DNA of 64,000 nt from Paraburkholderia agricolaris (GTDB taxonomy: Bacteria > Pseudomonadota > Gammaproteobacteria > Burkholderiales > Burkholderiaceae), in assembly GCF_009455635.1 (NCBI RefSeq), contig NZ_QPER01000002.1, positions 1,922,001 to 1,986,000 on the forward strand, in the 5' to 3' direction. The translations under genes were made by a program, and so were the position numbers. Below are positions 1-64,000 of the stretch, piece by piece; within the stretch, counting starts at the first letter, position 1, and each line of letters starts with the position of its first letter. The notes below the pieces were generated by a model. The model worked only from the letters and a program-made list of their open reading frames with translations. It did not search any database and was not told the DNA's origin.

Positions 1-42
1 CAAAAACCTTTTTACGATGGGAAGCTATGCCGTCAAGGCATG
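1..42. promoter_or_regulatory. LysR-type operator, copy 1 of a duplicated element
   Basis: Positions 27-41 form ATGCC-N5-GGCAT, a T-N11-A dyad of the kind bound by LysR regulators. The whole 1-42 segment matches 2574-2615 at 32 of 42 positions without gaps, including an identical 12-base start. It overlaps the 5' end of the adjacent LysR gene, as expected for autoregulation, and probably also controls a divergent gene left of the window. Function is inferred. Confidence 0.55.
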
Positions 43-65
43 GATCAAGCCGACGAAACAAATCA

Positions 66-1046
66 TTGGAGACGATCATCGAAATCAGGGAACTGCGGTC
101 CTTCGTGCATATCGCGCGCGTAGGCAGCGTCAGCCGCGCGGCCGCCGAGCTTTACATCGCGCAACCCGCGCTCAGCAGACAGATCGCGAAGCTCGAAGCC
201 GAGCTCGGCACGCCGCTGTTCGTGCGATATGGACGCGGCGTGCGGCTCACCAGCGCAGGTGCTCAATTGCTCGAACGCGCGGAGATGATCATCAATTTCG
301 TCACACAAACGAGCGAACAGGTCCGCGCATCGGCCGATCGTCTGAGTGGCCATATTGCGCTGGGCTTGCCGCCGGCGGTCGGCGTGTGGGTTTCCGCGCC
401 GATTGTCGAAGCGTTTCGCGAGCGATGGCCCGCAGTCTCGCTGCACATGCGCGAAGGTCTGAGCAGTTCGCTGCAGGAATGGCTGCTCGATCGCCGCGTC
501 GATCTGGCGATCGTCTACAACCAGCCGCCGCTGGAAGCATTTGACGTACTGCCGCTATGCAGCGAAGCCATGGTCATCGCCGGGCCGCCGGGTGACACCG
601 TGATTCAGGAACGTGGCGGCGAGCCGCTGCGGATTCGCGACCTCGCCGAACTGCCGCTGATCGTTCCGGGCTTTCCACACGCAAACCGGCGCGTTCTCGA
701 ACAGGCGGCCGTACAGCATGGCGTGCATCTGCGCATCGTTCTGGAAGTGGATAGCGTGACGTTGACGAAGGCACTCGTGCGCCGCGGTCTGGGATACGCG
801 CTGCTCACCTACACGGCAATCCAGGAGGAGGTCCAGCGCGGCGATTTACAAGCATTGCCCATCGAACGCCCCAGCATCCGATCGACTGTCGCACTAGCCA
901 CTTTGCGCGAGCAACGCGCATCGAGGCTGGTACGTACCATGTCGGACGTGGTCGCCGAAAAGCTGCACGACCTCGCCACGGTCGGGGCATGGAAAGATCA
1001 CGTCACCTGGCTCGGCGACAACACTCAGATCGTCGAAGAAGCGTAA
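66..1046 (+). CDS. LysR-family transcriptional regulator
   Basis: About 326 residues, normal for a LysR regulator. The N-terminal winged helix-turn-helix is plain (RSFVHIARVGSVSRAAAELY followed by AQPALSRQIAKLE), then comes a LysR substrate-binding domain from about residue 90 to 300. The start is uncertain. TTG at 66 puts the helix-turn-helix close to the N-terminus, as is usual, and leaves the operator-like dyad at 27-41 outside the gene. ATG at 27 has a GGGAAG ribosome site but lies inside that dyad. It converges on the porin at 1101-2273, whose upstream region carries a second copy of the operator element, so porin control is a reasonable inference. The ligand is unknown. Confidence 0.85.
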   Translation: METIIEIRELRSFVHIARVGSVSRAAAELYIAQPALSRQIAKLEAELGTPLFVRYGRGVRLTSAGAQLLERAEMIINFVTQTSEQVRASADRLSGHIALGLPPAVGVWVSAPIVEAFRERWPAVSLHMREGLSSSLQEWLLDRRVDLAIVYNQPPLEAFDVLPLCSEAMVIAGPPGDTVIQERGGEPLRIRDLAELPLIVPGFPHANRRVLEQAAVQHGVHLRIVLEVDSVTLTKALVRRGLGYALLTYTAIQEEVQRGDLQALPIERPSIRSTVALATLREQRASRLVRTMSDVVAEKLHDLATVGAWKDHVTWLGDNTQIVEEA

Positions 1047-1048
1047 CC

Positions 1049-1098
1049 GAGTGCCGCCCGCACGCCCGCACGCCCGCTCGCCCAGACGGGCAGGACTC
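1049..1098. terminator. Possible bidirectional terminator hairpin
   Basis: Between the convergent stops of the LysR gene and the porin, GAGT-GCC-GCCCG (1049-1060) is mirrored by CGGGC-AGG-ACTC (1087-1098): the outer 4 bp and inner 5 bp pair around an internal mismatch. There is no T tract on either side, so this is a weak call based on position and symmetry. Confidence 0.3.
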
Positions 1099-1100
1099 GC

Positions 1101-2273
1101 TCAGAATTTGTGCCGGAAGCCCACGCGCAGCACGGTTTGCGAGTCGGATGACGACGGCGTCAGCAGATTGATCGCCGCGACGGCGCGCTTGCCGGTCGAA
1201 TCGACGCCTGCCGCATGCTGGTAGACGCCGATCACATACAGCGTTGTCCGCTTCGACAGAAAGTACTGCGCGCTCATCTCTCCCTGGTGGTAGCGTGCGC
1301 CCTCGTTTCCGCCTGCGCCGTTGCCGTCCGTGAAGTCATACGCCGCGCCCAGCAGCCACTCAGGTGTAGGGCGGTAGCGGAAGCTGACCTCCGCGTTGTT
1401 GAACATGGCCGTGCCCGTGTAGTGAGCCGGGTTTGGACCTGAACCCGTGTCGCCCATGTTGCTGAAACGCACATTCGAGTAGGTGAGCGCCGCCGTCCCG
1501 TTGCCGATCGTGTAGGCGGCAGCAGCGCCAATCGACGTATAACTGCGTGCCGACATAAAGCCGCTATACACCGGCGTGACCGTGCCGTTTGCAGTCGCCG
1601 CCGTAAGCGTGGTCTGCGAGTTGTTGCCGAAGAAACTGAGGTTGGGATTGCGGGCATTGATCATCGCGACGCCGAGGCTCAATGGCCCGTTCGCGTAACC
1701 TGCACCGAGCGACCACACCTGGTTGCGCGATACATCGCCGGCCACGCCGCCCAGACTGTACACGCCGCCAAAGGTGAAACCGCCGAAAGCCGGACTCGTG
1801 TACTTGATCGAGTTGTTGGTGCGGTAGCTATTGTTGAAATTGTCGAGGTCGCCCGGGTGCGCCGAGATATAGCCGCCCCAGTTGTCCGCCGCGGCGATCT
1901 GGCCGACATAGTCCACCACCGAATCGTATTGACGACCCAGCGTTATTGACCCGAACTGCCCGCTCGCCAGACCGACATAGGCCTGCCGCCCGAATAGCAG
2001 ACCGCCCTGCCCCAGGCCGCCATTGTTGACGTTAAAGCCGTTCTCGAGGAAAAACAATGATTTGAGACCGCCGCCCAGATCTTCGACACCCCGAAAAATG
2101 ACCCGGCTTCCATTGTTCACCCCGCTCGACATCATGTACTGATGCGCTCCGCCGGCATTGGTCACGTCATTGATGCCGACATCGATCACGCCTGCCAGCG
2201 TCACGCTGCTCTGTGCATATACGAGTTGCGGCAAGGTCGCCGCGACGGCAACTGCGAGCAAGGTTTTTTTCAT
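1101..2273 (-). CDS. Gram-negative porin (Burkholderia general-porin type)
   Basis: About 390 residues, the usual size of a 16-strand trimeric outer-membrane porin. The start at 2273 gives a signal peptide (MKKTLLAVAVAATLPQLVYA) and a mature start QSSVTLAGVIDVG, typical of Burkholderiaceae porins. A GGAG ribosome site precedes it; the open frame continues further upstream without a better start. Characteristic stretches are SRVIFRGVEDLGGGLKSLFFLENGF-like at residues 65-90 and a C-terminus ending in LRVGFRHKF, whose final aromatic residue is the outer-membrane insertion signal. It allows passive diffusion of small solutes. The duplicated LysR-type element at 2574-2621 lies about 300 bp upstream. 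Substrate preference cannot be read from the sequence. Confidence 0.93.
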   Translation of the reverse strand: MKKTLLAVAVAATLPQLVYAQSSVTLAGVIDVGINDVTNAGGAHQYMMSSGVNNGSRVIFRGVEDLGGGLKSLFFLENGFNVNNGGLGQGGLLFGRQAYVGLASGQFGSITLGRQYDSVVDYVGQIAAADNWGGYISAHPGDLDNFNNSYRTNNSIKYTSPAFGGFTFGGVYSLGGVAGDVSRNQVWSLGAGYANGPLSLGVAMINARNPNLSFFGNNSQTTLTAATANGTVTPVYSGFMSARSYTSIGAAAAYTIGNGTAALTYSNVRFSNMGDTGSGPNPAHYTGTAMFNNAEVSFRYRPTPEWLLGAAYDFTDGNGAGGNEGARYHQGEMSAQYFLSKRTTLYVIGVYQHAAGVDSTGKRAVAAINLLTPSSSDSQTVLRVGFRHKF

Positions 2274-2528
2274 CTGGTTCTCCGAGGTTTTGTAGGTGTG
2301 GATGAAACGAAAATCGGTGATACAAGTCAGGCGCTTGCCGCGCACAGACGAGCGTCTTCCAACCACATCGATACCGAGTGGCTTGAACAGGCCGGCAGCC
2401 GGCGCGAATCGACAACCTGACGTCGCGGCCTCACGAAATACGTGAGCCGCACGCGTGTCGCGCGAAGAAGGGGGAGTAAGCTCTCAGCCAGAACGACAGA
2501 GGGCGATGACCGAGTTGGTATTCACGTT

Positions 2529-2566
2529 GCGTCTCCATTTTTCCAGCACTTTGCCTGTGGAGACGC
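2529..2566. promoter_or_regulatory. Perfect 9-bp inverted repeat upstream of the porin
   Basis: GCGTCTCCA (2529-2537) and TGGAGACGC (2558-2566) are exact reverse complements separated by 20 bases. They lie in the 399-bp gene-free interval 2274-2672, between the porin start and the LysR-type palindrome. Arm spacing suits a dimeric DNA-binding protein with half-sites about three helical turns apart, or a leader hairpin of the porin mRNA. No T tract supports a terminator. Confidence 0.4.
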
Positions 2567-2573
2567 TCGCTGA

Positions 2574-2621
2574 CAAAAACCTTTTATCGATAGCAAGTCA
2601 TGCCGGGGCGGCATGACTTGC
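2574..2621. promoter_or_regulatory. LysR-type operator, copy 2, with 12-bp perfect arms
   Basis: GCAAGTCATGCC (2593-2604), five bases, then the exact reverse complement GGCATGACTTGC (2610-2621). The flank 2574-2592 matches 1-19 of the window, and together 2574-2615 equals 1-42 at 32 of 42 positions. It shares the ATGCC-N5-GGCAT core with copy 1. Its place upstream of the porin suggests the LysR protein at 66-1046 acts here. It could instead end transcription of the DUF2817 gene, since the minus strand shows a T5 run, but that run is about 15 bases from the stem. Confidence 0.5.
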
Positions 2622-2672
2622 CGATTACTGCCGGACGGACAGAAACCCGGTTTCTTTCACGGTCGCGCCGCG

Positions 2673-3782
2673 TCAATGCGCCGTGCGACTGTTGCCGAGA
2701 CCGATCAGAGCCTGCAGGACAGCGGCCTTGAACTGTCCGAAGAGCATGCCTTTCCACGCGTCATTGTCGCAATAGAACGCATCACGCAGCGCGCGCTTGA
2801 TCGTGTACGCCTGCCCGGGCGCGGCGCTCACCTGGTTGTGCAGCCAGTGATCGCCGCGCAGCGCATACCTGACATCGTCCGACAGCAAAGTACCGAACTC
2901 GAGTGCCACCGTGGTCACATCCGCATCGTGTTCCGCTTCCTCATAGGCAAGCGCAACAATTGGCCCGGACACCGGAATGGACGCCGAGCCGATGCTTGCC
3001 GGCGCCAGCACGTCACTGCCCCAGTAGGCCTTCGCCCTAAGCAGTTCCTGCGGAGACGACTGGCCGACGAAAATTTTTTCGCCATGCCCATGCGCACCGA
3101 GGCCGGTATGAACATCGATCATGGCAACGTGCCGGAAGCCCTTCAGGTGACGCCTGAATATGGCTCGCACACTGCGATGGCTCCAGCTTGGCGATGCGCC
3201 ACCGTAGAACAGGCCGTCGGGCACGTCGTATTGTCCGGTGACCAACGCCTTGCGAAAACGTTCTTCACCGTACGTTGCGTAGTAGTCGGCTATGTCGCGC
3301 CGGTTCTGCTCGGTGGGCGGCCATGTGCGCGGCAGCAGCAGCGAGTGAATGTCCTTATAGTCGGGATTGTGCGGCAGCGGCTGGCTGAAGTTCACGCAAT
3401 TGCGGTTAAGGTCGATGTTGTCTTCGTTGGCCCGCCTTAGATGCGAAAAACCATAAGGGTTGACCGCATGGACGACAAGCAGCGCCACCTTGTTGGTGGT
3501 CGCCGCCGCGAGCAGGTGCTCGTCGCGCAACAAACCAATCTGGCATCCCGACCCCGCAAAGCCCTCGACGCCATGCGTGCCCGACGTGATGACCAGCAGG
3601 GATTGCGCGCCAGGCGGCGACACCAGCAAATGGTCGATGGCTAGCGCTTCGCCGTCGGCGCCGACATAGGTGTCGAGCACACTGCTCTCGACAGTGACGC
3701 CAAGGCTTTCCGCCGCCTGGTGCAGCTTGATCCGGGCTTCGGCATAGCTGGCGGAAAAGAGTGCATTGATCTTGCCGGTCAT
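2673..3782 (-). CDS. DUF2817 zinc-carboxypeptidase-like protein
   Basis: 369 residues, a full-length DUF2817 protein, a family distantly related to M14 zinc carboxypeptidases and succinylglutamate desuccinylases. Visible are the putative metal site GTHGVEGFAG (about residue 70), RANEDNIDLNRN (about 115) and MIDVHTGLG (about 220), matching the His-Glu, Asp-Arg-Asn and His elements of the fold. No signal peptide is seen, so it is probably cytoplasmic. It lies 12 bp downstream of the MHS transporter on the same strand, so the two are probably co-transcribed. One guess is that the transporter brings in a small peptide or N-acyl amino acid that this enzyme hydrolyses; the substrate is not known. 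Confidence 0.85.
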   Translation of the reverse strand: MTGKINALFSASYAEARIKLHQAAESLGVTVESSVLDTYVGADGEALAIDHLLVSPPGAQSLLVITSGTHGVEGFAGSGCQIGLLRDEHLLAAATTNKVALLVVHAVNPYGFSHLRRANEDNIDLNRNCVNFSQPLPHNPDYKDIHSLLLPRTWPPTEQNRRDIADYYATYGEERFRKALVTGQYDVPDGLFYGGASPSWSHRSVRAIFRRHLKGFRHVAMIDVHTGLGAHGHGEKIFVGQSSPQELLRAKAYWGSDVLAPASIGSASIPVSGPIVALAYEEAEHDADVTTVALEFGTLLSDDVRYALRGDHWLHNQVSAAPGQAYTIKRALRDAFYCDNDAWKGMLFGQFKAAVLQALIGLGNSRTAH

Positions 3783-3794
3783 CGTGGGTTTCCT

Positions 3795-5108
3795 TTATAT
3801 GAGAGGCCGGGCGGAGCGATCTTCGATCTTGATCAGCGCCGCAACGGTAATGGCGGTGCACGCCAGGAGATAGAGTGCCGGGCTGAGTTTCGAGCCGGTG
3901 ACGTGTACCAGCCACGTGGTAATGAACTGCGATGAACCGCCAACCAGAACAACGCCGATCGCATAGATGAAAGCGACTCCGGTGGCTCGAATGTCCTTCG
4001 GCAGCAGCGCCGGCACAATTGCCATGCTTGTCATCGACATGACGTGCAGGACGCTCAACAGGCCCACCACGAGCAGGAGACGGGACGCGCTTGGCGCGGC
4101 AGTCAGGTAGATGAACGCGGGATAGATCGCCAGAACGATGGCCACGCGGGCTGCAATGCTGATTTTCTTCCGGTTGAACCGATCAGCGAGCATGCCGGTC
4201 AGCGGCATGCCGGCAAAGAGCACCAGACCAACCAGAATGCCCGCCGGCAGAGCACTCGACATCGGGATGCCAAGTTCGTGGATCGCGTACGTCGGCATGT
4301 AGAACGTGATCAGATACACGCTTGCGGTGCTGCCCATCATCAGCAGCAAGCCCATCATGATGACCCGCCAATGATCGCGAAGGACAACGCGCAGCGGGCT
4401 GGCCGCCTTGACGTGGGCTGGCTTCGGCTGCACGGTGTCGTCCAGCTTCTGGCGAATGTACAGGCCAACCGGCGCGACCAGAATGCCGACAGCAAAAGGA
4501 ATCCGCCAGCCCCACCGCATGAACTCGCTGTGGCTGAGCATGCCGCTGCAGGCAGTGGCGAGCATCGCACCGATCGCGACGCCCAGGCCCTGGCTGGAAA
4601 ACTGCCAGCTCGAATAGAAACTACGTGTCCGGGGTGTGGCGTACTCGAGCAACATGGCGGTGGTCGCGCCAACTTCACCGCCCGCCGAAAAGCCCTGGAT
4701 CAACCGGGCAATCACGATGATGACAGGCGCCGCAATTCCGATCTGCGCGTACGTCGGCGCGCACGCGATCATTGCCGCGCCAAGCGCCATCAAACCCAGC
4801 GTCATCATCATCGCTGCCTTGCGGCCCGCCCGGTCGGCATAACTGCCCAGCACGATACCGCCGATCGGACGCGTGACAAAACCCACGCCGAAGGCCGCGG
4901 TCGACATCAGCAACTGGCCATACGGTGTTGAGTTTGGAAAAAACAGCTCCCCCATGGTGACGGCAAGAAAGCTGTAGATGGTGAAATCGAAGAACTCCAG
5001 CGCGTTGCCGATCGTGATCGCCGTGATAACGCGCGCGGCGCTGGCTCCCTGGTTCTTCACCGCGGCGACGGTTGGCGCGGTATCCGAGAATTCGCTCAAC
5101 TCTTTCAT
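3795..5108 (-). CDS. MFS transporter, metabolite:H+ symporter type
   Basis: About 437 residues with twelve hydrophobic segments. ITIGNALEFFDFTIYSFLAV in segment 1 and the loop YADRAGRKAAMM mark the metabolite/H+ symporter group (ProP and KgtP relatives), which import organic acids, betaines or amino acids by proton symport. I place the start at the ATG at 5108 (MKELSEF), which follows GAGGAAGG; ATGs at 5120 and 5135 are possible. It leads a two-gene unit with the DUF2817 gene and is divergent from a LysR gene at 5223 with an operator-like dyad between. The substrate is unknown. Confidence 0.9.
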   Translation of the reverse strand: MKELSEFSDTAPTVAAVKNQGASAARVITAITIGNALEFFDFTIYSFLAVTMGELFFPNSTPYGQLLMSTAAFGVGFVTRPIGGIVLGSYADRAGRKAAMMMTLGLMALGAAMIACAPTYAQIGIAAPVIIVIARLIQGFSAGGEVGATTAMLLEYATPRTRSFYSSWQFSSQGLGVAIGAMLATACSGMLSHSEFMRWGWRIPFAVGILVAPVGLYIRQKLDDTVQPKPAHVKAASPLRVVLRDHWRVIMMGLLLMMGSTASVYLITFYMPTYAIHELGIPMSSALPAGILVGLVLFAGMPLTGMLADRFNRKKISIAARVAIVLAIYPAFIYLTAAPSASRLLLVVGLLSVLHVMSMTSMAIVPALLPKDIRATGVAFIYAIGVVLVGGSSQFITTWLVHVTGSKLSPALYLLACTAITVAALIKIEDRSARPLI

Positions 5109-5170
5109 GGCCTTCCTCATGGAGTGTGCGACCATTGTGAAACTGGCATGAAATAAAAAAAAGATAAGAA

Positions 5171-5185
5171 ATCGCTCTCAGTGAT
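5171..5185. promoter_or_regulatory. LysR-type operator candidate between divergent genes
   Basis: ATCGCTCTCAGTGAT is an imperfect dyad (ATC-N-CT...AG-N-GAT, 10 of 15 symmetric positions) of the T-N11-A form. It lies 38 bp upstream of the LysR start and 63 bp upstream of the divergent transporter start, the classic arrangement for autoregulation plus activation of the divergent gene. Confidence 0.45.
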
Positions 5186-5222
5186 AACTCATTTTGATCC
5201 CTCAACCGATCGTGAAATCATC

Positions 5223-6140
5223 ATGAAACTGAACCAGTTGCGCACCTTCCTCGCCGTCGTCGAAACCAGCAGCATTCATGCGGGCGCACGAGCGCTCGGC
5301 ATATCGCAGCCGGCAGTTTCGGCCGTTATTCGCGGGCTGGAACAGATGCTCGGTGCACCGCTATTCAGGCGCAGCAGCCTCGGCATTGAATTGACCGAAT
5401 ACGGCCAGACCTTCGCTGTGCGTGCCCGGGCACTGGTGGAGGATATGCGGCGCGCGCGCGAGGAAATTGCCCAGATGCAGAACGGGGAATCCGGCAGTGT
5501 TTCGGTATCCTTGTCATCGACGGCCGCCCGTGTTTTCCTGCCGGAGGCACTGGCGCGTTTCAGGCAGAGCATGCCGAATGTCGCGGTGGAATTGAACGAA
5601 GCAACCTGGCTCGAGGCGCTTGATCAACTCAAAAAGGGCGTCACGGACTTTGCGGTGGTCCAGGCGCCGCAGAGTCTTTCCTATCCTGAGTTCGTCGAAG
5701 TGATGCCGTTGATTGCATTCCCGCTAGTGATTGGCGCGCGCAAATCGCATCCATTGCTCAAAAGCCGCTCGCTTGCCGACCTGGTCGATGCCACCTGGCT
5801 ATTGCCGGGACGGCCGGCGCCCGGCTCGGCCGCACGCTTTGCCGAGGTCTTCGAGCGTCACGGTTTTCGTGCGCCCAAACTCATCATGCGATGCCAGTCG
5901 ACGCTGACGGCGTTCGCGCTGATGCAAAGCATGGACTTCGTTTCACTGTTTGCCGCGCCCATGGCGGCGCAGGAGTTCAGCCGATACGGACTGAAAGCGG
6001 TACCGGTCAGGGAGGCACTGCCTGAGTTGATGCACAGTCTGCTGACGAGGCGAGAGCAGCCCCCTACCGCTGCCGCCGCGCATTTCTTCCATTGCATCAG
6101 ACAGACCTGTCTCGACAACGCATCGGCAGCATCTTCCTAA
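5223..6140 (+). CDS. LysR-family transcriptional regulator
   Basis: 305 residues from the ATG at 5223 (MKLNQLRTFLAVVETSS), the usual distance from the helix-turn-helix; an ATG at 5181 would add 14 atypical residues and overlap the operator candidate. The DNA-binding domain is clear (IHAGARALGISQPAVSAVIR, residues about 15-35) and a LysR substrate-binding domain follows. It is divergent from the MHS transporter and DUF2817 pair and probably controls them. The effector is unknown. It ends 25 bp before the stop of the convergent gamma-glutamyltransferase. Confidence 0.9.
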   Translation: MKLNQLRTFLAVVETSSIHAGARALGISQPAVSAVIRGLEQMLGAPLFRRSSLGIELTEYGQTFAVRARALVEDMRRAREEIAQMQNGESGSVSVSLSSTAARVFLPEALARFRQSMPNVAVELNEATWLEALDQLKKGVTDFAVVQAPQSLSYPEFVEVMPLIAFPLVIGARKSHPLLKSRSLADLVDATWLLPGRPAPGSAARFAEVFERHGFRAPKLIMRCQSTLTAFALMQSMDFVSLFAAPMAAQEFSRYGLKAVPVREALPELMHSLLTRREQPPTAAAAHFFHCIRQTCLDNASAASS

Positions 6141-6165
6141 GCTGTGTCGCGACAGCGGCATCCGC

Positions 6166-7758
6166 TCAATAACCCAACGCGCAGCCGTCCTTTCGGTGAT
6201 CAGACGCACCAACCAGCACGCCCTCCTCCCAGTCGATCCAGATCGCCTGGGATCCACCAATCGCGGACGGTGCCGCAGACAGTTTGAAGCCACGATCCAG
6301 CAGCGCCGCACGAACCGGCGCGGGCATGGTTGCTTCGACCTCGACCGAGTCCGTGCCTGGGCGTGGAAAGATACGCGGCAAGTCCATCGCCGACTGGAGA
6401 TCCAATCCATAGTGAAGCACCTTCGACAGGAAGTGTGCGTGGCCCATTGCCTGATAATGGCCGCCCATTACGCCGAAGCTCATACGTACGCGACCGCCTT
6501 GCGTCACCATGCCCGGGATGATCGTGTGCAGCGGTCGCTTGCGTGGTCCGATGGCGTTCGGGTGTCCCGGCTCAACGACGAAGCTCTGGCCGCGGTTGTG
6601 TAGCAATACGCCAGAATCCGGTGCCATCAGACCGCTGCCAAACGGGTGAAACAGCGAGTTGATGAAGCTCACGCAGTTGCGCTCGCGATCGACCACGGTG
6701 ATATACACCGTGTCCTGATGTTCGGCTGGCGTGAGCGCCGGCGCAGGCGGCAACGCACGGTCGAGATCGATTCGGCCGCGCAATTCGTCGGCGAGTGTAT
6801 CGGATAGCAGCCAGTCAACGTCGACCTCATGTTGCCGGGGGTCGCCCAATACCGCGTCGCGCATCGAATAGGCGAGTTTGGCCGCCTCGATTTCCCGATG
6901 GATGCGATCAGGATCGAGCGGGTCGCCGTCAGCGGCGAGTTTCTCGAGAATCTTCAGGATCATCAGCGCAACCACACCCTGTCCGCTCGGCGGGCACTCG
7001 ACAACCTCGTAGCCACGAAACGCCGAACGTATCGGAGTCACGTATTCGCCGTGGTAGTCCGCAAAATCGTCCAGCGAATGCAGGCCACCGTGCGTGCGCA
7101 AATGCGTCACCATTCGAGAGGCGAGCGGACCGCGGTAGAAGGCGTCACGCCCCTCCTCGGCAATCGCGCGCAGCGTGCTGGCAAGGCGCGGTTGCCGGTG
7201 CACGACGCCGGGCTTTGGCGCGGCACCGTCGATCAGCATCGTTGTGCGAGTCTCCCTGTCGCGTGACAGTAATTCGACCTCCTTCGACCAGTCGGCTGCA
7301 ACCCGCGGCGTGACTGCGTAGCCTTCCTCCGCGTGACGGATCGCAGGCGCGAGGACGTCGCGCAGCGGCAGGCGGCCGTGATCGCGGTGTAGCGTCGTCC
7401 ACGCATGCACGGCGCCGGGCACCGTCACCGCATGCGCGGAATGCCGCGCAATGGCGTCTACGCCGAGTTGTTGCATCCGTTCGACGGTGGCCTCCGCAGG
7501 CGCCCAGCCCGCCCCGTCGTAGGCGACGATATCATCCGTGCCACCGCGCGAATACAGCGCGAAGCAATCGCCGCCAACCCCGGTCGATCCCGGCTCGACG
7601 ACGCATTGCACCGCGCATGCGGCGATCGCCGCATCCATCGCGTTACCGCCGGCGGCCAGCACGTTGAGCGCCGCAAGCGTTGCCGCGGGGTGTGAGGTCG
7701 CGGCCATGCCATTGCGGGCGAACGCGAGTGAACGGCCGGGCATCTCGAAGTTACGCAT
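6166..7758 (-). CDS. Gamma-glutamyltransferase-family protein
   Basis: 530 residues, family length. The N-terminal core (ATSHPAATLAALNVLAAGGNAMDAA, then VVEPGSTGVGGDCFALY) and the autoprocessing site QDTVYITVVD near residue 355 are present; the Thr of QDT is the expected N-terminal nucleophile of the small subunit. GSGLMAPDSGVLLHNRG follows, as in the family. It hydrolyses or transfers gamma-glutamyl groups from glutathione or gamma-glutamyl amines. No signal peptide is apparent, so the proenzyme may be cytoplasmic, unlike E. coli Ggt. It is the last gene of a leftward unit after an amino-acid ABC transporter, which suggests import and cleavage of a gamma-glutamyl compound. Confidence 0.88.
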   Translation of the reverse strand: MRNFEMPGRSLAFARNGMAATSHPAATLAALNVLAAGGNAMDAAIAACAVQCVVEPGSTGVGGDCFALYSRGGTDDIVAYDGAGWAPAEATVERMQQLGVDAIARHSAHAVTVPGAVHAWTTLHRDHGRLPLRDVLAPAIRHAEEGYAVTPRVAADWSKEVELLSRDRETRTTMLIDGAAPKPGVVHRQPRLASTLRAIAEEGRDAFYRGPLASRMVTHLRTHGGLHSLDDFADYHGEYVTPIRSAFRGYEVVECPPSGQGVVALMILKILEKLAADGDPLDPDRIHREIEAAKLAYSMRDAVLGDPRQHEVDVDWLLSDTLADELRGRIDLDRALPPAPALTPAEHQDTVYITVVDRERNCVSFINSLFHPFGSGLMAPDSGVLLHNRGQSFVVEPGHPNAIGPRKRPLHTIIPGMVTQGGRVRMSFGVMGGHYQAMGHAHFLSKVLHYGLDLQSAMDLPRIFPRPGTDSVEVEATMPAPVRAALLDRGFKLSAAPSAIGGSQAIWIDWEEGVLVGASDHRKDGCALGY

Positions 7759-7780
7759 ATGCAGGTTCTCCAGTCTAAGG

Positions 7781-8593
7781 TCAGGTCGGCGACAGTGGCG
7801 CGAGCACGGGCGCGGGCTTCAGCGCACGGCGCAGGAACGAGCGGGTACGCGCATGCGTCGGCGCGGTGAATATCTGCTCCGGCGGCCCCTCCTCGATCAG
7901 TTCGCCCTGATCGAGTACAACGACGCGGTGCGCGACTTCCCGCGCAAACTCCATTTCGTGCGTCACGACGACCATCGTCATCCCGTCATGGGCCAACTCC
8001 TTCATCACCTGCAGCACCTCGCCGACGGTCTCGGGGTCCAACGCGCTGGTGGGCTCGTCGAACAGCAGAACCTTCGGCTGCATCGCCAGCGCGCGAGCAA
8101 TCGCGACGCGCTGCTGCTGGCCGCCGGACAACTGGGACGGATAGTGATCCGCGCGATCCGCAAGCCCGACACGGGCCAGCAGGCGCTTCGCTTCCTGAAT
8201 CGCAGCGCCGCGCGGTGTTTTCAGCACATGGGTCGGCGCTTCGATGATGTTTTCGAGCGCCGTCATGTGCGGAAACAGGTTGAAACGCTGGAATACCATG
8301 CCGATGTCCCGCCGCTGCCGCGCGAGTTCGCGGGCGGAATCGCGTACCACCTTGCCGTTCGCGCGCTCGACGTAGCCGAGCAGGCGCCCATTCACACGCA
8401 CGCGGCCGGAATCGAAGGTTTCGAGCAGATTCAGGCAGCGGATGAAGGTGGTTTTCCCGGAACCCGAGGAGCCGATCAGCACCACCACCTCGCCTTTCGC
8501 CACGCTCAGCGATACGCCGTTGAGTACCTTCGTTGTGCCGAACGATTTATGGACATTCGACGCCTCGATAATGACTTCATCTGTCTGATTCAC
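7781..8593 (-). CDS. Amino-acid ABC transporter ATP-binding protein
   Basis: 270 residues. Walker [11 protein letters not shown] (about residue 43), Q-loop, signature [15 protein letters not shown] and Walker [13 protein letters not shown] followed by the switch histidine in VVTHEM place it in the GlnQ/HisP polar amino-acid group. It sits 1 bp from the permease stop and 22 bp before the gamma-glutamyltransferase, so translation within the operon is tightly linked. It powers import through the permease at 8595-9362. Confidence 0.94.
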
Positions 8594-8594
8594 C

Positions 8595-9362
8595 TCAACG
8601 CCCCCTCAGAAGCTTCATGGTTTGCGCACCGAACAGGCGGTTACCGGCAGTCACCTTGACTTCACCGCGGTCATAGTGCGCCTCGAGGCGGCGCTGGACG
8701 AACCCCCACAGCGTTGTCAGCAACAGGAAGTAGATCGCGAGGACGAGGTACAGCTCAAACACCCGGAAGTTAACCGACGTGATCATCTGGGTGCTGAGCA
8801 TCAGCTCTGGAACGCCGATCACACTAACGAGCGTCGTGTTCTTCAGCATGACGTTGAACTCGTTACCCATCGGCGGCACGATCACACGCAGCGCCTGCGG
8901 CAGCACAATGCGCCGCATCAGCAACACCGATGACATGCCGAGCGAACGCGACGCTTCATACTGGCCTCGATCGACGGCACTCAGACCCGCACGAATGATT
9001 TCCGCCATGTACGCGGCGGAATTGATCCCGAGCGCCAGCACGGCTGCCTGGATGTTGCCCGGCAGGATAAACACGCCGAAGTCGAGATCGTGGAAGCGGA
9101 AGAGATCGGCGGCCGCGAACGCGGTGTACAGGAACACGATTTGCACCAGCAGCGGCGTGCCGCGTACGACCCAGATGTAGGCGCGTGCGACATACTGCAG
9201 GGGACGGTTTGGCGAGAGTCGTAGCAATGCGATAAAGAGGCCAAGCACCGTGCCGAGCAGAACTGCCGAGATGCTGATTCCGCAGGTGAGCCACAGTCCA
9301 TGCAGATAGGCCGGACTGGGCGTCGTCAGAAACCGCCGGAAAATCTCCCAACTAAAGTTCAT
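8595..9362 (-). CDS. Amino-acid ABC transporter permease (HisMQ type)
   Basis: 255 residues with about five membrane segments, including [18 protein letters not shown] and the EAA-loop region [25 protein letters not shown] that docks on the ATPase. This is the HisM/GlnP type of one-component permease, which works as a homodimer when only one permease gene is present, as here. It lies between the binding protein (13 bp upstream) and the ATPase (1 bp downstream). Confidence 0.93.
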
Positions 9363-9375
9363 GGCGTCATCCCGC

Positions 9376-10197
9376 TTAGTAGCGTTCGTTCTCGAGCTTC
9401 CACTTTTCGAGCATGCGCGTGTAGCGGTCGCTCTTCGTCAGTTCAGCAGTGACCTTCGCGACAGCGCTGCTGAGCGGTTCGTTCTTGCGCGCACCGATGC
9501 CCGTCGCGATCCGGCTGAATCCGGACACGGCTTCCTGGAACATGTTTCCGGACACCTTCTGGAATTGAGCGGCGCTTTCGGCTGTGGTGCCGTATGCGTC
9601 GACCTGCTGCAGCCGGAATGCCTGGAAAGCGTCGGCATCGGTGCCGTAGACAACAATGTTCATTGGCGGCTTATGCGCGGCAGTGAGCTTGTCGTTTTCC
9701 TTTTCCAGCAGCGAGCGGATCGTCGACCCGTTGATCACCGCGACCTTCAGGCCGGACAGATCGTCGAGCGAATGAACATTCCTGGGATTGCCGCGCGGCA
9801 CCATGATCGACTGGCTCGAATACATGTAGTCGATGATGTCGATGATTTCGCGCCGCTCCGGCTTATCGAACAACTGGCCGATGATCAGGTCGCATTGCCG
9901 CGCCTTTAGCGCGGGAATCTGGCCGCTGAACGGCACGTTCCGCCATTCGACCTTCAGGTTGCCCAGCGACTTTGCGACATCACGCGCGACGTCGACCGAG
10001 AATCCCTGCGGTTGCTGCTGCTCGTCGTAGAAAGCGAGCGGCGGCGCGTCCATGCTCGAGCAATAGACGAGCGTGCCGCGCTTGAGCAGGCCTGCCGGTT
10101 GCGAATCCGCCGCGAACGTCATCCCTGCGTGCAACAGCATCGATACGCCTGCGCAAAAGGCGGCGCGACGAAAACGCATGATCTTCTTTCCTGACAT
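9376..10197 (-). CDS. Periplasmic amino-acid-binding protein of the ABC transporter
   Basis: About 273 residues from the ATG at 10197, which has an AGGAG ribosome site; an upstream ATG at 10284 lacks one. The signal peptide runs MRFRRAAFCAGVSMLLHAGM then TFAADS. The mature part is a SBP_bac_3 domain (FYDEQQQPQGFSVDVARDVAK, then the C-terminal lobe). It delivers an amino acid or gamma-glutamyl compound to the adjacent permease. First gene of the transporter unit and 90 bp downstream of the GntR gene, with which it may share a transcript. Confidence 0.92.
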   Translation of the reverse strand: MSGKKIMRFRRAAFCAGVSMLLHAGMTFAADSQPAGLLKRGTLVYCSSMDAPPLAFYDEQQQPQGFSVDVARDVAKSLGNLKVEWRNVPFSGQIPALKARQCDLIIGQLFDKPERREIIDIIDYMYSSQSIMVPRGNPRNVHSLDDLSGLKVAVINGSTIRSLLEKENDKLTAAHKPPMNIVVYGTDADAFQAFRLQQVDAYGTTAESAAQFQKVSGNMFQEAVSGFSRIATGIGARKNEPLSSAVAKVTAELTKSDRYTRMLEKWKLENERY

Positions 10198-10287
10198 CGG
10201 ACTGCTCCTAGTGTGAAAAGCGACCTCTAACCGGGACAAAGCTGGTGCGTCGCCCGCACGGTGACGTGACTGGCACGCGTGCAACCG

Positions 10288-10971
10288 TCAGTCGCGAGGG
10301 TTTGGGGTTCCGAGGATGTTGATCAGCCGCGGCACCGTCGACTCGATGTGTTCGCGCATCGCGCGCTCCGCGAGTTCCGGATCCCGGGTGCGAAGCGCGT
10401 CGAGCAGTTCCTGATGAGCGTCGCGGGCACGCTTGCGCTTGAAGGTTGCCTGCTCCATCCACAGCCGCATTGGGCCCTCGATCAGCGCATAGAGCGAGCA
10501 GATCTGCTCGTAGAGGCGCGTGCGGCCGCTGATGCCGCACAAGCATTCGTGAAATGCGCAATGGCGCTGAACCCACAGTTCGGTGTTTCCAACCGAAGCG
10601 TCCATGTCGTCCAGCAGACGTTCCAGGGTGAGCAGGTGTTTGTCAGTACAGCGCGGAGCCGCCACGCGCATCGCCAGCCCTTCGAGCGCGACGCGCATGT
10701 CGAAGATGTCCTGGACCTCTTCGATGCTCAGGCCCCGGACAATCGCACCTCGATTCGGACGGAGGATCACCAGGCCCTCGGCGTGCAGGCGACGCAACGC
10801 TTCCCGCACAGGCATGCGGCTCATGGAGAGTTCCGCAGCGATAGTCTCGGCGACGATCCGTTGGCCCGTAGCGAAACGGCCTTGGCAAATCGCTTCGAAC
10901 AGGAAGCGGTAGGCCTCCTGTTCGGCCGTTGCACCAAGGTCAGGGATTCGTGATGCGGCGGATTTCGGCAT
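10288..10971 (-). CDS. GntR-family regulator, FCD (FadR) subfamily
   Basis: About 227 residues from the ATG at 10971. N-terminal winged helix (AETIAAELSMSRMPVREALRR then LHAEGLVILRPNRGAIV) and a C-terminal all-helical FCD domain with metal-site candidates (DMRVALEGLA, HCAFHECL, HQELLDAL, REHIEST). Such proteins are usually repressors released by organic or amino acids. An ATG at 11043 is possible but would overlap an operator-like dyad. It lies just upstream of the ABC transporter and gamma-glutamyltransferase genes in the same direction, so control of that unit is likely. Confidence 0.9.
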   Translation of the reverse strand: MPKSAASRIPDLGATAEQEAYRFLFEAICQGRFATGQRIVAETIAAELSMSRMPVREALRRLHAEGLVILRPNRGAIVRGLSIEEVQDIFDMRVALEGLAMRVAAPRCTDKHLLTLERLLDDMDASVGNTELWVQRHCAFHECLCGISGRTRLYEQICSLYALIEGPMRLWMEQATFKRKRARDAHQELLDALRTRDPELAERAMREHIESTVPRLINILGTPNPRD

Positions 10972-11019
10972 GGAAGTCTGTTGGGACACAGGGACACGAG
11001 TCCCGAATATAACCAAACT

Positions 11020-11033
11020 GGATTTTTGTATCC
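11020..11033. promoter_or_regulatory. Possible GntR/FCD operator
   Basis: GGAT-TTTTGT-ATCC is a short dyad about 49 bp upstream of the GntR start. Its TTGTATCC core resembles TTGTATACAA-like sites of FCD regulators. The symmetry is only 4 bp per arm, so this is tentative. Confidence 0.3.
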
Positions 11034-11200
11034 ACTTTTTCAAAAGCTAACCAGGGAATGTCCCGAGAACCCAATGTCGGGCGGCGGAGCGCTGCGTGTG
11101 AGCTGCAGGCACCTCCACGTCCACCACCCCCATCAAAAAACCTCGCTACGCATGCTCCATGCAACAATCTGATTTTTTCGAGTGAGGATCGACTTGAGCC

Positions 11201-11662
11201 ATGACTGACCAGAGCCGCAGCAGGTTGGAAATTAGAAGACTATCGCCACCGGAATGGATGCACGCATACCCTGTCATCACTCAACTTCGGTCTCTTGAAG
11301 AGGCCGAATTCATGGAGCGAGCCGGCCGGCAATCGCATTCGGGCTATGAGCTTGTGGCCGCATTCGATGATGGGAAGATTGTCGGGGTAATGGGCATGCG
11401 GCCCGTTCACACTCTGGCGCGCGGGGCGCATCTGCATATCGATGACCTCGTGGTCGATGCGGCGGGCCGAGGGAGCGGCGTCGGTCGATCCTTGATGGAA
11501 TATGCCGAAGCCGACGCCCGTGCTCGCGGTATGAGCGCGATTTTTCTTGACGCGCGGCCGGACGCCATTCCGTTCTATGAGCGCGAGAACTATGTGCTAC
11601 ACGCCGCGCCATCAATGAAGAAAGCTCTGGTTCCCCCACTTCCTTCACGCGGGGCGGATTGA
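11201..11662 (+). CDS. GNAT-family N-acetyltransferase
   Basis: 153 residues, a single GNAT fold. Motif A, the acetyl-CoA binding loop, reads HLHIDDLVVDAAGRGSGVGRSLMEYAEADARARG, with RGSGVG as the Q/RxxGxG/A signature at about residue 90; motif B follows as IFLDARPDAIPFYERENY. It is divergent from the GntR gene, with 157 bp between them, and stands alone. The acceptor substrate cannot be predicted. The ribosome site is weak (GAGGA 13 bases upstream). Confidence 0.88.
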   Translation: MTDQSRSRLEIRRLSPPEWMHAYPVITQLRSLEEAEFMERAGRQSHSGYELVAAFDDGKIVGVMGMRPVHTLARGAHLHIDDLVVDAAGRGSGVGRSLMEYAEADARARGMSAIFLDARPDAIPFYERENYVLHAAPSMKKALVPPLPSRGAD

Positions 11663-11782
11663 CGACGCCGATGCGGTCAATGCCGGCACTCACCGACTGC
11701 CCGGTGACAGAGAAAAGTACTTGCCACGACTCGCTTCCTGTAGCGATTCTGTTGTAATCGGACGGATCACTCGAGAATCTAC

Positions 11783-12826
11783 ATGGCGAAAATCTGTATC
11801 TACGGCGCGGGGTCCATTGGTTGCTATATCGGTGGACGGTTGCTTGCCGCCGGCAGCGAGGTGGATTTTGTCGGGCGTGCCCGTATCGCCGATCTGTTGC
11901 AGCAGCAAGGCATTACCCTGTCGCACTACGACAATCGACACTGGTTCGTACCGCCAGAGCGGATCGACATATCCACGCAGGCAGTAAAGGCAGCCGCAGC
12001 CGACCTCGTGCTGGTGACCGTCAAGTCCGCCGCGACACCCACCGCCGCGGTGGAACTGGCGAGCGTGCTTCGTCCGGACGCCGTGGTCGTCAGCTTCCAG
12101 AACGGCGTCGGTAATGCGGAGGTGCTGCGCGCGGCGCTGCCGCATCACACAGTGCTGGAGGGGATGGTGCCATTCAATGTTGTCGAACGCAGCCCAGCTG
12201 CGTTTCATCAAGGTTCGGCGGGGAAACTGGAGGTCCGGCAAACACCGGCCTTGCAGCCGTTCGTCGACGATTTCAGAAATGCAGATCTGCCGCTGATCCA
12301 GCACGCCGACATGTTGCCGGTGCAGTGGGCCAAGCTGCTGCTCAATCTCAACAACGCGATCAACGCGCTGTCCAACCGGCCGCTGAAGGAGGAACTCTCG
12401 CAGCGCGCCTACCGGATCTGCCTCGGCATGGCGCAGAAAGAAGCACTCGTGCTTCTGAAGCTGGCCAACATACGGCCGGCCAAAGTGACGCCGCTTCCCG
12501 CCACCTGGATACCGCGTGTTCTCGGCGTGCCTGACGCGTTGTTCGAACGGCTCGGCCGCACGATGCTGACGATCGATCCGCTCGCGCGCTCGTCGATGTC
12601 CGACGATCTGGCCGCGGGCCGCACCACGGAAATCGACTGGATCAATGGCGAAGTCGTGCGCCTCGCTGACCGCCTTGGCCGGACGGCGCCGGTGAACGAA
12701 CGGCTATGCGAGCTCGTGCGCGAGGCCGAGCGAAGCGACCTGCGGCCGTCATGGTCGGGCGAAGCGCTGCTGACCCAGATGCGGGCTGCAGCGGGCGTCT
12801 CTTCGCTACGGCACGCCGCGCGCTAA
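11783..12826 (+). CDS. Ketopantoate reductase-family (ApbA/PanE) protein
   Basis: 347 residues, a little long for PanE. The N-terminal NADP-binding Rossmann motif ICIYGAGSIGCYIGGRL starts at residue 4. VTVKSAATPTAAVEL, SFQNGVGNAEVL and the C-terminal-domain helix WAKLLLNLNNAINALSNRPL carry the family lysine and asparagines of the catalytic cleft. It reduces a 2-oxo acid, possibly 2-dehydropantoate. With no pan genes nearby it is more likely a paralogue with another substrate. It converges on the YbjQ gene. Confidence 0.87.
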   Translation: MAKICIYGAGSIGCYIGGRLLAAGSEVDFVGRARIADLLQQQGITLSHYDNRHWFVPPERIDISTQAVKAAAADLVLVTVKSAATPTAAVELASVLRPDAVVVSFQNGVGNAEVLRAALPHHTVLEGMVPFNVVERSPAAFHQGSAGKLEVRQTPALQPFVDDFRNADLPLIQHADMLPVQWAKLLLNLNNAINALSNRPLKEELSQRAYRICLGMAQKEALVLLKLANIRPAKVTPLPATWIPRVLGVPDALFERLGRTMLTIDPLARSSMSDDLAAGRTTEIDWINGEVVRLADRLGRTAPVNERLCELVREAERSDLRPSWSGEALLTQMRAAAGVSSLRHAAR

Positions 12827-12872
12827 ACATAACCGCGTGTCCGGGCCGTCAGCCTCGCCCGTCACATACGCG

Positions 12873-13208
12873 TCAGTCCAGCACGGTTGCGTCGACTGCG
12901 GTCCCGTAACACAGCACCTCAGTAATACCTCTCGCAATCTCGGTCGCGTCGTATCGCATGCCGATGATGCTGTTCGCCCCCAACTCCGCGGCCTGGGCAA
13001 GCATCCGTTCATAAGCGTCCTGCCGCGTTCGCTCACACAGCGACGTGTACAGCGAGATGTTGCCGCCGAAAATTGTCTGCAGCGATGCGCCAAGCGAGCC
13101 AACGATGGATCGGGACCGAACGACGATCCCACGAGCGACGCCGAAGGACCGCTCGATCCGGTGCCCCGGAAGCTCAAACGCTGTTGTAACCCTATGCCGT
13201 TCTATCAT
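12873..13208 (-). CDS. YbjQ/UPF0145-family protein
   Basis: 111 residues from the ATG at 13208, which is preceded by a strong GGGAGAGGG ribosome site and gives the family length. An ATG at 13241 overlaps the MarR stop (ATGGCTGA) and could be used by coupling. Family features are [17 protein letters not shown] near the N-terminus, then [29 protein letters not shown], the conserved core of this pentamer-forming family of unknown function. It is downstream of and probably co-transcribed with the MarR gene. Confidence 0.88.
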
Positions 13209-13233
13209 CGCCCTCTCCCGATACGTCTGCGTA

Positions 13234-13698
13234 TCAGCCATTATCCCTATCGATGAGCGACCGTTCCAGATTAGCGTCGATCCTCAGCAACAACTCCAGT
13301 AATTGCGTTCGTTCTTCGGAAGTAAAGCCGCTCAAGGCTGTTTCGCAAACCTCGTCCATGACCCGCTTGCCGTTGGGCATCTGCTTCGCGGCATGGGGAG
13401 TCAGCGAGATGAGCCTGCTTCGGCCATCGGCCGGATCGGGCACGCGTTTGACTAACCCGTCGCGTTCCATCCGGCTCAAAAGTTGCGCCATGCTGGACTG
13501 CTCCACCTGCGCCGTACGCGCCAACTCTGCCTGAGACAGGGCGCCGGCTTTTTTCAGCGTCACCAGAACGGGCAACTGGCCATAAGCAAACCCCAACTGA
13601 CGCAGCGGCGTGTCGACCAGCCTCGCAAAGCTTCGATACACCTGGCCGATCAGCCTCATGGGCCGACCCGGATCTTCGGCGTGCGATTCGCTTGACAT
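13234..13698 (-). CDS. MarR-family transcriptional regulator
   Basis: 154 residues. The winged helix is plain: [32 protein letters not shown], then the wing [13 protein letters not shown], with dimer helices at both ends. Such proteins repress and respond to small phenolic or xenobiotic ligands. It is divergent from a TetX-like flavin monooxygenase, and the intergenic stretch holds two near-identical 12-bp palindromes, one 5 bp from its own start codon. Autorepression and repression of the monooxygenase are strongly suggested. Not to be confused with BetI-type regulation further right. Confidence 0.93.
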
Positions 13699-13721
13699 AT
13701 CAATAGGTACCTATATATATT
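13693..13721 (+). promoter_or_regulatory. Near-consensus sigma-70 promoter of the flavin monooxygenase
   Basis: TTGACA at 13693-13698, a 17-bp spacer, and TATATT at 13716-13721. The -35 is perfect and the -10 differs at one position (TATATT versus TATAAT). Predicted transcription start is near 13728, 12 bases before the ATG at 13740. The -35 box overlaps the start codon of the divergent MarR gene. Confidence 0.75.
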
Positions 13722-13735
13722 GCATAGGTGCCTAT
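13703..13735. promoter_or_regulatory. Double MarR operator
   Basis: ATAGGTACCTAT (13703-13714, perfect palindrome) and ATAGGTGCCTAT (13724-13735, one central mismatch) lie 21 bp apart, that is two helical turns on the same face. The first occupies the promoter spacer, the second covers the predicted transcription start, so binding would block polymerase. Confidence 0.75.
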
Positions 13736-13739
13736 ATTA

Positions 13740-14915
13740 ATGAAATCTCTCATGAATGCAAACCCCAGAATTGCCATTGTCGGCGGTGGGCCCGCGGGAC
13801 TCACGCTTGCACGTCTGCTTCATCTTCAAGGGATTGCCGCCACGATATTCGAGCGCGACACGCATCCGCTCGAACGACCGCAAGGCGGCACGTTGGACCT
13901 GCACGAAGAGTCCGGTCTGCTGGCGCTGCAACGTGCCGGCTTGACCGATGCATTCCAGGCGTTCGCCCGCTATGAGGATCAAGGCACACGTCTGCTAGAC
14001 AAACACGGGCAGGTACTTTTTGAAGATCCCGACACCGCGAGCGGGAATCGCCCCGAGGTCGACCGCACGGCCTTGCGCGCCATGCTGCTCGGTGCCCTGC
14101 CGGACGGCATGGTTCAGTGGAACCGGCCGCTGCGCGAAGTACTGGACAATGGCGACGGACGCTGGAACCTGCTGTTTGACGCCGGTATTGAAGGTCCATT
14201 CGATCTTGTGATCGGTGCCGACGGCACATGGTCACGCGTACGGCCACTGCTGTCGCCATACATGCCTCAATATAGCGGTCTGTGTTTCGTCGAATTCGGC
14301 ATCGACGACGTCGACCGCTCTCATCCCGTTCTGGCGCGCCTGGTCGGTCGCGGCAAGATGGGCGTGGAAAGCGACGGCAAGGGGCTGATCGTCCAGCGCA
14401 ACGGTAACGCGCATTTGCGCGGCTACGCGATCTTCCGCGTTCCGCTTGGCTGGGTGGAACGGCGCTTCGATTTCACCTCGCCGAAAGCGGTCCGGGAAGG
14501 CTTGATACGCGAATACGCGGGCTTCGCCGACGGCATCCTGGATCTGTTTCGCGCCAGCAACGATCAATTTGCCGTACGGCCGATTCATGCCCTGCCTGTA
14601 GGGCATTGCTGGACGCACCGCACTGGCCTCACGCTGATCGGTGATGCGGCGCATGTGATGTCGCCATTCGGTGGCGAAGGCGTGAACAATGCGATGCTCG
14701 ACGCGGCCGAACTTGCGCGGCTGCTAGCTACGCACTCATCGTGGGACGACGCTATTTCGGAGTATGAAACATTGATGTTCGTGCGTGTCGTCGAGTCCGC
14801 CGAAGGTTCGGCCGAAGGCGCCGCGACGTTTCTGTCACACGACGCCGAAGCGCTGACGCTCGAAATGTATCGTCGTCACCAGACAGAATCCGGCGTGCTC
14901 ACCGGTGGCAGTTGA
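13740..14915 (+). CDS. TetX-like FAD-dependent monooxygenase
   Basis: About 391 residues. FAD-binding GGGPAGLTLARLLHLQG at the N-terminus, the class A hydroxylase segment PQGGTLDLHEESGLLALQ typical of TetX relatives, and GDAAHVMSPFGGEGVNNAMLDA (about residue 300), the second FAD/ribityl motif. It uses NAD(P)H and oxygen to hydroxylate an aromatic or polyketide-like compound; tetracycline inactivation cannot be assumed from family membership. ATG at 13740 or 13752 are both possible; the GTG at 13728 falls on the predicted transcription start. No ribosome site is visible, so translation may depend on a short leader. Controlled by the divergent MarR gene. Confidence 0.88.
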   Translation: MKSLMNANPRIAIVGGGPAGLTLARLLHLQGIAATIFERDTHPLERPQGGTLDLHEESGLLALQRAGLTDAFQAFARYEDQGTRLLDKHGQVLFEDPDTASGNRPEVDRTALRAMLLGALPDGMVQWNRPLREVLDNGDGRWNLLFDAGIEGPFDLVIGADGTWSRVRPLLSPYMPQYSGLCFVEFGIDDVDRSHPVLARLVGRGKMGVESDGKGLIVQRNGNAHLRGYAIFRVPLGWVERRFDFTSPKAVREGLIREYAGFADGILDLFRASNDQFAVRPIHALPVGHCWTHRTGLTLIGDAAHVMSPFGGEGVNNAMLDAAELARLLATHSSWDDAISEYETLMFVRVVESAEGSAEGAATFLSHDAEALTLEMYRRHQTESGVLTGGS

Positions 14916-15035
14916 GCAGCCGTAGATCTGCTATCCCCTCGCCTCGCAGAAGCTTTGCGACGCTACGATTACTCGAATAAAGCCCAGGCATAGGCATTGC
15001 GCGTACCGCTGACACGACCATCCTGGTTCAGCGGC

Positions 15036-16355
15036 ATGCACGAGACAGCGTCCTTTCTGATCGCCGGCGGCATCTTCGTCGCCATGGGCATTGCGAGTTC
15101 AATGTTCGAGCGCCTGCCATGCAGCACGGCGATGTTCTATCTGGCTGCTGGCTTCGTGCTCGGCCCGACAGGCGTCGGGCTGCTTGCGCTGTCCCTTCCC
15201 CACGACGCCGCCCTGCTGCGCATCCTCACGCAGATCGCGCTGCTGGTGTCGCTGTTCGCGATCGGCTTACGCTTGAGGGTGCCGGTGCTCGACGCGATGT
15301 GGAGCCTGCCGCTGCGGCTCGGATTGCTCGCGATGATCGTCACCGTGCCGCTCCTGACGCTGGCTGGCGTCGGCATATTGAAGCTTGGCTGGGGACCCGC
15401 GCTGCTGCTTGCCGCCATTCTGGCGCCGACCGATCCAGTGCTTGCGCACGATGTGCAAGTCCGCCATTCCGGCGATCTCGACCGGGTGCGCTTCGCACTC
15501 TCCGGTGAAGGCGGTCTGAACGACGGCGTCGCTCTACCGTTCGTACTCGCCGGCCTCGCGCTGTGTTCAGACCCGCGAGCAGGCGTCGAGCAGGTGTTTT
15601 CGATCGGTTTTCTGGGCATGACGGTATGGGGTATCGTCGGCGCAATAGCCGTGGGCGCACTGCTGAGCTGGACGACTACGCACGCGGTAGCCTGGCTGCG
15701 TACTCATCACGCCCAGGCCCTTGGCCTCGAAGGTTTCTTTGCGCTTGGATTGATCGCACTCTCGTACGGCGCTGCGCAACTGCTCCACACGTTCGGATTT
15801 CTCGCCGTGTTCGCGGCGGGTGTCGCGATGCGCCGGGCCGAACACCGCGCGAGCGGCAAGCGCTCGGCACCCGCCGCCATCGGGGCCGTCGATCCGGGCG
15901 ATATCCAGGCGACTGCCGCGCATCCGCGCAAAGCGCATGCATATATCGCCGAATCGGTGCTGGGCTTCACGATCGAACTCGAACGGATCGCCGAAATGGC
16001 CACGATGATGATCATCGGCAACGTCCTTTCGTCGCTCCCTGTGGCGCTCTTCACCTGGTCGAGCGCGGCGCTTATTGTCGTATTGTTTGTGCTTGTGCGG
16101 CCGCTCGCCGTCGAAGCGTCGCTGATCGGCTCACCGGCCTCACCCGCGCAGCGGCGCTTGATGAGCTGGTTCGGGATTCGCGGGATCGGCTCGTTTTACT
16201 ACCTCGCGTACGCACTCGAACATGGCCCGCGCGCCGACGTGCTGCCTCTCGTGCCACTCGCACTGGCGGTGGTAACCGCGTCAGTGATCGTGCACGGTGT
16301 CTCCGCAACGCCGTTGATGAACTGGTATCAGCGTTTGCGTGGTGTGACCCGCTGA
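15036..16355 (+). CDS. Cation:proton antiporter, CPA1 (NhaP-like)
   Basis: About 439 residues with ten to twelve membrane spans. ILAPTDPVLAHDVQV (about residue 135) and LSGEGGLNDGVALPFVL (about 165) carry the CPA1 Asp and Asn-Asp residues for ion exchange, and WFGIRGIGSFYYLAYAL near the C-terminus is typical of the group. It exchanges cytoplasmic Na+ or K+ for protons in the inner membrane. I chose ATG 15036 (MHETASFL), right before the first span; an in-frame TTG at 14997 is less likely. It stands alone, converging on the cupin gene. Confidence 0.9.
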   Translation: MHETASFLIAGGIFVAMGIASSMFERLPCSTAMFYLAAGFVLGPTGVGLLALSLPHDAALLRILTQIALLVSLFAIGLRLRVPVLDAMWSLPLRLGLLAMIVTVPLLTLAGVGILKLGWGPALLLAAILAPTDPVLAHDVQVRHSGDLDRVRFALSGEGGLNDGVALPFVLAGLALCSDPRAGVEQVFSIGFLGMTVWGIVGAIAVGALLSWTTTHAVAWLRTHHAQALGLEGFFALGLIALSYGAAQLLHTFGFLAVFAAGVAMRRAEHRASGKRSAPAAIGAVDPGDIQATAAHPRKAHAYIAESVLGFTIELERIAEMATMMIIGNVLSSLPVALFTWSSAALIVVLFVLVRPLAVEASLIGSPASPAQRRLMSWFGIRGIGSFYYLAYALEHGPRADVLPLVPLALAVVTASVIVHGVSATPLMNWYQRLRGVTR

Positions 16356-16454
16356 GTGATTAGCGTCCGTTGCCATCTCGCGAAATCCTTCCCTGCCGCG
16401 CGATCTCCAGCGCGTCGCGCTCTTTCCGGGGAGACCGCCGTAAGACTTGTGGGC

Positions 16455-16988
16455 TCAAGCCATGCCGAGCCATTGCTCGATAACGGGACCACGCTCACCC
16501 AGCACCGGATCGCTGGGCGGAAACGGCAGCGACTCCATTGCAGCGAGTTCTTCCGGGGTCAGCTTGTCGCGCCTGATGTCCCATTGCTGCCCCGCCGGGT
16601 ACGCGCCCACCACGCGCAGATTGCCGTTGAACGCCTGCAGGCAATGTCCGGTGCCGGCAGGCAGCAGCAGCGCGTCGCCCGGATGCAGGGTGACCACGCA
16701 TCCGCCCGGGCCGCCAATGATGACATCGGCCGAACCCGACGCGACGCCCAGCACTTCGTGCGCGGTCGAATGAAAATGATGGTAGTCGAAGATACCGTCG
16801 CGCCATTGCGGCGGCCATTGGTTATGCTCGAAAAGCGCTTCGAATTCGGCGACCAGATCGCCGCCTGCACCCGGTATCGCCGTTCGGTATATCGCTACGG
16901 CGAGTTTGCTGTTGTTCGGCACCCAGTCGCGTGGCGCCAGCGTGAACGCTTCGTAATATCCCCGTTCTATCTGCCGCTCGTATCGCAT
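16455..16988 (-). CDS. Cupin-domain protein
   Basis: 177 residues with one cupin barrel. Motif 1 is FDYHHFHSTAHEVLGVASGSADVIIGG (His-His-His and Glu metal ligands, about residues 67-78); motif 2 is PGDALLLPAGTGHCLQ (about 102-117). This resembles the YjlB subfamily. The metal and reaction are unknown. Ribosome site AGGGAG. An inverted repeat at 16999-17024 sits 10 bp upstream of the start codon. Confidence 0.85.
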   Translation of the reverse strand: MRYERQIERGYYEAFTLAPRDWVPNNSKLAVAIYRTAIPGAGGDLVAEFEALFEHNQWPPQWRDGIFDYHHFHSTAHEVLGVASGSADVIIGGPGGCVVTLHPGDALLLPAGTGHCLQAFNGNLRVVGAYPAGQQWDIRRDKLTPEELAAMESLPFPPSDPVLGERGPVIEQWLGMA

Positions 16989-16998
16989 ATGACTCCCT

Positions 16999-17024
16999 GC
17001 TTGCGAAGCTGTGTGCCCGCAAGC
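16999..17024. promoter_or_regulatory. Inverted repeat in front of the cupin gene
   Basis: GCTTGCG (16999-17005) and CGCAAGC (17018-17024) are exact reverse complements separated by 12 bases, 10 bp upstream of the cupin start codon. It could be an operator or a 5' leader hairpin. Confidence 0.35.
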
Positions 17025-17247
17025 ATCGTCTTGCTCGACGATGCACGACGAACCTCGGCGGAAAACCTTACATCGCTGCGCGCATCATTTACAAACGCTG
17101 ACGCGCTGCGGGCACGGACTCGTGAGCGTTTGTCATGCAGCCCTTCTCTCCTGAGAAGGCGCCGGCCAGAGCGCAGCCCAGAACGCAGGACTCACGCTGG
17201 CGTGGTTTGCCAATATGCGAAGCACGTCCTGTGCCGTGACGCCGCAA

Positions 17248-18882
17248 TCATGACACCGCCGACAGCCCGCGCGACGCGCGGCTTTCCGTCCGAACCTTCA
17301 TCTCCGGCCGACTTACCCCGCCAGGCGCTTCCCGCAGATGAAATTTATCTGTCGAGACATGCAGCAGTTGCGCCAGCTCGGTCAACGACTGCGCCGCTGC
17401 CGCTGCCTGTTCGACCAGCGCGGCGTTTTGCTGCGTCATGCTATCCATCTGCGTAACAGCAATGTTGACCTGATTGATGCCGGCGCTCTGCTCTTTGGCG
17501 GCCGCCGTGATCTCGTGTACGACCCCTGACACTCTCGCGATCGCATCGCGCGCAGCCTCGATTGTCTGCCCGGTTTTATCGACGAGTTCAACGCCGTTCT
17601 GCACCTTTCCCACCGCGCGATTGATCAGAACCCGAATTTCTTTTGCTGCACTCGCACTGCGCTGCGCCAGCGTACGCACTTCACCGGCCACAACAGCGAA
17701 ACCGCGTCCCTCGTCTCCTGCCCGCGCCGCCTCTACCGCGGCATTGAGTGCGAGGATATTGGTCTGAAATGCAATGCCCTCGATCACTGAAATGATCTCC
17801 ACCATCCTGTGCGATTCGCTCGACACCTCCTGCATGGTCGACGCCGCTGCCGTTGCCATCTCGCCACCGCGATTGACGATTTCCTCCGCATTCGCCGTCA
17901 TTTCACTTGCCGTTTGAGCGTTCTCGGCCGTCTGTCTGACCATCGCGGTCATTTGCTCCATGCTGGCAGCGGTTTCCTCGAGCGAGGCGGCCTGATTCTC
18001 GGTACGCGCGGACAGATCGGCGTTGCCCTCGGCAATCTCACCCGCGCCCATCGCCACCTTGCTGGCGGCGTCCTTGATCTGTCCAATCGTGTCGGCGAGC
18101 CCGTCGCGCATACTCTGCATGACATGCAGCAGACTGGAATCGTCGGCCCGGCGGGTGTCGATGTCGATGGCAAGGTTACCCAACGTGATCTCGCCGGCCA
18201 CCTGGACCGCATAGGCCGGATCGCCGCCGATCGTGCGCTGGATGCTGCGGTTGGTCAACGAGACCAGCGTGGACAGCAGCACCGCCAGTCCGGCAAATAT
18301 ACCGCCCACGAGATAGAGCGATTCTTTGAACGCCGCGTCGATATCGTCCACATAAGCGCCCGTAGCGATAATCCAGTCCCACGGCGCATATCGCACAACA
18401 TAGCCGATCTTGTCGACCGCTGCATTGGCCGGATCGTGTGGATGCGGGAACACGTAATCGACGAAACCACCGTTCGGCGCCTGCGCGACCGAAGCGAAGG
18501 TCACGTAATGATGGCGGCCATCGGCATCGGCGGCCCCCGCCAGGTCTTTTCCATTCAATGCGGGTTTCATCGCATGCATGACCATCCGCGGTTTGGAATC
18601 GATCACGAGAAAATAACCGTCTTCGCCATAGCGGATATTGCGCAGCCGCTCGAGTGCCTGTTTGCGGGCATCCGCCTCGGGGAGCGCGCCGCTCTGCGCA
18701 AGTGTCGCGTATTCCTTCACGATGCTGAGCCCTACATGCGCGACGTTGACCAGATCGTTCTTGCGCTCTTCGATGCGGGTCTGACGGGACAACCATGCTG
18801 CCGACACGGACACCACGAGGAGTGCCATCAGACTGACGATCAGAGGCAGCCAGAGCTTTTGCGTGAAACTGAATCGGTGCAT
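17248..18882 (-). CDS. Methyl-accepting chemotaxis protein with single-Cache sensor
   Basis: 544 residues. One transmembrane helix at 10-32, a periplasmic single-Cache (sCache_2) sensor at about 33-185 with the typical YGEDGYFLVID and GYVVRYAPWDWIIATGAYVDDID segments, a second membrane helix at about 190-212, HAMP, then the signalling hairpin with the conserved tip [45 protein letters not shown] (read in two blocks around residue 370). Single-Cache sensors often bind small organic acids. No CheR-tethering pentapeptide is seen at the C-terminus. It is downstream of the MFS gene, and a paralogue lies on its other side. Confidence 0.94.
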   Translation of the reverse strand: MHRFSFTQKLWLPLIVSLMALLVVSVSAAWLSRQTRIEERKNDLVNVAHVGLSIVKEYATLAQSGALPEADARKQALERLRNIRYGEDGYFLVIDSKPRMVMHAMKPALNGKDLAGAADADGRHHYVTFASVAQAPNGGFVDYVFPHPHDPANAAVDKIGYVVRYAPWDWIIATGAYVDDIDAAFKESLYLVGGIFAGLAVLLSTLVSLTNRSIQRTIGGDPAYAVQVAGEITLGNLAIDIDTRRADDSSLLHVMQSMRDGLADTIGQIKDAASKVAMGAGEIAEGNADLSARTENQAASLEETAASMEQMTAMVRQTAENAQTASEMTANAEEIVNRGGEMATAAASTMQEVSSESHRMVEIISVIEGIAFQTNILALNAAVEAARAGDEGRGFAVVAGEVRTLAQRSASAAKEIRVLINRAVGKVQNGVELVDKTGQTIEAARDAIARVSGVVHEITAAAKEQSAGINQVNIAVTQMDSMTQQNAALVEQAAAAAQSLTELAQLLHVSTDKFHLREAPGGVSRPEMKVRTESRASRGLSAVS

Positions 18883-19088
18883 GCACGCTCCACAACGCTA
18901 TCGAGGGTTCGCCCCAGGTCTCGTTACGGCCGTGCTGCTGCGCCCCAGGGACCGGCGAGCCGTTGCCTGAACACGGCTACCCGATCTGTTTATCGACATG
19001 GGCGGTGCGGATATGTCTAGAGACAAACCCTTGGCGAACGCCGCGAGACGACGCAGGGATGCCCCTCCAGGAGGAAAGTGCCCGAAAC

Positions 19089-20486
19089 TCAGTGACTAAT
19101 CGCCTCCAAAGCCAGCCCGCGAGTGGGCGGTCCGAGCAGAATCATGCAGATCGCGACAATCATCGAAATACCGATAAAGACCGCGACGCCGGGTACGCCA
19201 TAGCCGTGCAGCAAAACCCCGATCGCAAGACCGGCGAAAGCCGCGGAAATCCGGCTCCACGAGTAGACGAACCCGATGGCGCGCGCGCGAACCCGAGTCG
19301 GGTAAAGCTCGGCCTGGTAACCGTGGTACGCGTAGGACATGATGTTCGACGACAGCGTGAATAGAACGCCGAGCGCAATCAGCAGCCAGGGTTCGGAAGC
19401 TTGCGAGAACACCGCAATCACCACGCCCATGACGACGAGACCGCCAATGATCTGAACCTTGCGTTCCACCCGGTCTGCAAACCAGGTGCCGAGCAGCGGG
19501 CCGAAGGGGTTGGCAATGGCAATGACGAAGGCGTAGCCGAGGCTGGCAGTCACATGAATACCGCGGTGAATCAGCAGCGTCGGCACCCACGCCGCGAAGC
19601 CGTAGAAGCCGATCACCTGAGCCATGTTGAAAATCGACAGGATGATCGTGCGGCGGCGATACTGGGACGTAAAAATTTCCCCCAACGTGCCTGCCGCCTG
19701 ACTCTCCGGCATGACGGCCTGCGGTGCGGCGAGTTGAATGCCTTTCTCCGCGACCACGCGGCGCTCGATATCCGCGACAATGCGCTCGGCTTCGTCGACC
19801 TTTCCATGCCGCGCCAGCCAGCGCGGACTTTCAGGAATGTGGCGCCGCAGGATCCAGACCACGATTGCACCTACCGAGCCAATCAGGATCACGACGCGCC
19901 AGTAGTCGAGCCCTAGCGGCCGGGTGCCTTTCAAGGCGAAGGCAAGGAATGCCACCACCGGCACAACGGAGAACGTGATGAACTGATTGACGGCGTAGGC
20001 GCGGCCTCGCTGCCCGCTTGAAATCAGCTCGGAAATATAAGTATCGATGGTCACCAGCTCGACCCCGATACCTATTCCGGCAACGAAACGCCAGATATCG
20101 AGGCCCAGCCCGGACGACTGGAAGGCCATGATGATCGTGCACACCATGTACCAGATCAGCGACCACGTGAAGATCAGGCGGCGGCCAAACCGGTCGGCGA
20201 CATAACCGAACATCAGCGTGCCGACCCACAGACCGGCGAACGTCGCGAACACGAAGGTGCCAAAGCCGGACACGGCCAGCGGTTGAAGCGAGGCGAGAAA
20301 TCCCAGCGATTCAGGCTTGAAAAGCCCGGACTCGTTCATACCCGGCGCAACGTAACCCGTAAAGAACAGGTCGTAGAACTCGAACACGCCGCCAAGCGAG
20401 ATCAGGATCACCATCGTCCAGATGGTGCGCGATGGCGGCAAACGGTCGAGCCGCGCGGCAATTTCGGCTGCTTTCTGCTGGGACAT
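19089..20486 (-). CDS. MFS transporter
   Basis: 465 residues, twelve membrane spans. Segment 1 holds GGVFEFYDLFFTGYVAPGM, an acidic site typical of acid/H+ symporters, loop 2-3 holds GYVADRFGRRLIF, and IPESPRWLARHGKVDEAE follows span 6. This resembles the sugar and aromatic-acid porters; the substrate is unknown. It lies between two single-Cache chemoreceptors in the same direction, which suggests that cells move towards the compound it imports. Ribosome site GAGAG before ATG 20486. Confidence 0.88.
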   Translation of the reverse strand: MSQQKAAEIAARLDRLPPSRTIWTMVILISLGGVFEFYDLFFTGYVAPGMNESGLFKPESLGFLASLQPLAVSGFGTFVFATFAGLWVGTLMFGYVADRFGRRLIFTWSLIWYMVCTIIMAFQSSGLGLDIWRFVAGIGIGVELVTIDTYISELISSGQRGRAYAVNQFITFSVVPVVAFLAFALKGTRPLGLDYWRVVILIGSVGAIVVWILRRHIPESPRWLARHGKVDEAERIVADIERRVVAEKGIQLAAPQAVMPESQAAGTLGEIFTSQYRRRTIILSIFNMAQVIGFYGFAAWVPTLLIHRGIHVTASLGYAFVIAIANPFGPLLGTWFADRVERKVQIIGGLVVMGVVIAVFSQASEPWLLIALGVLFTLSSNIMSYAYHGYQAELYPTRVRARAIGFVYSWSRISAAFAGLAIGVLLHGYGVPGVAVFIGISMIVAICMILLGPPTRGLALEAISH

Positions 20487-20668
20487 AGGATCTCTCGCTT
20501 TGCGTTATCCGCACCATCGGCGTTGAAATCCCGGCACTTTCGTATAAGGCTGCGGCAACCGGTCCGCAACTCGATTCATCGCCGGGATCTGGACGGCAAT
20601 CTCGCACATATTCACGAGCGGACGCAATGCGTGTCAGTACCGAGATGTGCGCAGGTCCACAGGAGCGC

Positions 20669-22231
20669 TCAGTCCGTTGCCGCGTGCGAGAACTGGAACA
20701 CGTTGACCGCATCGCGCAGGCTTTGCGCCTGCTCCTGCATCGACTGGGCGGCCGCGGCGGCCTGTTCGACCATTGCGGCGTTCTGCTGTGTCGTCTGGTC
20801 CATCTGGGCAATCGCCACGTTCACCTGCTCGATGCCGCGACTTTGCTCCTCGGATGCCGACGAAATCTCCGCGATGATGCTCGTTACGCGCCTGACGGAC
20901 TGGACCAGCGACGCCATCGTGGTGCCCGCGCGTTCAACCTGCAGCTTGCCGCTATCCACCTTGCCGGTCGAATCCTCGATCAGAGACTTGATCTCCTTCG
21001 CCGCTTCCGCGCTGCGGCGCGCCAGATTGCGCACCTCGCCCGCCACGACGGCGAACCCCCGGCCCTCCTCGCCCGCGCGGGCCGCTTCCACCGCGGCGTT
21101 GAGCGCCAGGATGTTGGTTTGGAACGCAATGCTTTCGATCACCGAAATGATGTCGACGACGCGCGACGAACTGGCCGCGATGCCTTGCATCGTCGTCACC
21201 ACCTGCTGCACCGCAACGCCGCCTTCACCCGCGATACTGGACGCGTCCGCGGCCATCCTGCTGGCCTCGTGGGCATTGTGCGCGTTCTGCTTCACGGTCG
21301 CCGTGAGTTGTTCCATGGTGGCGGCGGTTTCGCTGATCGACGCTGCCTGCTGTTCCGTGCGCGCCGAGAGATCCTGATTGCCGGCCGCGATCTGCTGCGC
21401 CGCCACGGTAATCGTTTCGGTTCCCCCGCGAATGGCGCGCAGCGTGTCCACCAGACGGCGCTGCATCCGCTCCATCGCCGACAACATGCTGTCGGCGTCT
21501 GTCCGCTGCAACGCTACCTCGCGCGACAGATCGCCGTTCGCGATACGCTCGGCGACAGCGGCCGCGTACACCGGATCGCCACCGAGACTGTGCGTCACAT
21601 TGCGGATGATCAGGATCAGTGCCGTTGAACTGAGGGCGCCGATCAACAGAACGACGATCAGGTAGCGCAGCAGATCGGCCTTGAATGCCTCATTGATATC
21701 GTTGACGTATACCCCTGAGATCAGATACCAGTCCCAGGGGACAAACCGTTTAACGAAGCTGATTTTCTCCAGCCGGTCCGGCTTGCCGGGCAAGCGGCCC
21801 ATATAGCGTACAAAACCCTGGCCCTGTGCCTGCGCGACTTTCACCATCTCCACGAATAGCAGCTTGCCGTCCGTGTCCTTGTAGTCGCTGACGTCTTTCA
21901 TCCGCAGGTCCGCGAGCACGGGATGCATGATGACCACCGGGTGCGCCGTCGTAATGATCATGTAACCATTGCCCGGATAGCGCATGACGGAAAGTCTCGC
22001 CTTTGCCTGCTCCTGCGCCTGCTCGAGCGTCAACTGGTGAGCATCGACTTTCCCGGCGTAATCCGCAACGATTCCGGCCGCCGACTCCACAACGTTCCGA
22101 ACTGCGCTCTGACGATCCGCCATCGTTCTTTCACGCGACTCCCACGCGGCCCAGCCGCCCAGGAACAGCAGGCCCAGCCACGTAATCAGCAGCGCCAGCC
22201 ATAACTTGGTGTTCAAACTGAGACGCCTCAC
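20669..22231 (-). CDS. Methyl-accepting chemotaxis protein with single-Cache sensor
   Basis: About 520 residues starting at GTG 22231 ([18 protein letters not shown]), which has a GGGAG site six bases upstream; a TTG at 22261 would add ten residues without a ribosome site. Same layout as the receptor at 17248-18882: membrane helix, single-Cache domain ([21 protein letters not shown] and [21 protein letters not shown]), second helix, HAMP, and a signalling tip [37 protein letters not shown] (two blocks). It is clearly a paralogue of that protein but the sensor domains differ enough to bind different ligands. Confidence 0.93.
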
Positions 22232-22372
22232 TCCATTCTCCCGATACTTTCCGCCCGACAAGACGCGATCGATTCGCGGTGGCTGGCTGCATATCGGCGC
22301 GCGGCCGGATTTCTGGAGTAAGGAAAACGCGGATGCATAACGGCGGCCACCTCATTGACCGCCGAAACGACA

Positions 22373-22406
22373 GCGGGCGGCTCCCGCCATCCGGGAAGCC
22401 GCCCGC
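22373..22406 (-). terminator. Strong GC hairpin after the porin gene
   Basis: Twenty bases past the porin stop, GCGGGCGGCTCCCG and CGGGAAGCCGCCCGC (plus strand, 22373-22386 and 22392-22406) pair over 14 bp with one bulged base and a five-base loop. The T tract is poor, so it is a non-canonical terminator or an mRNA 3' stabiliser. Confidence 0.6.
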
Positions 22407-22425
22407 GTCAATCCGCTGAAAACCC

Positions 22426-23574
22426 TTAGAACGAATGCCGCATGCCGATCCGCACGTCGGATTGCGTATTCGACGTCGACGGTGCGAAGCTGTAGCCGAT
22501 CACCGCGTTCACGCCATTCGAGGCGCGCAGATAGTCGCCGGAAACATAGACATCGGTACGTTTGGACAACAGGTAATGCAACCCGAGCGAGCCCTGGTTC
22601 CAGTGATTGCCTTCGAAGCTCGTGTGCTGATAGCCGCCGTATAGCGACAACGCGGGCGTGAAGTTATACGACGCGCCCGCTTCATACACCTGCATATGCG
22701 AAGTCTGCCCGAAGCCCTTGATCGTCGTATAGGTGAAGTCGCCCGAGAGCATCAGGTTGCCGATCGTATAGGCGGCGCCGACCGCGAACGCACCTTGCTT
22801 ATCCACCGGGAATGCCGACGCGCTATACAGATCGGTTACAGCACCCGTGGCCGGATCGACGGACACGGTCGGTTGGCCGAGGAAGGTTCGCGTGCCGATC
22901 ATCGCGTACGGGTCGAAACCATAGATACCGTACGGATTGTTCAACTGCGTATACGCGAGGCCCATGTTGAACGGACCGTGGTCATAATGCGCGCCGACGC
23001 TCCATGCGCTCTTCTGATGGAAGTCGCCAGCGGTGTTGCCGAACGAGTACATGCCGCCAAAGGTGAAGCCGGAGAAATCGTTCGACAGGAACTTCACTGA
23101 ATTCGGCAGACGGTCGCCGTTCATCCGGTCGAAGTCGCCCTGGTGAATCGCGTAACCGCTCGCCCATGCGGAAATGTTGTACAGGTAGACGAACTCTTCC
23201 GTCATATCGAGCTGATTGCCGAACGAGAAAGTGCCCCAGCCGTTCTTGATACCCACGTAAGCCTGGCGTCCGAATTCAGCACCGCCGAATCCCAGTTGGC
23301 CATTGCCCAGGTGAAAACCCGATTCGAGTACGAAGACCGCTTGCAAACCGCCGCCCAGATCTTCTACGCCTTTAAAGCCGATCCGGTTGCCGTAGGAAAT
23401 GCCGTCGTCGAATTTGAACTGATGTGCGCCCCCGGCATTGTTCACGTACGTGATGCCGGCATCCAGAATCCCGTACAGGGTGACACTGCTTTGCGCATGG
23501 GCCACCGTCGGCGCACATACCGCGCTTGCCGCGAGAGCAAGTCCCGAAAGACTAACGGCATTTCTCTTCTTCAT
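22426..23574 (-). CDS. Gram-negative porin (Burkholderia general-porin type)
   Basis: 382 residues. Signal peptide MKKRNAVSLSGLALAASAVC through PTVAHA, mature start QSSVTLYGILDAGITYVNNAGG. Internal RIGFKGVEDLGGGLQAVFVLE, GFTFGGMYSFGNTAGDF and a C-terminus ending DVRIGMRHSF, the outer-membrane terminal-Phe signal. It forms a passive outer-membrane channel. It is a distant paralogue of the porin at 1101. A strong hairpin follows its stop. The 269 bp upstream (23575-23843) holds its promoter region, where I found no clear operator. Adjacent to the choline-sulfate genes on the same strand, so it may help those solutes cross the outer membrane. Confidence 0.93.
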   Translation of the reverse strand: MKKRNAVSLSGLALAASAVCAPTVAHAQSSVTLYGILDAGITYVNNAGGAHQFKFDDGISYGNRIGFKGVEDLGGGLQAVFVLESGFHLGNGQLGFGGAEFGRQAYVGIKNGWGTFSFGNQLDMTEEFVYLYNISAWASGYAIHQGDFDRMNGDRLPNSVKFLSNDFSGFTFGGMYSFGNTAGDFHQKSAWSVGAHYDHGPFNMGLAYTQLNNPYGIYGFDPYAMIGTRTFLGQPTVSVDPATGAVTDLYSASAFPVDKQGAFAVGAAYTIGNLMLSGDFTYTTIKGFGQTSHMQVYEAGASYNFTPALSLYGGYQHTSFEGNHWNQGSLGLHYLLSKRTDVYVSGDYLRASNGVNAVIGYSFAPSTSNTQSDVRIGMRHSF

Positions 23575-23843
23575 CTAATTCTCCCCTGCTCTTTGCCTGC
23601 GTATTTCGTTGGATAAAGCGATCCCCGCCGCGCGTTGTCTTGCAACGCGCAGCGCTTCTCGCATGACGGGCAGTTCGAAATCGGCTGAGACTGGTTGAAA
23701 CGAATTGAAGCTATCGGCAATGCATGTAACGATCTGTCATGTCTGCATCGACGGCTCAAGAATACGAGTCCAGATTTATGAAGATTCGACCGGATGCGAC
23801 ATGAATCTGTCGAGTAGCGACCTCGAAGTGTGAAACACCGCGC

Positions 23844-24797
23844 TTATTTCACGCCGAGTGCGGTTTGCACGGCTTGCAAGCCATTGGCGCCACTGACAGT
23901 GTTCACGCCGTCGAGCCATGATTTCAGCAATTCGGGGTGGCGCTTGAGTGCCTCGGTGGCGGCCGCATCGACACCGGTCTTCTTTTCCAGCACCTCGGTA
24001 ATCACGCCGTTCTCCAGATCGACATTGAATGTGAGCTGCCTGAACAGGCGGCCCACATTCGGACACTGCTCGGCGTACCCGTTACGCGCAACGGTATTGA
24101 CCGTGGCGCCGCCGTAGTTCGGCCCGAAGTACTTGTCGCCGCCGTCCAGGTAGGTCAGCTTGAATTTCGTGTTCATCAGATGCGGCTCCCATGCAAGGAA
24201 CACGATCCACTTCTTGTCCCGCACGGCGCGCTCGACCTGCGTGAGCATGCCGGTCTCACTCGATTCGACCAGCTTCCAGTTGCCGAGCCCGTAGGCCTTG
24301 TCGTCGACCATCTTCTTGATGTTCTGATTGGCCGGCGCACCCGGTTCGATGCCATAGATCTTGCTATCGAACCTGTCGGCGTTCTTTGCGAGATCCGCGA
24401 ATGAATGCACCCCCGCAGCGGCGACGTAATCGGGCACGGCGAGCGTGAACTTCGCATTGCTCAGATTCGGATGCACGACTTCGATCGATTTGTCTTCTTC
24501 GAACGGCTTGACGAGCGGTGCCTGGGCCGGCATCCAGTTGCCGAGAAACACGTCGATCTGCCCTTTCTTAAGGCCCTGATAGGTAATCGGCACTGACAGG
24601 TTCGCCACGTTCTGATGGTAACCGAGCGCCTTCAGCAGCACGCCGGTCATCGCATTGGTGGCGTCGATGTCGGTCCAGCCAGGCCCCGCCATGTTCACCT
24701 GCGTACAGGATTGCGGCTCGGCCGCCATGGCGAAGGTGGCCGCCGCGCATAGCAGCGCAACTCCGGATACAGCCTGTTTGAAGAGCTTTTTCATCAT
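23844..24797 (-). CDS. Choline/quaternary-amine ABC binding protein (ChoX/ProX type), orphan
   Basis: About 317 residues from ATG 24797 (AGGAAG ribosome site). Signal peptide MMKKLFKQAVSGVALLCAAA to MAA. The mature protein is an OpuAC-type type II binding protein: MAGPGWTDIDATNAMTGVLLKALGY, QIDVFLGNWMPAQ, GLGNWKLVESSETGMLTQVERAV and WIVFLAWEPHLMNTKF, with the aromatic residues that cage quaternary amines. It is about the length of ChoX and clearly related to the protein at 58644-59579. No permease lies next to it; it probably uses ChoVW at 60694-62767. It is 62 bp downstream of betC, so its ligand may be choline or choline-O-sulfate. Confidence 0.9.
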   Translation of the reverse strand: MMKKLFKQAVSGVALLCAAATFAMAAEPQSCTQVNMAGPGWTDIDATNAMTGVLLKALGYHQNVANLSVPITYQGLKKGQIDVFLGNWMPAQAPLVKPFEEDKSIEVVHPNLSNAKFTLAVPDYVAAAGVHSFADLAKNADRFDSKIYGIEPGAPANQNIKKMVDDKAYGLGNWKLVESSETGMLTQVERAVRDKKWIVFLAWEPHLMNTKFKLTYLDGGDKYFGPNYGGATVNTVARNGYAEQCPNVGRLFRQLTFNVDLENGVITEVLEKKTGVDAAATEALKRHPELLKSWLDGVNTVSGANGLQAVQTALGVK

Positions 24798-24859
24798 GTC
24801 GGCTTCCTGTAGCTGAGAGGGTGCTGGGAGGATAAGTGGATTGAATCGTAAATGGAGAA

Positions 24860-26407
24860 TCAACGCGTCACAGCGGGAAAACGGGCCATTGCTTCGAGCG
24901 TGTCGAGATCGATGTGATTGCGCATATAGCGCTGGCTCGCATCGACATGCGGCTGCCAGTCCCATGATGCGACGGTGCCTTGTGTCGTAGCCTCGAAATG
25001 GAAACGGCGGCGGCGCTGGCTTCGGAGTACTTCGTTGTGCAGCGCGGCGAGATCCCAGCGTCGCGCGATCTCCTCGCGCAATGCCGCGACCTGGGTTGCA
25101 TAGCCGGCGTGCGTCGCGAGGTTCTCGCGTTCGAGCGGGTCCGCTGCCACGTCGTAGAGCTGATCAGGATCGGCCGGTGTATGGATGAACTTGAAGCGCC
25201 CGCGCCGCAGCATCACGATCGGCGCAATGGCGCCTTCCGCCAGGTATTCGCCAATCGCTTCGTCGTGGCCATCATGGGTGTCTTGGGTGCCGAGCAGGTG
25301 CGGGACGAGACTCTGACCGTCGAGCGAATCCGGCCAGAGCGCCGGCTGTTCGCCGCGCGCCATTTCCACCAGTGTGGGCAACAGATCGAGGTGCGAGACC
25401 GACTCGCGTACCCGATGCGCGTCGAACTGCTGCGGCGCATGCACGATCAATGGGACCCGGCAGCCGCCTTCGAAAAACGTCATCTTGTACCAGAGTCCGC
25501 GCTCGCCGAGCATCTCGCCGTGATCCGACGTCACCACGATGATGGTATCTTCGGCAAGCCCCGCTTGTTCGAGCGCGTCGAGAATCGCACCGAACTGGTC
25601 GTCGACGTAGGAAATCGCGCCGTAATAAGCACGCCGTGCATGACGGATCTGCTGGTCGGTTGGCGGCGTGCGGTCGGTTTCGCACACATGCCGCAAACGC
25701 TTCGAATGCGGATCGGCTTCATCGAGCGAATCGCGATGCGTGGGCAGTTCGATGTCTTCATCCGCATACAGGTCCCAGTATTTCTGAGGAATCGCGTAAG
25801 GGTCGTGCGGATGCGTCAGCGAAGCGACCAGGCAGAACGGCCGCTCATCTTTGCCTGCATGGCGCTCACGCGCGATATCGAAAAGCTTCTGGCGCGTGGT
25901 GAAGGTGACTTCATCGTCGAAATCCAGTTGATTGGTACGCACGCAGGGGCCGGCGTCGATCACCGAACTCATGTTGTGGTACCACGTAGGACGCGTTTCG
26001 AAATCGTCCCAGTTCGGCGTCCAGCCGAAATCGGCGGGATAGATGTCGGTGGTGAGCCGTTCTTCGAAACCATGCAACTGATCGGCCCCGCAGAAATGCA
26101 TTTTGCCGGACAGGATCGTGCGATACCCAACGGCGCGAAGATAGTGCGCGAACGTCAGCGTTTGCGACGGAAATTCTGCTGCATTGTCATAGGCGCCGAT
26201 CGCGGACGGCAGCTTGCCCGACAAAAAGGAAAAGCGCGACGGCGCACATAGAGGACTGGCGCAATACGCCGAGTCGAATACCACGCCCTGTTTGGCGAGG
26301 CGATCGAGATTGGGGGTCTTCGTCAGACGATGTCCATATGCGGCCAGCGCAAACGGCGTCATCTGATCGGCCATCAGAATGAGGATATTCTGTTTCGTTT
26401 CAAGCAT
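24860..26407 (-). CDS. betC: Choline-sulfatase BetC
   Basis: About 515 residues from ATG 26407 (MLETKQNILILMADQMTPFA). Type I sulfatase with the formylglycine motif C-A-P-S-R at residues 54-58, the same cysteine position as known BetC proteins. Metal ligands: ADQ near 13, and VTSDHGEMLGERGLWYKMTFFEG (two blocks, about 295). The choline-sulfatase C-terminal extension is present (RSQRRRRFHFEATTQG then SWDWQPHVDASQRYMRN). It hydrolyses choline-O-sulfate to choline and sulfate in the cytoplasm, feeding betIBA. Divergent from a LysR gene, followed by a choline-type binding protein. The ribosome site is weak. Confidence 0.95.
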   Translation of the reverse strand: MLETKQNILILMADQMTPFALAAYGHRLTKTPNLDRLAKQGVVFDSAYCASPLCAPSRFSFLSGKLPSAIGAYDNAAEFPSQTLTFAHYLRAVGYRTILSGKMHFCGADQLHGFEERLTTDIYPADFGWTPNWDDFETRPTWYHNMSSVIDAGPCVRTNQLDFDDEVTFTTRQKLFDIARERHAGKDERPFCLVASLTHPHDPYAIPQKYWDLYADEDIELPTHRDSLDEADPHSKRLRHVCETDRTPPTDQQIRHARRAYYGAISYVDDQFGAILDALEQAGLAEDTIIVVTSDHGEMLGERGLWYKMTFFEGGCRVPLIVHAPQQFDAHRVRESVSHLDLLPTLVEMARGEQPALWPDSLDGQSLVPHLLGTQDTHDGHDEAIGEYLAEGAIAPIVMLRRGRFKFIHTPADPDQLYDVAADPLERENLATHAGYATQVAALREEIARRWDLAALHNEVLRSQRRRRFHFEATTQGTVASWDWQPHVDASQRYMRNHIDLDTLEAMARFPAVTR

Positions 26408-26545
26408 TGGGGCGCGCCTCGAATAGAATCGCAAATGCGGATGCAGGTGTCGTTGCAAGCGGAATAGCCGGCACGCCGGCCCCGCATGAACACCACTATT
26501 GCTGTCCAATTCGAAGCTGTGAAGACGGCAAATCGTTATGTGCCT

Positions 26546-26560
26546 ATAAGGGGGCCTTAT
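26546..26560. promoter_or_regulatory. Palindrome over the ribosome site and start codon of the betC-linked LysR gene
   Basis: ATAAGG-GGG-CCTTAT is perfect, of T-N11-A form, and includes both the AAGGGGG ribosome site and the first two bases of the LysR start codon at 26559. It may be the binding site for LysR autorepression, or a small hairpin that hides the ribosome site. The rest of the 151-bp divergent interval must contain the betC promoter. Confidence 0.5.
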
Positions 26561-27473
26561 GTCGAGGCAGGATCGTTTGCCGCCAATGCAGGCATTGACA
26601 ATGTTCGAATCCGCCGCGCGGCTTGCGAGTTTCACGGCGGCCGCGCGCGAACTCGGCTCGACGCAGCCGGCGGTCAGTCAGCGCGTGGTGCAACTCGAAG
26701 AAGCCGTTGGCGCACCGCTTTTCGAACGCGGCCATCGTGGCGTCACGCTGACGGAAGACGGCGCGTGCCTCTTCGAAGCAGTACGCAACGCGCTCGACAC
26801 TATCCGCGTGGCCACCGCCGAGATCCGCGCACGGCGCACGCCGCAAACCCTCACGCTCTCCACCGATTTCGGTTTCGCTACCTACTGGTTGATGCCGCGC
26901 CTGTCGCAGTTCAAGGCGTTGATGCCGGACGTCGACGTCAAGATCATCACGTCGCAAACCGTATTCGATCCCTCACACGATCAGGCGGACGTTGTGATTG
27001 CGTTCGGCGACGAGGATGCGGACTGGACCGCGCGAGGCGCGCTCAAGCTATTTCCGGAACGTGTCACGCCGGTGTGCAGTCCGGCGTTTCTGGCGGCGCA
27101 TCCGCAGTTGCGTACGCCGTCCGATCTGACGAGCTTGCCGCTGCTGCATCTCGAACCCACCCAGCCGGCGCGCTGGCTGTCGTGGGCCGACTGGTTTACG
27201 GCACACGGCCTGGATGCGCCCGCCGCGCATCGCGGCATCACCTTCAACAGCTTTACGCTGGTCGCCCATGCAGCGATCATGGGCCAGGGTGTCGCGCTCG
27301 GCTGGGCGCCGCTGATCGACGAACTGCTCGCCACCGGCCAACTCGTCGAACCGTTCGACACACCCGTGGTCACGGAGCGCGGCTATCTGCTCGTCACACA
27401 GCGCGCGGCGACACCGGCGGTCAGCGCATTCCGCCAATGGTTAATCGGTGAATGCGGGCTCGACGCAGAATGA
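26559..27473 (+). CDS. LysR-family regulator of choline-sulfate use
   Basis: 304 residues, GcvA-like LysR branch (MQALTMFESAARLASFTAAARELGSTQPAVSQRVVQLEEAV, read in two blocks, then a substrate-binding domain with DFGFATYWLMPRL). Divergent from betC with 151 bp between, the arrangement found for the LysR regulators of betC units in other proteobacteria. Expected to activate betC in response to choline-O-sulfate or choline. Start ATG 26559 with AAGGGGG in front. Confidence 0.9.
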   Translation: MSRQDRLPPMQALTMFESAARLASFTAAARELGSTQPAVSQRVVQLEEAVGAPLFERGHRGVTLTEDGACLFEAVRNALDTIRVATAEIRARRTPQTLTLSTDFGFATYWLMPRLSQFKALMPDVDVKIITSQTVFDPSHDQADVVIAFGDEDADWTARGALKLFPERVTPVCSPAFLAAHPQLRTPSDLTSLPLLHLEPTQPARWLSWADWFTAHGLDAPAAHRGITFNSFTLVAHAAIMGQGVALGWAPLIDELLATGQLVEPFDTPVVTERGYLLVTQRAATPAVSAFRQWLIGECGLDAE

Positions 27474-27509
27474 GGGCCGAGCCTCAGGGAGCCGGAGACG
27501 GGGCGTGAA

Positions 27510-27545
27510 CCATGGTTGACACATATGTAGTCCATGGATTACACT
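27510..27545 (+). promoter_or_regulatory. Promoter and symmetric operator of the toxin-antitoxin pair
   Basis: TTGACA (27516-27521), 18 bp, TACACT (27540-27545). Two CCATGG hexamers (27510-27515 and 27532-27537) are 22 bp apart and flank the palindrome ACATATGT (27521-27528), forming a roughly symmetric operator over the promoter. Autorepression by the antitoxin is the usual pattern. The -10 box ends six bases before the toxin ATG, so the transcript would be leaderless. Confidence 0.6.
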
Positions 27546-27551
27546 TTCTGA

Positions 27552-27851
27552 ATGTTGAATATCCGCACCACTGAGACATTTGACGCCTGGTTCGACGGTT
27601 TGAAAGACCGGATCGCCAGGCGCCGCATTCAGGCCCGCATCGACCGTCTGGCGATGGGCAACCCCGGCGACACGAACTCCGCCGGTGCGCCAATTATCGA
27701 ACTGCGGATCGATCACGGTCCCGGCTATCGCGTCTACTACGTGCAGCGCGGCGCAGTGCTGGTGATCCTGCTGTGTGGTGGTGACAAGTCGACTCAACCC
27801 GCAGATATCAAAGCCGCACACAAGATGCTGGCGAACCTTGAATCGGAGTGA
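27552..27851 (+). CDS. RelE/ParE-superfamily toxin (addiction module killer)
   Basis: 99 residues, the size of phage-derived Gp49/HigB-like toxins. TFDAWFDGLKDRIARRRIQARIDRLAMGNPGD, then IIELRIDHGPGYRVYYVQRGAVLVILLCGGDKSTQPADI shows the RelE fold with the conserved GYRVYY and GGDK segments (each quoted in blocks of known family order). Such toxins usually cut mRNA on the ribosome. No ribosome site precedes the ATG. Three bases separate its stop from the antitoxin start. Confidence 0.9.
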   Translation: MLNIRTTETFDAWFDGLKDRIARRRIQARIDRLAMGNPGDTNSAGAPIIELRIDHGPGYRVYYVQRGAVLVILLCGGDKSTQPADIKAAHKMLANLESE

Positions 27852-27854
27852 ACA

Positions 27855-28154
27855 ATGGAAAAAATCAAAACCCGGTCGTGGGATTCGGCCGAACACCTGA
27901 AGACCGAAACGGACATGGCAGAATATTTCGAGGCCTGTCTGCTCGAAGGCGGCGACGATCCTGCATTCCTCGCGCATGCGTTGGGCGTGATCGCGCGTGC
28001 GCGTGGCATGGCGCAACTTGCCCGCGATACCGGGATCTCGCGCGAGGGCCTGTACAAGGCACTGTCCGAAGATGGCAACCCCAGCTTCGCGACGATCATC
28101 AAGGTGATCCGCGCCCTCGGTCTGGAGTTGCACGCGGCGCCTGCTCACGCCTGA
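27855..28154 (+). CDS. Addiction-module antidote, HigA-like helix-turn-helix
   Basis: 99 residues. N-terminal toxin-binding part (SWDSAEHLKTETDMAEYFEA) and a C-terminal Xre-type helix-turn-helix (MAQLARDTGISREGLYKALSEDGNP, two blocks, then FATIIKVIRALGLEL). Matches the family of putative addiction module antidotes paired with the killer family of the upstream gene. Own GGAG ribosome site six bases before the ATG. Toxin-first order is typical for this type. It should bind the operator at 27510-27545. Confidence 0.9.
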   Translation: MEKIKTRSWDSAEHLKTETDMAEYFEACLLEGGDDPAFLAHALGVIARARGMAQLARDTGISREGLYKALSEDGNPSFATIIKVIRALGLELHAAPAHA

Positions 28155-28273
28155 AATTGACTTGTGCCCGGGGCGTTCCGGGCCTCCACCGCCCACCTCT
28201 GACGCTCCCATTCCAGCGCGACGGCGTTTAGCTTCTATCCGCGTACCCCGCCGATTTGCTCTACTGCGATGAT

Positions 28274-28296
28274 GCATGCCGCGCCCCGCGGCGTGC
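28274..28296 (+). promoter_or_regulatory. Leader hairpin upstream of purU
   Basis: GCATGCCGCG (28274-28283), three bases, CGCGGCGTGC (28287-28296): nine Watson-Crick pairs and one G-U pair. It lies 25 bases before the purU start codon. A second, smaller hairpin (GCCCGG/CCGGGC, 28166-28183) follows the antitoxin stop. Either could separate TA and purU expression; neither has a T tract. Confidence 0.4.
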
Positions 28297-28321
28297 CCCT
28301 ATCGCCCCAAGTGGAGTGCGC

Positions 28322-29197
28322 ATGTCCGTCGATTCCCGTCCCGATCAACTGGTTCTCACGGTCGCCTGTCCGAGTGCGGCCGGCCAGGTTGCCGCCGTCG
28401 TCGGTTTTCTCGACCGGCATCATTGCTATATCGACGAATTGACCGTTTTCGACGACGACCTCAGCGAGCGCTTCTTCGTACGCTGCGTGTTTCATGGCGT
28501 CGATACCAAAGAGACCCTGCACATCGCGGCACTCAAGCGCGAATTCGAAGCGATCGCCGAGCGTTTCCGGATGAGCTGGGCAATGCATGACGTCGGCACG
28601 CGGCCGAAGGTGCTGATCATGGTGTCGAAGCTCGAACATTGTCTCGCCGATCTGCTGTTCCGTTGGCGAATGGGCGAGTTGAAGATGGATATTGTCGGTA
28701 TCGGCTCGAACCATCGCGATCTGGAGCCGCTCGCGCAACAGCACGGCCTGCCGTTCCATCATTTGCCGATCAGTGCCGATACCAAGCCGCAGCAGGAGGC
28801 GCGTTTGCTCGACCTGTTCGACACCTCAGGCGCCGAATTGATGATCCTTGCCCGCTACATGCAGATTCTTTCTGGCGAGACGAGCCGCGCGCTCGCAGCC
28901 CGCGCGATCAACATTCATCATTCGTTTCTACCCGGCTTCAAAGGCGCGAAGCCCTATCACCAGGCGCATGCGCGCGGCGTGAAGCTGATCGGCGCCACCG
29001 CGCACTTCGTTACCGACGATCTCGACGAAGGTCCCATCATCGAACAGGTCGTGGAGCGCGTCGATCACTCATATAGCCCGGAGCGCCTGCTCGCGACAGG
29101 ACGCGACGTCGAATGCATCACGCTTGCACGCGCCGTGAAGGCATTTATCGAGCGGCGGGTATTCATCAACGGCGATCGGACCGTGGTACTGCAATAG
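28322..29197 (+). CDS. purU: Formyltetrahydrofolate deformylase
   Basis: About 291 residues from ATG 28322 (GGAG site). N-terminal ACT domain (LVLTVACPSAAGQVAAVVGFL, residues about 10-85, split here) and a C-terminal formyl-transferase-fold domain with NIHHSFLPGFKGAKPYHQA, the catalytic Asn-His region, and GATAHFVTDDLDEGPII with the catalytic Asp. It hydrolyses 10-formyl-THF to formate and THF. In methyl-group-degrading islands it balances the folate one-carbon pool filled by DgcAB and Sox. It converges on the leftward betaine operon. Confidence 0.95.
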   Translation: MSVDSRPDQLVLTVACPSAAGQVAAVVGFLDRHHCYIDELTVFDDDLSERFFVRCVFHGVDTKETLHIAALKREFEAIAERFRMSWAMHDVGTRPKVLIMVSKLEHCLADLLFRWRMGELKMDIVGIGSNHRDLEPLAQQHGLPFHHLPISADTKPQQEARLLDLFDTSGAELMILARYMQILSGETSRALAARAINIHHSFLPGFKGAKPYHQAHARGVKLIGATAHFVTDDLDEGPIIEQVVERVDHSYSPERLLATGRDVECITLARAVKAFIERRVFINGDRTVVLQ

Positions 29198-29210
29198 CCG
29201 CCATAGTCGC

Positions 29211-29240
29211 CAAAGAAAACGCCGCTCAATGTGAGCGGCG
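29211..29240 (-). terminator. Intrinsic terminator of the glycine-betaine operon
   Basis: CGCCGCTC (29220-29227), AATGT, GAGCGGCG (29233-29240) is a perfect 8-bp stem. On the minus strand it is followed by TTTTCTTT (complement of 29211-29219). It lies 23 bases past the stop of the binding-protein gene, the last of ten leftward genes. It may also slow convergent purU transcripts, but that side has no T tract. Confidence 0.85.
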
Positions 29241-29263
29241 CCTCATTCATACAAAGCACGAAA

Positions 29264-30121
29264 TCACTTCAGCCAGCTATCCACACGATCCCCATGCGCA
29301 CTGATCCAGGCATCGGCGGCGGCTGTCGGCTTTTCGCCGTTTTGCGCGGCCAGCATCACGCTGTCGATCTCGCCCGGTTTCCATTGAAACTTCTTCAGGA
29401 ACGCGACGACCGTGGGCGCCTTCGTCTCCAGTTGAGGATTGACGACGCTATCCACATGCTCCGCCTCGCCGAACACCTTTTTCGGATCGTCGAGGAATTT
29501 GAGCTTGTACTTTGCGAACATCCAGTGCGGTTTCCAGCCCGTTACGATGATCGGCTTGCTCGCCGCCTCCGAACGAGCCAGCTCGGCAGTCATCGCACTG
29601 CCCGAACTCGGCATCAACTGATAGTCGAGCCCGTATGCCTTGATTGCTTCGCTGGTTTTCTGCATCACGCCGGCGCCGGCGTCGATACCGACGATACGCG
29701 AGCCGAATTCCGTTTTCTTCGCTTCGAGATCCCCAACGCTCTTCACGTCGGCGTTCTCCGGCACGATCAGGCCGATCTTCGCATCGTTGAAGTTGGGACC
29801 GAGGTCGACGACCTTATCCTTGAAGTTGTTCCAGTACGCGCCGTGCGTGACCGGCAACCATGCGGACAGCGTCGCATCGAGGTCGCCGCGCGCCACGCCT
29901 TGCCACATCACACCGGCCGCGACCGGCACGAGCTGCACCTGATAGCCAAGGCGCTTTTCGATCACGCGCGCGGCCACGTTCGAGGTCGCGACGCTGTCGT
30001 CCCAACCCTCCACGTAACCGATCTTGATGGTCGGCTTGGTATCGGCCGACACGCTTACGCTGCTCGCCGCCAGCGCCGTGCTCAACACACTCAACATGAA
30101 TATCTTTCTGACCAGTCTCAT
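29264..30121 (-). CDS. Glycine betaine ABC binding protein (OpuAC type), orphan
   Basis: About 285 residues from ATG 30121 with a GGGAGAACGG ribosome site. Signal peptide MRLVRKIFMLSVLSTALAAS to VSA. Mature part resembles OpuAC: KIGYVEGWDDSVATSNVAARVIEKRLGY (two blocks), VAAGVMWQGVARGDLDATLSAWLPVTH, KIGLIVPEN, and VTGWKPHWMFAKYKLKFLDD, with Trp residues for the betaine cage. Last gene of the ten-gene operon, 149 bp after gbcB. It lacks its own permease and ATPase and probably docks on ChoVW, giving betaine uptake beside betaine breakdown. Confidence 0.9.
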   Translation of the reverse strand: MRLVRKIFMLSVLSTALAASSVSVSADTKPTIKIGYVEGWDDSVATSNVAARVIEKRLGYQVQLVPVAAGVMWQGVARGDLDATLSAWLPVTHGAYWNNFKDKVVDLGPNFNDAKIGLIVPENADVKSVGDLEAKKTEFGSRIVGIDAGAGVMQKTSEAIKAYGLDYQLMPSSGSAMTAELARSEAASKPIIVTGWKPHWMFAKYKLKFLDDPKKVFGEAEHVDSVVNPQLETKAPTVVAFLKKFQWKPGEIDSVMLAAQNGEKPTAAADAWISAHGDRVDSWLK

Positions 30122-30270
30122 CGCCGTTCTCCCGTTTGCCATCCAAACAACCCGTACCCATTGAGCATTTAGAATCGCCAGCCAGAATTGCCAGGTAGCG
30201 TCGTTTTCCGACATCCAGTTGTCCGCAGGCGACTTTGGGCGAGAGTCAGAGTCTGAGCCCTGCTCTTGTC

Positions 30271-31530
30271 TTACTTATCCACGACGAGATCGCTCAGGGG
30301 CTTGCTGCAACACAGCAGCACCATGCCCTGATCGATTTCGCGCTGACGAATGCCGCCCGCGTGTTTCATGGCGACTTCGCCCGACACCAGCTTGACCTTG
30401 CAGGTGCCGCACATGCCTTGCGTGCACGAGGCTGCGAGCCGCACGCCCGCCTTTTTTGCCGCATCCAGTACGTGCTGGCCGCTGCCACATTCGATCTCGC
30501 GGTTGCTTTTGACGAAGCTCACCTTGAATTTCGTTTCCGTCTCGAGCGGTATTGCTGCCGGCGTGAACCCGGTCGCCTGTTCACGTGTTTCGGCAAAACG
30601 CTCCGCGGCGACTGTCGGTGCCTGTAACGCGTCCGCGACATGCGCGGTTGTCAGTTGCGCGGCCACCTCGCTGATCGTCTCGAACGAGAAGCTTTCCTCG
30701 TGGTAATGGCTGCGATCGAAGCCGCCTTCGGCCAGCAGGTTTCGGACGGCCTGCATATAAGGCGCGGGACCGCAGGTGAAAATCTCGCGATCCAGGAAAT
30801 CTGGCGCAATGAGTTTAAGCAAGGGCAAGCTCAGAAAGCCGGTGATGCCTGGCCAATTGGTCCGTGCACCAAGCCGTTCACAGACGAACGCGGTGCGAAA
30901 ATTAGCCTGATTCGATGCAATCAGATCGAGCTCGCGCGCGAAGATGATGTCGTCCGGGGTCCGGGCGCTGTGCACGAATACGATGTCGCTATCTTCGCCG
31001 AGTTCATGATGCGCGCGGCTCATCGACATCAGCGGCGTCACGCCCGATCCTGCCGACAGAAACAGAAACTTACGAGCCGGATGCCGGGCACAGGTGAACT
31101 CGCCGGACGGCCCCAGCACGCGAACCTGCATGCCCGCGTGCAGATTGTCGTGCAGCCAGTTCGACACGGTGCCACCCGGCACGCGCTTCACAGTGATGGA
31201 AATGGTGTGCGGACGGGTGGGCGGCGACGAGATCGTATAGCAGCGATTCACGGCCTCGCCATCGATCTCCAGTTCCAGCGTAATGAACTGCCCGGGTTCG
31301 AACACAAACGCCCGTTCGGACGGTGCACGAAAGAAAAAGCTCTTGACGTCGTGCGTTTCCTGGCGGACCAGGCAGCACACCAGCGTGTCGTCGGTATCGC
31401 TGTTCCAGCGCGCCGGCAAGGTCTCCCAGAACCGCGGCTGCGTCACGCGGCTTGAAGTCTCGCCGCCTGAATTTTCACGGTTCGCAGCCGGCTCGGGACT
31501 GAGCTGAAGCGTCGCCTGATCGCGCATCAT
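30271..31530 (-). CDS. gbcB: Glycine betaine demethylase reductase subunit GbcB
   Basis: 419 residues. FAD domain with RCYTISSPPT (about residue 100), NAD domain with FLSAGSGVTPLMSMSR (about 165) and a C-terminal plant-type 2Fe-2S ferredoxin domain (CTQGMCGTCKVKL with a later CC, about residues 370-410). It passes electrons from NAD(P)H to the Rieske oxygenase GbcA. The N-terminal 40 residues are an extension seen in this group. GGGAG ribosome site; 33 bp after gbcA. Confidence 0.94.
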   Translation of the reverse strand: MMRDQATLQLSPEPAANRENSGGETSSRVTQPRFWETLPARWNSDTDDTLVCCLVRQETHDVKSFFFRAPSERAFVFEPGQFITLELEIDGEAVNRCYTISSPPTRPHTISITVKRVPGGTVSNWLHDNLHAGMQVRVLGPSGEFTCARHPARKFLFLSAGSGVTPLMSMSRAHHELGEDSDIVFVHSARTPDDIIFARELDLIASNQANFRTAFVCERLGARTNWPGITGFLSLPLLKLIAPDFLDREIFTCGPAPYMQAVRNLLAEGGFDRSHYHEESFSFETISEVAAQLTTAHVADALQAPTVAAERFAETREQATGFTPAAIPLETETKFKVSFVKSNREIECGSGQHVLDAAKKAGVRLAASCTQGMCGTCKVKLVSGEVAMKHAGGIRQREIDQGMVLLCCSKPLSDLVVDK

Positions 31531-31563
31531 TGTTTTCTCCCGCTCCTGGTTGCGGTATCGCGC

Positions 31564-32874
31564 TCAGCGCATGAAAGACACGACTTTTTCGCCGTGCGAA
31601 ACCGGCGCATCGCCGGCATCATGGGTTTGGGGTGCATTGCTGTACTCCGCAATGCGGCCGATATACCACTCGCAGAATTTCTCGACGAGGCCTTCGGTGA
31701 ACGGCGAATACGGACCCGGTTCGTAGGCGCTGCTGGTCGCGCCGCGTTGCGAGTACTCCACGAGCGCACGGTCCTGGTCATTGGTGGCGCGCCACACGGC
31801 CGTAAGATTGTTCACGTCGTAATCGATGCCCTCACGCGCATCCTTGTGGACGAGCCACTTGGTACGCACCAGCGTTTTACCCGCCGACAACGGAATCACC
31901 GAGAAGCTGACGATATGGTCGCTCATGAAGTGATGCCACGAATTCGGCTGCGTCCAGAACGAGAGACCACCCAGATCGGCCTGCTCAAAACCGCCGAGCA
32001 GTTTCTTCGATGCCACCTTCGCGTCCATCGTCTGCGACTCGCCGTCGCGATCGAGCGGTAAGCGTTGCGTGCGGAAACCCGTCACCAGATCCGCCAGCCG
32101 GTCGATCTCCGCCGACGGCAGCTTCATCGCCTCCCATTGCGCGGTACGGCGCGCCACGGTTGCTTCGAACGCGGCCATGCCTTCTTCATTGGCGGGCGTG
32201 CGTTGATAGCCGAAACCGTATTCGTAAAGCGAAATCGTCAACTCCGGATGGTTCGCGACGCAGTGGTAGCACTCGCGATTGTTCTCCATCGTGAGCTTCC
32301 AGTTACCCTCTTCGATGATGTCGATCGACGCCGCGACCTTGCAGCCGGCCAGATCGTGCGGCAACAGGTACGGTTCCATCGCGGCGCGCATCACGGCGAA
32401 GTCGGCGGGCGGATCGTCCGCGAGACAGATGAAGATGAGCCCGGCCAGATTCTCTACACGCACCGCTTTCAGGCTGTGCTTGCAGCGGTCGAACTGATCG
32501 CCCATATGCTCGGCGAACATCAGATCGCCGTTCAGGTTATAGGTCCAGCTGTGATACGGGCAAACAATATTGCCGAGCGAGCCTTTGTCCGTATTGCACA
32601 GGCGCGCGCCGCGATGGCGGCAGACGTTATGGAACGCCCGCACCTGCATGTCGTCGTCGCGCACGATCAGAATCGAATCGCTGCCGATTTCCACTGTGAT
32701 GTAGTCGCCTGGTTCCGGTACGTCCGGTTCCACCGCGACCTGAATCCAGTGCTTGCGGAAAATCGCTTCCATGTCGAGCGCGAAAATTTCCTCGCCCGTA
32801 TAGAACGGCGCTTCCAGCGTGTGATTCCTTTTGCGGCGTTCGATCATCGCGCGAACGTCTGCCGAAACTTTCAT
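31564..32874 (-). CDS. gbcA: Glycine betaine demethylase oxygenase subunit GbcA
   Basis: 436 residues. Rieske centre ligands Cys85, His87, Cys105 and His108 (CRHRGARLC and CPYHSW). The mononuclear iron site is ENNRECYHCVANHPEL, about residue 210. It oxidatively demethylates glycine betaine to dimethylglycine with release of formaldehyde, using electrons from GbcB. The order gbcA-gbcB and its link to dgcAB match Pseudomonas and other betaine-degrading proteobacteria. Ribosome site GGAG. Stachydrine demethylases are related, but the linked genes support betaine. Confidence 0.95.
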   Translation of the reverse strand: MKVSADVRAMIERRKRNHTLEAPFYTGEEIFALDMEAIFRKHWIQVAVEPDVPEPGDYITVEIGSDSILIVRDDDMQVRAFHNVCRHRGARLCNTDKGSLGNIVCPYHSWTYNLNGDLMFAEHMGDQFDRCKHSLKAVRVENLAGLIFICLADDPPADFAVMRAAMEPYLLPHDLAGCKVAASIDIIEEGNWKLTMENNRECYHCVANHPELTISLYEYGFGYQRTPANEEGMAAFEATVARRTAQWEAMKLPSAEIDRLADLVTGFRTQRLPLDRDGESQTMDAKVASKKLLGGFEQADLGGLSFWTQPNSWHHFMSDHIVSFSVIPLSAGKTLVRTKWLVHKDAREGIDYDVNNLTAVWRATNDQDRALVEYSQRGATSSAYEPGPYSPFTEGLVEKFCEWYIGRIAEYSNAPQTHDAGDAPVSHGEKVVSFMR

Positions 32875-32898
32875 TGTGTGCTCCGTTGCATGTCACGT

Positions 32899-32924
32899 CT
32901 GGCGCCGCGCCAGGCCCTCCTGGC
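32899..32924 (-). promoter_or_regulatory. Two overlapping, mutually exclusive hairpins before gbcA
   Basis: CTGGCG-CCG-CGCCAG (32899-32913) and GCCAGG-CCCT-CCTGGC (32909-32924) are each perfect 6-bp stems that share 32909-32913, so only one can form at a time. They lie in the 73-bp gap between etfB and gbcA. This may set the ratio of gbcAB to the upstream genes; it is only a structural observation. Confidence 0.4.
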
Positions 32925-32947
32925 CGCATGTTCGCCCGAACCGGAAA

Positions 32948-33739
32948 TCAGTAATCCACGAGTTGATGCTCGCGCAAATACGCAAGGATCACTTGTGCTT
33001 TTTCGACGCAACTCCCTTCAATTACGACGCTGCCGCCACGGCTTTCCGTGGTCGTCGCCGAGAGCATGCGGGCATGCCCCGAGCGCTTCTCGGCAGCGGC
33101 CAGGCGCACCGGTTTGGCGGTCGCGGGACGGGTCGCCCAGGCGAGCGCGTCGGCATTGGCAGCGTCCGGGCTTCCGGGTGTTTTCTCCACGATCGGACGG
33201 ATCGTGCCTTCGCGCAACCTTGCATAGGCGTAGGTGGGTGCCGCGTTGGCCATCGGGTGCACGGCGATCACAGCCGGCAACCGCACTTCAACGCGCCGGC
33301 GCAGGCCTTTCGGCATGAATTGCCGGACTTCCGCGCAGCCGTCGCGGAGTGTCAGATCGACGGCGGCACCGACCAAGGGCATCTCCAGCGCACTGGCGAC
33401 GCGATACGGCAGCATGCCGCTGTCGAATGCGCCTTCGGCGCGGGTGCCGGTCAACACAAGGTCGTAACCGCGCAGCCGCGCGGCAAGTGGCGCTGTCGCG
33501 TCACCTGGCAGTCCAGCAGAAGCAGGCACTTCCAGCACCTCGACCGTGTGTGCGCCGAGCGCGAGATACTCCTTCAACGCCGGATTGGCCGGGTCGCCCG
33601 CATGCAGCACCTCGAGTGTCGCGCCGTGCGTTCTGGCGAGGGCAAGCGCCATTGTCAGCGCGGCGGCGTCGTTACGGCTGTAACGCGCGGTGCCGCTGAC
33701 CGGGTGCCGCCCCACGGAAACCAGTACGGCGATCTTCAT
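32948..33739 (-). CDS. Electron transfer flavoprotein beta-like subunit of the Dgc system
   Basis: 263 residues, ETF-beta fold with LALARTHGATLEVLHAGDPAN, LVGAAVDLTLRDGC and DLVLTGTRAEGAFDSGMLPYRVASAL (each shorter than the full segment). It overlaps the alpha-like gene by 4 bp (33736-33739). Pairs with EtfA to take electrons from dimethylglycine oxidation. This ETF pair is diverged from the housekeeping EtfAB and is found with dgcAB. Confidence 0.88.
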   Translation of the reverse strand: MKIAVLVSVGRHPVSGTARYSRNDAAALTMALALARTHGATLEVLHAGDPANPALKEYLALGAHTVEVLEVPASAGLPGDATAPLAARLRGYDLVLTGTRAEGAFDSGMLPYRVASALEMPLVGAAVDLTLRDGCAEVRQFMPKGLRRRVEVRLPAVIAVHPMANAAPTYAYARLREGTIRPIVEKTPGSPDAANADALAWATRPATAKPVRLAAAEKRSGHARMLSATTTESRGGSVVIEGSCVEKAQVILAYLREHQLVDY

Positions 33740-34914
33740 GCCAGTGCTCCTTCCGCAACAGCCGTTGAATTCAATATCGCCGCACCGGTGCCGCGTGCGC
33801 TACGCGCGGCCGCCGCGGCTTCATTCAGCGCCGCGATGGTTTCCCCCGCGTCGCCGATAACGGTCAGATTCGCGCGTTTGGCGATCGGCGCACTGGCGTC
33901 GAGATTCACGGCGATCACATGCCGGCAATCCTTGATGCCTTGCAGATGCTGCACCGCGCCGGAAATACCGAACGCGATATAGACGCTCGCCTCGACGGTC
34001 TTGCCGGTCGCGCCAATCTGCTTGTCGCGGGTGAACTTGCCGTCGTCCACGGCGACGCGGCTTGCGCCAATCGCGGCGCCCAACGTAGCCGCCAGACGTT
34101 CGAAGGCCGGCACATCGCTAACCCCATTGCCCGCCGAGACGATGAAATCCGCTTCCTCGAGCGCGAGCTGGGCCGCGTCCATCTCCTCGATTCCAAGATC
34201 GCGCACGATGCCTTTCGAGGAAGCCGCTTCGCCATCGAAACGCCACACCACGCGCTCGCCCGCGCCGACGAACGGTAACTTCGGATCGACCGCATTCGGT
34301 GCGAGCAGCACAACCTCAGGCAACGCACGCACGGCGAACGCCGTATTCGTCTGAATATAAGCCGCGACATGTGCGGCATCGATTTCAACCACATGCGTCG
34401 CGACGCTCGCGTTCGCGGCTGCCGCATAGCGGCGGCCAAGATCGCCGTCGCCGGTGACGTTGTCGGGCAGAAAAATGTGCGCCGGCGCATAGGCCGCGAC
34501 ACACGCCGCCAGTGCGTTCAGTTCGTCCAGCGGCGCAAAAACACGGCGATCGAACATGGGTAACTCGATCAGCTTGTCTGCGCCGAGCGCGGCGGCATCA
34601 CCCGTGAATTCGCCGAATACAAGCAGCACGACTTCGGTCGTTGGGTTCGCGATCAGCGCGGCGGCGGCCAGCGCCTGGCGTGCGTGATCGTCCAGTGCGC
34701 CGCGATCCGCGTGCGCGGCGACCAGCAGCACGCGCTGCGCCACAGCCGTCGTACGGCGCGGCTTCGCATGCTCGCGATGCGCCGGCCCCGAGGCGCCGTG
34801 CACCGCAAATTCCGTCGCGCCGGCGACGCCCGTCATGCCGAGCGTGATGCGCCTGAGTCCGTCGGCTGTGATCGTGAACGGCCGGCGCGGGTCGATTCGT
34901 TTGAGCATGTTCAT
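33736..34914 (-). CDS. Electron transfer flavoprotein alpha-like subunit of the Dgc system
   Basis: About 392 residues from ATG 34914, four bases after the dgcB stop, using a CTGGAG site at the end of dgcB. C-terminal FAD domain carries DKQIGATGKTVEASVYIAFG and ISGAVQHLQGIKDCRHVIAVN, strongly conserved in ETF alpha. It has about 70 extra N-terminal residues compared with usual EtfA, including a basic stretch, which seems to be a feature of Dgc-linked versions. It accepts electrons and passes them towards the quinone pool. Confidence 0.9.
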   Translation of the reverse strand: MNMLKRIDPRRPFTITADGLRRITLGMTGVAGATEFAVHGASGPAHREHAKPRRTTAVAQRVLLVAAHADRGALDDHARQALAAAALIANPTTEVVLLVFGEFTGDAAALGADKLIELPMFDRRVFAPLDELNALAACVAAYAPAHIFLPDNVTGDGDLGRRYAAAANASVATHVVEIDAAHVAAYIQTNTAFAVRALPEVVLLAPNAVDPKLPFVGAGERVVWRFDGEAASSKGIVRDLGIEEMDAAQLALEEADFIVSAGNGVSDVPAFERLAATLGAAIGASRVAVDDGKFTRDKQIGATGKTVEASVYIAFGISGAVQHLQGIKDCRHVIAVNLDASAPIAKRANLTVIGDAGETIAALNEAAAAARSARGTGAAILNSTAVAEGALA

Positions 34915-34918
34915 GGCG

Positions 34919-36832
34919 TTACTCCAGCGCTGCCGCAACCAGTTCGGCGACGTCCAGCACTTCCGGACGGGGGCCAACCACGCCTTCGAGCATCGCCGTG
35001 CAATTCGGGCAGCCCACCGCAACGATCTCGGCGCCTATCGTGCGGGCGTCGTCGATACGGATGTCCGGAATGCGTTTCTTGCCGGGAATGTCGGTCAACG
35101 GCGCACCGCCACCGCCTCCGCAGCACCGTCCGCGCAGGCCGTTGCGTTCCATTTCGACCACCTTGATGCCGATGCTCTTCAGCAACCGGCGCGGTGCTTC
35201 GGTCTCGCCGTTATAGCGGCCCAGATAGCACGGGTCGTGATACGTGATCTTGCGGTCCGCGAACGCGGCAACCGCCTTGGGCGACAGCTTGCCGCTCGCC
35301 ACCAGTTCTTCGATCAGCGCGGTATGGTGCTGCACCTCGTAGAAACCACCGAGTGCGCGGTATTCGTTGCGTAGGCTGTGCAGCACGTGCGGATCGGCGG
35401 TAACGATCTTGCGGAATGCGTACTGCGAGAGCGTGCCGATCAGTTTCGCTGCGAGTTGCTGGAAAGTGGCTTCTTCGCCCAGACGCCGGGCCGTGTCGCC
35501 GGTATCGGTTTCGACGCCACCGAGCACCGCGTAGTCGATTCCCGCCCGATTCAGCACCTTGACCAGCGCGCGCAACGTACGCTGATAGCGCATGTCGAAC
35601 GCACCTTCGCCGGCGATCAGCAGCACATCTACCGGGCGCCCGGGTTGCGCGACCTGGACTTGCAGATCGACGGCCCAGTCGTAACGCGCACCGATGTCAT
35701 AACCGTTCGAACTGCCGGTCTCACGCAGATTCGCGAGCGTGATGGGGCCTTTGCCAGGTACGTTGCCTTCGACCAACGTCTGGTTGCGGCGCATATCCAC
35801 AATCGCGTCGACGTGCTCGATCAACATCGGGCATTCCTGCACGCAGGCACGGCAGGTGGTGCACGACCACAAGGTATCCGCTTCGATCAGGCTCGACACG
35901 AGCGGTTTGCCCGGCGCACCGCCGTGTTTGCCAACGGGAATGCCGGGGGTCGGACTGCCCGCGTAGGCCTCGTCCGTGCCGCCGACCATGCCGGTGACCA
36001 GATCCTGAATCAGCTTCTTCGGATTGAGCGGCTGCCCAGCGGCAAACGCGGGGCATGCCGCTTCGCACTTGCCGCACTGCACGCAGGCGTCGAAGCTCAG
36101 CAACTGGTTCCAGCGGAATTCGACCGGTTTGCCCACGCCGTATTCCTTCGCGTCAAGCTGCGGCACCTTCAATGCGGTCGGCGGCACGACGTCGTTGTCG
36201 TTACGCTCGGCGAAGCGCTCCTGACGCGGGTGAAACGCGAGGTGCAGCAGACCGGCGAGCGCATGCTTCATCGGGCCGCCGCGTGCTGCGCCGAACGTCA
36301 TCGTGAACGCGCCCACCGCGATCAGCAGCGCGACGATAATTGCGAGCGCTCCCGACATCGCCGCGGCCGGCAGCGCGATAAACAACGCCAAGCCGAGCGC
36401 GAACGACCCGAGCAGCAGCGGCAGATGATCCCAGGGTCCGCGGGAGAGTCTTGCCGGCACGGCCTTCGCACCATGCCGCCGGCGCCAGACGAACACTGCG
36501 CCGACCAGCATCACCAGCGCCGCCAGAAAGATCAGCTTGTCGAGCCACGGCGAATAGATCGCGAGACCATAGTTGACGAACACCAGCGCCATCGCCAGGA
36601 TCGCGCCGCCCGCGGTCGCCACGTGCGTCTTCGCGATGTACGGGTCGCGCGCAACCACATGGTGCAGGTCGACAAAGTAACGCTTCGGAATTGCCAGCAG
36701 ATTGGTCCAGCCGTACGCGCCCGCCGCCGTGGCGCGGCCTTCGCGCCAGTACGCGGCGCGCTTGACGAGCGCGAACGCCAGACCCGCCACCGACAACCAC
36801 AACAGGACGGTGATGACAAACACGGGGCTCAT
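34919..36832 (-). CDS. dgcB: Dimethylglycine catabolism iron-sulfur membrane protein DgcB
   Basis: About 637 residues from ATG 36832 (MSPVFVITVLLWLSVAG), 2 bp after dgcA. Six or so N-terminal membrane spans, two 4Fe-4S ferredoxin motifs (CVQCGKCEAACP and CTTCRACVQECP, about residues 250-330), then two CCG domains (CYLGRYNG with RCCGGGGG, and CPNC) as in HdrD/GlpC proteins. It likely connects DgcA and the ETF to the respiratory chain in the inner membrane. The role of dgcB is known from Pseudomonas mutants; the electron path is inferred. Confidence 0.93.
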   Translation of the reverse strand: MSPVFVITVLLWLSVAGLAFALVKRAAYWREGRATAAGAYGWTNLLAIPKRYFVDLHHVVARDPYIAKTHVATAGGAILAMALVFVNYGLAIYSPWLDKLIFLAALVMLVGAVFVWRRRHGAKAVPARLSRGPWDHLPLLLGSFALGLALFIALPAAAMSGALAIIVALLIAVGAFTMTFGAARGGPMKHALAGLLHLAFHPRQERFAERNDNDVVPPTALKVPQLDAKEYGVGKPVEFRWNQLLSFDACVQCGKCEAACPAFAAGQPLNPKKLIQDLVTGMVGGTDEAYAGSPTPGIPVGKHGGAPGKPLVSSLIEADTLWSCTTCRACVQECPMLIEHVDAIVDMRRNQTLVEGNVPGKGPITLANLRETGSSNGYDIGARYDWAVDLQVQVAQPGRPVDVLLIAGEGAFDMRYQRTLRALVKVLNRAGIDYAVLGGVETDTGDTARRLGEEATFQQLAAKLIGTLSQYAFRKIVTADPHVLHSLRNEYRALGGFYEVQHHTALIEELVASGKLSPKAVAAFADRKITYHDPCYLGRYNGETEAPRRLLKSIGIKVVEMERNGLRGRCCGGGGGAPLTDIPGKKRIPDIRIDDARTIGAEIVAVGCPNCTAMLEGVVGPRPEVLDVAELVAAALE

Positions 36833-36834
36833 CG

Positions 36835-38898
36835 TCAGAAATCCTTGCAAAGGCGCAGCGCGTCGTAGATCGCGCCGTGAATGTTGTGCATGGAAATGCA
36901 GTCGCCGACGCGGAACAGCAGGAAGCGGCCGTTGCCGAGTTCTTCGCTGAGCGACGGTTGCGGCTCGGACGCGAAGAGCTTGTGCACATCCACCTGGCCG
37001 CGATTCACCGATTCGGGCTTGAGCGCCCAGTAGAGCTGGTCGTTCGGCGTGCTGCCGTTCTCGATCACCACCTGATCGACCGCGCGCTCTTCCTGCTCTT
37101 CGGTGTACTCGTTGCGGATCACGGCGATCTTCTTGCCGTCTTCCTCGTAGACCTTGTCGAGCCAGTAGTTCGGCGTATGAATCACGCCTTGCGCGTAGAG
37201 GCGGCGATAGAAGATCGGGAACGTGGTGCCGCCGACGTCATCGGCGACCTTCACGTCAGGCGTCACGATCTCGACGTTCGAGCCGCGGCTCGACATGAAA
37301 TCCGCGACGCCCGCACCGGCGTGGGTGCTGACGCCGTCATACACCAGCACGTTCTTGCCCGGTTCGACCTTGCCCGACAGCACGTCCCATGAACTGACCG
37401 CGAGCCCCTCTTCGACACCCCATGCCGCGACTTGCGACGTGAACGACGAACCGCCCGTGGCCAGCACGACGATGTCCGGTTTCTCGGCCATGATGGTTTT
37501 TTCGTCGGCGGCAACCCCGAGGCGGCGATCGACGCCAAGACGCTTCGTCTCCATATCGAACCAGCGCACAATGCCTGCCATCTGCTCGCGTTGTGGCGCT
37601 TTCGCCGCCAGCATGATCTGGCCGCCCACGTAGTCGTTCTTCTCGAACAGCACCACGTCATGACCGCGCGATTTCGCCACGCGCGCCGCCTCCAGTCCGG
37701 CCGGCCCCGCACCGACCACGACCACTTTGCGCTTCGGCCCACGCGTCTTCGCGATCACGTGCGGCATGGTTTCTTCACGCGAGGTCGCGGCGTTCTGCAC
37801 GCACAGCACGTCCAGTCCGTTGTACTGGCGGTCGATGCAATAGTTCGCGCCGACGCATTGCTTGATCTCGTCCTCGCGGCCATCGCGAATCTTGATGACC
37901 ATATGCGGATCGGCGATCTGCGCGCGCGTCATACCGACCAGATCGACCATGCCACTCGCCAGCAGGCGCTCCGCCTGACCCGCGTCGCGAATACTTTGCG
38001 CGTGCATTACCGGCAATTTCACCACCGACTTGATCCCCGCCGCGAGATGCACGAACGGTTCGGGCGGCAGCGCCATCGGCGGCATGCAGTTCGCCAGCGT
38101 GTTGTGCGTATCCGCGCCGGAACCGATCACACCGAGGTAATCGATCAGGCCGGTTTCGCTCATCGCCTGGGCGATCTCTTTCAGTTGCTCGTGATCGAGA
38201 CCGTCCTCGTGGAATTCATCGCCGCACATGCGCAGACCGACGCAGAAATCCGCGCCCACCGCTTCGCGCACGGCCTTCAACACTTCGGTGCCGAAACGCA
38301 GACGGTTTTCGAGCGAGCCGCCCCATTCGTCGGTGCGGAAATTCGTGCGCGGACTCCAGAACTGATCGATCAGATGCTGGTGGGCCGCCGAAATCTCGAT
38401 GCCGTCCATCCCCGCGTCCTTCACGCGCTTCGCGGCCGCGGCAAAGTCCGAGATGATGCGGCGAATCTCTTCCACTTCAATGATCTTCGCGTTGCCGCGA
38501 TGCACCGGCTCGCGCACGCCGGAAGGCGACATCAGATGCGGCCAGTGTTCGCCATGAAACGCCGAACGGCGGCCCATATGCGTCGCCTGAATCATGATCT
38601 TCGCGCCATGCCGGTGCATCGCTTCGGCCAGCCGCGCGAGCGGATCGACGATCTTGTCGGTCGAGAGATTCACCGACTTCCACCAGCCTTGCGGGCTGTC
38701 GATCGACACCGGGCTCGAACCACCGCACACGGCAAGGCCGACGCCACCCTTGGCCTTCTCTTCGTAGTAACGGATATAACGGTCGCCGGGCAGACCACCC
38801 GGCTCCGCATACACCTCCGCGTGCGCGGTGCTGACAATGCGGTTGCGCAGTGTCAGCTGGTTCAGCGTGAGAGGCTTGAAAAGGTTCGGGTAACGCAT
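36835..38898 (-). CDS. dgcA: Dimethylglycine demethylase subunit DgcA
   Basis: About 687 residues from ATG 38898 (MRYPNLFKPLTLNQLTLRNR); the frame continues upstream but that part overlaps DUF5943. N-terminal Old-Yellow-Enzyme barrel with FMN (AEVYAEPGGLPGDRYIRYYEE, then AAHQHLIDQFWSPRTN), then an FAD/NAD-type domain (KVVVVGAGPAGLEAARVAKS, about residue 390). The iron-sulfur motif reads QCVGANYCIDRQ plus LCVQNAA: three of the four cysteines of trimethylamine-dehydrogenase relatives are present, the second being Ala. Converts dimethylglycine to sarcosine together with DgcB. Confidence 0.94.
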   Translation of the reverse strand: MRYPNLFKPLTLNQLTLRNRIVSTAHAEVYAEPGGLPGDRYIRYYEEKAKGGVGLAVCGGSSPVSIDSPQGWWKSVNLSTDKIVDPLARLAEAMHRHGAKIMIQATHMGRRSAFHGEHWPHLMSPSGVREPVHRGNAKIIEVEEIRRIISDFAAAAKRVKDAGMDGIEISAAHQHLIDQFWSPRTNFRTDEWGGSLENRLRFGTEVLKAVREAVGADFCVGLRMCGDEFHEDGLDHEQLKEIAQAMSETGLIDYLGVIGSGADTHNTLANCMPPMALPPEPFVHLAAGIKSVVKLPVMHAQSIRDAGQAERLLASGMVDLVGMTRAQIADPHMVIKIRDGREDEIKQCVGANYCIDRQYNGLDVLCVQNAATSREETMPHVIAKTRGPKRKVVVVGAGPAGLEAARVAKSRGHDVVLFEKNDYVGGQIMLAAKAPQREQMAGIVRWFDMETKRLGVDRRLGVAADEKTIMAEKPDIVVLATGGSSFTSQVAAWGVEEGLAVSSWDVLSGKVEPGKNVLVYDGVSTHAGAGVADFMSSRGSNVEIVTPDVKVADDVGGTTFPIFYRRLYAQGVIHTPNYWLDKVYEEDGKKIAVIRNEYTEEQEERAVDQVVIENGSTPNDQLYWALKPESVNRGQVDVHKLFASEPQPSLSEELGNGRFLLFRVGDCISMHNIHGAIYDALRLCKDF

Positions 38899-38950
38899 CG
38901 CGATCGACCTCGGAATGAATAGGCAGTGTGCGGCTTGGTGCGCGTTGCGG

Positions 38951-39487
38951 TTACGACGCGAGCGGCGCCACTTCGAACACGCAGTGATCGTGGCCTTCGG
39001 CCGCGCAGCGCGCTTCCTGCGAATGGGACGGCGGACCCTTGCGCTGCCCAGCCGGCGCGGTATCGTTGACCCAGTCCATCGCGCCCGCGAACCAGCCCGC
39101 GAACATGTAGCAAAGCTTGCCCTCCTTGCCCGGCTGCGCGAGCACGAACGACGAGTGGTGCAATTCAATGCGGGCCCGCGAGCTGGACGGATCGGCTTCC
39201 GTGATCTTGAAGAGACCCCAGCCGCGTTGCGACAGACGGTTCAGGTAGTGCTCGAACACCGCCATGCCGGCAATGCCGTGCTGTTTTGCTTCCTTGTCGC
39301 ACCAGAAATATGCGGACTTGTAGCCGGCCTTGTAGAGAATCCCGGCGTACGCGTCGCGGCCGAGTGCTTCCTCGACGGCCGTGTGATTGTTCGTGAAGAA
39401 GTGGCGCGGCACGTACAGCATCGGCAGCGCATCAGTAGTCCAGACGCCGGTGTTCGGATCGACGTCGATAGGCAGTTGGGGTTGCAT
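38951..39487 (-). CDS. DUF5943 / 4-vinyl-reductase-like (V4R) protein
   Basis: 178 residues, no signal peptide. The C-terminal part, with SHSQEARCAAEGHDHCVFEV, has the Cys-x-x-x-Gly-His-x-x-Cys pattern of V4R small-ligand or metal-binding domains; the middle holds GWGLFKITEADPSSSRARIELHHSSFVLA-like text (quoted in part). A protein of this kind sits at the same position in Pseudomonas betaine operons, but its job is not established. Between dgcA (52 bp) and the dipeptidase (44 bp), so it is part of the operon. Confidence 0.8.
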   Translation of the reverse strand: MQPQLPIDVDPNTGVWTTDALPMLYVPRHFFTNNHTAVEEALGRDAYAGILYKAGYKSAYFWCDKEAKQHGIAGMAVFEHYLNRLSQRGWGLFKITEADPSSSRARIELHHSSFVLAQPGKEGKLCYMFAGWFAGAMDWVNDTAPAGQRKGPPSHSQEARCAAEGHDHCVFEVAPLAS

Positions 39488-39531
39488 GTGGGGGCTCCGT
39501 TTTTATAGGTTCAAGTTCGGTGAATGAAGAA

Positions 39532-40503
39532 TCAGACCTTCCACACTTCGCCGAACACCCGCACCCAGTTTTCACCCATGATCTTCTTGATGCGGGTTTC
39601 GCTCCAGCCGGCACGCTCCATCGCGGCGGTCAGGTTCGGAAACTCGCCAATCGTGCGAATGCCTTCCGGGTTCACCACCTTGCCGAAGTTCGTCAGTTGG
39701 CGATAACGGCCCTTATCGTGCGTGATCCAGTCGAAGAACTCGGTGCTATAGCCTTGCGTGAAGTCCGTGCCGATACCGACCTGATCTTCGCCGATCAGAT
39801 TCACCACGTATTCGATTGCTTCGATATAGTCTTCGACGGTCGCGTCCGGGCCGCGCTTCAGGAACGGGGCGAACATCGTCACGCCGACGAATCCGCCTGC
39901 GTCGGCGATCTCTTTCAGCTGCTCGTCGCTCTTGTTGCGCGGATGCTCTTTCAGCCCCGACGGGCAGCAATGCGAGTAGCACACCGGCTTGTTCGAGGCC
40001 GCGATCGCCTCAGACGACGTCTTGCCGCCCACATGCGAGAGATCGACCATGATGCCGACGCGGTTCATCTCCTGAATCACCTCGCGGCCATAGCCCGACA
40101 AACCGCCGTCGCGTTCATAGCAACCTGTGCCGACCAGGTTCTGCGTGTTGTAGCAAAGCTGGACCACGTTCACGCCAAGGTCTTTGAACGCCTCGATATA
40201 GCCGAGGTTGTCTTCGAACGCATGCGCGTTCTGAAAACCGAAAATGATGCCGGTCTTGTTCTCTTTCTTCGCGCGAAGGATGTCGTCGGTGGTGCGCACG
40301 AGCGTCAGGATTTCGCCGAACTCGCGGATCTGCTGCTTCATCTCGGCGATGTTGTCGACGGTCTTCTGGAAGCTTTCCCAGACCGACACCGTGCAGTTCA
40401 CCGCGGTCACGCCGCCCTTGCGCATGTCTTCGAACACCGAGCGCTCGAACTTCGAAATGTTCAGACCGTCGATGATGATGCTGTTGTCGTGCAGAGTGCT
40501 CAT
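39532..40503 (-). CDS. Membrane-dipeptidase-family (M19) protein
   Basis: 323 residues. Renal-dipeptidase fold: IIIDGLNIS at the N-terminus, FQNAHAFEDNLGYIEAFKDLGV, VDLSHVGGKTSSEAIAASNKPVCYSHC (in parts) with zinc ligands His, and IGTDFTQGY with the metal Asp. The first zinc motif is unusual: the normal D-x-H-x-D reads D-G-L-N near residue 13, which hints at an altered metal centre. Conserved in betaine operons of Pseudomonas; its substrate there is unknown. 18 bp after glyA. Confidence 0.85.
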   Translation of the reverse strand: MSTLHDNSIIIDGLNISKFERSVFEDMRKGGVTAVNCTVSVWESFQKTVDNIAEMKQQIREFGEILTLVRTTDDILRAKKENKTGIIFGFQNAHAFEDNLGYIEAFKDLGVNVVQLCYNTQNLVGTGCYERDGGLSGYGREVIQEMNRVGIMVDLSHVGGKTSSEAIAASNKPVCYSHCCPSGLKEHPRNKSDEQLKEIADAGGFVGVTMFAPFLKRGPDATVEDYIEAIEYVVNLIGEDQVGIGTDFTQGYSTEFFDWITHDKGRYRQLTNFGKVVNPEGIRTIGEFPNLTAAMERAGWSETRIKKIMGENWVRVFGEVWKV

Positions 40504-40521
40504 CGTTTGCTCCAGGCGTGC

Positions 40522-41796
40522 TTAGTAGATGGGAAAGCGTTCGCACAGCGCGAAAATCTCGCGGCGCACGCGTTGTTCGGTGGCGGCATGACCTTCCGGG
40601 TGATCTCGCAGCGCGTCGAACACCTCGACGATCAGCCGCCCGACTTCGCGGAACTCGCTCACGCCGAAGCCGCGCGTCGTGGCCGCCGGTGTGCCGAGGC
40701 GAACGCCGGAGGTGACGGTCGGCTTCTCGCTGTCGAAAGGAATACCGTTCTTGTTGCAGGTGATGCCCGCGCGTTCCAGCGCCTGCTCGACCTGATTGCC
40801 CTTGAGGCCCTTTGGACGAAGATCGACCAGCAACAGATGGTTATCCGTGCCGCCCGTCACCAGATCGACGCCGCCCGCTTTCAGCACCTCGCCGAGCACC
40901 TTCGCATTGGCCAGCACGTTGTCGATGTAGGTCTTGAAGCCCGGTTGCAGCGCCTCGCCGAACGCCACCGCCTTGCCGGCGATCACATGCATCAGCGGGC
41001 CGCCTTGCAGGCCGGGGAACACGGCAGAGTTGATCTTTTTGGCAATCTCTTCGTCATTCGTCAGGACAAAGCCGCCTCGCGGACCGCGCAACGTCTTGTG
41101 CGTGGTCGACGTAACGACGTGTGCGTGCTCGACCGGATTCTGGTGACGCCCGGCCGCGATCACCCCGGCGATGTGTGCCATATCCACCATCAGCTTCGCG
41201 CCCACACCGTCGGCGATCGCGCGCAGCCGGGCGAAATCCAGTTCACGCGGATAAGCCGAGAAGCCGGCGATCAGCAGCGCCGGTTTATGCTGCTGCGCGA
41301 GTTCCTCGATCTGCTCGTAATCGATCAGCATCGTGTCGCGATTCACGCCGTACTGGACCGCGTTGAACCACTTGCCCGACATCGCCGGCTTGGCGCCGTG
41401 GGTCAGGTGGCCGCCGGCATCGAGCGACATGCCGAGCACCGTGTCGCCGGGCTTGACCAGCGCGAGCATCACCGCTCCGTTAGCCTGGGCGCCCGAATGC
41501 GGCTGCACGTTGGCGAATTTCGCGTTGAACAGTTGCTTGATCCGGTCGAGGGCCAGCGTTTCGATCACGTCGGCGTATTCGCAACCACCGTAGTAGCGCT
41601 TGCCCGGATACCCTTCCGCGTACTTGTTGGTCAGCACCGAACCCTGCGCTTCGAGCACCGCGCGCGACACGATGTTTTCCGACGCGATCAGTTCGACTTG
41701 CGACTGCTGGCGCTCCAGCTCTTTCAAAATGGCGCCGCGCACCGCCGCATCACGCGTGGCGAGCGATTCTTCGAAGAAAGGATTCGGGTTCGACAT
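40522..41796 (-). CDS. glyA: Serine hydroxymethyltransferase
   Basis: 424 residues, full length. PLP lysine in [16 protein letters not shown] (about residue 232), [14 protein letters not shown] and [14 protein letters not shown] near the N-terminus. It transfers a hydroxymethyl group from methylene-THF to glycine, giving serine. First gene of the ten-gene operon, so it is the catabolic glyA2-type copy that removes glycine and one-carbon units made by betaine demethylation. No clear Shine-Dalgarno sequence precedes ATG 41796. Confidence 0.95.
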
Positions 41797-42227
41797 GGTA
41801 GGTCCGTGAGGAGGTTGGCGATGGGCCGCAAGCGGCTCTCGGGCGGGCTAACAAGCCCTGCTGTCACCGCTCTGCATTGGGTCTATTCTTGACGTTAGCC
41901 CCGCGCGCCAATTTACGAATTCAGACGCGTTCTTTGCCTTTTCCGCCATTCGCGTCCTTTTTCGACAAGTCGCGATGAGAGGTTTCGAACGGTCGTTAGC
42001 GATTCGCGTTTTTGCTGCACTGCAACTGACCGTCGTGCGCGGTTCGGGTGCGTAGGCGGGCGCTGACGGCTCCGTTCTGGTGCCGTTTGTTTAGCTATCC
42101 GTCTTTATTGATGGGCAACTGAGGGTTTAGCCTGATGGCACGTTAGTTGCGCCCGTCCTCAAAATTGCAGCAGTCGCTGCTCCCCACGGCGACGCGACAT
42201 TACAGATTCGAAGGAATCATTTCCCCC
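41797..42227. promoter_or_regulatory. Divergent control region, glyA operon / GATase1-AraC regulator
   Basis: 431 bp with no gene. It must contain the promoters for the leftward betaine operon and the rightward regulator. ATTCGCGT occurs at 41948-41955 and 42002-42009. The ordered words TTTTCGACA (41959-41967), TCGCGATG (41970-41977) and TCGAAC (41985-41990) also occur, in the same order, in the sdaA/AraC control region at 57409-57450. They are candidates for binding by a GbdR-type protein. No clear sigma-70 consensus was found. Confidence 0.4.
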
Positions 42228-43223
42228 ATGTCCACCGATCGCACGGCGTCGTTGTCGCACTTTGCATTCATGCCGGTGCCGAACTTCACGATGATCGCGT
42301 TTACCAACGCGATCGAAGTTCTCCGCATGGCGAACTACCTGACAGGGCAAACACTTTACCGCTGGTCGATCGTGAGCCCCACAGGCGGCCCGGTGACGGC
42401 GAGCAATGGCCTCGCGGTCGATACCGGACCGGTCGAATGCGTCGGTCAACCGGATATCGTATTCGTGGTTGGCGGTATCGACGTGCAGCGCGCGACCACC
42501 GCCGAGCATCTGATCGCACTGCGCCGCTTCGCCCGCATGGGCAGCGTGCTCGGCAGCCTGTGCACCGGCACTTACGCGCTGGCGCGTGCCGGCTTGCTGG
42601 CCGGTTACGCGTGTGCGATTCACTGGGAAAACATGTCGGCGCTCAAGGAGGAGTTTCCCGACACGCGCTTTCTGAAAGAACTGTTCGTGATCGATCGCGA
42701 TCGCGTGACCTGCACGGGCGGTGTCGCCCCGCTCGACATGATGCTCAACCTGATCGCGCCGCGCGTCGGCACGGCACGGGTCACGCAGATCGCCGAGCAG
42801 TTCATCGTCGAACATGTGCGCGATACGAGCGCACAACAGAAAATGCCGCTGGTGGCGCGGCTCGGTTCGGCCAACAAGTCGCTCTTCGAAGTGATCGCGC
42901 TGATGGAGAACAATATCGAAGAGCCGCTTTCGCGCGAAGAGCTCGCACGGCTCGCCGGCATGTCGCAACGGCAATTGCAGCGCCTGTTCCGCGAGCATCT
43001 GGGCATGACTCCCACGCATTACTATCTGACGCTGCGCCTGCGGCGCGCCCGTGAATTGCTGCTGCAGACCGACATGTCGATCATGCATATCACGATGGCT
43101 TGCGGCTTCCAGTCGGCTTGCCACTTCTCGAAGAGCTATCGCGACGCGTTCGGCACCGCGCCGACGCGCGAACGGCGCAAGCAGGCCCCCTCCCTCGCCG
43201 CCGCGCCTGTCATGGCGGCGTGA
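42228..43223 (+). CDS. GlxA-type AraC regulator, GbdR-like
   Basis: About 331 residues from ATG 42228. N-terminal DJ-1/GATase1-like domain (FMPVPNFTMIAFTNAIEVLRMANYL, in blocks; GSLCTGTYALARAGLLAG around 125) and C-terminal AraC double helix-turn-helix (LARLAGMSQRQLQRLFREHLG, YYLTLRLRRARELL, ITMACGFQSACHFSKSYRDAFG). This is the family of GbdR, SouR and CdhR, sensors of glycine betaine, sarcosine or carnitine. It is very similar to the protein at 59688-60686. Divergent from the ten-gene betaine operon, which it probably activates. Which of the two is the orthologue of GbdR cannot be decided here. Confidence 0.9.
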   Translation: MSTDRTASLSHFAFMPVPNFTMIAFTNAIEVLRMANYLTGQTLYRWSIVSPTGGPVTASNGLAVDTGPVECVGQPDIVFVVGGIDVQRATTAEHLIALRRFARMGSVLGSLCTGTYALARAGLLAGYACAIHWENMSALKEEFPDTRFLKELFVIDRDRVTCTGGVAPLDMMLNLIAPRVGTARVTQIAEQFIVEHVRDTSAQQKMPLVARLGSANKSLFEVIALMENNIEEPLSREELARLAGMSQRQLQRLFREHLGMTPTHYYLTLRLRRARELLLQTDMSIMHITMACGFQSACHFSKSYRDAFGTAPTRERRKQAPSLAAAPVMAA

Positions 43224-43341
43224 TTCGCGGTCGGCGTTTCAGTTAAAGGCGGCACGGCTGGCCAGACGTGCGCGCCGGATCGTATCGCCGTCGTTGTGCA
43301 TGCGTTGAAGAACAAACAAGGCATACACCGCGACGCCGACG

Positions 43342-44541
43342 TCAGGCCGCTTTCAACAGCCCATGCGGGTCGATCACAAACTTCTTCGGCGCACCGCCAT
43401 CAAATTGCCGGTAACCGTCCGGGGCCTGGTCGAGCGAAACGACCGTCACGTTGACGATATCCGCAATCGGCAAGCGGTCCCACAAGATCGCCTGCATCAG
43501 ATTGTGGTTGTACTTCATCACCGGTGTCTGCCCCGTGTGGAACGAGTGTGACTTGGCCCAGCCGAGACCGAAGCGGATGCTCAGACTGCCTTTGCGCGCA
43601 GCGGCGTCGGTGGCGCCCGGATCGTCCGTCACGTAAAGGCCCGGAATCCCGATCGCACCCGCGGCCCGGGTGATTTCCATCAGCGAATTGAGCACGGTGG
43701 CCGGCGCTTCCTCATGCGAACCGCTGCTGCCGTGACCGTGTGCCTCGAAGCCGACGCAGTCCACCGCGCAGTCCACTTCCGGCTTGCCGAGAATCTGTTC
43801 GATCTGCTCGCCGAGCGTAGCGTCCTTCGACAGGTCGATGGTCTGGAAACCCATCTTGCGAGCATGCGCGAGCCGCGCCTCGTTCATATCGCCAACGATC
43901 GTGCAGGCCGCGCCCAGCAAACGCGCGGAAGCGGCCGCCGCCATGCCCACCGGTCCGGCACCCGCAATGTAGACGGTCGCGCCAGGCTTCACGCCTGCCA
44001 TCACCGCGCCGTGATAGCCGGTCGGCAGAATGTCGGACAGGCACGTCAGATCGCGGATTTTCGACATCGCTTGCGCGTAGTCGGGGAATTTCAGCAGATT
44101 GAAGTCCGCGTACGGCACCAGCACGTACTCGGCCTGGCCGCCGATCCAGCCGCCCATGTCGACGTAGCCGTAGGCGCCGCCGGCCCGTGACGGATTCACG
44201 TTCAGGCACACGCCGGTATGTTGCGCCTTGCAGGTCGGGCAGCGTCCGCAAGCAACGTTGAAAGGCACCGACACCAGATCGCCGACCTTCAAGGTTTCGA
44301 CGTCGCGGCCCACCTCGATCACCTCGCCGGTGATCTCGTGACCGAGCACGAGGCCGACCTCGGCCGTCGTGCGGCCACGCACCATGTGCTGATCGGAACC
44401 GCAAATATTCGTGCTGACCACCTTCAGGATCACGCCATGGCCGATTGACCGGCCACGCGGATCGACCATCTTCGGAAAGTCGATCGATTGCACCTCCACC
44501 TTGCCCTGCCCTAGATACACGACACCGCGATTGCTGCTCAT
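43342..44541 (-). CDS. fdhA: Glutathione-independent formaldehyde dehydrogenase
   Basis: 399 residues, typical of FdhA. Zinc alcohol-dehydrogenase fold with catalytic zinc ligands Cys47 (NICGSDQH) and His68 (LGHEI), structural-zinc loop CGRCPTCKAQHTGVC and NAD motif VYIAGAGPVGMAAAA. It oxidises formaldehyde to formate with tightly bound NAD, removing the aldehyde released by GbcA and DgcA. It is convergent with the GbdR-like regulator gene and divergent from betI (253 bp between). GGAG ribosome site. GGCGCGCC occurs twice, 19 bp apart, just upstream (44567-44593). Confidence 0.95.
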   Translation of the reverse strand: MSSNRGVVYLGQGKVEVQSIDFPKMVDPRGRSIGHGVILKVVSTNICGSDQHMVRGRTTAEVGLVLGHEITGEVIEVGRDVETLKVGDLVSVPFNVACGRCPTCKAQHTGVCLNVNPSRAGGAYGYVDMGGWIGGQAEYVLVPYADFNLLKFPDYAQAMSKIRDLTCLSDILPTGYHGAVMAGVKPGATVYIAGAGPVGMAAAASARLLGAACTIVGDMNEARLAHARKMGFQTIDLSKDATLGEQIEQILGKPEVDCAVDCVGFEAHGHGSSGSHEEAPATVLNSLMEITRAAGAIGIPGLYVTDDPGATDAAARKGSLSIRFGLGWAKSHSFHTGQTPVMKYNHNLMQAILWDRLPIADIVNVTVVSLDQAPDGYRQFDGGAPKKFVIDPHGLLKAA

Positions 44542-44713
44542 TTGCCTGTCTCCATGTTCTGTGAGCGGCGCGCCCGATTCGATGTGGCGCGCCGTTCAAC
44601 GAGCGTAGCGCCCGCTGAAACAAAGGACATGTACCGAACGCGACACGGGTTTGGCTGGAACCGACACGCCGGGCGCAACCCGTGCGCGCGCTGATGCAAC
44701 CCGTTTTTTATTG

Positions 44714-44743
44714 ATTGACCGTTCAATATAAAAAAACTAACAT
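44714..44743 (+). promoter_or_regulatory. BetI-type operator over the betIBA promoter
   Basis: ATTGACCGTTCAAT (44714-44727) is a perfect dyad (ATTGA-CCGT-TCAAT) close to the BetI site of enterobacteria. A promoter TTGACC (44716-44721), 16 bp, TAACAT (44738-44743) overlaps it, so BetI would block polymerase in the absence of choline. Predicted start of transcription is near 44750. Confidence 0.8.
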
Positions 44744-44794
44744 GCCCCAATCGAATACCTGGGTGGGCTGCCTGCGCCCGCCGCCTCCAGCACC

Positions 44795-45382
44795 ATGCCC
44801 AAACTCGGAATGCGCGAAATCCGCCGCGCTCAACTGATCGACGCCACCCTGCTGACCATCGACCAAACCGGTCTGGCCGGCGCCACGCTCGCGTCGGTTG
44901 CGCAGCGCGCGAGCATTTCCACCGGCATCGTCAGCCATTACTTCGGCGACAAGGACGGCTTGCTCGAAGCCACCATGCGCCATGTGCTGCGCGATCTGTG
45001 GCAAGCCACGTCGAGGCGGCGCAGTGCGGCAAAGGCGGATCCCCGCTCGAAACTGCGCGCGGTCGTTGCGGCGAATTTCGACGCCGAACAGACCAGCGGC
45101 CCGGTCATGAAAACCTGGCTCGCGTTCTGGTCCGAGAGCATGCACAAGCCGCACTTGCGGCGGCTTCAATACGTGAACACCCGGCGCCTGAATTCGAACC
45201 TGTGCGCGGACTTTTCCAAGGCGTTGCCCCGTCCGGCGGCGCGCCGCGCGGCAAGCGGCCTCGCGGCGCTGATCGACGGGCTATGGCTGCGCGGCGCGTT
45301 GTCCGGCGAGCCCTTCGATACAAAGGCCGCGCTGCGCGTGGCAAACGACTACATCGATCTGCTGCTGGAAGCACGCGACTAG
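44795..45382 (+). CDS. betI: TetR-family choline-responsive repressor BetI
   Basis: 195 residues. [20 protein letters not shown] is the BetI N-terminus, followed by a TetR helix-turn-helix ([20 protein letters not shown], residues about 28-48) and the ligand domain with [18 protein letters not shown]. It represses betIBA and is released by choline. The operator at 44714-44727 lies about 68 bp upstream. First gene of betIBA, 42 bp before betB. Confidence 0.95.
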
Positions 45383-45424
45383 CACACGTCCAGAGCGGCG
45401 ACATTTTCAGAAAAGGAGCAAGTC

Positions 45425-46894
45425 ATGGCGGTATTCGCAACGCAACGTCTTTACATAGGCGGCGGCTACGTCGACGCGACCGGTGGCGAAACTTTCGATA
45501 CGGTCGACCCCGCCACCGGCGAAACGCTCGCGACCGTGCAACAGGCCTCGGCAGCCGACGTGGATCGCGCCGTGCAATCCGCGCGTGCCGGTCAACGCGA
45601 ATGGGCCGCGCTCACGGCAATGCAGCGTTCGCGCATTCTGCGCCGCGCGGTCGAACTGCTGCGCGAGCGCAACGACGAACTCGCCATGCTCGAAACTCGC
45701 GACACCGGCAAGGCGATCGCGGAGACCCTGGCGGTCGATATCGTCACCGGCGCGGACGTGATCGAGTACTACGCGGGCCTGGCTACCGCGATCGAAGGCC
45801 AGCAGATTCCGTTGCGGCCGTCGTCGTTTGTTTATACGCGGCGTGAACCTTTGGGCGTATGCGCCGGCATCGGCGCATGGAATTACCCGATCCAGATCGC
45901 CTGCTGGAAATCGGCACCCGCGCTAGCGGCCGGCAACGCGATGATCTTCAAGCCGAGTGAGGTCACGCCGCTGTCCGCCTTGAAACTCGCCGAGATTTAT
46001 ACCGAGGCCGGCGTACCGGCCGGCGTCTTCAACGTCGTACAAGGCGACGGACGCGTGGGTGCGATGCTCGCCGCGCATCCCGACATCGAAAAGATCTCGT
46101 TCACCGGCGGCGTTGAAACCGGCAAGAAAGTGATGTCGCTGGCAGGCGCCTCGTCGCTCAAAGAGGTGACGATGGAACTGGGCGGCAAATCCCCCCTGCT
46201 GGTCTTCGACGACGCCAACCTCGAACGCGCCGCCGACATCGCAATGAGCGCCAACTTTTTCAGCTCCGGTCAGGTGTGTACCAACGGCACACGTGTCTTC
46301 GTGCAGCGCAGCGTGCTGGAACGGTTCGAAGCGCTGGTGCTGGAGCGCGTCAAGCGGATTCGCGTCGGCGCGCCCACTGACGCCGATACCAACTTCGGTC
46401 CGTTGGTCAGCGCCGCGCAATTGCAGAAAGTGCTGGGCTACATCGAAAGCGGCGTACAGGAAGGCGCGCGGCTGCTTGCCGGCGGCAAGCGGCTCACACA
46501 AGGCCATTTCGGCAACGGCCAGTATGTCGAGCCGACGGTGTTCACCGGCTGCCATGACGAGATGCGGATCGTGCGTGAAGAAATCTTCGGCCCCGTTATG
46601 AGCATTCTCGTTTTCGACGACGAAGACGAAGCGATCTCGCGAGCGAACCACACCGCTTACGGTCTTGCCGCGGGCGTCGTCACCGAGAACCTGGCGCGCG
46701 CGCATCGCGTGATTCATCGTCTCGAAGCGGGTATCTGCTGGATCAATACGTGGGGCGAGTCGCCGGCGGAAATGCCGGCGGGCGGCTACAAGCAGTCGGG
46801 CGTGGGCCGTGAGAACGGCATCACCACGCTCGAACACTACACGCGCACCAAGTCCGTGCAGGTCGAACTCGGCCCGTATCAACCGGTGTTCTAA
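45425..46894 (+). CDS. betB: Betaine-aldehyde dehydrogenase
   Basis: 489 residues. Aldehyde dehydrogenase signatures: [18 protein letters not shown] with the general-base Glu near residue 252, and [17 protein letters not shown] with the catalytic Cys near 286. [20 protein letters not shown] is the NAD-binding block. It oxidises betaine aldehyde to glycine betaine. AAGGAG ribosome site; its stop overlaps the ribosome site of betA. Confidence 0.96.
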
Positions 46895-46906
46895 GGAGAG
46901 GTGGCA

Positions 46907-48592
46907 ATGGCTTCGAACGAATACGACTACATCATCGTCGGCGCAGGGTCGGCGGGCAACGTGCTCGCCTCGCGGCTGACCGAAGACGCGGACGTGACCG
47001 TGCTGCTGCTCGAAGCAGGCGGCCCCGACTACCGTTTCGATTTTCGCACGCAGATGCCCGCGGCCCTCGCCTATCCGTTGCAGGGCCGGCGCTATAACTG
47101 GGCGTACGAAACCGATCCCGAGCCGCATATGAACAACCGGCGCATGGAGTGCGGGCGCGGCAAGGGGCTCGGCGGTTCGTCGCTGATCAACGGCATGTGC
47201 TATATCCGCGGCAATGCGCTCGATTACGACAACTGGGCAGCACGCCCCGGACTGGAAAACTGGACCTATCTGGATTGTCTGCCGTATTTCCGCAAAGCCG
47301 AGACGCGCGATGTCGGCGCAAACGCGTATCACGGCGGCGACGGCCCGGTCCATGTGACGACCAGCAAGCCGGGCAATAATCCCTTGTTCGCCGCGATGGT
47401 CGAAGCCGGCGTGCAGGCGGGTTTCCCGCGTACCGACGACCTCAACGGCTATCAGCAGGAGGGCTTCGGCCCGATGGATCGCACGGTTACGGCGAACGGC
47501 AGACGCGCCAGCACCGCGCGCGGCTATCTGGATCGCGCGAAGACCCGTCCGAATCTGACCATCGTGACGCATGCCATGACCGATCGCGTGCTGTTCTCGG
47601 GCAAGCGTGCGATTGGCGTAGCGTATCTGCATCATGGCAATGCCGTCACTGCGCACGCACGCCGCGAGGTGCTGGTATGCAGCGGCGCGATCGCTTCGCC
47701 GCAATTGCTGCAACGCTCAGGCGTTGGCCGCTCGACGTGGCTGCGCGAACTCGACGTGCCGCTGGTGCACGATCTGCCTGGCGTCGGCGAAAATCTGCAA
47801 GATCATCTGGAGATGTACATCCAGTACGAATGCAAGGAACCGGTCTCGCTATATCCCGCGTTGCAATGGTGGAATCAGCCCGCCATCGGTCTTGAATGGA
47901 TGCTTAACGGCACGGGTATCGGCGCGAGCAATCAGTTCGAAGCAGGCGGCTTCATCCGTACCCGCGACGACGATTTGTGGCCGAACATCCAGTATCACTT
48001 CCTGCCTGTGGCGATCAACTACAACGGTTCGAACGCCATCAGGATGCACGGCTTCCAGGCGCATGTCGGTTCGATGCGCTCGCCAAGCCGTGGCCGCGTG
48101 AAGCTCAAATCGCGTGATCCTGCCGCGCATCCGAGTATTCTGTTCAATTACATGGCCGATCCGCTCGACTGGCGTGAATTCCGCGACGGCATCCGCATTA
48201 CGCGCGAAATCATGCGGCAGCCGGCGCTCGATCGTTACCGCGGCCGCGAGCTGAATCCGGGCGCGGAGCTGACCACCGACGAGCAACTCGACACGTTTGT
48301 GCGGATGCGGGCGGAGACGGCATTTCATCCGTCGTGCTCGTGCAAGATGGGTTATGACGATATGGCCGTGGTGGATAGCGAGGGCCGCGTGCACGGCATG
48401 CAAGCGCTGCGCGTCGTCGACGCGTCGATCATGCCGCAGATCACAACCGGCAATCTGAACGCGCCGACGATCATGCTGGCGGAGAAGATCGCCGACCGGA
48501 TTCGCGGACGGGATGCGCTAGCGCGGGTGGAGACGCCGTACTTCGTGGCTCGCGGCGTGGCGTCGAGAAAACGCGAAGCTGCGGTGGTTTAG
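46907..48592 (+). CDS. betA: Choline dehydrogenase
   Basis: About 561 residues from ATG 46907, placed 8 bases after AAGGAG; a GTG at 46901 is less well spaced. GMC oxidoreductase: FAD motif [17 protein letters not shown] at the N-terminus, [19 protein letters not shown] (about 80) and the active-site His region [10 protein letters not shown] (about 470) with [15 protein letters not shown] at the end. It oxidises choline to betaine aldehyde, donating electrons to the respiratory chain. Ends 19 bp from the stop of the convergent MFS gene, with no terminator between. Confidence 0.96.
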
Positions 48593-48611
48593 TCCCCGCC
48601 AGGACAATCAA

Positions 48612-50030
48612 TCACTCGCGCGCAGGACTCAACATCCCCTGCGCGTCCGCCTCTTCGGCTTCGGACACCAGCGTCTCCAGCGCCAGCCCACGCGTCTCGA
48701 TGCCCATGATCCACACTGCCGCCGCGGCGATCACGAAGCACATCGCGCCAAGCGAGAACACGCCACCTTGCCCGAACATCGGCAGCACCACGCCGACTAC
48801 ATAAGGGCCGATCAGCGACCCCACGCGACCAATCGCCGATGCAAAGCCTGAACCTGTCGCCCGCGCGCCCGTGCCATAAAGCTCCGGCGTATAGGTGTAA
48901 AGGACTGCCCACATCGCAAACATAAAAAACTGCATCGCAAGACCGGCACAGATCAGCAAGGTCGGCGTTTGCGCGTGCAGCGCGGTTTGTCCATAGACGT
49001 AGGCCATCACCGCGCTGCCGGCCAGCGACGCGATACAGGTCGGCTTCCTTCCCCAGCGTTCGACCAGCCACGCCGCGCAGATGAAGCCGGGAATCCCGCC
49101 GAGCGAAATCAGCACCGTATACAGCACCGACTTCGTCACTGCAAAGCCTGCCTGTTGCATCAAGGCGCCGAGCCACGACGTGAGCCCATAAAATCCGAGT
49201 AATGCGAAAAACCATAGCGTCCACACCATGATCGTGCGGCGCCGGTAGGCCGCGCTCCAGATCTCGCGGAACGCGCTCGTGCCCTTCGCGGCCGGCGGTT
49301 CCTGCAACATCACCGGCGCGCGCAACTGGCTCAGGCCGGCCGCTTTCATGACCTTTACTTCAACCTCGGCGAGGATCTTGTCCGCTTCGGCGAGGCGCCC
49401 GCGATGTTCGAGCCAGCGCGGCGATTCCGGCACGACGCGGCGCACGATCAGCACGAACACGGCGGGAATCGCCAGCAACGCGAACTCGGTACGCCAACCG
49501 AACGTCGGCAACACGAAATACGACACCACGCCCGCTGTGATGAAACCAAGCGGCCAGAAGCCATCCATCAGCGCGATCAGCCGGCCCCGCGAGATTGCCG
49601 GCACAAACTCGGACAACAGCGTCTGCGCAATGGGAAACTCCATGCCCATGCCAAAGCCCAGCAGCACGCGATAGAAAATCAGTGCCTCGACACTCTGCGC
49701 GGTCGAGCACAGATATGACGCCAGCCCCCACAGCACCATGCTCCACTGAAACACCGGACGCCGGCCGAAGCGGTCGGCCAGCAATCCGGCGACGGCCGCG
49801 CCGATCACCATGCCGAAGAAGCTCGCACTCGCAACCAGCCCTGTCGTCGCACTCGACAAATGGAATTCGCTTTTGATCGAGCCGAGCACGAAGGTCATCG
49901 TGCCGAGATCGACGGAGTCGAAAAAGAATGCGATCGCGATGATGATGAAGATGGTCCGGTGATATCCGGAGAACGGCAGTCGCTCGAGTCTGGCGGCTGC
50001 GCTCGCGCGAGGCTGAAAAGCGGTAGACAT
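48612..50030 (-). CDS. MFS transporter, sugar/aromatic-acid porter type
   Basis: 472 residues, twelve spans. IAIAFFFDSVDLGTMTFVLG in span 1, LLADRFGRRPVFQW between spans 2 and 3, VPESPRWLEHRGRLAEADKIL after span 6, and LYTYTPELYGTGARATGSGF. Such proteins import organic acids or similar solutes by proton symport. It lies between betA and the sox operon, so a methylated amine or sarcosine is possible, but this is only from position. GAGGGG ribosome site. Confidence 0.87.
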   Translation of the reverse strand: MSTAFQPRASAAARLERLPFSGYHRTIFIIIAIAFFFDSVDLGTMTFVLGSIKSEFHLSSATTGLVASASFFGMVIGAAVAGLLADRFGRRPVFQWSMVLWGLASYLCSTAQSVEALIFYRVLLGFGMGMEFPIAQTLLSEFVPAISRGRLIALMDGFWPLGFITAGVVSYFVLPTFGWRTEFALLAIPAVFVLIVRRVVPESPRWLEHRGRLAEADKILAEVEVKVMKAAGLSQLRAPVMLQEPPAAKGTSAFREIWSAAYRRRTIMVWTLWFFALLGFYGLTSWLGALMQQAGFAVTKSVLYTVLISLGGIPGFICAAWLVERWGRKPTCIASLAGSAVMAYVYGQTALHAQTPTLLICAGLAMQFFMFAMWAVLYTYTPELYGTGARATGSGFASAIGRVGSLIGPYVVGVVLPMFGQGGVFSLGAMCFVIAAAAVWIMGIETRGLALETLVSEAEEADAQGMLSPARE

Positions 50031-50153
50031 GTCATCCCCTCGTTGATGCGGCAGTTGCCGCGTGGACGTTCCGATCAGTGCATTTCAGTAGACGCCGACA
50101 TAATTCGGCCACATAGAAGAAATACGTCATCGGGATGGAACGGGGACGTCGTT

Positions 50154-50192
50154 CGCTCAATACGTCCGCTCAATACGTCCGCTCAATGCGTG
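50154..50192. repeat. Three tandem 13-bp repeats
   Basis: CGCTCAATACGTC occurs twice exactly (50154-50166, 50167-50179) and once with two changes (50180-50192). They are in the 192-bp gap between the sox operon end and the MFS start, about 125 bp upstream of that start. A minisatellite or direct-repeat operator; no function is known. Confidence 0.6.
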
Positions 50193-50222
50193 CGTTCAGG
50201 CACGGGGGTGCAGGCGCGCCCG

Positions 50223-50486
50223 CTACGGCCGAAGCCGTGCACGCGCTGCGCCGGCAATACGCGCGAGCACGTCCGCACTCAGGCGAGCGGCAATTTTCTC
50301 GACGTATTCGTGATGCCGCGACTGTAGCGGCGCACCCAGTTGCTGCGCGAGGAGATAACGGATCAAGGCGATGCGCCGGTGCCGCAACTCGATACTCTGA
50401 TCGAGCAGCGCGAGTGCGGCGTGGGCATCGCCCTGTTGACACGCGCGCTCGGTGAGACGCGCGGTGGCTAGACGTGTCGACGTCAT
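50223..50486 (-). CDS. Small protein of unknown function after soxG
   Basis: 87 residues, rich in Arg, Ala and Leu, predicted all-helical (ALALLDQSIELRHRRIALIR, then HHEYVEKIAARLSADVLARI). Not a family I recognise. It is in the same direction as soxG, 60 bp downstream, and codon use looks like that of the neighbours, with a pronounced G/C third position. A fusion-free small gene of the sox operon is the most likely reading, though chance cannot be fully excluded. Confidence 0.55.
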   Translation of the reverse strand: MTSTRLATARLTERACQQGDAHAALALLDQSIELRHRRIALIRYLLAQQLGAPLQSRHHEYVEKIAARLSADVLARIAGAARARLRP

Positions 50487-50546
50487 GTCAGTCGGTGTCC
50501 GGAAGAACCGCGAACGGTGCCCTGATAAGACACCGTTCGCCGCACA

Positions 50547-51203
50547 TCACGACATGAGCGGCTCAGCCGCGTCGAGCATCATCTTGACGAAATAGTCCGC
50601 GAAGCTGCGGCGCACAACGATATCGAAGCTGTCGGCGCCGGTGGGCAACAGCGTCATCGAGGCCTTGAAATAGTGGCTCTGCGCGCACTGCCCTTCATCG
50701 AACAGTTTCGGGTGCAGATCGAGCGGACAACCGCGTGCCAGCACTTCACGCGTGCGCGTGCCGCTGATTTCGAGCACCGTATAGCCGCTGCCGATATCCA
50801 CCGCCGACGCGAACACGCCCGTGAATGCCGAGCCGAGCTTAGCCTGCAAGGGTGCGGTGCGGGTTGCGTCGTGCGCTGTCGCCGAACGCACCAGCCATTC
50901 GTCCGGACCGAGCCACAGCATGTCGTAGCCATTGCCGCGCGCCAGGGTGTTCGCCTTCTCGGGCGGCCGGCAGCCGAGCACGCTTTCCACCGCGCTCACG
51001 AACGCCGCGTCGCGCGTGTCGCCACGCACACTCACCAGTTCCAGGAATGGCCGCTCATTCAGGCGGAACGCAGCCGACGCCGTTGCCTGATGCTTCTTCA
51101 GCAGCGCATCCACACCCACCAGCGGCGACTCCTGCCACACGCCCGTTTGCTCGCCGACAGCGCGGCTCACCGCCGACACCGTTCCTCTTGTTTCATTCCA
51201 CAT
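50547..51203 (-). CDS. soxG: Sarcosine oxidase gamma subunit
   Basis: About 218 residues from ATG 51203 (GAAGGAG site), overlapping soxA by 11 bp. LNERPFLELVSVRGDTRDAAFV, LWLGPDEWLVRS and DIGSGYTVLEISGTRTREVLARGCPLDLHPKLF (in parts) are characteristic of the gamma subunit, which is related to the T-protein fold. Part of the heterotetrameric SoxBDAG enzyme that oxidises sarcosine to glycine. A longer frame to 51299 exists but lies within soxA. Confidence 0.94.
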   Translation of the reverse strand: MWNETRGTVSAVSRAVGEQTGVWQESPLVGVDALLKKHQATASAAFRLNERPFLELVSVRGDTRDAAFVSAVESVLGCRPPEKANTLARGNGYDMLWLGPDEWLVRSATAHDATRTAPLQAKLGSAFTGVFASAVDIGSGYTVLEISGTRTREVLARGCPLDLHPKLFDEGQCAQSHYFKASMTLLPTGADSFDIVVRRSFADYFVKMMLDAAEPLMS

Positions 51204-54195
51204 GTTGACGTGCTCCTTCGCTGTCGTAGAACACCGAGCTGGTGATTCTGGCTGCAATCTGCTTGCCGCTGGCGAGCGGGATCGTGACCGTTTCGCCAAT
51301 CTTGTCGAGACCGCCCTTCACCACGGCCATGGCAATCGAGCGCTTCAGAATCGGGCTGTAGTAGCTCGACGTGACGTGGCCGAGCATCGGCGCGGTATCG
51401 CCCTGGAACGGACCGGCGACGATCTGCGAGCCCTCGGGAATCACGAACGAGGGATCGTCCGGGAGCAGCCCGACCAGTTGCTTGCGCCCCGCCTTTGCGG
51501 TGTCCGTTCGCGTCAATGAACGCTTGCCGAGAAAATCTTTCGACTTCGCGACCAGCCCACCCATTCCCACGTCATACGGCGTCATCGAACCGTCCGTGTC
51601 CTGGCCCACGATGATGTAGCCCTTCTCCGCACGCAGCACGTGCATGGTTTCCGTGCCATACGGCGTGATGTCGAACTCCGCGCCGGCAGCCATCAGCGCT
51701 TCCCACACCGCGCGGCCCACATTCGCGGGTACGTTCACTTCATAAGCCAGCTCGCCGGAGAAACTGATCCGCATGACGCGCGACGCCGCGCCCGCCACGG
51801 TACCTTCGCGATAGCTCATGAACGGAAAGGCCGCATTCGCGAAGTCGATGTCCTGGCACACCTTCTGCAAGACCTTGCGGCTGTTCGGACCGACCACGGC
51901 AAAAGTTGCCCAGTGATCCGTCACGGAAGCAAGCCGCACGCGCATGTCCGGCCACTCGGTTTGCAGCCAGCGTTCGAGCCACGTGAGCACGCGTGCCGCG
52001 CCGCCGGTGGTGGTGGTCATCATGTAGTGCTGGTCGGCGAGTCGCACGGTCACGCCGTCGTCGAAGATCATGCCGTTTTCGTCGAGCATCAGACCGTAGC
52101 GGCACTTGCCGACTTCCAGCTTGCTCCACGGATTCGTATAGACCCAATTCAACAGCTTGGCCGAATCGGGCCCCTGAATGTCGATCTTGCCGAGCGTCGA
52201 GGCGTCGAGAATCCCCACGCTTGTCCGTACCGCCAGCGATTCGCGCGCCACGGCGGCATGCATGTCCTCACCCGGTTTCGGGAAGTACCACGGGCGCTTC
52301 CAGTTGCCGACGTCCTCGAACGCCGCACCGTTCTCCACGTGCCATTCGTGTACTGCCGTCTTGCGTACCGGATCGAGAAACTCACCCAGTTCGCGGCCGG
52401 CGAATGTGCCGAACGTCACCGGCGTGTAATTCGGACGGAAGGTCGTCGTGCCGGTTTCGGGAATCGTCTTGCCGAGCGCCTGCGCGAGAATCGCCATGCC
52501 GTTGATATTGCCGAGCTTGCCCTGATCGGTACCGAAGCCCATCGCCGTGTAGCGCTTCACGTGTTCGACCGATTCGAAGCCTTCACGCGCAGCCAGAAAG
52601 ATATCGGCTGCCGAGACGTCGTTCTGAAAGTCGACGAACTGCTTCGGTCCGCGCGTTGCGAGCTCGCGGCCGCCGACGAGCCACAGCGGTTGCATCTTCG
52701 CTTCGGTAATCTCGGCGATCTGCACCGGATTCGGCCGCGCAACGATATGGCCCGCCGCACGCGCCGCCTCGACACCGGCGTCGACGGCAAAGCGGATGCC
52801 CTGTCCCAGTGTGAAGTCGCCGGCACATGCACCGACGCTCGTCTCCGCCTGCATCGCCTTGCCCGGCACGAAGCAGGCCTTGCCGTCATGCCAGTGCGCC
52901 TTGCCGCCCGACTGGGCGAACAGGTGCAGCACCGGGCTCCAGCCACCGGACATCGCCAGCAGATCGCAAGGCAGATCGCTCTGCTTCGCGCCAACCTGTC
53001 CGTTCGAATACGAGGCCACCTCGACCGAGGCGACCCGCAGCTTGCCGTGCGCCGCGGTCACGGCCACACCGTTCATCACCTTGACGCCATAGCGGCGCGC
53101 GAGCGCGGGCAACGAACCCTTCGATTCACCCGGACGCGGATCGACGACCGTCACCTGAGCGCCGGCCGCTTTCAGATCGAGCGCGCATTGATAACCGTCG
53201 TCGTTGTTCGTGAACACGACGGCATTGCGGCCCGGCAGTACCGCATAGCGATGCAGGTAGGTCGACACCGCCGAAGCCAGCATCACGCCCGGCAGATCGT
53301 TGTTGCCGAACACGATCGGCCGCTCATGCGCGCCGGTTGCGAGAATCACGCGTTTCGCGCGGATCTTCCACATCAGTTCGCGCGTGCCCTTTCTCTGCGA
53401 AACCGGCAGATGTTCCGTGAGCCGCTGCGTGACGGTGATGAGGTTGTGGTCCTGATAACCGAATGCCGTGCTGCGGCACAGGATTTTCACGTCGGGCATC
53501 TGCCGCAGTTCGTCCTCGATCTTGTGAACCCATTGCAGCGCCGGCTTGCCGTCGATCTCCGCGCGGCACGACAGCAGCGAGCCGCCGAGTTCCGGCTGAT
53601 CGTCGATCAGCGTCACGCGTGCGCCGGACAATGCCGCCGCATGCGCGGCCGCCAGACCCGTCGGGCCGCCGCCGACCACCAGCACGTCGCAATGCGCAAA
53701 GCACTTGTCGTAACGATCCGCATCGGTTTGCTCGGGCGCCTTGCCGAGGCCGGCCGCATCGCGGATCACTTCTTCGTACTTCGGCCAGAATTTGCGCGGC
53801 CACATGAAGGTCTTGTAGTAGAAGCCCGCCGGAATGAAGCGAGCGAACTTCTGGTTGATCGCCATGCGATCTTTCTCGATGCTCGGCTTCGCGTTCACGC
53901 TGGTCGCGACGAGTCCCTGATACAGCTCCACTTCGGTCGCACGCGCGTTCGGCACCGTATACGCGTCGGTTTCGAGCTGCACGATCGCATTCGGCTCTTC
54001 CACACCCGCCGTCACGATGCCGCGCGGCCGGTGATACTTCCAGCTGCGCGCCACGAAGTGTTCACCGTTCGCGAGCAGCGCGGAGGCGAGCGTGTCGCCC
54101 TGATAGCCCTGGTATTTGCGCCCGTTGAACGTGAAGTTCAGTACGATCGCGCGGTTGATGCGCCCGCCGCTGGGGAGTCGGTCTTGCTGGCTCAT
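51193..54195 (-). CDS. soxA: Sarcosine oxidase alpha subunit
   Basis: 1000 residues, full length. N-terminal ferredoxin-like domain (FTFNGRKYQGYQGDTLASALL), a NAD-binding part with DVLVVGGGPTGLAAAHAAAL (about residue 170), and a C-terminal glycine-cleavage T-protein-like domain that binds THF (about 600-1000, with SFSGELAYEVNVPANVGRAVWEAL, in parts). With SoxB it demethylates sarcosine, giving glycine, hydrogen peroxide and 5,10-methylene-THF. Overlaps soxD by 4 bp and soxG by 11 bp. Confidence 0.96.
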   Translation of the reverse strand: MSQQDRLPSGGRINRAIVLNFTFNGRKYQGYQGDTLASALLANGEHFVARSWKYHRPRGIVTAGVEEPNAIVQLETDAYTVPNARATEVELYQGLVATSVNAKPSIEKDRMAINQKFARFIPAGFYYKTFMWPRKFWPKYEEVIRDAAGLGKAPEQTDADRYDKCFAHCDVLVVGGGPTGLAAAHAAALSGARVTLIDDQPELGGSLLSCRAEIDGKPALQWVHKIEDELRQMPDVKILCRSTAFGYQDHNLITVTQRLTEHLPVSQRKGTRELMWKIRAKRVILATGAHERPIVFGNNDLPGVMLASAVSTYLHRYAVLPGRNAVVFTNNDDGYQCALDLKAAGAQVTVVDPRPGESKGSLPALARRYGVKVMNGVAVTAAHGKLRVASVEVASYSNGQVGAKQSDLPCDLLAMSGGWSPVLHLFAQSGGKAHWHDGKACFVPGKAMQAETSVGACAGDFTLGQGIRFAVDAGVEAARAAGHIVARPNPVQIAEITEAKMQPLWLVGGRELATRGPKQFVDFQNDVSAADIFLAAREGFESVEHVKRYTAMGFGTDQGKLGNINGMAILAQALGKTIPETGTTTFRPNYTPVTFGTFAGRELGEFLDPVRKTAVHEWHVENGAAFEDVGNWKRPWYFPKPGEDMHAAVARESLAVRTSVGILDASTLGKIDIQGPDSAKLLNWVYTNPWSKLEVGKCRYGLMLDENGMIFDDGVTVRLADQHYMMTTTTGGAARVLTWLERWLQTEWPDMRVRLASVTDHWATFAVVGPNSRKVLQKVCQDIDFANAAFPFMSYREGTVAGAASRVMRISFSGELAYEVNVPANVGRAVWEALMAAGAEFDITPYGTETMHVLRAEKGYIIVGQDTDGSMTPYDVGMGGLVAKSKDFLGKRSLTRTDTAKAGRKQLVGLLPDDPSFVIPEGSQIVAGPFQGDTAPMLGHVTSSYYSPILKRSIAMAVVKGGLDKIGETVTIPLASGKQIAARITSSVFYDSEGARQHVE

Positions 54196-54518
54196 GGTGC
54201 CTTGCCCTCGTTTGCCTTGCCTTGTGCGTTTGCCTCATTGACGTCCAGCGTGAGCAGCGGACGCTCGAAGGTCTCGTAGCCCTGAATCTCGTAGCTCACC
54301 GTGTCGCGCTGCGCCTTGAACCAGCGGCGGCATCCTTGCGCGTGCATCCATTGCTCGTGATGCACGCCGCGCGGATTCTTGCGCATGAACAGGTAGTCGC
54401 CCCATTCCTTGTCGGTGAGTTTTTCCGTATCGAGCGGACGGGCAATATCCGCTTCGCCGCCGCAAGAAAATTCGGTTTCGGCGCGCGGCCCGCACCATGG
54501 GCATTCGATCAGCAGCAT
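54192..54518 (-). CDS. soxD: Sarcosine oxidase delta subunit
   Basis: About 108 residues from ATG 54518 with GAGGAAA in front. Zinc ribbon ligands CPWCG and FSCGGEA at the N-terminus and HAQGCRRWF later, with DYLFMRKNPRGVHHEQWMH in the middle, all typical of SoxD. The zinc-binding subunit stabilises the complex. Lies between soxB (22 bp) and soxA (4-bp overlap). Confidence 0.95.
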   Translation of the reverse strand: MLLIECPWCGPRAETEFSCGGEADIARPLDTEKLTDKEWGDYLFMRKNPRGVHHEQWMHAQGCRRWFKAQRDTVSYEIQGYETFERPLLTLDVNEANAQGKANEGKAP

Positions 54519-54540
54519 CTGGTTTTCCTCGGCGTCAGCG

Positions 54541-55785
54541 TTAGTGGGCAACAGCGGCAGCGCCGTGTTCGTCGATCAGGTGGCCGGTGTAGAACCGGTC
54601 CAGCGAGAACGGCGCATTCAGCGGATGCGGTTCATCTTTCGCGATCGTGTGCGCATAGGCCCAACCCGAGCCGGGCGTCGCCTTGAAGCCGCCCGTACCC
54701 CAGCCGCAATTGAAATAAAGCCCCTTGACGTCGGTCTTGCTGATGATCGGGCACGCATCCGGCGACACGTCCACGATGCCGCCCCACTGGCGGTTCATCC
54801 GCACGCGCGAGAACACCGGGAACATTTCGACGATCGCTTCGAGCGTGCCTTCGATAATCTGGAAACTGCCGCGCTGACCAAAGCCCGTGTATTGATCGAC
54901 GCCCGCACCGATCACCAGATCGCCCTTGTCGGATTGACTGATGTAGGCATGCACCGCGTTCGACATCACCACCGTATTGACGACCGGTTTGATCGGCTCC
55001 GACACCAGCGCCTGCAACGGATGGCTCTCGAGCGGCAAGCGGATGCCGGCCATGTCGGCGAGCGTGGACGTATTGCCTGCCGCCACCACGGCGACCTTCT
55101 TCGCCTTGATGAAGCCCTTGGTGGTATCCACACCGACCACCTGGCTGCCGTCGCGGCGAATCCCCGTGACCTGGCAGTTCTGCACGATGTCGACACCATG
55201 CTGATCCGCGCCGCGTGCAAAACCCCAGGCCACCGCATCATGCCGAGCCACACCGCCGCGCCGCTGGATCGACGCTCCGAGCACCGGGTAGCGGCTATTC
55301 AGATTGATGGTCGGCTCGATTTCCTTGATCTGCTCCGGCGTCAGGAACTCGGCATCCACACCGTTCAGCCGGTTTGCATTCACACGCCGTTCTGTATCGC
55401 GCACGTCCTGCAGCGTATGCGCAAGATTCATCACACCGCGCTGGCTGAACATCACGTTGTAGTTGAGGTCTTGCGACAGACCCTCCCACAGCTTCATCGC
55501 CTTTTCGTAGAGCGCGGCCGATTCGTCCCACAGATAATTCGAGCGCACGATCGTCGTATTGCGCGCAGTGTTGCCGCCGCCGATCCAGCCTTTCTCCAGC
55601 ACGGCGATATTGCGCACGCCGTGCTCTTTCGCGAGGTAATAGGCAGTGGCGAGACCATGCCCGCCGCCGCCGACGATCACGACGTCGTACTCGCGCCTGG
55701 GCTCCGGGCTCTTCCACTGACGCTCCCAGTTCTCGTGATACGACATCCCGTTGCGCAACAGGCTGAATATCGAATAGCGGCTCAT
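54541..55785 (-). CDS. soxB: Sarcosine oxidase beta subunit
   Basis: 414 residues. [23 protein letters not shown] is the FAD-binding motif (about residue 35), preceded by the typical SoxB N-terminus [33 protein letters not shown] near the C-terminus holds the flavin-contact Gly residues. It carries the covalent FMN and FAD of the heterotetramer and oxidises sarcosine. AAGGACC ribosome site; 46 bp after sdaA. Confidence 0.96.
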
Positions 55786-55831
55786 CGTTGGTCCTTTGGG
55801 TCCTGTTGTTACTCTTTGATTCCTGATTCGC

Positions 55832-57226
55832 TCAACACTCGATGACGTTCACGGCAAGACCGCCGCGCGACGTCTCCTTGTATTTGGTCTTCATATCCGC
55901 GCCGGTTTCGCGCATGGTCTTGATCACGTTGTCGAGCGACACATAGTGCTGGCCGTCGCCCTTCATCGCCATGCGCGCGGCGTTTAGCGCCTTGATCGCG
56001 CCCATGGCGTTGCGCTCGATGCAGGGAATCTGCACGAGGCCGCCAACCGGGTCGCAGGTCATGCCGAGGTTGTGTTCCATGCCGATTTCGGCAGCGTTTT
56101 CCACTTGCGTCGGCGTGCCGCCCATCACGGCGGCGAGCGCGGCCGCGGCCATCGAACAGGCCACACCCACCTCGCCCTGGCAGCCCACTTCCGCACCCGA
56201 GATCGAGGCGGTTTCCTTGTAGATGATGCCGATCGCGGCAGCCGTCAGCAGGAAGGTGACGATGCCTTCGTCGTTCGATGCATGCATGAACTTCACGTAG
56301 TAATGCAGCACCGCGGGAATCACGCCGGCCGCGCCGTTGGTCGGCGCCGTGACGACGCGCCCGCCCGCCGCGTTTTCTTCGTTCACGGCCATCGCGTAGA
56401 GATTGACCCAGTCGAGCATTGACAGCGGATCGCGCAACGACTCTTCCGAGCGCGAACGCAATTGCGCGCAGAGATCGGCGGCGCGGCGCTTTACGTGCAT
56501 CGGACCCGGCAGTTCGCCACGCACCTTGCAGCCACGCTCGACACACGCCGACATGACGCGCCAGATCGTCAGCAAGCCTTCGCGCACGTCCTGTTCGGAG
56601 CGCGACGCGCATTCGTTGCGCAGCGTCACCTCCGCGATCGACAAGCCGGTTTCACGGCACACCCGCATCAGATCGTCGCCGGTGCGAAACGGATACGGCA
56701 CGTCCACGCCGGCGCGCAGTCCGTTGACGCGATCGCCTTCGCGATTGATCACAAAGCCGCCGCCGATCGAGTAATACTCTTTCTCCACCAGCAGTTGGCC
56801 GTTTTCGTCGAAAGCCTGAAAACGCATGCCGTTCGGATGCACGATGCTCGAACCCGGCGCGCCAGGCATCAGCTTGCGGAAGAAGCCCAGTTGTTCGCGC
56901 TCGTCGAATTTGACCGGGTGCTTGCCGAGCAGCATCAGTTGCTTTGTTTCGCGAATCGCCCGCAAGCGCGGTTCGATCACGTCCGGGTCGATCAGATCGG
57001 GCAGATTGCCTTCGAGGCCGAGCAGCACCGCTTTGTCCGTGCCATGCCCCTTGCCGGTCGCGCCAAGCGAGCCGAACAGTTCGACCTTGACGCGGCGCAC
57101 GAAGCCAAGCAGATTGGCGTCCTCGATATGCGAGGCGAAGCGGCACGCAGCGATCATCGGCCCGACGGTGTGCGAGCTGGAGGGACCGATGCCGATCTTG
57201 AACAGATCGAAAACGCTGACGTTCAT
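55832..57226 (-). CDS. sdaA: L-serine dehydratase (single chain, iron-sulfur type)
   Basis: About 464 residues from ATG 57226 ([20 protein letters not shown]). N-terminal beta domain with [11 protein letters not shown] and a C-terminal alpha domain with [21 protein letters not shown] text and [22 protein letters not shown]; the Cys residues bind the 4Fe-4S cluster. It deaminates serine to pyruvate and ammonia. First gene of the sox operon, so it ends the betaine-to-pyruvate path. Divergent from a GATase1-AraC gene. Confidence 0.96.
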
Positions 57227-57408
57227 GGTGTGCCTTGTACGTTGCGATACCAGCATTAGCTGGGTTGCCGGGTTTGGCTTGAACTAGCCGCTATTGCACC
57301 GCACGTCAAATTGGACCGATAGAATAAAAACGGCATGACAGTGGGATAGTGGCGTCAAGCGGAGCGCCGGTCACGCGCAGCGGCGGATTTGCGATGACTT
57401 CTGACGCA

Positions 57409-57450
57409 TTTTCGACAGGCGCCGGGTTTGCGGCTCGCGATGCTCGAAAC
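57409..57450. promoter_or_regulatory. Shared word set in the sdaA / AraC divergent region
   Basis: TTTTCGACA (57409-57417), TCGCGATG (57435-57442) and TCGAAAC (57444-57450) occur in the same order as at 41959-41990 upstream of glyA. The 292-bp interval 57227-57518 must hold the promoters of sdaA and the AraC gene. This is a candidate binding region for a GbdR/SouR-type protein. Confidence 0.35.
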
Positions 57451-57518
57451 AACGCTGAATGGCTCGCTAGCCCCGGTGCTATGCTTGATTCAACTCTTTT
57501 CTTTTGCTGGCTGCATGC

Positions 57519-58601
57519 ATGAATTCCGCTGAACCGCGTCCCCTTCAATCGATCGACGGCCCCTCGAAGCAGCGCATCCGCTTCGGCATCATCCTGCTGC
57601 CGAACTTCACGCTGACGGCGTTCTCCGGGTTCGTCGACCTGTTGCGCCTGTCCGCTGACGAAGGCGACTTCAGCAAACCCGTGCGCTGTTCGTGGAGCGT
57701 GATAGGGGAAACCCTCGCCCCCGTGCGCGCGAGTTGCGGGATTCAGATCACGCCGTGGGAAACCTTCGACAAGGCCGAGCCGTTCGATTACGTCGTGGTG
57801 GTAGGCGGCCTGCTGCATTCCGGGCCGGCCGCGAACGACGCAACGCTGGCCTTCATCCGCCGCGCCGCCGCCACCGATGCAACCCTGGTCGGCATGTGCA
57901 CCAGTGTGTTTTCGCTGATGCGCGCGGGCGTGCTGGACGGCCACCGCATCTGCGTGAGCTGGTTTCACTACTGGGATTTCATTGAACGCTTTCCAGCGGT
58001 CAATGAGGAGACGCTGGTAGCAGACAGGCTGTTCGTGATCGACCGCCGGCGCATTACGTGTTCGGGTGGACGGGCGTCGATCGACGTGGCGGCAGCGATC
58101 CTGTTGCGCCACTTTGAAACGGCCACGGTACAGAAGGCGCTGCGGATTCTGCTGGTCGACGATATGCAGAAAGGCAATGCGCCACAGCCGCATCCGCCCG
58201 GACTTGCACCCGCCGCGCATCCGAAGGTGAAGCGCGCGATTCTGCTAATGGAACAGCACGTGGGCCGCTCGCTGTCGCTCGATGAACTGGCGCGCAAGCT
58301 CGATCTGTCGCCGCGTCAACTCGAGCGGCTCTTCAAGGCGGAAACCGGCAAGGCGCCGCAGGCCTACGCGAAGCAGGTGCGCTTGCGCACCGCCGCGTGG
58401 CTGCTGACGAGTTCGGATAAGACGGTGGCGGACATTGCCTCCAGCTGCGGCTTTTCCGACGCCTCGCATCTGGGCCGCGAGTTCCGCAAGCAGTTCGGCT
58501 TGCCGCCGATGATGTACCGCGAGCAACGTGGCACGGCGGCGGAAGTGGATGACGGCTCGGGATACGACGAGACGTTTCCGGGGCGGGCCCAGGCGATCTA
58601 G
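57519..58601 (+). CDS. GlxA-type AraC regulator, SouR/GbdR relative
   Basis: About 360 residues from ATG 57519; an upstream TTG at 57504 is in frame. GATase1 domain (FGIILLPNFTLTAFSGFVDLLRLSA in blocks; VGMCTSVFSLMRAGVLDG about 130) and AraC domain (LARKLDLSPRQLERLFKAETG, IASSCGFSDASHLGREFRKQFG). It is more distant from the other two GlxA-type regulators in this window. Divergent from sdaA-soxBDAG, so sarcosine sensing as in SouR is the simplest guess. Confidence 0.88.
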   Translation: MNSAEPRPLQSIDGPSKQRIRFGIILLPNFTLTAFSGFVDLLRLSADEGDFSKPVRCSWSVIGETLAPVRASCGIQITPWETFDKAEPFDYVVVVGGLLHSGPAANDATLAFIRRAAATDATLVGMCTSVFSLMRAGVLDGHRICVSWFHYWDFIERFPAVNEETLVADRLFVIDRRRITCSGGRASIDVAAAILLRHFETATVQKALRILLVDDMQKGNAPQPHPPGLAPAAHPKVKRAILLMEQHVGRSLSLDELARKLDLSPRQLERLFKAETGKAPQAYAKQVRLRTAAWLLTSSDKTVADIASSCGFSDASHLGREFRKQFGLPPMMYREQRGTAAEVDDGSGYDETFPGRAQAI

Positions 58602-58643
58602 ACCCGGCTACATGACGGCTCAGGATCACGGCCCGGGTCCCTC

Positions 58644-59579
58644 TTACTGCCCTGCCACGTACGCCTTCACCGCCGGCAAGCCGTCCTTGCCATCAAACGT
58701 CTTGACACCGGCAAGCCACTTGTCGAGCACGCCCGGATTCGCCTTCAGCCAATCCTTTGCCGCCTTGTTCGGATCGGTCTTGTTCATGATCGGCAGCATC
58801 ACGTGGTTCTCGATATCGGTCGTGAAGTGCAGGTTCGATACGAGTTTCGCGACGTTCGGGCAACGCGTCGAGTAATCGGTCGGGACGACCGTCATCACTT
58901 TGGCTTCGCCGTAGTTCGGCCCGAACACGTCGTCGCCACCGGACAGATAGTCGATCTTCATCTGCACGTTCATCGGATGCGGTTCCCAGCCGAGAAACAC
59001 GATCGGCTTCTTGTCGCGAATCGCGCGATTCACTTCGACCAGCATGCCCGCCTCGCTCGACTCCACCAGCTTGAACTTGCCAAGGCCGTACTGGTTGCTG
59101 TCGATCATCTTCTTGATCAGCGCATTGCCGTCGTTGCCCGGTTCGATACCGTAGATCTTGCCGTCGAGCTTGTCGTAGTTCTTCGCAATGTCGGCAAAGT
59201 TTTTGATGCCCGCCTGATACGCGTAATCCGGCACCGCCAGCGTGTATTTCGCGCCGGTCAGGTTCGGCGTGGGCAGCACGGTGAGCTGACCGGCCTTCCT
59301 GAACGGATCGATGATCGGATCCATGGTCGGCGACCAGTAACCGAGAAACACGTCGATCTGCTTGCTCTTCACGCCGGCAAAGGTGATCGGCACCGAGGCG
59401 ATGGTTTTGGTCGGCTTGTAGCCGAGCCCTTCGAGCACCGTCGAAGCGAGACCGGTAGTTGCCGCGATATCGGTCCAGCCGACGTCGGCGAACCGGACGT
59501 CCCGGCAAGTGGCAGGTTCCACGGCAAAGACAGACGACACCGACAGCGCGCACAACGACGCAGCCCACAAACGTTTCAT
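58644..59579 (-). CDS. choX: Choline ABC transporter binding protein
   Basis: 311 residues. Signal peptide MKRLWAASLCALSVSSVFAV then EPATC. DVGWTDIAATTGLASTVLEGLGY, QIDVFLGYWSPTMDPII and IVFLGWEPHPMNVQMKIDYL carry the aromatic cage positions of ChoX/ProX. It binds choline and delivers it to ChoVW. Last gene of the choV unit, 108 bp after the AraC gene; a 12-bp palindrome (59637-59648) lies in that gap. GAGGG ribosome site. Confidence 0.94.
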   Translation of the reverse strand: MKRLWAASLCALSVSSVFAVEPATCRDVRFADVGWTDIAATTGLASTVLEGLGYKPTKTIASVPITFAGVKSKQIDVFLGYWSPTMDPIIDPFRKAGQLTVLPTPNLTGAKYTLAVPDYAYQAGIKNFADIAKNYDKLDGKIYGIEPGNDGNALIKKMIDSNQYGLGKFKLVESSEAGMLVEVNRAIRDKKPIVFLGWEPHPMNVQMKIDYLSGGDDVFGPNYGEAKVMTVVPTDYSTRCPNVAKLVSNLHFTTDIENHVMLPIMNKTDPNKAAKDWLKANPGVLDKWLAGVKTFDGKDGLPAVKAYVAGQ

Positions 59580-59636
59580 GGCGTTCCCTCAGGGTGATTG
59601 AAGCTAGACTGGTTTTATCAACCGGATTTTCCAGGC

Positions 59637-59648
59637 GCGATTAATCGC
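59637..59648. promoter_or_regulatory. 12-bp perfect palindrome upstream of choX
   Basis: GCGATTAATCGC, 58 bp before the choX start and 40 bp after the AraC stop. It may be an operator of an internal choX promoter. Possible binder unknown. Confidence 0.4.
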
Positions 59649-59687
59649 ACCGACTTTCTTGATGCCAACTCATTTACGCCAACCTGT

Positions 59688-60686
59688 TCACGCCGACAGC
59701 CGCCGCTCGACGCTCGGCGCGTGACCAAACTGCGCACGATAGGCCTTGCTGAAATGACACGGCGAATGAAAGCCGCACACGGCCGTTACGCGTGCAATCG
59801 ATGCGTCCGTGTTGCGCAGCAGTTCGCGTGCACGGCGCAAGCGCAAGGTCAGGTAGTAGTGCGTTGGCGATACGCTCAGGAACATCTTGAACATGCGCTG
59901 CAAATGACGTTGCGACAGATGCACGAGCCGCGCAAGTTCATCGAGCGATAACGGCTCTTCGATATTCGCCTCCATCAAGCGCACGACCTCGATCAATTCC
60001 GCCCGTGAGAAGCCCACCCGCGCATCGACCGGAATATGCTGATAGTCGGTCGAACCACGAATCCGCTCGACAATGAACTGCTCGGACACCTGTGCCGCGA
60101 CCGCATGGCCGAGGCGCATGCCCACCAGGTTCAACATCAGATCGAGCGGCGCGGTACCGCCCGTGCAAGTCAGCCGGTCGCGGTCGATCACGAACAGCTC
60201 GTCGGCGAAACGCACATGCGGGTAACTTTTGTGCAACGGCGACATATCTTCCCAATGCACGGTACAGCGATAACCGTCGAGCAGGTTCGCGGCCAGCAGC
60301 GCGTAGGGCCCGGTACACAGTCCGCCAAGCGGAATCCCTTTGGACGCAACGTCCCGCAGCAACGCGATCACCGTATCGTTCACGTAATCGCGCACATGCC
60401 AGCCGGCGCAGACGATCAGTACATCCGGCATACCCGCTTCGGCGAGCGTCGTGGTCGGCTTCACGGTGATGCCGTTGCTCGCTCGCGCCGGCTCGCCGTC
60501 CGGTGTAATCACCGACCATGTGTAGTGCTGCGCGCGGCCCACGTAATTGGCCATGCGTAGCACTTCGACCGCGCTCGTGAACGCGATCATCGAAAAGTTC
60601 GGCAGCGTCAGAAAGCCGAAGTGCGCGAGCCCGGACAACTGCGAATCGGCCGGGGCCTCGACAGTAGGAATCGCATCGCGCTTCAT
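59688..60686 (-). CDS. GlxA-type AraC regulator, GbdR-like, inside the choline transporter operon
   Basis: 332 residues. GATase1 domain (FLTLPNFSMIAFTSAVEVLRMAN, GGLCTGPYALLAANLLDG) and AraC domain (LARLVHLSQRHLQRMFKMFL, YYLTLRLRRARELLRN, VTAVCGFHSPCHFSKAYRAQFG). It is very like the protein at 42228-43223. It lies 7 bp after choW and before choX, so it is co-transcribed with the choline transporter, an arrangement that would give positive feedback if it activates the unit. Likely ligand glycine betaine or a related compound. Confidence 0.9.
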   Translation of the reverse strand: MKRDAIPTVEAPADSQLSGLAHFGFLTLPNFSMIAFTSAVEVLRMANYVGRAQHYTWSVITPDGEPARASNGITVKPTTTLAEAGMPDVLIVCAGWHVRDYVNDTVIALLRDVASKGIPLGGLCTGPYALLAANLLDGYRCTVHWEDMSPLHKSYPHVRFADELFVIDRDRLTCTGGTAPLDLMLNLVGMRLGHAVAAQVSEQFIVERIRGSTDYQHIPVDARVGFSRAELIEVVRLMEANIEEPLSLDELARLVHLSQRHLQRMFKMFLSVSPTHYYLTLRLRRARELLRNTDASIARVTAVCGFHSPCHFSKAYRAQFGHAPSVERRLSA

Positions 60687-60693
60687 AGGCGGC

Positions 60694-61596
60694 TCAGCTG
60701 TGCTGCGCCGTCGGTGCCCGGCGCACCTTCATGACGCTGCGCAGACCTGACAATAACGGTGCGCGCACCGTGCCCGGCGAGCGGCCGAAGCTCTCCGTGA
60801 TGCGGTCGAGAATGATCGCCAGCATCACCACCGAGAGACCGCTTTCAAAGCCAAGACCGATATCGAGCCGCTGAATACTCGCCAGCACGTCGTTGCCGAG
60901 ACCGCCGGCGCCCACCATCGAAGCGATGATCACCATCGAGAGCGCCATCATGATGGTCTGGTTCACACCCGTCATGATCGACGGCAGTGCATTCGGAAAC
61001 TGCACCTTGTACAGCAATTGCAGCGGCGTGCAGCCGAACGCCTGCCCTGCTTCGACGATCTCGCGATTCACATGCTTGATACCGAGCGAGGTGAGACGCA
61101 CGGCGGGCGGCATCGCGAAGATCACCGTGGAGAGAATCCCCGGCACGCGGCCGAGACCGAACAGCATCGCGGCCGGAATCAGGTAGACGAACGCGGGCAT
61201 GGTCTGCATCAGGTCGAGCACAGGGCGCACGATCGTTTCCACGGTGCGGCTCTTCGCGGTCCAGATGCCCAGCGGCACGCCGAGCAGCAAGCTGATCAAG
61301 GTCGACGAGAGCGTGAGGCCGAGTGTAATCACCATCTGATCCCAGAACCCGGTGCCGTAGATCAGCAGCATCGCGAGCAAGGTGAACAGCGCGAAACGCC
61401 AACCCACTCGCCACAGACCGACGCCGACAAAAAACGCCATCAACGCCCACATCGGCACTGCTTGCAGGCTGTGTTCGATCAGCGCGGCAAAACTCTCGAT
61501 GACCTTGCCGATGGAGTCGAAGGTTTTCGCGTCGTGGTCGAGCAGATAGTGAACGCCGTGATCGACCCAGGCGCCAAGTGGAATGATTTCAGACAT
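60694..61596 (-). CDS. choW: Choline ABC transporter permease
   Basis: About 300 residues from ATG 61596, overlapping the choV stop by 8 bp (ATGTCTGA). Six or seven membrane spans; QTMPAFVYLIPAAMLFGLG and the EAA loop EAGQAFGCTPLQLLYKVQFPNALPSI (in parts) are typical of OpuAB/ProW permeases. It forms a homodimeric channel for choline and, with other binding proteins, betaines. Confidence 0.94.
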   Translation of the reverse strand: MSEIIPLGAWVDHGVHYLLDHDAKTFDSIGKVIESFAALIEHSLQAVPMWALMAFFVGVGLWRVGWRFALFTLLAMLLIYGTGFWDQMVITLGLTLSSTLISLLLGVPLGIWTAKSRTVETIVRPVLDLMQTMPAFVYLIPAAMLFGLGRVPGILSTVIFAMPPAVRLTSLGIKHVNREIVEAGQAFGCTPLQLLYKVQFPNALPSIMTGVNQTIMMALSMVIIASMVGAGGLGNDVLASIQRLDIGLGFESGLSVVMLAIILDRITESFGRSPGTVRAPLLSGLRSVMKVRRAPTAQHS

Positions 61597-62767
61597 GAGA
61601 ACCTCTATGGCGCGTGAGAACATGCAACACGTTCGTCTTGTTGACCGAACCGCAGTAGGAGCCATCCGCTTCCACAACCGGCAGCGGCGCCCGGCTCGCG
61701 ACTACGCGCTCGACGACGTCGTCCAGCGGCGTGGTGCGACGGATGCATTCAACGTGATTGAGTTGTGGCGAAGCGCTACCCGTCGCATCGCGGCACACGA
61801 AGCCGCGAATCTTGCGTTCGGCGTCGAGCACGAACGCGTATTCCGCGCTGCCGTTGAGCGTCGCGGCCACGCTCGAGGCGTCGATCTGCGGCGAATGCTG
61901 CATGAGCGGCACCGCATCCGTTTGCATCAGATCGCCCGCTGTCAGATAGCGGCTGGTGTCGATGCCTTCGAAGAACGCGCGGACATAGTCGTCGGCGGGG
62001 TTCGTGATGATTTCCTGCGGGGTGCCGATCTGCACCACCTTGCCGCCTTCCATGATCGCGATCCGGGTGCCGATGCGCATCGCCTCTTCCAGATCGTGCG
62101 AGACGAACAGGATGGTGCGTTGCTGCTCGCGCTGCAGATCGAGCAGCACGTTCTGCATTTCCTTGCGCTTGAGCGGATCGAGCGCCGAGAACGCTTCGTC
62201 CATGATCATCAGCGACGGATTGACTGCCAGCGCCCGTGCCAGACCCACGCGCTGCTGCATGCCGCCGGACAGTTGGGCCGGCAACTTTTCCGCAAACGGC
62301 GCGAGGCCGACCTGTTCGAGCACGGCCATGGCGCGCTTCTCGCGCTCCTTCTTGCCGACGCCCGCCACTTCCAGCCCGAACGCCGCGTTGGAGAGCACCG
62401 TGCGCTGCGGCATCAACGCGAAGGACTGGAACACCATGCTCATGTCCTTGCGGCGCAACGCGGTGAGTTCCGAGCGCGGCACGCTCGCCACGTCGCGGCC
62501 GTCGATCAGGACTTTGCCGGCGGTCGGTTCGACGAGCCGGTTGATCAGGCGAATCAGCGTCGACTTGCCGGAACCGGACAGGCCCATCAGCACGAAGATC
62601 TCGCCTTCCTTGACTTCGAACGATACGTTGTGGACACCGACTATCTGACCGGTGCGCGCGAACACTTCCTCTTTGGTTGCGCCACCTGCCAGCATGCCGA
62701 GCGCCTGTTTCGGACTGGTGCCGAACACCTTGCACAGCCCTTCAACCACGACCTTGGGTGAATTCAT
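61589..62767 (-). CDS. choV: Choline ABC transporter ATP-binding protein with CBS domains
   Basis: About 392 residues from ATG 62767 (AGGAGAGCG site); the frame runs upstream into the repeat array but without a ribosome site. Walker A GLSGSGKSTLI (about residue 62), signature LSGGMQQRVGLARAL, Walker B LMIMDEAFSALDPL, then C-terminal CBS pair (about 285-390) as in OpuAA/ProV, where it senses ionic strength. It powers choline import. Confidence 0.95.
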   Translation of the reverse strand: MNSPKVVVEGLCKVFGTSPKQALGMLAGGATKEEVFARTGQIVGVHNVSFEVKEGEIFVLMGLSGSGKSTLIRLINRLVEPTAGKVLIDGRDVASVPRSELTALRRKDMSMVFQSFALMPQRTVLSNAAFGLEVAGVGKKEREKRAMAVLEQVGLAPFAEKLPAQLSGGMQQRVGLARALAVNPSLMIMDEAFSALDPLKRKEMQNVLLDLQREQQRTILFVSHDLEEAMRIGTRIAIMEGGKVVQIGTPQEIITNPADDYVRAFFEGIDTSRYLTAGDLMQTDAVPLMQHSPQIDASSVAATLNGSAEYAFVLDAERKIRGFVCRDATGSASPQLNHVECIRRTTPLDDVVERVVASRAPLPVVEADGSYCGSVNKTNVLHVLTRHRGSHV

Positions 62768-62781
62768 TGAACGCTCTCCTT

Positions 62782-62977
62782 TGTCGACCGCAGTTAGCGC
62801 TTTAGCGCTTACTGCGGTCCCATGCAAAGCTGTCGACCACAGTTAGCGCTTCAGCGCTTACTGTGGTCCCATGCAAAGCTGTCGACCGCAGTTAGCGCTT
62901 CAGCGCTTACTGTGGTCCCATGCAAAGCTGTCGACCCGAGTTAGCGCTTTAGCGCCTACTCCGGTCCCATGCAAGCC
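62782..62977. repeat. Four tandem 49-bp hairpin repeats upstream of choV
   Basis: Units start at 62782, 62831, 62880 and 62929. Each starts TGTCGACC and contains two 9-bp arms (GACCGCAGT / ACTGCGGTC in unit 1) around TAGCGCTTTAGCGCTT, itself self-complementary. Units differ mostly by paired changes: position 5 of the arm, G-C in unit 1, is A-T in unit 2; position 6, C-G, is G-C in unit 4; unit 3 has a G-T wobble. The array ends 14 bases before the choV start, so it would form the 5' leader of choVW mRNA. 49 is not a multiple of three, so it is not coding. Confidence 0.9.
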
Positions 62978-63692
62978 AATTGCTGCAGTGGCGGACGTCT
63001 GTCCGCGCTGTGCATACATAGTTGCCAGAAAAAAGTACGCCTAGCCGACTATTTGCGACAACCACATGTGGAAATACGACACCGCTCTCGCGCGGATGCC
63101 GGCAAGCGGCGATCAAAGCCCTGTTGGGCAAGGGTTTGCGAGGTGTCGGAGGGATCAGCCGGGCGTGTCGCGCCAGAGCAAGTGGGCGTGCTCCGGTGGA
63201 AAAAAGACGTGCATGGAAGACGTTGCCGGCAAACTTGCGGCGATGCAGCAAGCACACTGCCGCTCAGCGGGCGCGATTGCGCAGCCGTGGCCGTCCCCGA
63301 TGATCAATGCTCGATGCTCAAGATCGCGTGCAACAGACGATCCGCCCGCGAAAAATACCAGATCGCAAGGCCGCCCAGCACCGGATACATGCAGCACAAG
63401 CGCGCGAGCGACCAAACCTCAGCAGAAAAGCTCATTGCATTGACCGCCCAGGGTGGAGGTTCGTCGGCAAAAATTCGAAATGGCGCGATCTGGCTACAAG
63501 TTGCCGGTTCAGGCCGAAAAATGCTGAGGGTTGCACCCGACAGAGGAAAAACGAGCCGTGCACACGATCCATGGTGCACGACTTTCATTACATTAGTCTT
63601 AAGGGCGGCCGACGTCACTTCGGGTTAGCCATATCGGCTCCCGCCCCAACGCTGCTGTCACGAGATTGACACGCCCATGAGCACCCGCGAGT
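62978..63692. other. Region without a convincing gene
   Basis: 715 bp. Several open frames of 60 to 220 codons overlap on both strands, but none has a recognisable domain, a good ribosome site or a steady codon bias. It should hold the choV promoter. A short dyad TGTCA-CGAGAT-TGACA lies at 63656-63671, just past the stop of the right-edge MFS gene. ACGACA and TCGCGCGGATG at 63076-63097 weakly resemble the word set of the other control regions. Confidence 0.5.
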
Positions 63693-64000
63693 TCATTGCG
63701 GCGCGGGCGCCGCCCGATATCCGCGCCGGCCGATAGCCAGAGCGAGCATGGCCGACACCGCGAGACTCGCTGCCACGACATAGAGTCCGGCCGCATATCC
63801 TCCTGTCACGCTCTTCAGCCAGCCGATCGCGAACGGCCCGACGAAACCGCCGAGGTTGCCGATCGAATTGATCATGGCGATACCGGCCGCCGCGCCGGCG
63901 CCCGAGAGAAAGGTACTCGGCATGGCCCACAACGGCGCCTTGGCCGCACTAATGCCCACGTTCACGACGATCAGCGCAAGTACCACCGCGACGACGGTGT
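63693..64000 (-). CDS. MFS transporter, ACS type, C-terminal part (cut by window edge)
   Basis: The last 102 residues of a longer protein whose N-terminal part lies beyond the window. MPSTFLSGAGAAAGIAMINSIGNLGGFVGPFAIGWLKSVTGG (in parts) is the span 9-11 region of the anion:cation symporter family (phthalate, galactonate and tartrate porters). Three hydrophobic segments are visible. The substrate is unknown. It points to the choV unit, with about 700 bp of apparently non-coding DNA between. Confidence 0.85.
   Translation of the reverse strand, partial: TVVAVVLALIVVNVGISAAKAPLWAMPSTFLSGAGAAAGIAMINSIGNLGGFVGPFAIGWLKSVTGGYAAGLYVVAASLAVSAMLALAIGRRGYRAAPAPQ

What the first reader, a model, noticed from the sequence alone, without database searches (positions are those of the whole stretch)
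62782..62977. Four tandem 49-bp hairpins with compensatory changes in the choV leader
Seen directly: four contiguous 49-bp units, each an inverted repeat with 9-bp arms. Unit 2 changes both partners of arm position 5 (G-C to A-T), unit 4 changes both partners of position 6 (C-G to G-C), unit 3 keeps pairing by a G-T wobble. Covariation within one array means the fold, rather than the sequence, has been kept. The array starts 14 bases from the choV start codon in the transcribed leader. It may be an mRNA stabiliser, an attenuator, a REP-like mobile palindrome, or a protein-binding array for the choline operon. I do not recognise the unit from any named family.
Basis: partly seen in the sequence, partly recalled or inferred. 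Interest (0 to 1): 0.7.

Follow-up and report, generated by a model that had tools for sequence, protein, structure and literature searches.

The report
Dispersed hairpin repeats before ribosome-binding sites
The four hairpins in front of this choline-transport gene are tandem copies of a small repeated DNA palindrome, scattered through Burkholderia-related genomes, that usually sits exactly in front of a gene's ribosome-binding site, so it probably spreads by inserting at that signal.

Summary
The array is real: four head-to-tail 49-bp palindromic units at 62782-62977, just upstream of choV. It is not a choline-specific element. The unit is a dispersed repeat: 53 clear matches in the window's genome (six are one copy per rrn operon), found in 89 of 97 sampled genomes of the genus, 101 of 299 of the family, and 0 of 291 others sampled in the order.

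The striking feature is placement. The end GGTCGACA abuts the Shine-Dalgarno (SD) of the next gene on the sense strand at 88 of 119 sampled array ends, against 0 of 119 on the other side. The genes are unrelated (112 Pfam families in 104 proteins). Relatives carry empty alleles with the native SD intact. At atpG the difference is an exact 48-bp indel without target duplication, and the state changed repeatedly. Copies also nest in each other's loops and multiply in tandem, as at choV.

Best reading: a Burkholderiaceae-specific REP-like mobile palindrome that inserts 5' of purine tracts, most often SDs. No mover is identified; the resident Y1 transposase does not track with it. An effect on choV is unproven. 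Arm covariation is strong but shows no clear preference for pairing on the mRNA strand.

The parts
62782..62830 (-). unit 1 (nearest choV): 49-bp palindromic unit, its 3' end GACA one base from the SD
62831..62879 (-). unit 2: two-sided change at arm position 5 (G-C to A-T)
62880..62928 (-). unit 3: G.T on the plus strand, A.C mismatch on the mRNA strand at arm position 5
62929..62977 (-). unit 4 (5'-most in the mRNA): two-sided change at position 6, C.C mismatch at position 5; 46 bp plus 3-base flank
62975..62986 (-). 5' flank GCAGCAATTGGC; a number of copies elsewhere have GCAAC(N3-5)GTTGC here, a possible small hairpin
   Evidence: by eye
62776..62780 (-). Shine-Dalgarno AGGAG of choV, directly 3' of unit 1
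   Evidence: same motif in empty alleles
61589..62767 (-). choV, ATP-binding subunit of a choline/betaine/proline ABC transporter (392 aa)
   Evidence: TIGR01186 above its cut-off; TIGR03415 378 bits, below its 483.75 cut-off
63007..63080 (-). block conserved upstream of choV in filled and empty alleles; probable promoter/regulatory region
   Evidence: by eye

Best explanation
The choV array is a four-copy tandem expansion of a small non-coding mobile palindrome (unit 46 nt, repeat 49 bp) confined, in our samples, to a few Burkholderiaceae genera. The element inserts, without target duplication, immediately 5' of a purine tract. In intergenic DNA that tract is mostly a Shine-Dalgarno sequence, so most copies sit in sense orientation directly before the SD of the next gene. 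Once there, a copy can be lost precisely, accept another copy in its hairpin loop, or multiply head to tail, as at choV. SHOWN: dispersal, SD abutment, empty alleles with intact native SD, an exact 48-bp indel at atpG, recurrent change of state, nesting, arm covariation. INFERRED: that the site is chosen at DNA level (rather than selection keeping only SD-adjacent copies), that empty alleles inside filled clades are precise losses, and that a hairpin-recognising single-strand enzyme (HuH, IS200/IS605 or REP-transposase-like) moves it. In choV mRNA the array would add hairpins before the SD; whether that changes expression is unknown, and any effect is probably modest, because 19 of 40 choV leaders read lack a detectable SD-abutting unit.
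For: Own genome: 60 model matches at E<=0.01, 53 of them clear (E<=5e-4), six of these the rrn copies. Genus 89 of 97, family 101 of 299 genomes in 7 of 25 genera, zero for the reversed pattern; outside the family 0 of 291. Placement: 88 of 119 array ends abut SD + start + ORF, 0 of 119 on the other side, 73 of 2380 random positions. In the own genome 25 of 32 non-rrn loci lie before an SD and start: 15 of 22 by script, L029 by eye, 9 of the 10 further model loci by eye. Mixed genes: ChoV, MraZ, LpxD, FlgC, ExbD, thiolase, AtpG, ThiC (some names from reading the sequences). Empty alleles with native SD: choV, atpG (GATC|AAGGAG in L207 against GATC|48 bp|AAGGAG in L187), a flgC-like gene (L069 against L009 and L119), rrn spacer (L217, L219). 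Recurrence: at least 14 changes (6 forced by starred branches) on the atpG tree of 70 genomes, 8 (3 forced) on the choV tree of 40. Thirteen non-SD sites have purine-rich 3' flanks (73 of 104 bases; left flanks of that class 0.50).
Against: No transposase identified. The one Y1/RAYT-like gene occurs in genomes and genera without the element, and 0 of 30 fetched RAYT-like loci has a unit within 1.5 kb. Exact SD abutment could also come from selection for a function beside the SD. Some 3' flanks are not purine-rich (L066, L088), and nested, tandem and composite copies have GC-starting flanks. The trees rest on 500-900 columns and are weakly resolved, and exchange of leaders between strains could mimic precise loss.
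Confidence: 0.68

Rival explanations
1. A cis-acting RNA module: the hairpin in front of the SD is retained because it stabilises the mRNA 5' end or tunes translation, and copies elsewhere are lost.
For: Sense-strand SD abutment, stable predicted fold, arm covariation; predicted SD accessibility is lower in filled than in empty atpG alleles (0.34 against 0.56, 44 and 26 rows, p 1.9e-7, not corrected for relatedness).
Against: No accessibility difference at choV (0.41 against 0.48, 21 and 19 rows, p 0.33). No clear preference for G.T over A.C on the mRNA strand. Unrelated genes. 19 of 40 choV and 26 of 70 atpG leaders read lack it. Copies also sit in the rrn spacer and before terminator-like hairpins. 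No Rfam family at threshold.
Confidence: 0.2
2. A transcription terminator or attenuator. A 49-nt palindrome in one Burkholderia 5' leader was reported to terminate transcription in a reporter (PMC6045580, passages only).
For: Same length as the published stem-loop and also in a 5' leader; stable hairpin.
Against: No T-run follows the stem and no terminator-like site was found around the array. Copies lie between atpA and atpG and before 23S rRNA in all six rrn operons, where termination should be costly (inference). The published palindrome lies at -73 to -25, so it does not abut the SD as here; its letters were not compared with this unit.
Confidence: 0.08
3. A DNA site array for a regulator or nucleoid protein of the choline operon.
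For: Head-to-tail palindromes upstream of one gene.
Against: The same unit precedes many unrelated genes, arm letters vary while pairing is kept, and the array lies between the conserved upstream block and the SD and is absent from 19 of 40 choV leaders read.
Confidence: 0.03

Closest known systems
CGTC-tagged REPs (Di Nocera et al. 2013, PMC3733652; abstract and sections 6 and 15 read)
   Same: Short dispersed palindromes with an unpaired 5' tag, often TGTC, and a CCA tail; the plus strand here reads TGTC-stem-CCATG. That paper found no dedicated transposase for them.
   Different: Longer interrupted stem (9 bp, mismatch, 5 bp), first pairs not both A/T, head-to-tail and nested copies rather than head-to-head dimers. 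Those REPs lie close to the 3' end of the upstream gene at varying distance from the downstream one; this element abuts the downstream SD. The word Burkholderia does not occur in that text (count).
GTAG REPs / BIMEs with TnpA-REP (RAYT) (PMC8266576; abstract and introduction read)
   Same: Long stem with a conserved irregularity (as in group 2), dispersed intergenic palindromes; insertion without target duplication would suit single-strand cleavage.
   Different: No GTAG tag; tens of copies rather than hundreds; no unit near the resident Y1 gene (0 of 30) and no co-occurrence with it.
Bacterial MITEs (recalled)
   Same: Short, non-coding, inverted-repeat, mobile-looking.
   Different: No target-site duplication at the one exact indel examined; no parent IS identified (none searched for).
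Array listed as CRISPR in P. terrae (PMC5968390, Table 4, passage)
   Same: The printed 25-mer GCGTAAGCGCTAAAGCGCTAACGCC shares this unit's core with changed outer arms.
   Different: Listed there without cas genes; more likely this repeat family (inference from the letters).

Membership tests
GTAG REP / REPtron | GTAG tetranucleotide 5' of the stem | tested here: not met
   32 units: mRNA-strand end GACA in 23, GGCA in 6, GACC in 3, so the other strand starts TGTC, TGCC or GGTC
GTAG REP / REPtron | cognate tnpA-REP flanked by the repeats | tested here: not met
   0 of 30 fetched Y1/RAYT-like loci (of 58 genomes with the gene) have a unit within 1.5 kb
GTAG REP / REPtron | repeat abundance goes with presence of the transposase gene | tested here: not met
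   PF01797 in 283 of 299 family genomes, including genera without the element
CGTC-tagged REP | unpaired CGTC/TGTC/CCTC tag at one end and CCA-like tail at the other | tested here: met
   other strand: TGTC in 23 of 32 units, CCA after the stem in 29 of 32 (against text)
CGTC-tagged REP | 8-9 bp stem with A/T first two pairs and a 4-5 nt loop | tested here: not met
   loop is 4 nt when folded, but first pairs are G-C and A-T and the stem is 9 bp + mismatch + 5 bp
CGTC-tagged REP | mostly head-to-head dimers, near 3' ends of genes | tested here: not met
   head-to-tail arrays, nested copies, SD abutment
MITE | target-site duplication | tested here: not met
   atpG L187/L207: exact 48-bp indel with at most 1 nt repeated; nested copies repeat GC(T), which may belong to the unit
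MITE | ends shared with an autonomous IS | not tested
   no IS library searched
IS200/IS605-like single-strand transposition | strand-specific insertion beside a fixed short target, precise excision | tested here: inconclusive
   one orientation relative to the SD and clean empty alleles, but no enzyme or intermediate; offset of AG/CT varies
cis-regulatory RNA family | match to a described family | tested here: not met
   window: best naRNA4 22.5 bits against gathering 59.5; 7 other loci: only rRNA and tRNA
cis-regulatory RNA family | pairing kept on the RNA strand (G.U over A.C) | tested here: not met
   75 G.T against 90 A.C; 70 against 52 without pair 11-24
Intrinsic terminator | T-run after the stem | tested here: not met
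   0 sites in 62700-63300

The most novel reading that the evidence does not exclude
A start-site-homing mobile palindrome: a 48-49 bp hairpin DNA, moved as single strand by an unidentified enzyme, that recognises the Shine-Dalgarno purine tract (CTCCT on the strand that carries the TGTC tag) as its target, inserts in one orientation directly upstream without target duplication, and is excised precisely. It has placed the same leader hairpin in front of dozens of unrelated genes in a genome, including core operons, as well as in rrn spacers, and keeps multiplying in place by tandem and nested copies.
Probability: 0.35. Interest if true: 0.8.

Novelty: new variant of a known kind. Interest (0 to 1): 0.62.

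Why it matters
REP palindromes elsewhere are reported mainly behind genes (PMC3733652); one placed to the base in front of ribosome-binding sites is unusual. It would explain variable hairpin leaders across Burkholderiaceae operons, it provides natural empty/filled pairs for testing what a leader hairpin does to expression, and it makes the open question of how REP-like palindromes spread testable, because target, orientation and junctions are defined. It also warns against reading such leaders one at a time as CRISPR arrays, terminators or gene-specific regulators.

Tried and rejected
RAYT/Y1 transposase as the mover: family search, co-occurrence and neighbourhood; not supported, though not excluded, because such genes are described as single-copy and housekeeping-like (introduction of PMC8266576). 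Choline regulon: rejected by gene diversity. SD occlusion as a general function: lower predicted accessibility at atpG only, none at choV; the choV part sorted all 40 rows as empty because the test stretch was too short and was redone. A fixed CT cleavage rule as for E. coli REP: the first AG after GTCGAC is at offset 0 in 64 of 153 and within 2 in 118 of 153, too loose to claim. The idea that L013-L018 were an insertion sequence: rejected, they are the six rrn operons (on L013; the flanks of all six agree). The first empty-site screen mixed true pairs with intragenic and unit-unit matches; only pairs read by eye were used. One search's looser counts (91 of 190 in the sample, 14 of 30 own, 15 of 54 choV) included internal units and chance matches and were replaced. 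Of the 31 failures, 16 are one composite with another repeat and four (L112, L115, L131, L151) abut an SD by eye; the count is left at 88. The 13 non-SD flanks leave out L053, L092 and L115 (SD near or adjoining) and two sites that the script filed as tandem (L066, purine-poor; L107, purine-rich). One search took stems of exactly 34 nt with at least 22 of 34 letters equal to a paired consensus, which may favour paired units slightly, and its totals leave out pair 10-25 (the constant mismatch). In one search one row (G035) was scored filled by eye where the script found no unit. Literature: no description of this unit found in that library; subscription papers are not covered. In PMC5688073 (passages) and PMC12306157 (abstract and outline) I saw nothing on it.

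Full report
OBSERVATION. The minus strand of 62782-62977 holds four head-to-tail units of TTGCATGGGACC-arm-AAGCGCTRAAGCGCTAA-arm-GGTCGACA with GCT spacers, period 49. The last unit ends one base before AGGAG, which lies 8 bases before the choV ATG. Each unit folds as a 9-bp stem, one mismatch and a 5-bp inner stem (two of the four units with a further mismatch), -17.6 to -25.1 kcal/mol depending on unit and strand. The whole strand folds far below shuffles (z -10.7), but its minimum-energy form pairs units 2-4 (in mRNA order) with each other, so four separate hairpins are not the predicted optimum. Two of the three claimed pair-keeping changes hold. The third, the G-T wobble, is on the strand opposite the mRNA; in the mRNA it is an A.C mismatch. 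Unit 4 has a further C.C mismatch.

A DISPERSED FAMILY. BLAST finds the unit at about 30 loci of the window's genome. A covariance model built from 32 units gives 60 matches at E<=0.01. Of these 53 are clear (E<=5e-4), six of them one copy in each rrn operon; the other seven are one opposite-strand match to a counted unit and six equal weak matches (E 0.0099) near the rrn operons. With up to 3 mismatches the unit pattern occurs in 89 of 97 sampled genomes of the genus and 101 of 299 of the family, in 7 of 25 genera; the pattern read backwards occurs in none of them. In an order-wide draw 4 of 300 genomes match, all four among the 9 of this family; 0 of the 291 others do. A named scan stopped at its limit with 120 stretches (125 exact matches); the 80 titles printed are Burkholderia, Paraburkholderia, Caballeronia or Trinickia. 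Copies per genome range from 0 to 123 in the samples.

PLACEMENT. In those 120 stretches I took the 3' end of each array: 119 ends, with 3 more too near a stretch end. At 88 of 119 the end GACA is followed at -1 to +4 nt by an SD, then a start codon and an ORF. The same test on the other side and strand gives 0 of 119, and random positions 73 of 2380. Of the 31 failures, 16 are one composite in which the unit lies inside another repeat, and four more abut an SD by eye. In the window's own genome 15 of 22 non-rrn BLAST loci qualify by script and L029 also by eye. The model search added ten loci (two of them also weak rows and one listed); nine of these lie before an SD and start, eight directly and L328 through the outer arm of a nested copy (by eye). 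The tenth, L323, precedes an A-run and a terminator-like hairpin. That makes 25 of 32 non-rrn loci. The 104 proteins downstream of SD-abutting copies (own genome and sample together) match 112 Pfam families at E<=1e-5, among them LpxD, MraZ, ExbD, flagellar rod proteins, thiolases and transporters; AtpG and ThiC are named from reading the sequences. This is no regulon.

EMPTY ALLELES. For choV, 40 leaders were read: the 30 best matches and 10 more. 21 carry an SD-abutting unit or array (up to 4 units by script, at least 5 counting nested ones in L171 by eye), 19 do not, some of these with decayed remnants (L170, L179). Empty alleles read for example ...CCACGC-GAGGAGAGCATTCAATG (L159), filled ones place AGC..TTGCATGG...GACA(N) before the same AGGAGAG (L157, L166). 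For atpG, 96 of 97 genomes have the region; I read 70 and scored 44 filled and 26 empty. L207 reads GCTGCTTCGATC|AAGGAGCAAGCA; L187 has exactly 48 more bases at the bar and is otherwise the same from the atpA end on, with no duplication beyond one ambiguous C. One lineage (L265) carries a different, nested insertion at the same SD. On the coding-sequence trees the state needs at least 14 changes for atpG (6 forced by starred branches) and 8 for choV (3 forced). Precise loss, repeated gain or exchange of leaders between strains could all contribute. In the 16S-23S spacer the unit lies 18 nt before mature 23S (on L013; the other five operons have the same flanks), and relatives such as L217 and L219 lack it with the GAGACACACCCG flank intact.

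NESTING AND TANDEMS. Whole units lie in the loops of others (for example L023, L028, L054, L060, L070, L083, L158, L171), mostly with GCT or a variant on both sides. Many tandem copies are spaced by GCT or GCG, others by longer GC-starting spacers. This suits a mobile sequence that can use its own loop as a target, plus slippage for tandem growth (inference).

WHICH LEVEL. If an RNA fold were the thing kept, G.U should be tolerated more than A.C on the mRNA strand. Over 132 distinct 34-mers there are 75 G.T and 90 A.C (70 and 52 when pair 11-24 is set aside), while Watson-Crick pairing at position 5-30 is 109 against 51 expected. Symmetric renewal of both arms fits DNA-level processes, such as template switching in palindromes (PMC8794818, listing only), or a hairpin-recognising enzyme. 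Outside SDs the 3' flanks are also purine-rich: 73 of 104 bases at 13 sites, among them the rRNA spacer and runs of A before terminator-like hairpins; two sites missed by that count pull in opposite directions (L066, L107). I take this as modest support for DNA-level targeting of purine tracts, with SDs the commonest such tract between genes (not counted here).

FUNCTION. No common effect was found. Predicted SD accessibility is lower in filled atpG leaders (0.34 against 0.56) but not in choV (0.41 against 0.48, p 0.33). A published 49-nt leader palindrome in another Burkholderia was reported to stop transcription in a reporter (PMC6045580, passages). Its identity with this unit is not established and, from its printed position, it does not abut the SD.

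COMPARISON. The plus strand reads TGTC-stem-CCA, as the CGTC superfamily of REPs does (PMC3733652), but stem, arrangement and position differ. GTAG REPs and their transposases fail on tag, neighbourhood and co-occurrence. No Rfam family matches the unit at threshold. A 25-mer with the same core was printed as a CRISPR repeat without cas genes in P. terrae (PMC5968390). Searches in the held library found no description of the unit. I rate it a new variant of a known kind: a REP-like palindrome with an unusual, SD-abutting insertion site.

Noticed in passing
L041, L055, L078, L094, L137 and similar (Trinickia, B. catarinensis): The unit lies inside another repeat (GCCCCCTCGGGGGG-AGCTT[unit]GCGAACG..AGTGAGCGTGGGGG) that, read on the other strand, in several cases starts at an SD-ATG; a second start-associated repeat family may exist (16 of the 31 failures).
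   Followed up: no
L013-L018 (rrn operons of the window's genome): One unit before mature 23S rRNA in all six operons; the spacer varies between relatives, and L218 and L226 carry nested copies there.
   Followed up: partly
PMC5968390 Table 4, P. terrae strains: A repeat listed as CRISPR without cas genes has the core of this unit; probably a false CRISPR call.
   Followed up: no
window 62991-63080: Strongly conserved block upstream of choV (63007-63080) followed by an inverted repeat GCGGACnnACGTCCGC (62991-63006); likely promoter or regulator site, no sigma-70 consensus found.
   Followed up: no
G000:C1:4425529-4426290 (L031, L292): Y1-transposase-like gene (254 aa) found in 58 of 58 genus genomes, with no NCBIfam match at E<=1e-20 and a second copy at 57-64% identity in some genomes.
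   Followed up: partly
L164 choV leader: A different palindromic insert appears to interrupt the unit in this relative.
   Followed up: no
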